DNA from: an uncultured Gemmiger sp.
GTDB lineage: Bacteria > Bacillota > Clostridia > Oscillospirales > Ruminococcaceae
DNA length: 32,766 bases
Direction: 5' to 3'
Assembly: GCA_947628865.1 (NCBI GenBank)
Contig: CANRBN010000004.1
Span: 1-32,766, forward strand
Part shown: in pieces, positions 1 to 32,766 of the stretch
How positions within the stretch are numbered: the first letter of the stretch is position 1
Layout of the letters: the number at the start of each line of letters is the position of its first letter
Position numbers and translations under genes: made by a program
Notes under the pieces: model-generated
Seen by the model: the letters and a program-made list of their open reading frames with translations, nothing else
Database searches by the model: none
What the model was told of the DNA's origin: nothing

Positions 1-1196
1 AGGCTCGGGTAGGTGGGCGCGATGCGCAGGTGGCTGTCCTGCGGGTCTTTGCCGTAGGGGTAGGCGGCGCCGGCGCCGGTGAGCATCAGGCCGCAGCTTT
101 TGCACAGCTGCGCCACGCGCTTGGCGCAGCCCGGCAGCACATACAGGCTGATGAAGTAGCCGCCCTTGGGGTCGGTCCAGTGCGCGATGTCCCCGCAGGG
201 GGCCAGCTCCTCGCGGAACGCCGTTTTGACCGCGTCGAAGCAGGGCACCAGGCGGCGGCGGTGGCGCTGCATATGCGCGAGCACGCCCGCCTTGTTTTTG
301 AGAAAGTGCACATGCCGCAGCTGGTTCATCTTGTCATAGCTGATGATCATCGGCTCAAAGCGCTTGCAGACGTACTTCATCATGCCGGCGCTGCATCCCA
401 GCGCCGAGACGCCCGCGCCGGGGAACGTGATCTTGCTCGTCGAGGTGAACATGAACACCCGATCCTCGTGGCCGTAGGGCTCGCTCTCGCGCAGCAGCAC
501 AGCGGTCTCCTTGGGTTTGGTGGTCAGGTGGTGGACGATGTACGCCTCATCCCAGAAGATCTTGAAATCCGGCGCCGCGGTCTCCATGCGGGCAAAGCGC
601 TTGATGACCGCGTCGGAGTAGGTGATGCCGTCGGGGTTCGAGTACTGCGGCACGCACCAGATGCCCTTGATGGAGGCATCGGCGGCGACGAGCTTTTCGA
701 CCATGTCCATATCGGGGCCGTCGTCGTGCATGGGGATGTTGATCATCTCGAAGCCGAGCTCCTCGGTGATGCGGAAATGCCGGTCATACCCCGGCACGGG
801 GCACAGAAACTTGCGATCCGGCACCTGGCTCCACGGCTTTTCCGATTCCGGAAAGCCGAACATATAGCCGATGGTCATCAGGCTGTACATCAGCTGCAGG
901 CTGGAGTTGCCGCCCATGAACACTTCCTCGGGGCGGATGCCCATGACCTCGCCGAAAAGGGCGCGCGCCTCATACAGGCCCTCAAGGTTGCCGTAGTTGC
1001 GGGCGTCGGTGCCGTCGGCGGCGGTGTAATCGTCGAGCTTGAGCAGCTCCATCGCCAGGTTCATCTGGCGCGGGCCGGGCTTGCCGCGGGCCATGTTGAG
1101 GTTGAGGCCCTTTGCCTTGTAGCGCGCGTACTGCTCCTCCATGCGCGCTTTCTCCGCTTCAAGGGCTTTGCGATCCATCTTGAAATAATCGGCCAT
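1..1196 (-). CDS. Aminotransferase class I/II, MocR-type PLP-dependent (partial; C-terminus beyond left edge)
   Basis: Reverse-strand translation from ATG at 1196: MADYFKMDRKALEAEKARMEEQYARYKAKGLNLNMARGKPGPRQMNLAM...NYGNLEGLYEARALFGEVMG...; TSTSKITFPGAGVSALG resembles the PLP-lysine region; open to the window edge. Not in the ORF track because it is truncated. Confidence 0.88.
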   Translation of the reverse strand, partial: MADYFKMDRKALEAEKARMEEQYARYKAKGLNLNMARGKPGPRQMNLAMELLKLDDYTAADGTDARNYGNLEGLYEARALFGEVMGIRPEEVFMGGNSSLQLMYSLMTIGYMFGFPESEKPWSQVPDRKFLCPVPGYDRHFRITEELGFEMINIPMHDDGPDMDMVEKLVAADASIKGIWCVPQYSNPDGITYSDAVIKRFARMETAAPDFKIFWDEAYIVHHLTTKPKETAVLLRESEPYGHEDRVFMFTSTSKITFPGAGVSALGCSAGMMKYVCKRFEPMIISYDKMNQLRHVHFLKNKAGVLAHMQRHRRRLVPCFDAVKTAFREELAPCGDIAHWTDPKGGYFISLYVLPGCAKRVAQLCKSCGLMLTGAGAAYPYGKDPQDSHLRIAPTYPS

Positions 1197-1219
1197 ACAG
1201 ATCCTTTCTTTCCGCTGGC

Positions 1220-1256
1220 GCGGCACGCACCCACTATCTTGTGCATACCGTGCCGC
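1220..1256 (-). other. 5'-UTR hairpin upstream of the aminotransferase
   Basis: Perfect 8-bp arms GCGGCACG...CGTGCCGC about 24 nt upstream of the start codon. Confidence 0.45.
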
Positions 1257-1269
1257 ACAGATACAATTA

Positions 1270-1298
1270 AGTATATACGATAGCCGCCAAAGATACAA
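1270..1298 (-). promoter_or_regulatory. Putative sigma-A promoter of the aminotransferase gene
   Basis: TTGTAT-N17-TATACT on the minus strand. Confidence 0.6.
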
Positions 1299-1330
1299 GC
1301 GTTTTTTGGCAGTTTTTCCCCCGAAAAGGG

Positions 1331-1360
1331 AAAAAACCGGCCCGGGCAGCGCTGCCCGGG
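1331..1360 (-). terminator. Intrinsic terminator downstream of tRNA-Leu
   Basis: Perfect palindrome CCCGGGCAGCGCTGCCCGGG followed on the minus strand by CCGGTTTTTT. Confidence 0.75.
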
Positions 1361-1373
1361 CTGTTTTGCCGAT

Positions 1374-1456
1374 GCCGCCGGCGGGGATCGAACCCGCACG
1401 GTGTTGCCACCGAGGGATTTTAAGTCCCTTGCGTCTGCCAGTTCCGCCACGGCGGC
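1374..1456 (-). tRNA. tRNA-Leu (anticodon UAA)
   Basis: GCCGCCGTGGCGGAACTGGCAGACGCAAGGGACTTAAAATCCCTCGGTGGCAACACCGTGCGGGTTCGATCCCCGCCGGCGGC; acceptor stem, long variable arm, GGTTCGATCC T-arm; CTTAAAA anticodon loop. Confidence 0.95.
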
Positions 1457-1472
1457 GCGCTCGGCGTTTTTT

Positions 1473-1501
1473 ATTGTAACGCGGCGGAGGGCAAATGTCA
1501 A
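1473..1501 (-). promoter_or_regulatory. Promoter of tRNA-Leu
   Basis: TTGACA-N17-TACAAT on the minus strand immediately upstream of the tRNA. Confidence 0.8.
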
Positions 1502-1516
1502 ATGCGGGCAGGCCGC

Positions 1517-1544
1517 TTGCAAACCGGCGCGATTGTGGTACACT
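1517..1544 (+). promoter_or_regulatory. Putative promoter of the RluA-family gene
   Basis: TTGCAA-N16-TACACT with TG extended -10. Confidence 0.5.
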
Positions 1545-1574
1545 GGTAAAAAAGACAGCGGGAGGAAAAACGCC

Positions 1575-2468
1575 GTGCGGGAACTGATCTTTGACGACGC
1601 AAAGCCGATGCGGCTGGATGCCTGGCTGCTGCGGCGATTCCCGGCCCTGCGCGCCGGCACGCTGCACAAGGCTGTGCGGGAGAACAAACTCAAGCTCAAC
1701 GGCCAAAAGACGCCGCTGTCCGCTCTGCTGCGCCGCGGCGACAGCGTGCAGCTCTATCTGCGCGAGGAGCAGCTCTGCCCGCCGGCGGTCTTTGTGTATG
1801 AGGACGCCGAGCTCCTTATCGCCGACAAGCCCGCCGGCATCGCCGTCGAGGGCGAGGGCGACACGCTGCTGGCCCGCGCGGTGCAAACGCTGGCCGCACG
1901 CGGCGAGACTGCGCCCCCGCGCCTGTGCCATCGGCTCGACACCGGCACGAGCGGGCTGGTGCTGTTGGCCAAAACACCGCAGGCCGAGGCTTTTTTGACC
2001 GCCGCCATCAAGGAACGCGCCATCGGCAAGCGGTATTTGTGTGTGACGCTCGGCGCGCCGCAGCCGCCCGCCGCCGTGCTGCGCGGCTGGCTGCGCAAGG
2101 ATGCCGCAAGGGGGACGGTGACGGTGCTCCCCCGCCCCGCCCCCGGCGCCAAGGAGATCGTGACCGGGTATGAGACGCTCGCCGTGAGCGGGCAGCTGGC
2201 GCTGCTCAAGGTCGATCTGGTGACGGGGCGCACGCACCAGATCCGCGCCCATCTTGCCAGCATCGGCTGCCCGATCCTGGGCGACGGCAAGTACGGCAGC
2301 AACGCCGCCAACCGGCGGTATCACATGAGATACCAGGCGCTCTGCGCGTGGGAGCTTATCTTCCCGCCGAAAATCGCGGACGAGCGGTTCGCGTATCTGG
2401 CCGGAAAGGTCTTCCACGCGCCGGAGCCATGGTATGCGCAACAGATGCGGGATGGCACGCTGGAATGA
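1575..2468 (+). CDS. RluA family pseudouridine synthase
   Basis: GTG start after GGGAGGA RBS; VRELIFDDAKPMRLDAWLLRRFP (S4-like), catalytic motif CHRLDTGTSGLVLLAKT, VTGRTHQIRAHLASIGCPILGDGKYG. The ORF-track start at 1401 overlaps the tRNA and is not credible. Confidence 0.93.
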   Translation: MRELIFDDAKPMRLDAWLLRRFPALRAGTLHKAVRENKLKLNGQKTPLSALLRRGDSVQLYLREEQLCPPAVFVYEDAELLIADKPAGIAVEGEGDTLLARAVQTLAARGETAPPRLCHRLDTGTSGLVLLAKTPQAEAFLTAAIKERAIGKRYLCVTLGAPQPPAAVLRGWLRKDAARGTVTVLPRPAPGAKEIVTGYETLAVSGQLALLKVDLVTGRTHQIRAHLASIGCPILGDGKYGSNAANRRYHMRYQALCAWELIFPPKIADERFAYLAGKVFHAPEPWYAQQMRDGTLE

Positions 2469-2494
2469 TGCAGGGCTCCACCCGCCAAAAGCCG

Positions 2495-2835
2495 CCCGCG
2501 GGGGGGGCGCAGACTGTCGAAAAAGGTGTTTTCTGAATCCATCGGCCTCGGCTGACATGTTCGCGCCCGCAGGCGCACGTCGGAGGCCAACCGCGCAAAG
2601 CGCGGCTCTTAGGCCGGAGACGCAGACGAGGACGATACCTCTAGAGCAAAAAATGCCGTTCGAGTCGCCTTTAGGCATGAGAACGACATTTTTTGCGACG
2701 GGGTGTGTCCAAGAGAGGGGTGCAGGCGGACTGGCGCAGCCAGCAAAGCCGAACCCCTCTTTTGCAGCGTGTCGAGTTTCTCGACACGCTGAGCCGCCCG
2801 CCCGGCAAAACCGGGCGGGCGGTGCTGTTTTGTTG
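2495..2835. repeat. Intergenic block of nested palindromes (candidate dispersed repeat)
   Basis: Series of inverted repeats: GGCCTC...GAGGCC, CCGCGCAAAGCGCGG, GCAAAAAATGCCGTTC...GAACGACATTTTTTGC, AGAGGGGT...ACCCCTCT, GCGTGTCGAGTTTCTCGACACGC, CCGCCCGCCCGGCAAAACCGGGCGGGCGG; no credible CDS. Confidence 0.5.
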
Positions 2836-2845
2836 CGGCGGCAGT

Positions 2846-5800
2846 TTACTTGCGCTTTTTGATGCCATACCCGGCAGCGGCAAGGCCCAGCAAAGATACT
2901 GCCAGGGCCAGGCTCAGGGCCGCGACGGGCGCGGGGTCATCGGTCTGCGGGATGGTCACCGCAGGCGCCGGAGTGGGCGCAGGCGCCGGGGTGGGCGTAG
3001 GCGCCGCAAGCGCCGTTACGGTAAAGACGGCGGTAGCGCTGCCATCCGTGGCCAGATAGGTGATGGTATGGTCGCCCGGGGCCAGCGTTTTGATGTACTC
3101 CGCCCGGATGCGAACGTATGTGCTTCCGGCCCAGGCCGTATACTGATCGGCCGGAACGGTTTTACCGTCGATCTGGAGACCGCGGAACTTATCGAGATCC
3201 ATGTTGGCGCGGAACTGAGCATCCTGGCCCTGCTCGATGCTGACTGTCTGGTCAGCGCCCTCGATCACTTCATAGATCTCCGGCAGCGGCGTGGCGGTCG
3301 GCTCCGGGCTCTCGGTCGGCACAGGGGTGGCGGTCGGCTCCGGGCTCTCGGACGGCGTCGGGGTCTCGGTCGGCTCCGGGGTCTCGCTTGGCGTCGGGGT
3401 CTCGGTCGGCTCCGGGCTCTCGCTTGGCGTCGGGGTGGGTTCCGGCGTTTTTTCGGTCACATACAGATAAAGCTCATCGACGTTGCCCCATCCCTCGGCC
3501 TGGGCATCCACACACACGCGCAGCTGCACCGCGGCGGCGGCCTCCAGGGTAAAGGCGATCTGCGGGGTCTGCCAGTTGTGCCAACCGTTCATGGCGACAG
3601 GCTCGCACTTGGCCAGCACATTGCCATCGGCGTCCAGCACTTCCAGCCACACATTGCTCTTTTCGCCCTGCGCCTGCACGCTGAACGTGTATGTGCCGGC
3701 ATCCAGCTGCACCGGATCCTTGAGGGCGGCGGTGCCGGTAAAGGCTTTCGAATCCCACCAGTGCAGGCTGTTGACGCCATCCGAGGAATTGCCTTCGTCC
3801 GCCCGGATGTCCATCTTGTCCAGCACGAACGCATCGCGCGCATCCACGGTCGCCACATCGGCCGGCAGCAGGTTGGGCATGACGACGGTGATGGTGGCGG
3901 TCGTTTCCCCGTCCGGCTTGCCGCTGTAGTTCCCGGAGTCCACCGTTTTGCTGAACTTGACGGTGCCGCGCACCGTCACCTTGCCGGGCTTGCCCGTATC
4001 GGCGGCGATATCGTCGGCATTCCAGGTCACAGGCTCCGCCACGGGGGCGCCGCTGTTGTAGGTCACCTCGACGGTCGCGGGCAGCGCCGCGGCCAGATCC
4101 TCGCCGGCGGTGAGGCGCGCGGTAAAGGCGGCGATCTTTTCTACCGAGACCTTATCGGTCACGGCGCCGGTGTAAACATAGTTGTACACATGCAGGCTTT
4201 CAAGCGGGGTGCCATCGGGGCGGAAGAACGCCTCGTTGTCGACGGCGGAGCCGCCGTACCACTTGCCGGCATCGTCGGGATCATACTCGTTGGCATAGCT
4301 GGCCGCCCAGCCGCTGCCGTACGTCTCCCATTTCGTGCTGTTTTCAGCCACCTTTGCCTTGTACGCCTCACCGGTCAGGCCGATGGTATTGCCGACCGTG
4401 ATCCAGGCCGGCTCCCAGTAGAACACGCCCAGGCCGCCCGCCTCGTTCACGGCATTGATCATGTTGCGGATCGCGGTGGCCTGCCCCTGCGGGGTAAAGG
4501 GCTCGGTCGCGGTCGCGGCGGTATCGTTGTTGCCCTCGCGGACCGTGTTGGGATGCCCGTCGGAATCCTCCAGCGTATAGGCATAGCTCGTCTCGGCGAC
4601 CATCACCTGCTTGCCGTACTTGGAAATAACGGTCTCAAATTCTGTTTTCAGGTTTTGCAGCGTGCCGTGCCAGTAGGGGTAGCAGCTGGTGGCAAGGATA
4701 TCATAATCGACCTGATTGTCGCTGAGGTTTTTGGCCCAGGCGGTCACGTTGCCTCTTTCGGGGTTGGTGACGTGAATGACGACCTTTGTATCGGGATCAT
4801 AGGCCTTGACCGCCTCGGCGCCGCTTTGGAACAGCGCGCACATGTTGGCGGTGCCTGTTTCGCCCACGAAGCCGCCGGTCGTCTCATTGCCGACCTGCAC
4901 CATCGCGACGGTATCCTTTTGGGGGTCGATCGTCTCGAGCGCGGTACCGATGAACTTCTTGACCTCGGTCTTCTTTTGCTCCAGCGAGTATGCCTCCCAG
5001 CCCTTGGGGGCCTGCTGCTTGCCGGGATCCGCCCAGAAGTCCGACACATGGAAATCGATCAGCACCTGGAGCCCCGCCTTGCGGCAGGCATCCACGATGG
5101 TCTTGGCCTTTGCGACATCATTGTTGCCGCCGCCGTAGCCGTGACCGTCGCTGTCATAGGGGTCGTTCCAGACGCGCACGCGGACATGGGTGATGCCCTG
5201 CGACCGGATAAAGCTGCAGAATGTCTCAACATCGCTGATGGTGTTGCCGTCCCAGTTCTTGTAGACGACGCCGCTTTGAAATTCCGAGATGATGGAGGAG
5301 ATGTCCCAGCCGAAGATGAAATCCTCGGGCAGATCCTTTACATACTCGACGTTGAGCTCGCCCTGGACGGGTTCCGGGGCCGGGGTGTCGGGCTCCGGCT
5401 CGCTGACTGTGTATTGCAGCGCAGCTTTTATCAGCGATACCCAGCTGTTGGGGTCTGTTTTATCGCTCAGCTCGCTGACGAGATAATATGTGCCGGCGGA
5501 GGGCAGGGTGACCTCGGCGTTATAGCTGTTCGCATCGGAGATGGCGGCATCATCCCTGCCGTCTGTATGCTCCCAATGATTCGACCAGATGGAATAGCCA
5601 AGCGTTTCTTTGGCGTCTGCCCCATCGGCAAAGGCGTAGGCGTTCACCGCCACCTTGGCACCGGGCTCCAGCGTCGCGCCGCTGTCGGGGTCGGCGTCCA
5701 CGGCAAGGATGTAGACCGTTTGGGTATCGGTCTTGCGGTAAACCGTCAGCGTCTCTGACGCCAGCTCTTTCCAGGACGATGGATCCGTCACGTCGTAGAG

Positions 5801-6529
5801 CGAGGCCTTGACTGTATAGGTGCCGTCAACATCCAGCGCCGCATAGTTTGCCGTTGTGCTGTTGTTTTCAGCGAAATTGGAGGAGGAGCCCTCTGGCTTG
5901 CCCTCGAACCATACGGCAAACCCATACGTCTTGCCGTCAATGGCGATCTCATCGGTGCCGTTGCCGGCGGTGGGCCGCACGCCGAATTTGTCTGCGCCAT
6001 CCATGGCAGGCACCAGCTCCAGCGTGTATACCGGGGCCGCCGCGGCGGCCGAAACAGTCACATCGACGCTATGATAGGCGATGTATCCGCCTTCCGCGTC
6101 CTCCAGCTTGGCCGCCAAATGGTAGGTGCCCACAGCGTTCAGCGTGATGCCCGTGGTGAACACCGTACCGGAATCATCAGCCACCGCAGCGTCTGTGGGA
6201 GCATTTGCATCCCATGTGTCCGCATAGAACCACAGCCGCAGGTGTTGCCCCTCCAGGTCGGTGACCGGTGTGCCATCCTTGGCATTGACCTGTGCCGTCA
6301 GGGTGACGGTTTCACCGACCGTTGCCTCGGTCTTATCGGCCTGCAGCGTGACGGAGAAGTCATCCGCCGCGTAAATGGCCGCCGGCAGCGGTGTATCGAC
6401 CCCTGCAGGGGTCGACGGCGACAGTGGCGCCGTCTCGGCCACCGCAGGCAGGGCGCAGGCCACCGCCAGGGCAGCCGCCGTCACAAAGCAGCCCAAACGC
6501 TGCCAGAAATGGCATGGATCCCTATGCAT
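2846..6529 (-). CDS. Secreted, cell-wall-anchored GH53 arabinogalactan endo-beta-1,4-galactanase with accessory domains
   Basis: Signal peptide (HRDPCHFWQRLGCFVTAAALAVACALPAVAE); GH53 core FIFGWDISSIISEFQSG...GITHVRVRVWNDP...LQVLIDFHVSDFWADPGKQ...QVGNETTGG...VMVAETSYAYT...GGLGVFYWEPAWI; Big_4-like domain, CBM61-like domain, PTP/ESPEPT linker, C-terminal IPQTDD + hydrophobic helix + KKRK. Confidence 0.92.
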   Translation of the reverse strand: MHRDPCHFWQRLGCFVTAAALAVACALPAVAETAPLSPSTPAGVDTPLPAAIYAADDFSVTLQADKTEATVGETVTLTAQVNAKDGTPVTDLEGQHLRLWFYADTWDANAPTDAAVADDSGTVFTTGITLNAVGTYHLAAKLEDAEGGYIAYHSVDVTVSAAAAAPVYTLELVPAMDGADKFGVRPTAGNGTDEIAIDGKTYGFAVWFEGKPEGSSSNFAENNSTTANYAALDVDGTYTVKASLYDVTDPSSWKELASETLTVYRKTDTQTVYILAVDADPDSGATLEPGAKVAVNAYAFADGADAKETLGYSIWSNHWEHTDGRDDAAISDANSYNAEVTLPSAGTYYLVSELSDKTDPNSWVSLIKAALQYTVSEPEPDTPAPEPVQGELNVEYVKDLPEDFIFGWDISSIISEFQSGVVYKNWDGNTISDVETFCSFIRSQGITHVRVRVWNDPYDSDGHGYGGGNNDVAKAKTIVDACRKAGLQVLIDFHVSDFWADPGKQQAPKGWEAYSLEQKKTEVKKFIGTALETIDPQKDTVAMVQVGNETTGGFVGETGTANMCALFQSGAEAVKAYDPDTKVVIHVTNPERGNVTAWAKNLSDNQVDYDILATSCYPYWHGTLQNLKTEFETVISKYGKQVMVAETSYAYTLEDSDGHPNTVREGNNDTAATATEPFTPQGQATAIRNMINAVNEAGGLGVFYWEPAWITVGNTIGLTGEAYKAKVAENSTKWETYGSGWAASYANEYDPDDAGKWYGGSAVDNEAFFRPDGTPLESLHVYNYVYTGAVTDKVSVEKIAAFTARLTAGEDLAAALPATVEVTYNSGAPVAEPVTWNADDIAADTGKPGKVTVRGTVKFSKTVDSGNYSGKPDGETTATITVVMPNLLPADVATVDARDAFVLDKMDIRADEGNSSDGVNSLHWWDSKAFTGTAALKDPVQLDAGTYTFSVQAQGEKSNVWLEVLDADGNVLAKCEPVAMNGWHNWQTPQIAFTLEAAAAVQLRVCVDAQAEGWGNVDELYLYVTEKTPEPTPTPSESPEPTETPTPSETPEPTETPTPSESPEPTATPVPTESPEPTATPLPEIYEVIEGADQTVSIEQGQDAQFRANMDLDKFRGLQIDGKTVPADQYTAWAGSTYVRIRAEYIKTLAPGDHTITYLATDGSATAVFTVTALAAPTPTPAPAPTPAPAVTIPQTDDPAPVAALSLALAVSLLGLAAAGYGIKKRK
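3297..3440 (-). repeat. Four 36-bp tandem repeats encoding a PEPT-rich linker
   Basis: Units of 36 bp starting GTCGGCTCCGGG (+ strand) at 3297, 3333, 3369, 3405, each encoding a 12-aa PEPTETPTPSES-like unit. Confidence 0.85.
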
Positions 6530-6684
6530 AACGATCTCCCCTTATTTTGTTTTTTTGCCCGGTGTGCACAAAACACTATTGTACATGATACCACTTTTTT
6601 CTGTATGGAGAAAGATTCTTTTTTCGATTTTCGATTTTTTCACTATTGCACAAATCACAGCGGAAAAACACAAGTAAAATGCCC

Positions 6685-6716
6685 AAAACCGGGACGAGCG
6701 TCCCCGCGGGTCCCGG
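6685..6716 (-). terminator. Putative terminator downstream of the rnmV-like gene
   Basis: Minus strand CCGGGAC...GTCCCGG followed by TTTTGG. Confidence 0.55.
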
Positions 6717-6722
6717 CTGTTG

Positions 6723-7328
6723 TCACGCGCCGTTTTCCAGCTGCGCGGCGAGCGATGCGCGCGTGTAGAGCGTGTTGAGCACCTGCAAAAGCGCCTTTTT
6801 GCCCAGCCGCGGGGGCAGGCCCAGCGCGCGCAGGAAAGCGTACCGCCGTGCGCGGGCGTCCGGCGTGCCGGAAAGCCCCCATTCGTAGAGGTCAGTGTAG
6901 GTGATGGGCGCGCGCTGCGCCGCCGCGGGCGGCGCGCTCTCGCCTTGCAGGGCGTTTTGCAGCGCTTGCAGCAGCAATTCGTCCGGCACGCCCTCGACGC
7001 CGAGCAGGCCCTCCCTGCCGGGCTCCGGCTTGCGGCGCTCCTTGCCGGGCAGCGCGGGCACATAGGCGTGGCGGACGTTTTCGGCGCCGGCCAGCTGCGC
7101 CACGAAATGCCGGATGCGAAAGCCCGCGGCGTCGGGGTCGGTCAGGATGAGCAGCCCCTGCGCCGCCGCCACGCGCCGGAACAGCGCCTGCATCTGTTTG
7201 TCCTTGAAAATGGCGAAGCCGTCGGTCGTGAGGATGGCGGCGTCCACCAGGTTCGCGAGCCGCGCGGCGTCATAGCGGCCCTCCACGACGAGTGCGCGCC
7301 GCAGGGCGAGCTTTTGCGGCGCGCTCAC
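6723..7328 (-). CDS. rnmV: Toprim-domain ribonuclease M5-like protein
   Basis: ALVVEGRYDAARLANLVDAAILTTDGFAIF...LLILTDPDAAGFRIRHFV toprim motifs; KERRKPEPGREGLLGVEGVPDELLLQAL; GTG start overlaps the holA stop (GTGA). Confidence 0.8.
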   Translation of the reverse strand: MSAPQKLALRRALVVEGRYDAARLANLVDAAILTTDGFAIFKDKQMQALFRRVAAAQGLLILTDPDAAGFRIRHFVAQLAGAENVRHAYVPALPGKERRKPEPGREGLLGVEGVPDELLLQALQNALQGESAPPAAAQRAPITYTDLYEWGLSGTPDARARRYAFLRALGLPPRLGKKALLQVLNTLYTRASLAAQLENGA

Positions 7329-8371
7329 CGCGCACCTGCCTGCGCCAGCTCGCACACGGCCTTTTGCAGCAGCACATCGGCGCCGAGGCGGCTGCGCTTC
7401 AAGTCAAGATCCAGTCGCTGCAAAATGCGCAGGCAGCGCTCGAGCTGGGGGCGCGTGCAGCGCGCGGCGGTGCGGTCGGCGTTTTCCAGCCGGTAGCTCC
7501 AGCGGCCCGTGTAGCCGAAATCCTTTGCCAGCTGCGCCAGCGGGCGGCGGCTCTGGCGGGCCAGCAGCGCGCGGTAGATATCGAGATAATTGCCCGTCAG
7601 CGCGCCGGCGATGGCCAGCGGCTCGTTCTGCATGGCGAGCAGCACGCCGAGCTTTTGCAGCGCCTGCGCGGTGCTGCCGGCGCTGACCATGCGCACCATA
7701 TCGAACGTGTCGGCCTCGAGCGTGACGCTGCCCAGCGCCGCCACCGCCTCCCTGCCGATGGTGCCGTAATCGCTGAACGCGGCCAGCTTTTCGGTCTCGT
7801 TGCGCAAAAGGGTGAGCTCGTCGCCGCAGCGCTCGAGCAGTGCCTCGGCGGCGCCGGGGGCGAATCCGGCCCCGCTCTGCTCCGCCCAGCCGGCCAGCAT
7901 CGCCAGCAGCTCGCGGCGGCCGGGCCGGGCCACCTGCGCGCAGTAGCCGGCCCTTTCGCACGCCGAGAAAAACGCCTGCTCGCGCTTGCCGGGCCGCAGC
8001 TTGCCGTATTTTTCCTCGATGACGACGGTCAGCACGAACACCGTGCCCTCGGCGCCGGTCAGGGTATCGGTGAGCGCGGCGAGATCCTTTTCCGCATAAG
8101 CGGCGGGGCGCAGAAGCGGCAGGTACACGAGCCGCCGCCCGCCGAAAAAGGAGACGGTGCCCGCCGCCAGCTCGATCTCCTCGAGCGCCGGCGCGGGGCC
8201 GCTCAGGGTGAGCGTCTCGGGCGCCTCGGGCGCGAGCGCCTGCAGCACCCCCTGCGCGGCGGTGCGGGCCAGTGCCTCCTCGCCGGCATAAAAGCAGAAC
8301 AGGCCGCAGCCGTTTTTGAGCCGTTTGCGGCATTCGGTCTCACTGTACAGCAAGGCGCTCCACCTCCTCAA
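7325..8371 (-). CDS. holA: DNA polymerase III subunit delta
   Basis: CFYAGEEALARTAA...VSFFGGRRLVYLPLL...LALAGALTGNYLDIYRALLARQSRRPLAQLAKDFGYTGRWSYRLENADR typical of HolA; located downstream of comEC. Confidence 0.85.
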   Translation of the reverse strand: MRRWSALLYSETECRKRLKNGCGLFCFYAGEEALARTAAQGVLQALAPEAPETLTLSGPAPALEEIELAAGTVSFFGGRRLVYLPLLRPAAYAEKDLAALTDTLTGAEGTVFVLTVVIEEKYGKLRPGKREQAFFSACERAGYCAQVARPGRRELLAMLAGWAEQSGAGFAPGAAEALLERCGDELTLLRNETEKLAAFSDYGTIGREAVAALGSVTLEADTFDMVRMVSAGSTAQALQKLGVLLAMQNEPLAIAGALTGNYLDIYRALLARQSRRPLAQLAKDFGYTGRWSYRLENADRTAARCTRPQLERCLRILQRLDLDLKRSRLGADVLLQKAVCELAQAGAR

Positions 8372-10427
8372 GGATCAGCGACCGGCCCGGGCGCAGCACG
8401 GCGGCGGGCGCCTCGCTGCCGTAGTAGACCGCGGCCCCGCCCGCGCCGGTGAAGAGCCGCGGCGCCGTGCTGTTGGCGAGCACCGCGCCGGCGCTGAGCC
8501 CCTCCGGCCAGCTGCCGCCGGCGCAGAACACATCGACGGCCAGCGGCTGCGGCAAAGCGGCGCTGCCCGCCGCCAGGGCAAGGCTCGCGTCTCCGGCGCG
8601 TATGACCGCCAGATTGCCGGCGGCGGAATGGTAAAGATACAGCGTGAGCGTTTCGCTCAATTCACAAGCCCGCCAGCCGCGCTCCGCCTCGGCCAAAACG
8701 AGCGCAGCGTCGCCGGCATAGGCCTCCTGCGGATCCTGGCGGATATCGACCGTGAGCAGCACCTCCGGCGCGCCGTGCCCGGCGAGATACTCCTCCACCG
8801 CATCCAGATTCGTCTTGCCGCCGCGGAAAAGCACGGCGGCCCGGTCGTTTTGGGTGATGACGGCGCACGGGTTGCCGGCTGTACCGACCAGCGCCACCGT
8901 GATGACGTCCCGCATGAGCAGCATGCCCAGCCCCGCCGCCGCGAGACCGCACACGGCCGCCGCCGGCAGGAGCCAGAGCATCGGGAGCGTCTTGCGCCGG
9001 CACCAAAAAAACACCGCCAGGGCCCCCAGCACCGCCAGCACGAACAGCGTATAGCGGCGCGGCAGGTACACGTTGGCCGCGGGCAGCGCCGCGCACCACC
9101 GAACGATGGCGAGCATCCCGCGCAGCCACACCGAAAGCAGCAAGCTGGCGGCGCGCATGGCCGGCGCCAGCACCGGCAGGGCCGAGAGCGCCAGCACCGC
9201 GAGCCCCAGCAGCAGCGCCGGGCGCAGCATCCAGACGACGAGCAGGTTGGAGAGCACCGCCACGCCGCTGGCCGTCATGCCGTTTGCGAGCAGCACCGGC
9301 AGCGTGGCGAGCGAGGCGAACGCCGCCGTCTGCACCGCCGCGAGCGGGGCCATCAGCCAGCCGGGCAGGCGCGGGCGCTCCCATCTGGCCAGGGCCGCGC
9401 CCGCCTGCACGCCGAGCACGGCGGCAAAGGAAAGCTGGAAGCCGACATCGCACGGCGCCCATGCGTTTTGCAGCCCGAACAGCAGCGCCGCGGCGCCCAT
9501 GGCGGTGAGGTAGTCCGGCGGCTGCAAAAGCCATTCGCCGGCCAGCGCCAGCAGCAGCGCGACGCCGGCCCGCCGCACCGAGACCGGCGCCCCGGTGAGC
9601 GCCATGTAGAACAAAATGAGCGCGGCGCGCGCCAGGATGCGCGGGCGGGCAAAGCGGCGGCGCCCTCCCGCCGCGGCGCCCAGGGCAAACACCCCGCACA
9701 GCAGCGAGATGTGCAGCCCCGATACCGCCAGCAGGTGGGACACGCCCGCCGCGCGGAACGCATTGGTGACATCGGCCGGCAGCAGGCTGCGGTCGGCCAA
9801 CAGCATGGCCGCGGCCAGCGGCCCGTAGGGCTGCGGCATCCAGCGGCGCAGCCGCGCGCTGAGGGCGAGACGAGCGTCATTCATCCAAAAGCGGGGAACG
9901 CTTTTGGATGGCTGGGCAGCCCAGCCGCCTAAATATTCCGCCTCGAGATACACACCGTCGGCATAGCTGCCGGCGCGGTAGCGATCCTTTGGCAGCGCGC
10001 TCAGGGCAAACTGTGCGGTGAAGCGCTCCCCCGCCCGCTCGGCGGGAAAGCTCCAGCACTGCACGAGCACCGCGCCGCGGCAGCCCGGGATGCCCTCCAG
10101 CCGCAGCGTGCCGCGCAGCATGCCGGGGCCGTACGCGGTCGAGCAGTCCGGTTCCACCGTGGCCGTGGCGGTCACAGTCGAGCCGGCCAGCGCTTCGACC
10201 GGGCGCACGACGGCGGCATCGTACCCGGCGCTGTACCCAAGGCCGAGCGCCAGACCCGCCAGCACCCACACAGCCGCCGAGGCCCTTCCCCTGCGGCAGA
10301 TGACGAGCAGGAGCGCCGCCCCCGCCGTCAGCAGCGCCGCCGGCACGGCAGCCGGCGGCGGCAGGGTCGCGGCGGCCAGCTCCGCCAGCGCAAAGCAGAG
10401 GCCGAGGACGGCCAGTTTGCGTTTCAC
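8340..10427 (-). CDS. comEC: ComEC/Rec2 family DNA uptake protein
   Basis: Multiple TM segments; GPLAAAMLLADRSLLPADVTNAFRAAGVSHLLAVSGLHISLLCG is the ComEC competence-domain signature. Confidence 0.9.
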   Translation of the reverse strand: MKRKLAVLGLCFALAELAAATLPPPAAVPAALLTAGAALLLVICRRGRASAAVWVLAGLALGLGYSAGYDAAVVRPVEALAGSTVTATATVEPDCSTAYGPGMLRGTLRLEGIPGCRGAVLVQCWSFPAERAGERFTAQFALSALPKDRYRAGSYADGVYLEAEYLGGWAAQPSKSVPRFWMNDARLALSARLRRWMPQPYGPLAAAMLLADRSLLPADVTNAFRAAGVSHLLAVSGLHISLLCGVFALGAAAGGRRRFARPRILARAALILFYMALTGAPVSVRRAGVALLLALAGEWLLQPPDYLTAMGAAALLFGLQNAWAPCDVGFQLSFAAVLGVQAGAALARWERPRLPGWLMAPLAAVQTAAFASLATLPVLLANGMTASGVAVLSNLLVVWMLRPALLLGLAVLALSALPVLAPAMRAASLLLSVWLRGMLAIVRWCAALPAANVYLPRRYTLFVLAVLGALAVFFWCRRKTLPMLWLLPAAAVCGLAAAGLGMLLMRDVITVALVGTAGNPCAVITQNDRAAVLFRGGKTNLDAVEEYLAGHGAPEVLLTVDIRQDPQEAYAGDAALVLAEAERGWRACELSETLTLYLYHSAAGNLAVIRAGDASLALAAGSAALPQPLAVDVFCAGGSWPEGLSAGAVLANSTAPRLFTGAGGAAVYYGSEAPAAVLRPGRSLILEEVERLAVQ

Positions 10428-10444
10428 TTGCTGTTACAGGCGCT

Positions 10445-10984
10445 TCAGTGCACGAACAGCGGCAGCGGCTCCAAAAAGACGATGTCCTTTCGCTCGGCGG
10501 CGTCGCCCTCGGCCAGCACGGCGGCCATGGCGGCGACGGTGCCGGTGCTGCGGGCGGCCAGCGCCCGCAGCGCGTGCAGCGAGCCACCGGTGGAGATGAC
10601 GTCGTCCACGATGAGGATGCGCTTGCCGTCCATGAAGTCGATGTCCTTCTTGTCGATGACGAGCGTCTGCTTGCCCGCGGTGGTGATGGATTCGTCCTCG
10701 ACCACGACCGGCTCTTTCATGTAAAGCTTGGGGCCTTTACGGGCCGTGATCCACGGCTTGCCGCTCTGGCGCGCCATCTCGTAGGCAAGCGGGATGCCCT
10801 TGGCCTCGGCGGTGAGGATGACGTCAAAATCCGGCACCTTTTTGAGCAGCTCCGCCGCGCAGGCGACGGTGAGCTCGACATCGCCGAACATGATAAAGGC
10901 GGCGATGTCCAGATGGTCGTTGACCTTGCAGATGGTCAGCTCGCGGGAGAGCCCCGCGACGTGCAGGGTATAGGTTTCAGCCAT
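10445..10984 (-). CDS. Phosphoribosyltransferase (adenine PRTase-like)
   Basis: PRPP-binding motif RILIVDDVISTGGSLHAL; DVILTAEAKGIPLAYEMARQSGKPWITARKGPKLYM. Confidence 0.85.
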   Translation of the reverse strand: MAETYTLHVAGLSRELTICKVNDHLDIAAFIMFGDVELTVACAAELLKKVPDFDVILTAEAKGIPLAYEMARQSGKPWITARKGPKLYMKEPVVVEDESITTAGKQTLVIDKKDIDFMDGKRILIVDDVISTGGSLHALRALAARSTGTVAAMAAVLAEGDAAERKDIVFLEPLPLFVH

Positions 10985-11091
10985 GGGAAAAGCCTTCTTT
11001 CTCTTAGTCTCTTAGTGCATTTTTTCAAACGGATCGGTTTCGGCGGGCATGTGCCGCCGGGAGCGGTATTTTCCTTGTAAAGCGCGAACGC

Positions 11092-11436
11092 TCAGCCCGG
11101 AGGCCACTTCATGCTGCGCCCGCCAAGCACATGGAAGTGCAGGTGGGGCACGCTCTGCCCGCCGTGTACGCCGATGTTCGTGACGACGCGGTAGCCGGTC
11201 TTGTCCACGCCTTGCTCGCGGCAGAGCTCGGCGATCTTTGCATAGATGTGGCCGAGCAGCGGGCCGTCGTTTTCGTTGAGGGCCGCGGCGCTCTCGACGT
11301 GGCGCTTTGGGATGACGAGGAAATGCACCGGCGCCTGCGGGTCGATGTCATGGAACGCGAGGATGGCCTCGTCCTCATACAGCTTGTTGGAGGGGATCTC
11401 CCCTGCCGCGATCTTGCAGAACAGGCAGTCTGCCAT
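11092..11436 (-). CDS. HIT family protein (HinT-like)
   Basis: CLFCKIAAGEIPSNKLYEDEAILAFHDIDPQAPVHFLVIPKRH...GGQSVPHLHFHVLGGR histidine triad. Confidence 0.95.
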   Translation of the reverse strand: MADCLFCKIAAGEIPSNKLYEDEAILAFHDIDPQAPVHFLVIPKRHVESAAALNENDGPLLGHIYAKIAELCREQGVDKTGYRVVTNIGVHGGQSVPHLHFHVLGGRSMKWPPG

Positions 11437-11453
11437 AGCGTACGCCTCCTTTG

Positions 11454-14108
11454 TTATTGGGCCAGCGCGCCGCGCACGATGTCGGCCACGGCGTTGAGGG
11501 CCTCGTCGATCCTGGTGGTATCACGGATGCCGGCCATGGCGAAATCCGGCTTGCCGCCGCCGTTGCCGCCGGCGATGGCGGCGATCTGCTTGACCAGCGC
11601 CCCGGCCTTGAGCCCGCGGGCCAGCGCGTTTTTTGCAACGCCCACCGCCATCGTGGTCTTGCCGCCGTCGGCGCCGACGAGCACGGTCACGGTGTTGGGG
11701 GCCTTGTCGCGGATCTTATCGACCATGTCGCGCAGCGTGTCGGTGCCGGTGCCGCTGAGGTAGGCGGTGATGATGCGCACGCCGTCGATGTCGGCGGCGC
11801 CCTCGAACAGGCCGTCCACCTGCCTGGCGGCCAGCTCGCTCTTGGCGGCCTCCAGCTGGCGGGCGGTCTCCTTGAGCTCGGCGGCAAGGGCCGCGGCGCG
11901 GGCGGGCAGGTCTTTGGGGTTGTTCGCCTTGAGGGCCGAGGCCGTCTCGCTCAAGAGGCGGTCATGCTCGGCCAAAAGGCCCAGCACGCCGAAGGCGGTG
12001 GTCGCCTCGATGCGGCGGATGCCGGCGGCGACGCTGCTCTCGGATAGGATCTTGAAGCAGCCGATCTCGGCGGTGTTCCTGACATGCGTGCCGCCGCAGA
12101 ACTCGGTGCTCCAGCCGCCGGCGTCGACGACGCGCACGACGTCGCCGTATTTCTCGCCGAACAGCGCCATCGCGCCCATCTTTTTGGCCTCCTCGATGGG
12201 CAGATCCTGCACGGTGACGGGGATGTTCTCGTAGATCTTCTCGTTGACGATGCGCTCGACCCTGTCAAGCTCCTCCGGCGTGACGGCGCTGAAATGCGTG
12301 AAGTCAAAATGGGTGAGGCGGTCATCCTGGTAGCTGCCGGCCTGGTGCACATGGTCGCCGAGCACCTCGCGCAGGGCCTTTTGCAGCAGGTGGGTGGCGG
12401 TGTGGTTGCGGCAGATGGCGCCGCGGCGGGCGGCGTCCACGCTGGCGGTGACGGTGTCCCCCACCTTGAGGGTGCCCTCGAGCAGCGTGCAGGTGTGCAC
12501 AAAGAAGCCGCGGGGCGTCTTTTTGACCTGCTCGACGCGCAGCCTGGCCGTCTCGCTCTGCAGCGTGCCGTGGTCGGCCACCTGGCCGCCCATCTCGGCG
12601 TAGAACGGCGTGCGGTCGAGCACAACGAGCACGCCCTCCTTGGCGCCCTCGTCGGTGGCGACGGCATCGGCCAGCTCCTCGCCGTCCGAGAGGGCCAGCA
12701 CGGCGGCCTGCTCGCTCAGCGTGGTATAGCCGTCAAAGACGGTGGGCTCGGCGGCAAGCCCGCCGAACAGGTCGGCGCTCCAGCCGGAGATGTCCTTGGC
12801 AAGGCGCTCGGCGCGGGCGCGCTCGCGCTGCTTGGTCATCTCGATGTGGAAAGCCGCCTCGTCGACGATCACGCCGGCCTCGGCGGCGATCTCGCGCGTG
12901 AGGTCGAGCGGGAAGCCGAACGTATCGTTGAGCTTGAACGCCTCGACGCCGGTGAGGATCTTTTCTTTCGCGCCCTCGAGCTTATCAAGCATGCCGTTCA
13001 GGATGTTGAGGCCGGCGTCGATGGTGCGGGAGAAGCGCTCCTCCTCGGTGCCGATGACCTTTTTGATGTAGTCCTCGTGCTCGCGCAGCTCGGGGTAGCC
13101 CTGCTCGCTCGAGGCGATGACGGTATCGACGAGCTCGGTCAGGAACGGTCGCGTGATGCCGAGCATCCGGCCATGGCGCGCGGCGCGGCGCAAAAGGCGG
13201 CGCAGCACATAGCCGCGGCCCTCGTTCGAGGGGAGAACACCGTCCGACACCATGAACACGGTGGAGCGGATGTGGTCGGTGATGACGCGGATGGAGATAT
13301 CGTCCCTGTCGTTTTGGCCGTAGGTCTTGTTGGCGATGCGCTCGACGTGGTGCAGCACGGCGGCGACGGTGTCGACCTCGAACAGGTTGCCGACATCCTG
13401 CATCACGCAGGCCAGGCGCTCAAGGCCCATGCCGGTGTCGATGTTGGGCTTGGGCAGGCGGGTGTAGGTGCCCTTGCCGTCGGAATCGAACTGGCTGAAG
13501 ACGAGGTTCCAGACCTCCATGTAGCGGTCGCAGTCACAGCCGACCTTGCAGGTCGGCTTGCCGCAGCCGTGCTCGGGGCCGCGGTCATAGTAGATCTCGG
13601 AGCAGGGGCCGCAGGGGCCGGAGCCGTGCTCCCAGAAGTTGTCCTCCTTGCCGAAGCGCACCATGTGATCCGCGGGGATGCCGATCTTCTGCGTCCAGAT
13701 GTCGTACGCCTCGTCGTCCTCCTGATAGACCGAGATGTAGAGCTTGTCCGCCGGGATGGCGAGCTCGCCGGTCAAGAACTCCCACGCCCAGGGGATGGCC
13801 TCCTCCTTGAAATAGTCCTGGAAAGAGAAGTTGCCCAGCATCTCGAAGAACGTGCCGTGGCGCGCGGTGATGCCGACGCGCTCGATATCCGGCGTGCGGA
13901 TGCATTTCTGGCAGGTCGTCACGCGGTGGCGGGGCGGCTCCTCCTGCCCGAGGAACCATTTTTTCATCGGCGCCATGCCGCTGTTGATGAGCAGGAGGCT
14001 GGGGTCATCCTTGGGCACGAGCGGGAAGCTGCCCAGGCGCAGATGCCCTTTCGTCTCAAAAAAGTGGAGGTACTTTTCGCGCAGGTCGTTGAGGGATGTC
14101 CATTGCAT
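11454..14108 (-). CDS. alaS: Alanyl-tRNA synthetase
   Basis: Start MQWTSLNDLREKYLHFFETKGHLRLGSFPLVPKDDPSLLLINSGMAPMKKWFLG; editing-domain HTATHLLQKAL and FCGGTHV motifs. The ORF-track start at 14315 lies inside the T-box leader. Confidence 0.97.
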   Translation of the reverse strand: MQWTSLNDLREKYLHFFETKGHLRLGSFPLVPKDDPSLLLINSGMAPMKKWFLGQEEPPRHRVTTCQKCIRTPDIERVGITARHGTFFEMLGNFSFQDYFKEEAIPWAWEFLTGELAIPADKLYISVYQEDDEAYDIWTQKIGIPADHMVRFGKEDNFWEHGSGPCGPCSEIYYDRGPEHGCGKPTCKVGCDCDRYMEVWNLVFSQFDSDGKGTYTRLPKPNIDTGMGLERLACVMQDVGNLFEVDTVAAVLHHVERIANKTYGQNDRDDISIRVITDHIRSTVFMVSDGVLPSNEGRGYVLRRLLRRAARHGRMLGITRPFLTELVDTVIASSEQGYPELREHEDYIKKVIGTEEERFSRTIDAGLNILNGMLDKLEGAKEKILTGVEAFKLNDTFGFPLDLTREIAAEAGVIVDEAAFHIEMTKQRERARAERLAKDISGWSADLFGGLAAEPTVFDGYTTLSEQAAVLALSDGEELADAVATDEGAKEGVLVVLDRTPFYAEMGGQVADHGTLQSETARLRVEQVKKTPRGFFVHTCTLLEGTLKVGDTVTASVDAARRGAICRNHTATHLLQKALREVLGDHVHQAGSYQDDRLTHFDFTHFSAVTPEELDRVERIVNEKIYENIPVTVQDLPIEEAKKMGAMALFGEKYGDVVRVVDAGGWSTEFCGGTHVRNTAEIGCFKILSESSVAAGIRRIEATTAFGVLGLLAEHDRLLSETASALKANNPKDLPARAAALAAELKETARQLEAAKSELAARQVDGLFEGAADIDGVRIITAYLSGTGTDTLRDMVDKIRDKAPNTVTVLVGADGGKTTMAVGVAKNALARGLKAGALVKQIAAIAGGNGGGKPDFAMAGIRDTTRIDEALNAVADIVRGALAQ

Positions 14109-14148
14109 ATTGTAGGTTCCTACCTTTCCGGTTTTGGGGAGGCCGGGC

Positions 14149-14193
14149 AAAAAAAGATAGCCCTCTCCCCTTGTGTAAAACAGGGGCGAAGGC
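14149..14193 (-). terminator. T-box leader terminator upstream of alaS
   Basis: Minus strand AGCCTTCGCCCCTTG-type hairpin (AGCCTTCGCCCCTG...CAAGGGGAGAGGGCT) followed by ATCTTTTTTT. Confidence 0.8.
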
Positions 14194-14395
14194 TGGCAAA
14201 GCAGCGTCCGTGGTACCACCCGGTTTGCGGCCCGGCACAAAAGCGGGCCGCCGCTCAAAGCTGCGTATAACGCCGCACATACGCCCGGGGTTGGCCGGGA
14301 GCTCCGGGGTGGCATCGCCGGGCAGACGGTCAGGCGCCTCGCAGCGAGCGGCGCCCCTCTCTGTTTGACCTTGGCCCGGCATTGGCCCCATCACA
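14149..14395 (-). ncRNA. T-box leader (tRNA-Ala-responsive) of alaS
   Basis: Antiterminator T-box sequence GGGTGGTACCACGG (minus, about 14209-14222); stem I arms GCCGGGC/GCCCGGC and GGTCA/TGACC; AGAGAG motif; candidate specifier GCC (Ala) at 14311-14313 in loop GATGCCA; terminator with T7. Confidence 0.9.
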
Positions 14396-14417
14396 GCCGT
14401 TTTGTATCTACGCGCTT

Positions 14418-14447
14418 ATTATATAAAACGGCGGCCGAGCTTGTCAA
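14418..14447 (-). promoter_or_regulatory. Consensus promoter of the alaS T-box transcript
   Basis: TTGACA-N18-TATAAT on the minus strand; the -35 overlaps the stop codon of the upstream PBP gene. Confidence 0.85.
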
Positions 14448-16066
14448 GAGGTCACGGGCGTTTGCATGCCCTGCATGGCGAGCAGGCCGTCGGCCAGGCG
14501 GGCAAAGATCTGGGCGCTCGTGTATTCCGGCTGCAAAACGCCATCCTGCAAAACAACGATGGTGTACTTTGGATCCTGCGCCGGCCAGAAGCCGGCGAAC
14601 CAGTGGTTGAGCAGCTCCTCGCCGTTTTCGTCATACTGGCCGGTCTGGGCGGTGCCGGTCTTGCCGCCGGCGCCGCCCGCCAGCGGGAGCGCCGCGCTGC
14701 CGGTGCCCTCCTCGACGACCGAGCACAGCATGCTGCGCAGCACGCGCGCCACGCTTTGCCGGCAGACGGTGACCGGCTCGGGGCGCTGCAAGGCCTCGAC
14801 AACGGCGCCGTCCGCGTCGGTGACGCCCTGCACGAACGCCGGCGCGCGCCAAACGCCCCCGGCGGCCACCGCGTTGACCATGGCCGCGATCTGCAGCGGC
14901 GTGACGGTCAGGCTGCCCTGCCCGAAGCTGAACATCGCGAGCTGCCCGGCGTTTTGCAGCTGGGCCTCGCTCGGCAGCACGCCCGCCGCGCTCTTGAGGC
15001 CCGGCGACACCGCGGACGCCGTGCCAAAGCCGAGCCTTTGCGCCGTTTGCAGGATCCTTTCGGGGCCGAGGGCTTTGCCGAGGTTGACGAAGAAGCAGTT
15101 GCAGCTGGCCTCCAGCGCGCCGCGCAGGTTGACAAGGCCGTGCGCGCTGCCGTGCGCGCAGCGAAAGATCTGCCCGGCGACCTCCTCGTAGCCGTCACAG
15201 TCGTGGGTGTACCAGTCGAGGTCGTTCTCATAGGCGGCGACGGCCAGCACCAGCTTGAACACCGAACCGGCGCTGAACGCCGCCAGCGTGCGGTCGATGA
15301 GCGAGGTATCGTCGGCGGCGATGCTTTTGGCGATATCGTTCGGGTCAAATTCCGGCATGCTGACCGCCGCCAGCACGTCGGCGGTGTCCACATCCAGCAC
15401 GAGCAGGCAGCCGCGCGGCAGCATGCTCTGCGCGACGCCCTCGGCCATGCGCTGGACGGCGGCGTCCAGCGTCAGGCGCACGCCGCGCCCGGTGCCGGCA
15501 TCGGCGGTGGCGCGGTGCGGGCTCTCGCCGGTGAGCAGGCTGCCCTGCGCGGTCGTCAGGCAGGAGATTACGTCGGCGTCGTTCGCGGTGTACAGCACGT
15601 CCTCCCAGGCGCGCTCAAGGCCCGCCACGCCGTGCCCGTCGCCGTCGAGATACCCCAGCAGGTGCCGCGCGATGGGCACCGGCAAAAAGCGCCGGGCGCT
15701 CTGGCAGCAGTAGATGCCCGCGCCGCTCAGATCCTGCCCGATCTCGATGAGGAAAGGGCTCACGCTGTTGCGCTTGGCGTACAGCTCCGCCTGCGCCGCA
15801 TACGGGACATAGGGGAACAGCGCGGCATAGCTGCCGTCACCGGGGATGCACAGCGCGTACCAGCACGGCGTGACGCCGGTCAGCGGGCGGCCCGCGCGGT
15901 CATAAAAATCCCCGCGGGCGCGCGGCAGCGCCGTCTCGTGCACGGTCTGGCGCCCGGCGCTGGCCGCGTAGGCGGTGTCGGCGGCGATATAGTAGACCCG
16001 GCACAGCACCAGCGCGAGCAGCCCGACCAGCGCCGCGCTGATGCCGACCAAGCGTTTCTGCGGCAT
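14444..16066 (-). CDS. Class B penicillin-binding protein (transpeptidase, FtsI/PbpA-like)
   Basis: Active-site motifs SAGSVFK (SxxK), SCN (SxN), KTGTAQTG (KTG); N-terminal TM helix; RGDFYDRAGRPL. Confidence 0.93.
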   Translation of the reverse strand: MPQKRLVGISAALVGLLALVLCRVYYIAADTAYAASAGRQTVHETALPRARGDFYDRAGRPLTGVTPCWYALCIPGDGSYAALFPYVPYAAQAELYAKRNSVSPFLIEIGQDLSGAGIYCCQSARRFLPVPIARHLLGYLDGDGHGVAGLERAWEDVLYTANDADVISCLTTAQGSLLTGESPHRATADAGTGRGVRLTLDAAVQRMAEGVAQSMLPRGCLLVLDVDTADVLAAVSMPEFDPNDIAKSIAADDTSLIDRTLAAFSAGSVFKLVLAVAAYENDLDWYTHDCDGYEEVAGQIFRCAHGSAHGLVNLRGALEASCNCFFVNLGKALGPERILQTAQRLGFGTASAVSPGLKSAAGVLPSEAQLQNAGQLAMFSFGQGSLTVTPLQIAAMVNAVAAGGVWRAPAFVQGVTDADGAVVEALQRPEPVTVCRQSVARVLRSMLCSVVEEGTGSAALPLAGGAGGKTGTAQTGQYDENGEELLNHWFAGFWPAQDPKYTIVVLQDGVLQPEYTSAQIFARLADGLLAMQGMQTPVTS

Positions 16067-16072
16067 GCGAAA

Positions 16073-16109
16073 GCCCCCTTACCGGGCTTAGTATGGCCGG
16101 TAAGGGGGC
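16073..16109 (-). terminator. Hairpin downstream of groEL (putative terminator)
   Basis: GCCCCCTTACCGG...CCGGTAAGGGGGC inverted repeat in the 66-bp groEL-PBP gap; weak T-tract. Confidence 0.55.
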
Positions 16110-16132
16110 GCTTCAAACCTGTTTGGGCGGTA

Positions 16133-17957
<1,825 letters not shown>

Positions 17958-18003
17958 CGGCGGACGTCAGGCCCGGCACGCGGGATAGTTTTGGCGGGGC
18001 GTA

Positions 18004-18388
<385 letters not shown>

Positions 18389-18414
18389 GCCCATTTTTCA
18401 AATTTCATACAATG

Positions 18415-18452
18415 TTAAAAAATTCCCGCCGTGCCGGGCGGGCGCGGCGGGA
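18415..18452 (-). terminator. Intrinsic terminator of clpX
   Basis: Minus strand TTCCCGCC...GGCGGGAA hairpin followed by TTTTTT. Confidence 0.8.
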
Positions 18453-18461
18453 AGCGTTCGT

Positions 18462-19802
<1,341 letters not shown>

Positions 19803-19818
19803 AGTGTCTCCCTTGCGG

Positions 19819-20415
19819 TCAGTGTTTTTCGATGATCTTGTCGATCAGGCCGTAGGCAAGCGCCTGTTCGGCGGTCATATAATTGTCGCGCTCGGTATCG
19901 CGCTGGACGGTCTCGAGCGGCTGGCCGGTATACTGTGCCAGCAGGCCGTTGAGCTTTTCCTTGATGCGCACGATGTGCTCGGCGTGGATGTGGATATCGG
20001 TGGCCTGGCCGGACAGCCCGCCCCCCTGCCCGCCGATCAGCGGCTGGTGGATGAGGATCTCGGCGTTGGGCAGCGCAAAGCGCTTGCCCCTGGTGCCGCT
20101 GGCCAGCAGAAACGCGCCCATCGAGGCCGCCATGCCGACGCAGATGGTGGACACATCGCACTTGATATACCGCATGGTATCGTGGATGGCCATGCCGTCG
20201 GAGATGGAGCCGCCGGGGCTGTTGATATAAAAGTAGATGTCCTTTTCAGGGTCCTGCCCCTCAAGATACAAAAGCTGCGCCACCACGACGCTGGCCGAGG
20301 ACGGGTTGACATCCTCGCTCAGCACGATGATGCGGTCATTGAGCAGGCGGGAAAAGATATCGTAGCTGCGCTCGCCGCGGGCGGTCTGCTCGACGACATA
20401 GGGTACAAGGCTCAT
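19819..20415 (-). CDS. clpP: ATP-dependent Clp protease proteolytic subunit ClpP
   Basis: [25 protein letters not shown]...[14 protein letters not shown] (Ser), [13 protein letters not shown] (His). Confidence 0.98.
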
Positions 20416-20455
20416 TGCGGTCTCTCTCCTTTCATGCGGGGCATGCCCCGATAAA

Positions 20456-20491
20456 GTGACCGATACGGCGGGGATTCGCCGTACCGGTCAC
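20456..20491. other. Long intergenic hairpin between tig and clpP
   Basis: GTGACCGATACGGCG GGGATT CGCCGTACCGGTCAC, near-perfect 15-bp arms; adjacent palindrome CGGGGCATGCCCCG at about 20437-20450. Confidence 0.7.
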
Positions 20492-20510
20492 GGTCATGGG
20501 CGGTCAGGAT

Positions 20511-21917
20511 TCAATCGGCGGGTTTTTCCCCGGCCTTTTGGGCGCGGGTCTTTTTGGGCTTGGGGGCGTCGTCAGTCTTTTCCCCGGCCTTATTGGCCTT
20601 TTTCGCCTTGGGGGCGGCCTTTTTCGCCTTGGGGGCCTCGGAAACGATCTTCGCCTTCGATTTGATGAACTCGATGGCCTTGTTGACGGCCAGATCCGCC
20701 TTGACGGCCGCCTTGTCGACCATGCCCTTGACCTTGTCGGCCTCCAGCTTGTAGGCCTCGGCGATCTTGGCGATCTCGGCCTCGTACTCCTCCTCGGTGG
20801 CCTCGATCTTCTCCCTGGCGGCGACGGCCTCCATGGCAAGGCGCATCTTGACCTGCTTTTCGGCCTGCGGCAGGAACTCATCGCGGAACTGCTCGAGCTT
20901 CATGCCCATGTACCCGAGATAGGTCTTGAGATCCATGCCCTGCTCGCGGATGCGGTACTCAAAATCCTGCACGAGCTCGTTGACGCGCTCGTCGATCATG
21001 GCCTGCGGGATCTCGGCCTGCATGCCGTTCACGACCTGGTCGATGAGGTCGTTCTCGACAGCCTGCTCGGCCTGGCGGTCGTTTTTCTCCTGCATGCCCT
21101 GGCGGATGGAGGCCTTGAGCTCGTCAAGGGTATCGTATTCGCTGACGTCCTTGGCAAATTCATCGTCCAGAGCGGGCAGCTCCTTGTATTTGACCTCATG
21201 CACCTTGACCTTGAACACCGCCGCCTTGCCGGCGAGCTCCTCGGCCTGGTACTTTTCGGGGAACGTGACGTTGACATCGAGCTCGTCGCCCGCCTTGCGG
21301 CCAACGAGCTGCTCCTCAAAGCCGGGGATGAACATGCCGGAGCCCAGCACCAGGCTGTAATGCTCGGCCTTGCCGCCCTCAAAGGCCTTGCCGTCGACAT
21401 AGCCGTCAAAGTCGATGTCGACGGTGTCGCCGTTCTCGGCGACGCCCTCGCGGGTGAGGAGGCGGCCATTGCGATCCTGCATGCGGCCAAGCTCGGCCTC
21501 GACGGCGCTTTCCTCGACAGTGTTGGCAGCTTTGGTGGCTTTCAAACCGATGTATTCGCCCAGCGTGACCTCGGGCTTGACCGCCACAGTCACCTTGAGC
21601 ACGGCGCCGTCCTCCCTGGTGAGCGAGACGACCTCCGGCTGCGGCTGGCCGACGACCTCGACGCCGGCCTCTTTGGCGGCGGCCTCGTACTCGGCGGGGA
21701 ACAGGTCGTTGATGGCGTCATAGAGGAAGACATCCGCGCCGTACATGCGCTCGATCATGGCGCGCGGCGCCTTGCCCTTGCGGAAGCCGGGCACGGTGTA
21801 TTTTTTGCCCTCGCGGCGGTAGGCGGCGTCGGCGGCGCTGTTGACGGTCGCCGCATCGACCGAGAATTGCAGGGCGACGGTGCTTTTTTCCATTTTTTCG
21901 CAGGAAATCAACTTCAT
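20511..21917 (-). CDS. tig: Trigger factor
   Basis: MKLISCEKMEKSTVALQFSVDAATVNSAADAAYRREGKKYTVPGFRKGKAPRAMIERMYG ribosome-binding signature; FKBP-like domain; precedes clpP-clpX. Confidence 0.96.
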   Translation of the reverse strand: MKLISCEKMEKSTVALQFSVDAATVNSAADAAYRREGKKYTVPGFRKGKAPRAMIERMYGADVFLYDAINDLFPAEYEAAAKEAGVEVVGQPQPEVVSLTREDGAVLKVTVAVKPEVTLGEYIGLKATKAANTVEESAVEAELGRMQDRNGRLLTREGVAENGDTVDIDFDGYVDGKAFEGGKAEHYSLVLGSGMFIPGFEEQLVGRKAGDELDVNVTFPEKYQAEELAGKAAVFKVKVHEVKYKELPALDDEFAKDVSEYDTLDELKASIRQGMQEKNDRQAEQAVENDLIDQVVNGMQAEIPQAMIDERVNELVQDFEYRIREQGMDLKTYLGYMGMKLEQFRDEFLPQAEKQVKMRLAMEAVAAREKIEATEEEYEAEIAKIAEAYKLEADKVKGMVDKAAVKADLAVNKAIEFIKSKAKIVSEAPKAKKAAPKAKKANKAGEKTDDAPKPKKTRAQKAGEKPAD

Positions 21918-21947
21918 TTTTCTTCCTCCATGAGTAAATGTGCAGGT

Positions 21948-21956
21948 ATTATAGCA
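21948..21956 (-). promoter_or_regulatory. Extended -10 element upstream of tig
   Basis: TGCTATAAT on the minus strand; -35 poorly matched. Confidence 0.5.
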
Positions 21957-21998
21957 CAGCCCGGCAAAAATTACCAGACCGCGCCCCAAAAAACTTTG

Positions 21999-22700
21999 TC
22001 ACAAGGCCAGCTTGCAGGGGCAGAAGCCGAGCGCATCGGCCGAGATGAGGCGGTAGTCGATGCCGTCCCGCACGCCCTGCACCGCCGTGTGCACGCTCTT
22101 GCCGTGCAGGTGGCCGTACCAGCAGCGGGTCACGCCGTACTCGGCCATGACCTCCAGCAGCGGCGCGGCGCCCCCCGTGCTCCCCGCAAACACCGGCGGA
22201 TAGTGCAGGAAGACGAGCTTTTGCCTTGCCTCGCCCGCCGCCTGTAAGCTGGCGCGCAGGCGTCCGGCCTCGCGCAGAAGGAGCTTTTCATTCTGCGCGG
22301 CGGTGCCGCCGGGCTCATCGAAGGGCCAGCCGCGCGTGCCGCACAGCGCCGTGCGGCCCACCGTGCAGCAGTTGTTGTGCAGCAGGCGCAGGCTGTCAAA
22401 GCCTTCGGCGGCGAAAAAGGCCTCCATCTTGGCCGCCGTCGTCCACCAGTAATCGTGGTTGCCCTTGAGCAGCCATTTCTGCCCCGGCAGGCTCTCGAGA
22501 AAGGCGAGGTCGGCCCGGGCGTCCTTGAGCGACATGGCCCAGCTGGTATCGCCCGCCAGCACGACGACATCGGTATCGACGACGAAGCGGCGCCAGTTGG
22601 CCTCCAGCTTTGGCAGGTAGCCCTCCCAGCCGGGAAAGACATCCATCGGCTTGTCGGTGCCCAGCGAAAGATGCAGATCCCCGATGGCAAACACGGACAT
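21999..22700 (-). CDS. Metallophosphoesterase
   Basis: FAIGDLHLSLG, VVLAGDTSWA, LLKGNHDYWW, CWYGHLHG metallophosphatase motifs; start MSVFAIGD at 22700. Confidence 0.92.
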   Translation of the reverse strand: MSVFAIGDLHLSLGTDKPMDVFPGWEGYLPKLEANWRRFVVDTDVVVLAGDTSWAMSLKDARADLAFLESLPGQKWLLKGNHDYWWTTAAKMEAFFAAEGFDSLRLLHNNCCTVGRTALCGTRGWPFDEPGGTAAQNEKLLLREAGRLRASLQAAGEARQKLVFLHYPPVFAGSTGGAAPLLEVMAEYGVTRCWYGHLHGKSVHTAVQGVRDGIDYRLISADALGFCPCKLAL

Positions 22701-22716
22701 ATCGCGCGCCTCCCTT

Positions 22717-24180
22717 TCAGCGCAGCGCCGCCGCGCGGATGGCGGCGGGGTCGATGCTCCCGGCAAAGCGGACGGGCGCTTTGCGCAGCGCGGCAAGGCT
22801 CGGCGGCGCCTGCGTACCGGTCAGGCGCTCGAGCGCCGCCATGGCGTCAAAATCGCTGTCCGGCGGCACGGCGCCCAGCGCGGCGAGCACATCGCGCGGG
22901 AACTTGCAGGGGCTGGCGGTGGAAAGCACCAGCATCGGCGCCGCGCCCTTTTGCCGCGCCGCCACGCGCAGGGCGACGGCGGTGTGCGGGTCGGCGAGAT
23001 AGCCGTCGGCCTCAAAGCGCGCGCGCAGCTCGGCGGCGGCAGCCGCGTCGTCCGCCCAGCCGCAGGCGAAATCCGCGCGGATGGCGGCGAGGGTATCGCC
23101 GTCGACGGTGTAGCAGCCGTCCGCGCCCAGCTCGGCCAGCCAGCCCGCGACCCTGGCGGTGTCGCCGCAGGCATGGTACAGAAGCCGCTCGAGGTTCGAG
23201 GAGATGAGGATATCCATCGAGGGCGAGGCGGTCTTGTAGAACCTGCGGCGCGCATCGTAGGTGCCGGTGGAGATAAAGTCCGAAAGCACGTTGTTTTTGT
23301 TGGAGGCGCAGAGCAGCCTGCCGAGCGGCAGGCCCATTTTTTTGGCGTACCAGCCGGCGAGGATATCGCCGAAATTGCCGGTCGGCACGCAGACATCGAC
23401 GGGCTCGCCCCATGCGACCGCGCCCCGCTCCGCCATGCGGAAATAGGCATGGAAATAGTAGACGATCTGCGGCACCAGCCGCCCCCAGTTGATGGAGTTC
23501 GCGCTCGAGAGCCGGATGCCGCGCGCCTCGAGCTCGGCGGCGGCGTCGGCATCGGCAAACACGCGCTTGACGCCGGTCTGCGCATCGTCAAAGTTGCCCT
23601 TTACGGCGTACACGGCGACGTTTTCGCCCCGCTGTGTGGCCATCTGCAGGCGCTGGATCTCGCTGGTGCCGGCGTCGGGGTAAAAGACCGCGATGTCGAT
23701 GCCCGGCAGATCCGCATAGCCGGCCAGCGCCGCCTTGCCGGTATCGCCGGAGGTCGCCACGAGGATGCGCGTCGTCTCGGTGCGGTGCAGCATGGCCTTG
23801 GCCTGCACGAGCAGGCGCGGCATCAGCTGCAGGGCGTAGTCCTTGAACGCGCAGGTCGGCCCGTGCCAGAGCTCGAGCGCGTAAAGGCCCTCGTGCACCT
23901 TTTCCACCAGGCCCGCCTTGCCGCCAAAGGCCGCGCCGTAGGCCGCCGCGGCGGCCTCGCGCAAAAAAGCGGGGTCATAGTCGGTCAAAAAGAGCGCGAG
24001 GATCTCGGCGGCGAGCGCCGGGTAGGCGAGGCCCCGCCAGCGTGCCAGCGTATCATCGCCGACCGCGGGCAGGCTTTCGGGCACATAGAGCCCGCCGTCC
24101 GGCGCAAGGCCGCGCAGGATGGCCTCCCCTGCCGAGGCGGTCAGCGCGGCATCGCGCGTGCTGTGGTATCGCATGGTCAT
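22717..24180 (-). CDS. thrC: Threonine synthase
   Basis: MRYHSTRDAALTASAGEAILRGLAPDGGLYVPESLP; GPTCAFKDYALQLMPRLL (PLP lysine); ATSGDTGKAALAGY; VPTGNFGDILAGWYAKKMGLP. Confidence 0.97.
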   Translation of the reverse strand: MTMRYHSTRDAALTASAGEAILRGLAPDGGLYVPESLPAVGDDTLARWRGLAYPALAAEILALFLTDYDPAFLREAAAAAYGAAFGGKAGLVEKVHEGLYALELWHGPTCAFKDYALQLMPRLLVQAKAMLHRTETTRILVATSGDTGKAALAGYADLPGIDIAVFYPDAGTSEIQRLQMATQRGENVAVYAVKGNFDDAQTGVKRVFADADAAAELEARGIRLSSANSINWGRLVPQIVYYFHAYFRMAERGAVAWGEPVDVCVPTGNFGDILAGWYAKKMGLPLGRLLCASNKNNVLSDFISTGTYDARRRFYKTASPSMDILISSNLERLLYHACGDTARVAGWLAELGADGCYTVDGDTLAAIRADFACGWADDAAAAAELRARFEADGYLADPHTAVALRVAARQKGAAPMLVLSTASPCKFPRDVLAALGAVPPDSDFDAMAALERLTGTQAPPSLAALRKAPVRFAGSIDPAAIRAAALR

Positions 24181-24188
24181 TCTCCTTT

Positions 24189-25181
24189 TTATGGCTCGGT
24201 GAATGCGTTTTCGATGCAGTGCACGCGCCAGCGGCCCTCCGCATCGGCGGGCAGCACCTCGACGACGTCAAAGCGCACCGGGGCGTCCGCATAGGGGCTG
24301 TTTTGCAGCCACTGCCGCGCGGCGCTCGCCAGCCGGCGGCGCTTCTTTTCGTCCACGGCATCCGCCGGGGCCCCCTTTTGGGCGCCGGCGCGGGTCTTGA
24401 CCTCGGCAAAGATGACGGTGCCGTCCCTGTACGCGATCACGTCCAGCTCGCCGAAGCGGGTGCGGTAGTTGTGGTCGAGCAGCAGGCAGCCGTTTTGCCG
24501 GTAGTATTTGGCGGCGACGGCCTCGCCCTTTTGCCCAAGGGCCTGCCCCGGCGCCGGCAGCGCCAGCTTTTTGAGGAAGCTCTGGCGGTAAAACGGCGCG
24601 GGGCCGTACTTTTGCAGCGCCTCGATGTGCTGCGCGGTGCCGTAGCCCTTGTGCTGCGCAAGGCCGTACTGCGGGTACTGCGCGTCCAGCTCCGCCATCA
24701 GGCGATCCCGCGTGACCTTGGCCAAAATGGACGCCGCGGCGACGCAGGCGCTGATGGCATCGCCCTTGACGACGCACTGTGCCGGCGCCGGCAGGCCGGG
24801 CGGGGTGCGGTTGCCGTCGACGAGGATGCGGTCGGGCTTCATCCCAAGCCCCGCGGCGGCCGCCGCCATGCCCTCCATGGTGGCGTTGAGGATGTTGATC
24901 GCATCGATGCGCTCCGGCCCGACGAGCACGACGTTCCAGGCCAATGCGCTCTGCGTGATGGCGGCATAGAGCTCCTCGCGCCGGGGCTCGGACAGCTTTT
25001 TGGAATCGTTGACGCCCGGCACCGGCTTTTCGGGGTCGAGGATGACCGCCGCGCAGGCCACCGGACCGCACAGCGGCCCGCGCCCGGCCTCGTCGATGCC
25101 GCAGAGCAGCGGGCCGGCCTGCGCGCGGACTGCCGCGTCGTAGGTGTACAGCGCGGGAGCCTCCTTCACGGCGAGGGGCAT
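24189..25181 (-). CDS. rnhB: Fused ribonuclease HII / YraN (UPF0102) protein
   Basis: RNase HII motifs GIDEAGRGPLCGPV, NDSKKLSEPRRE, ILVDGNR, KVTRDRLM followed in one frame by YraN motifs GQKGEAVAAKYYRQNGCLLLDHNYRTRFGELDVIAYRDGTVIFAEVKTR. The track ORF 24189-26063 extends 5' into rbgA in the wrong frame. Confidence 0.92.
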   Translation of the reverse strand: MPLAVKEAPALYTYDAAVRAQAGPLLCGIDEAGRGPLCGPVACAAVILDPEKPVPGVNDSKKLSEPRREELYAAITQSALAWNVVLVGPERIDAINILNATMEGMAAAAAGLGMKPDRILVDGNRTPPGLPAPAQCVVKGDAISACVAAASILAKVTRDRLMAELDAQYPQYGLAQHKGYGTAQHIEALQKYGPAPFYRQSFLKKLALPAPGQALGQKGEAVAAKYYRQNGCLLLDHNYRTRFGELDVIAYRDGTVIFAEVKTRAGAQKGAPADAVDEKKRRRLASAARQWLQNSPYADAPVRFDVVEVLPADAEGRWRVHCIENAFTEP

Positions 25182-26101
25182 GGCGTACCTCCTTGTGGGG
25201 CGGGCGGGCGTTCCCCCTCGCCCGGCGCGGGCGGGCGTTCCAATGAGATGCGGCCCCATTTGCTCTGGCGGAACTCCCCCACCACGGTGCGGGCGGCGCG
25301 CTCGGTATCGACCTCGCCGCCCGGAACGAGCATGCCGCGCCGTCGACCGATGGCGTTGAGCAGCTCGTACGGCGGCAGGGCCAGCGCGCTCTCCTCCAGC
25401 TTGTAGCGGGCCAGGACTTTTTCGGGGTAGAGCTCGCGCACGTCGGCCAGCAGACCGCAGGCGAGCGATTCGATGTCGAGGATATCGTCCCGGATGGCGC
25501 CGATGAACGCGAGGTTGGAGGCGGTCTGCAGGCTGTCGAATTTTTTCCACAGCACGCCGGGCATATCGAGCAGGTCGAACCCGTCCGCCGAGAGCCACTG
25601 CTTGCCGCGCGTCACGCCGGGGCGATCCTCGGCCCTGGCGCGCGCCGCCCCGACAAAGGAGTTGATGAACGTGGATTTGCCCACGTTGGGGATGCCCACC
25701 GCCATCACCCGCACGGGCGCGCCGGCCATGCCGCGCGCCGCGCGCCGTTCGGTCAGCGCCGTGAGCTCTTTCAAAATGGGCCCGCGCGCCGCCGCCGCGC
25801 CGCCCCTTTGGCGGGCGTCCAGCGCCAGGCAGCCGTCGCCGCGGGCCCTGAACCACGCGACCCACTGCGCGGTGACCGCCGGGTCGGCCAGGTCGGCCTT
25901 GGTGAGCAGATACAGGTGCGGCTTGCCCGCCGTGATGCGCCGGATCTCGGGGTTGAGGCTGGAGGACGGGATGCGCGCGTCCAGCAGCTGCAAGACGCAG
26001 TCCACCCCATGCACCTCGCGCTCCATGATGCGCAGCGTTTTCGCCATGTGGCCGGGGAACCACTGGATCTGGCGGCTGTTCAGGACATCGCGCTCGCTCA
26101 T
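25166..26101 (-). CDS. rbgA: Ribosome biogenesis GTPase RbgA/YlqF
   Basis: IQWFPGHMAKTLR, DARIPSSSLNP, LLTKADL (G4), GIPNVGKSTFIN (G1), DMPGVLWKKF (G3): circularly permuted GTPase. Confidence 0.95.
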   Translation of the reverse strand: MSERDVLNSRQIQWFPGHMAKTLRIMEREVHGVDCVLQLLDARIPSSSLNPEIRRITAGKPHLYLLTKADLADPAVTAQWVAWFRARGDGCLALDARQRGGAAAARGPILKELTALTERRAARGMAGAPVRVMAVGIPNVGKSTFINSFVGAARARAEDRPGVTRGKQWLSADGFDLLDMPGVLWKKFDSLQTASNLAFIGAIRDDILDIESLACGLLADVRELYPEKVLARYKLEESALALPPYELLNAIGRRRGMLVPGGEVDTERAARTVVGEFRQSKWGRISLERPPAPGEGERPPAPQGGTPCPSP

Positions 26102-26646
26102 GCCACCGCCCCCAGCTTTTGCAGCGGCGTCAGGCGCAGGAGCACCTTGCCGAGCACGTCGCGCGCGTCGATGCAGCCGATCTCGGGCGAGCGGCTGTCG
26201 AGCGAATCGTTGCGGTTGTCCCCCATCAGGAACACGCAGCCCTCGGGCACGGTGAGGGGGAACGCCGTCCCCTCGGCGAGCCAGGTCGGGGCGGCGGTGT
26301 AGGGCTCCTCGAGCGGCTCGCCGTTGCGGTAGACGACGCCGGCGTCGAAATCGATGTCGATGGTATCGCCGGGGCAGCCGATGACCCGCTTGACGAGCAC
26401 GCGGCCATAGCCGGTATACCGGTCGGTGACGACGATGTCGCCGCGGCGCGGCGTATAGGGCACGCTCGAGATGAGCAGGCGCTCGCCGTCCGTGAGGGTG
26501 GGCAGCATGGAATCGCCGTCCACATGCACGATGCGCACGGCAAAGGTGAACAGCACGAGCAGCACGGCTGCCGCCCAGACGACCGCCTCGACCCATTCCA
26601 CGATGTTTTTGTCAGCGGCGCTCTGCCGCTGCGGCGCCTTTGCCAT
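26098..26646 (-). CDS. lepB: Signal peptidase I
   Basis: VDGDSMLPTL (Ser), RRGDIVV, VLVKRVIGCPGD (Lys), FLMGDNRNDSLDSR. Confidence 0.95.
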   Translation of the reverse strand: MAKAPQRQSAADKNIVEWVEAVVWAAAVLLVLFTFAVRIVHVDGDSMLPTLTDGERLLISSVPYTPRRGDIVVTDRYTGYGRVLVKRVIGCPGDTIDIDFDAGVVYRNGEPLEEPYTAAPTWLAEGTAFPLTVPEGCVFLMGDNRNDSLDSRSPEIGCIDARDVLGKVLLRLTPLQKLGAVA

Positions 26647-26730
26647 CGGCCCGGCCCCCTTTCCGCCAGCGGGATGCAGGATAAAGAAAAGAAGGGAGAA
26701 CGCTGCCGTCCTCCCCTCCGAGTTTTCTGG

Positions 26731-27081
26731 TCAGATCTTTTCCTTGACCTTGGCCGCCTTGCCGGTGCGCCCGCGCAGATAGAACAGCTTGGCGCGGCGG
26801 ACCTTGCCGCGGCGGATGACCTTGACATCCTCGACGAACGGGCTGTTGATGGGGAACACGCGCTCGACGCCGACGCCGTAGGACAGGCGGCGGACGGTAA
26901 AGGTCTCGGCCACGCCGCCGTGCTTTTTGGCGATGACGGTGCCCTCAAAATTCTGGATGCGCTCCTTGTCGCCTTCCTTGATGCGCACCGATACGCGCAC
27001 GGTATCGCCGACTTCAAACTGCGGCTTGTTCTCCTTGATCATGCCCGCGGTCAGGATCTTGGCGGCATTCTCTGCGTTCAT
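26731..27081 (-). CDS. rplS: 50S ribosomal protein L19
   Basis: [97 protein letters not shown]. Confidence 0.98.
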
Positions 27082-27135
27082 AACGATAACTCCTCCGTTT
27101 TTTGACGACGTTCATACCCGGAATGCCCGGCAGCG

Positions 27136-27184
27136 GACCGCCTGTATAATGTTCGCCATTACCCCGCCGGCGGCGCCGGCGGTC
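27136..27184 (-). ncRNA. Candidate structured leader of rplS
   Basis: Outer arms GACCGCC/GGCGGTC enclosing GCCGGC-GGC-GCCGGC and TAATG-GCGAA-CATTA hairpins, between the promoter and the rplS RBS. Confidence 0.45.
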
Positions 27185-27196
27185 GAAAGCCTAAAG

Positions 27197-27225
27197 ATTA
27201 TAACACAGCAAAATGCGATTTGCAA
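27197..27225 (-). promoter_or_regulatory. Promoter of rplS
   Basis: TTGCAA-N17-TATAAT with TGT extended -10 on the minus strand. Confidence 0.8.
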
Positions 27226-27252
27226 GGGGGATTTTTGTGTTTTTCGGAGGTT

Positions 27253-27897
27253 TCAGCAAAATTCCGTGCCGTCCGGCAGCAGCAGGGCCGTGCGCAGGAT
27301 GCGGCACTGCCAGGGCGCGATGTCCCCTTGCTGCTGCAGCCAGCCCAAAAGCAGCGCCGGGTTGAGGTTGGCGCCCTCGGCGCAGGGCAGGCGCACGGGC
27401 ACGGCCAGGCTGTCCCCTGCCCTCTGCCAGCCAAGGCGCGGCAGGATCTCTTTCAGATCGATCGTCTTTTCGCCGCGCTTGGTCTTTTTGGTGACCGGCG
27501 CGGCGGGCGCGGCGTTATACGCCTCGAGCGCCGGCAGCGCCGCGGCGGGCAGCGTCAAGCGGTAATCGGCGGCGGATATCTCGCCCATCCTGTGCACGGC
27601 GGGCGCCGCGCTCAGGACCGTGATGCCGCGCGGCATGTAGGGGCGCAGCGCCGCGGCCCAGGCGGCGCAGTCGGGAGCGTCCGCTTCCGTCTTGACCTCA
27701 CAGCTCTCGCAAAGGCTCTCCTGCCCGAGCGAGAGCGGGCTGCAAAACGCCAGATAGATGTGCGGGTTGAAGCCCTGCGTATACCACACCGGCAGACCGC
27801 TGCGCTTGAGCACGCGGTGGAACACCCGCTGCAGATCGAGCAGCGAGATGTAGGCGGCCTCGCCCTGTTTTTCAAAAAAGATACGAACGGTCGTCAA
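27253..27897 (-). CDS. Radical-SAM-linked protein (TIGR03936/DUF2344-like)
   Basis: TVRIFFEKQGEAAYISLLDLQRVFHRVLKRSGLPVWYTQGFNPHIYLAFCSPLSLGQES; adjacent to a TIGR03960-like radical SAM gene; proposed TTG start overlapping the upstream TGA. Confidence 0.85.
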   Translation of the reverse strand: MTTVRIFFEKQGEAAYISLLDLQRVFHRVLKRSGLPVWYTQGFNPHIYLAFCSPLSLGQESLCESCEVKTEADAPDCAAWAAALRPYMPRGITVLSAAPAVHRMGEISAADYRLTLPAAALPALEAYNAAPAAPVTKKTKRGEKTIDLKEILPRLGWQRAGDSLAVPVRLPCAEGANLNPALLLGWLQQQGDIAPWQCRILRTALLLPDGTEFC

Positions 27898-29735
27898 AAG
27901 CAGGGCCTCCCCAGCAGTTTGTCGGCGCCGCAGCCGCTGCACTGGCGGTCGCAGGGCGGCGAGGGCTCGGCGCGCAGGGCCTTTTGGTATTCGCGCACAA
28001 GATAGGCGCGCCGCACGCCCACGTCCAGATGATCCCACGGCAGGGGCTCGTCGGGGCCGAGGGCGCGGTAGTTGTAAAAGTCCGGGTCAAGACCGCAGGC
28101 GGCAAAGGCCGCGAGCCAGCGGTCATAGTCAAAAAACTCCTCCCAGGTGTCGTAGCAGGCGCCGTTTTCAAACGCCGTCTCGATGACCTTGCCCAGCCGC
28201 CGGTCGCCCTTGGCGAACACGCCCTCCAAAACGCTGGTGGCGCTGTCATGGTAGTTGATCTTCACCTTGCGGCTGCGCACGCAGGAGAGCAGATACTTCT
28301 GCTTTTCGCGCAGCGTCTCGCGGCGATCCTGCTGACAGAACTGGAACGGCGTCCAGGGCTTGGGCACGAAGCATGCCACGCTGGCCGTGACCTGCACGCC
28401 CTTGCCCCTGGCGTGGTCGAGGCTGTAATAGAGGTCGACGACGCGCTGGCAGGTATCGGCGATGCCCTTGATGTCCTCCATCGTCTCGGTGGGCAGGCCC
28501 ATCATAAAATAGAGCTTGACGGCGGTGTACCCCTGCGAAAAGGCGATGCGGCAGGTGCGCTCGAGCTGCTCCCAGCTGACGTTTTTGTTGATGACGTCGC
28601 GCAGGCGCTGGGTGCCGGCCTCGGCGGCAAAGGTCAGGCCGCTCTTGCGCACGCGGGTGGTCTTTTCGACAAGGCTTTGGGAAAAGTTGTCCACCCGCAG
28701 GCTTGGCAGCGAAAGGCTGACATGCTCCGCCGGCGCCCACGCGTTGATGGCGTCGAGCGTCTGCTCCAGGCGCGAATGGTCGGAGGTCGAAAGGCTCGAC
28801 AGGCTGAGCTCATCGTAGCCGGTGTTTTGGCAGAGCGTGCGGGCGCTTTGGCTGATGCGCTCGGGGCTGCGCTCCCGGAACGGGCGGTAGATCTGCCCGG
28901 CCTGGCAGAAGCGGCAGCCGCGCACGCAGCCGCGCAGCACCTCGACGCAGGCGCGGTCCTGCACGGCGCCGACCATCGGCACCACGAAATCGCGCGGCGG
29001 GGGGATGCTGTCAAGATCCTTGACGATGGCCCGGGTCACCTTTTCCGGCACGCCGGGGCGGTTGGGGCGGATGCTCCTGAAGCGGCCGTCCGCCCCGTAC
29101 TCGACCGTATAAAAGGCCGGCACATACACGCCGGGGATCTGCGCCAGCGCGAGCAGCAGCCGGTTCTTGTCCCAGCCGTGCTTTTTTGCGGTCTCGACGG
29201 CGGCGCAGATGCTTTGCAGCATCTCCTCGCCCTCGCCGAGCTGCATCGCGTCGAAAAAATCCGCCATCGGCTCGGCGTTGCACACGCACGGGCCGCCGGC
29301 GATGATGAGCGGCCAGCGCCCGTCGCGCTGTGCCGCGCGCAGCGGGATGCCCGCCAGCCGCAGCATGGCGAGCACGTTCGTATAGCAAAGCTCGTATTCG
29401 AGCGAGAAGCCGACGATGTCGAACGCCGTGAGCGGATCCTTGCTCTCGAGCGCGTACAGCGGGATGTCCAGGCGCTCCATCTCGGCCTTCATGTCCACCC
29501 AGGGCAGAAAGCAGCGCTCACACCACCAGTTCGCGTGGTCGTTGAGCAGCTCGTACAGGATCTTCATGCCCAGGAACGACATGCCGATCTCATAGGTATC
29601 GGGGAAGCAGAACGCCATGCGCACATCGACCGCCGCCGCATCCTTATAGGTGCAGCCGGGCTCGCCGCCGGTGTAGCGGCCTGGCTTTTGCACGGCGCTG
29701 AGCGCCTGCCTGAGTTTTTGGGAGAGTTCGGGCAT
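27894..29735 (-). CDS. TIGR03960-like B12-binding-domain/radical SAM protein
   Basis: RMAFCFPDTYEIGMSFLGMKILYELLN; radical SAM motif RGCVRGCRFCQAG; GLTFAAEAGTQRLRDVINKN. Confidence 0.9.
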   Translation of the reverse strand: MPELSQKLRQALSAVQKPGRYTGGEPGCTYKDAAAVDVRMAFCFPDTYEIGMSFLGMKILYELLNDHANWWCERCFLPWVDMKAEMERLDIPLYALESKDPLTAFDIVGFSLEYELCYTNVLAMLRLAGIPLRAAQRDGRWPLIIAGGPCVCNAEPMADFFDAMQLGEGEEMLQSICAAVETAKKHGWDKNRLLLALAQIPGVYVPAFYTVEYGADGRFRSIRPNRPGVPEKVTRAIVKDLDSIPPPRDFVVPMVGAVQDRACVEVLRGCVRGCRFCQAGQIYRPFRERSPERISQSARTLCQNTGYDELSLSSLSTSDHSRLEQTLDAINAWAPAEHVSLSLPSLRVDNFSQSLVEKTTRVRKSGLTFAAEAGTQRLRDVINKNVSWEQLERTCRIAFSQGYTAVKLYFMMGLPTETMEDIKGIADTCQRVVDLYYSLDHARGKGVQVTASVACFVPKPWTPFQFCQQDRRETLREKQKYLLSCVRSRKVKINYHDSATSVLEGVFAKGDRRLGKVIETAFENGACYDTWEEFFDYDRWLAAFAACGLDPDFYNYRALGPDEPLPWDHLDVGVRRAYLVREYQKALRAEPSPPCDRQCSGCGADKLLGRPCF

Positions 29736-29798
29736 AGGGGCCGTCCTTTCTGCGGTATGCCCCCATTGTAGCGGATTTTTGCGCAAATTGCAATGCGC

Positions 29799-30254
29799 TC
29801 ACCCGAACAGGCTTTGCAGGATGCGCGCGCCGTCCAGCCCCGGCAGCGGCAGCAGGTTCGCGGCGCCGACGAGCAGGTTGACGGCGGCGAACCAGTACCC
29901 GCCCAGGGCGGCGCCCGCCGCCGCCATCCAGGCGAGGGCGGCCAGGCACCCCGCGAGGTTCGCGAGCGGGCCGGCGGCGGCCAGCCAAAGCTCCTGCCGG
30001 CGGCGCAAAAACACGCCGCGCAGCGGGATGCGCAGGCCGGTGAGGCCCACGACGACACAGGGCCAGCGCCCGAGCAGCGCGCGGAAAGCGAGCACATGCC
30101 CCGCCTCGTGCAGCAGCGCGCACAAAAGCCCGAGCCGCAAAAGGCCGCTGCCGTCCCACCCCAGCAGGAAGGCAGCGGCAAACAGCAGCGTGAGCGGGTG
30201 CTCGATGCGCAGGTGCCGCTCAGGCGGCGGCCCGGAGCGCCGCGGTCGGATCAT
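29799..30254 (-). CDS. M50 site-2 protease family metallopeptidase (SpoIVFB-like)
   Basis: LLHEAGHVLAFRALLG (HExxH) and NLLPLPGLDGARIL (S2P second motif); multiple TM helices. Confidence 0.85.
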   Translation of the reverse strand: MIRPRRSGPPPERHLRIEHPLTLLFAAAFLLGWDGSGLLRLGLLCALLHEAGHVLAFRALLGRWPCVVVGLTGLRIPLRGVFLRRRQELWLAAAGPLANLAGCLAALAWMAAAGAALGGYWFAAVNLLVGAANLLPLPGLDGARILQSLFG

Positions 30255-31083
30255 GGCGCACCCCCTCGTGCAGCAGCTCAAAATGCAGGTGCGCCCCGGT
30301 CACATGGCCGGTCTGCCCCACGGTGCCCAGCTGCTGGCCCGCGGCGACGCGCTGCCCCGCGTGTACGAACAGATATTGCAGGTGGGCGTAGAGCGTTTCG
30401 TCCCCTCCGGGGTGCAGGATGCGCAGCCAGTTGCCGTAGCTCGCGCTCTTGCCGGCGCACCGCACGACGCCGTCGGCTGCCGCCAGCACCGGCGTGCCCT
30501 CGGCGGCGGCCAGGTCGGCGCCCTTGTGGAAATCCTGTCCCGCGCCGCTGACCGGCTCGGTGCGCCAGCCGTAGCCGGAGGTCGCGGCCCAGGCGCCGCC
30601 CGGCAGCGGGAACGTCAGCGCAAAGGGCGGCAGGTAGCTCTCCTGCGTCGTGCCCGCCGGCGCGTTTTTGCCGCGCACGGCGCGCGTGGCGACGAACGGG
30701 GTCTCGGTGGCCGGGGCCGGCACGGCGGGGGCGGTCTCTGGCAGGGTGGCCGGCGGCGCGTCGGCGGCAGCCGGGCTTTCCTGCGCGAACAGATGCGCCA
30801 GCACCTCGGCGGCGGCCTGCTCAAAGGCGGCAGCCGTCTGCTGCACGAACCGCGCGAGGCGGCGCTCCTCGCCCAGCAGGTCGTCCGCTTTGGCCGTCAC
30901 GGCCGCCGTGTACGCCACGCGCAGCCTTGCGAACAGCGCCGGCTGAACGGCGCGCAGCAAAAGCGCGCCGGCCAGCGCCAGCACGCATACGAGCATCTGT
31001 GCCCCCAGCACACCGCCCGCCGCGCGCGGCGGCGCCTGCGGCGGACGGGTCTCGGGGGCGGTACGGTCGGCGGTCTCCCACAT
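30220..31083 (-). CDS. M23 (LytM) family peptidase, SpoIVFA-like
   Basis: One N-terminal TM helix; SGYGWRTEPVSGAGQDFHKGADLAAAEGTPVLAAADG...YGNWLRILHPGGDETLYAHL...GAHLHFEL; located immediately upstream of the M50 gene. Confidence 0.85.
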   Translation of the reverse strand: MWETADRTAPETRPPQAPPRAAGGVLGAQMLVCVLALAGALLLRAVQPALFARLRVAYTAAVTAKADDLLGEERRLARFVQQTAAAFEQAAAEVLAHLFAQESPAAADAPPATLPETAPAVPAPATETPFVATRAVRGKNAPAGTTQESYLPPFALTFPLPGGAWAATSGYGWRTEPVSGAGQDFHKGADLAAAEGTPVLAAADGVVRCAGKSASYGNWLRILHPGGDETLYAHLQYLFVHAGQRVAAGQQLGTVGQTGHVTGAHLHFELLHEGVRHDPTAALRAAA

Positions 31084-31138
31084 GGGCGGTGCCCTCCCTG
31101 CAGCCAAGTGACGTTACCGCAGTTTATGGTCATCACCG

Positions 31139-31172
31139 CAAAAAAATACCGCCGGCTGGCAGGGCCGGCGGC
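31139..31172 (-). terminator. Intrinsic terminator of the LysR gene
   Basis: Minus strand CCGCCGGC CCTGCCA GCCGGCGG TATTTTTTT. Confidence 0.8.
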
Positions 31173-31179
31173 GCTGTGC

Positions 31180-32058
31180 TCACAGCTCCGCGGTGAAAGC
31201 GCGCACACGGCGCCAGAATTCCCGCGCGGCGGGCGAGAGCACCGCGCGGTCGAGGCAGGCCATGCCGATATCGCGCGAGAACGCCGGCTCCAGGCGCAGC
31301 ACCTGATAGGCGCGGGCGATCGGCACGCTCTTGAGGATGAGCTCCGGCATGATGGCCATGCCCTGCCCGCAGGCGACCATCGCGATGGTGGATTCGTCGT
31401 CGATGACGTAGCAGCGGGTATCGACGTCGAGGTCGTTCTTTTTCAGGTAGCTCTGGATGTCGGCATCGGTGTCGGCGCGCTGGCTCACAAAGGGGCGACC
31501 GCGCAGCTCCTCGGCGCTGACGCAGCCCGCCCGGGACGGGACGAAATCCGCCGGCGCCACACAGACGAGCGGGTCGTGGTAGAGCGGCTCAAAATCCAGC
31601 TCTCTGGCGCAGGAATCCGACAAAAGGCCGATCTCCGCCGTGCCGTTTTTGATCCAGGCCGCGATGTCAGCATAGCTGCCCTGGTAGAGGCGCAGCTCGA
31701 TGCCCGGGTACTGCGCCTGGAACGCCGGCAGCAGCCGCGGCAGCCAGGCCACACAGGCCGAGTTGAACGCCGCCAGCCGCAGCACGCCCCGGTGCATGCC
31801 GTTGATCTGCTCGACCGATTGATCCAGCGCCTCGCTGCTGGCGAGCAGGCGGCGGATGTCCGGCAGCAGGCTCTCGGCTGCCGCCGTCATCGTGACGCCG
31901 GTCTTGGTGCGGGTGAACAGCGGGAACCCGCACTCCGCCTCCATGCCGGCCACGGCGTGGCTGATGGCCGAGGGCGTGAGGTGCAGCTGCTCCGCCGCGC
32001 GGGCGAAGCTGCCCTCCCGCGCGATGATGGCAAAGATCTGGCAGCCGAGCAGCGTCAT
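31180..32058 (-). CDS. LysR family transcriptional regulator
   Basis: N-terminal HTH CQIFAIIAREGSFARAAEQLHLTPSAISHAVAGMEAECGFPLFTRTKTGVTMT; substrate-binding domain. Confidence 0.95.
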   Translation of the reverse strand: MTLLGCQIFAIIAREGSFARAAEQLHLTPSAISHAVAGMEAECGFPLFTRTKTGVTMTAAAESLLPDIRRLLASSEALDQSVEQINGMHRGVLRLAAFNSACVAWLPRLLPAFQAQYPGIELRLYQGSYADIAAWIKNGTAEIGLLSDSCARELDFEPLYHDPLVCVAPADFVPSRAGCVSAEELRGRPFVSQRADTDADIQSYLKKNDLDVDTRCYVIDDESTIAMVACGQGMAIMPELILKSVPIARAYQVLRLEPAFSRDIGMACLDRAVLSPAAREFWRRVRAFTAEL

Positions 32059-32083
32059 GGGGCATCCCTCCGTGGCTTTTGCC

Positions 32084-32111
32084 GTGAAATCGTTTCACTT
32101 GAAGTGTGAAA
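32084..32111. promoter_or_regulatory. Candidate operator with three GTGAAA/TTTCAC half-sites
   Basis: GTGAAA-TCG-TTTCAC-TTGAAGT-GTGAAA; two overlapping perfect inverted repeats in the LysR 5' region. Confidence 0.5.
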
Positions 32112-32120
32112 AAAATGAAT

Positions 32121-32149
32121 TTTACTTACCGATAACAATATAGTATACT
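32121..32149 (+). promoter_or_regulatory. Putative promoter of the small RNA candidate
   Basis: TTTACT-N17-TATACT on the plus strand. Confidence 0.55.
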
Positions 32150-32166
32150 GAATGCAGAAAAGTCAA
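32137..32166 (-). promoter_or_regulatory. Putative promoter of the LysR gene
   Basis: TTGACT-N18-TATATT on the minus strand, overlapping the plus-strand promoter. Confidence 0.55.
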
Positions 32167-32273
32167 GCGGTATTTCGATACCGCAGATACCATTCTTCTT
32201 CTCTCCCTTTTGGGCGGCGGCCCGCACACCCGCCGCCCGGATCCGCCGGTCCGCACAGCCGGCGGATTTTTTT
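32156..32273 (+). ncRNA. Candidate small RNA (promoter, UUCG hairpin, CU-rich linker, GC hairpin, terminator)
   Basis: GCGGTAT-TTCG-ATACCGC (32167-32184); CCATTCTTCTTCTCTCCCTTTT linker; GGGCGGCGG...CCGCCGCCC (32212-32238); terminator stem 32241-32267 plus T7. No plausible CDS ends upstream of this terminator. Confidence 0.5.
32241..32273 (+). terminator. Intrinsic terminator of the small RNA candidate
   Basis: ATCCGCCGG TCCGCACAG CCGGCGGAT TTTTTT: perfect 9-bp stem and U-tract, plus orientation only. Confidence 0.85.
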
Positions 32274-32306
32274 GTGCGCGGCAGCGCGCAGACGCGTGCA
32301 AAACGA

Positions 32307-32336
32307 TTGTTTTTCCGCGCCGCTTATGCTACAGTA
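32307..32336 (+). promoter_or_regulatory. Putative promoter of the right-edge membrane protein gene
   Basis: TTGTTT-N17-TACAGT with TGC extended -10; weak match. Confidence 0.35.
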
Positions 32337-32370
32337 AGAGCGGACGTTTGCTTGATTGCGGGGAAAGAGG

Positions 32371-32766
32371 ATGTTCAAGGTGCAGAAAACGGTAAAAACG
32401 CGCGGCATGCGCGGCGCGGCCACCCAGTGCGCGCTGGCCGCGCTCGGGTATCTGGCGGCGCGCCGGGTGCTGCGCGCCTTTTTCTCGTTCTTGATGGGCC
32501 TGCGCGTGCCGGGCGCCACGCTGGACGCCCCCGTCGGCTACACGCCGGCGGCGGCGGCGCTGCTCGCGCTGGTGGCGGCCACGGCGGCGCTGGCGGCGCC
32601 GGTGGCGTGGCTGCTGCTCGCCACACGCCTGCAGCCGCGCGATCTGCGCCTGCTGCTGCCCAGCCAATGGGCGCCGGGCTGGTGCCTGGGCATCTTTCTG
32701 GGGCTGGCGAACCTGGGCAATCTGCTGGGCGGGGTGTTCAACCGCCTTGCGGGCAAGACCCCCGGC
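32371..32766 (+). CDS. Predicted membrane protein (partial, runs off right edge)
   Basis: ATG after GAAAGAGG; MFKVQKTVKTRGMRGAATQCALAALGYLAARRVLRAFFSFLMGLRVPGATLDAPVGYTPAAAALLALVAATAALAAPVAWLLLATRL...; hydrophobic segments, open to the edge. Possibly a CPBP-type protein, not demonstrable here. Confidence 0.65.
   Translation, partial: MFKVQKTVKTRGMRGAATQCALAALGYLAARRVLRAFFSFLMGLRVPGATLDAPVGYTPAAAALLALVAATAALAAPVAWLLLATRLQPRDLRLLLPSQWAPGWCLGIFLGLANLGNLLGGVFNRLAGKTPG

Follow-up and report, generated by a model that had tools for sequence, protein, structure and literature searches.

The window (the whole 32,766-nucleotide stretch of DNA analysed here) carries, head-to-head with a LysR-type regulator gene, what is very likely a conserved autonomous small-RNA gene of the genus Gemmiger (Table 1). 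The explanation that we consider probable is that the two genes form a single unit, in which LysR would activate a trans-acting RNA whose exposed CU tract blocks ribosome-binding sites without the help of Hfq. Judged from its sequence, the RNA family is uncatalogued, in the sense that it has no Rfam match, but belongs to a functional kind already known. The genus is common in the gut, and an RNA present in single copy with a defined regulator, operator and seed is testable at once; moreover, a GcvA/GcvB-like arrangement in a lineage without Hfq provides an unusually clean unit of regulator, operator and RNA.

The original prediction had described most of the parts of this locus: a promoter, a hairpin GCGGTAT-TTCG-ATACCGC, a pyrimidine tract, a GC hairpin and a terminator with T7, a divergent LysR gene, and a plus-strand coding sequence near 32371 that begins ∼98 nt past the terminator and may have its own promoter. 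All of these were recovered in place, the last having a candidate promoter (TTGTTT at 32307, 17 nt, TACAGT at 32330) that is a reading of the sequence and falls below the threshold of the promoter scan. The main addition made here, which the original prediction did not see, is that LysR very probably controls the RNA.

Table 1. Features of the LysR–small RNA locus (positions in the window).
Feature	Position	Strand	Evidence
LysR-type regulator gene	31180..32058	-	Pfam HTH_1 + LysR_substrate
LysR-type box TGAAATCGTTTCA (TGAA-N5-TTCA, T-N11-A)	32085..32097		Constant spacing to RNA -35, 34/34
Second operator element TGAAAAAAATGAA, activation-site position ∼-44	32107..32119		Conserved in alignment
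RNA promoter TTTACT-N17-TATACT (-35 at 32121-32126, 17-nt spacer, -10 at 32144-32149)	32121..32149	+	34/34 loci; promoter scan
LysR promoter TTGACT-N18-TATATT, overlaps RNA promoter	32137..32166	-	34/34 loci
Small RNA, predicted start ∼32156, end in T run	32156..32273	+	CM R1 match in its own genome, E 5.1e-7; fold
5' hairpin, 7 bp, UUCG loop, lineage-specific form	32167..32184	+	Fold
C/U-only single-stranded tract UUCUUCUUCUCUCCCUUUU, proposed anti-Shine-Dalgarno seed	32193..32211	+	Unpaired probability
Second hairpin, loop CCCGCACAC	32212..32238	+	Fold
Intrinsic terminator, loop CCGCACA, T7	32239..32273	+	Compensatory changes; scan

The distribution of the RNA follows that of the genus. The covariance model (CM) R1 matched once and only once in 34 of the 35 Gemmiger genomes, every one of the 19 good ones among them, and under stricter filters gave no match in 294 other genomes of the order Oscillospirales; a match in G204 (E = 0.013, among 40 other genomes of the family) is a loop hairpin lacking the CU tract and was taken as chance. 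A blastn search with 32100–32300, a check proposed with the original prediction, returned matches in ten other genomes of the genus, always just upstream of an orthologue of LysR. When an alignment of LysR was scanned against 84,980 species genomes, 33 close loci were obtained (L020–L052), almost all from organisms named Gemmiger or relatives, and the RNA arrangement lies upstream of LysR in every one of them as well as in the window (34/34), always head-to-head. The LysR orthologues beside the RNA show 63–84% identity in other Gemmiger loci and ∼45% in two more distant loci. This orthologue is similarly restricted, with only distant homologues found outside the genus in the family sample, and none of the eight loci searched around distant LysR genes (∼34%, rumen Clostridia) contained the RNA; a phage collection likewise gave no match. 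The original prediction had not recognised the family, and a search of the window and seven loci against Rfam yielded no family match either at the gathering threshold or relaxed to E = 1. Within the literature collection searched in full text, no paper joined Gemmiger with sRNA, or Faecalibacterium prausnitzii with small RNA and LysR.

Several features of the intergenic region point to the regulator. The RNA promoter consists of TTTACT, a 17 bp spacer and a TATAAT-like hexamer in 34/34 loci (TATGAT in 22 of them). Upstream of it stands a TGAA-N5-TTCA box, with one or two positions deviating in a few species, whose centre lies ∼-66 from the predicted RNA start and whose distance to the promoter is constant in 34/34; a second element, TGAA-N5-TGAA, follows at ∼-44. 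The start sites behind these numbers are predictions, and the measured quantity is the spacing of the boxes. On the minus strand of all 34 loci the LysR promoter (TTGACT-N17/18-TAYANT) entirely overlaps that of the RNA, and it accounts for two conserved words that might otherwise be assigned to the transcript: AAGTCAA, which is invariant and lies close to the 5' end of the RNA, corresponds on the opposite strand to the -35 box of LysR, and a conserved ACTGTA also belongs to the LysR promoter. For the same reason GAAAGTCAA, which had been considered as an RNA seed, was ruled out as the LysR -35 of the other strand. The LysR promoter is shifted by 8 bp in L050/L051 and by 3 bp in L025 while the distance between box and RNA promoter is unchanged, and thus the box is phased to the RNA. 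It is likely, in our estimation, that the adjacent LysR activates the RNA.

Across the 35 genomes the operator pattern TGA-N6-TTCA-N9-TGAAAA occurs once in 31, is absent in three and occurs twice in one (the only second copy in the genus lies at G017:C85:249035-249062), and a control with the reversed pattern gave zero in every genome. Given that the operator is present about once per genome, this LysR probably has the RNA as its chief or sole output, apart from degenerate sites that would escape a pattern search.

The RNA itself ranges by species from ∼70 to 125 nt (68 nt in L035), and conservation throughout the genus extends to the operator, the promoter, the CU tract and the GCACA-looped terminator. 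The predicted RNA of the window (32156–32280) has a folding energy of -51.6 kcal/mol, where shuffled sequences give -38.9 ± 3.9 (z = -3.3), and one shuffle in 200 folds as well. A tract of 10–19 nt made up only of C and U is present in 34/34 RNAs and is followed by the terminator. Its sequence varies between clades, and its predicted probability of being unpaired is 0.70–0.97 over the 34 RNAs as compared with 0.39–0.66 for the RNA as a whole. The anti-Shine-Dalgarno segment originally proposed is therefore upheld on the side of the RNA, being C/U-only and mostly unpaired in all 34, whereas its pairing with targets is putative.

The hairpins had also been expected to be conserved and to covary, and this holds for the terminator stem but not for the 5' and middle hairpins as such. 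There are 29 distinct terminator stems, in which 241 of 261 cells are paired when pairs are counted on a loop-anchored register, a choice made because the MAFFT alignment places one clade's terminator in the wrong columns. Double changes that keep the pair occupy 39 cells (shuffle mean 13.4, maximum 23), and none of 1000 shuffles reaches either the paired count or the double-change count; this shuffle ignores the relatedness of the sequences, which is kept in a control with slid registers, where the signal collapses. Neither the UUCG hairpin nor the middle one occurs beyond the window genome and at most two close relatives, and a second hairpin with the position and loop seen in the window is found only in the window genome and L020. 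Across the loci the 5' hairpin varies, bearing UUCG, GAAA or GCACA loops, and the 68-nt RNA of L035 has none.

The sequence itself shows the gene, how it is conserved and structured, and its terminator, promoters and operator, whereas the activating role of LysR, the pairing with ribosome-binding sites and the repression are what we infer. In this picture LysR would bind TGAA-N5-TTCA at -66 and the second element at ∼-44 of the RNA promoter; with inducer bound it would switch the RNA on, and it would repress its own overlapping promoter. The transcript would stop at its own terminator, leaving the C/U-only tract exposed, and the tract could then pair with purine-rich ribosome-binding sites of mRNAs and block their translation, independently of Hfq.

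What this mechanism leaves unexplained is the repeated GCACA loop. The motif is contained in the terminator loop of 34/34 RNAs (as CCGCACA in 31/34), and a further hairpin with a GCACA loop is present in 23/34, where shuffles gave a mean of 2.2 and a maximum of 8; some RNAs reach three (L027, L033, L049). In the window the CCGCACA loops are at 32251–32257 (terminator) and 32222–32228 (hairpin 32212–32238). Within one RNA and across species the repeated loops sit on unrelated stems and at different positions. The possibility that CCGCACA is a general terminator loop was rejected, as it is not so in the window and occurs near the control level elsewhere in the genomes. The repeated motif may point to a novel RNA partner, and in a rather unlikely elaboration the RNA, switched by LysR across the genus, would be bipartite, combining a CU seed that acts on mRNAs with GCACA apical loops, that of the terminator included, to which a novel RNA-binding protein or RNA partner binds in place of Hfq.

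Decoys such as CsrB/RsmZ work with GGA loops, and the same loops could be taken to mean that the RNA is mainly a decoy of this sort for a protein recognising GCACA apical loops, the CU tract being secondary. The invariance of the terminator loop, its recurrence on unrelated stems in 23/34, the fact that it is no general terminator loop in the window and its near-control level elsewhere in the genomes would fit a decoy; however, the CU tract is universal, the eleven RNAs with a single GCACA loop would make a poor sponge, and we know of no protein that binds the motif, so that a decoy appears unlikely. It is less plausible still that the transcript is idle and that an overlapping promoter and terminated transcription just tune lysR expression. 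The two promoters overlap completely, so the firing of one excludes the other, as such tuning would have it, but the tract, the compensatory changes of the terminator and the loop sequence are selected beyond the needs of a mere terminator, and we regard an idle transcript as improbable.

An alternative that the original prediction had itself raised is that the RNA serves the downstream membrane-protein gene, as its leader or attenuator. The gene that comes next in the same direction encodes, in the window as in many relatives, a CPBP-type membrane protease (PF02517, Rce1-like/CPBP, in L045); the copy in the window (32372–32766) is incomplete because the window ends at the contig end. Elsewhere, however, the next gene encodes a PHP-domain or DUF6056 protein, and at seven loci that make up one clade (L023, L026, L030–L032, L036 and L038) a convergent gene ends towards the RNA by our reading of the sequence, where the alternative fails. 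A strong terminator also separates the RNA from the gene, which has promoter-like hexamers of its own. Since neither promoter nor tract nor terminator is lost where the gene downstream is a different one, the RNA is not a leader; on these comparative grounds such a role is excluded as its general function, and we give it very little credence as the explanation. The autonomy originally claimed for the RNA is borne out by the same 34 LysR-linked loci, in which promoter, CU tract and terminator are kept despite the differing downstream gene, and further by the covarying terminator stem and the single copy per genome. Least credible of all is a small-protein gene or dual-function RNA, as the short ATG frames that lie inside the RNA in some species show no conservation of position, length or sequence among the nine RNAs listed, and L035 has none.

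The favoured unit of LysR and trans-acting RNA has parallels in two known systems. In the gcvA–gcvB pair of Enterobacteria, operators at -65 and -43 are combined with overlapping promoters and autorepression (PMC5002191), and the Gemmiger locus shares with it the divergent LysR and RNA genes, the overlapping promoters, the operator positions and the single RNA gene per genome. The feature that typifies this class, a LysR box phased to a divergent RNA promoter, was found in 34/34 loci. However, the Rfam model of GcvB has no match up to E = 1 in the window or seven loci, and hence the Gemmiger RNA is not a GcvB homologue. No NCBIfam equivalog reaches its cut-off with the Gemmiger LysR, which is far below that for GcvA; the GcvA box is ATTAG-N5-CTAAT rather than TGAA-N5-TTCA; and the Gemmiger system differs in having a CU-rich seed and no Hfq. 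The box does have the TGAA-N5-TTCA arrangement of MetR sites (TGAAnnTnnTTCA; PMC5002191), but judged by its NCBIfam cut-off MetR is not what this LysR is (66.6 against 382 bits for L048), and no metE neighbour was seen.

The second parallel concerns the seed. Pairing of C-rich motifs with Shine-Dalgarno sequences has been documented for RsaE, FsrA, RNAIII and LhrC, and LhrC, which has its motif in three places (loop A, linker and terminator loop), does without Hfq in the case of lapB (PMC4132741). The Gemmiger RNA shares with the CU-rich (UCCC) LhrC, RsaE and FsrA of Firmicutes a single-stranded C/U stretch between hairpins that is suited to Shine-Dalgarno masking. It differs from them in sequence and in regulator (LhrC is under LisRK), in that its loops are CCGCACA and not a CU motif, and in that a strict UCCC is missing in some clades (UUCCUUCCUC); Rfam gave no match to families of this type, whether the gathering threshold was applied or relaxed to E = 1.

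Hfq (PF17209) was found in none of the 35 Gemmiger genomes while control genomes were positive, so any small-RNA regulation in the genus must be Hfq-free. On balance, it is fairly probable that the RNA uses its CU tract to act on ribosome-binding sites. In targeted pattern searches no gene emerged as a target shared between clades, and pairing of the RNA with the ribosome-binding site of the LysR gene itself is hardly better within than between species. Matches to GGAGGGAGA-N-ATG (rpsE, a khpB-like gene and others) were rejected as ordinary Shine-Dalgarno sites. In clade B, the reverse complement of the tract together with a start codon led to argB, an oppC-like gene and a cysteine-desulfidase-like gene. 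All gene names among these candidates, rpsE and khpB-like included, come from a reading of the protein sequences, and only in the oppC-like case from a family search. The cysteine-desulfidase-like gene (L190/L200, G046) has in G046 a 17-nt perfect complement of the clade-B tract and its flank that spans the gene's ribosome-binding site and start codon, and was set aside as a target because the complementarity is not conserved in orthologues. The argB-like (L181, L183) and oppC-like (L187, L194, L195) genes are possible targets: in two or three related species their ribosome-binding sites are complementary to the clade-B tract but for one or two mismatches.
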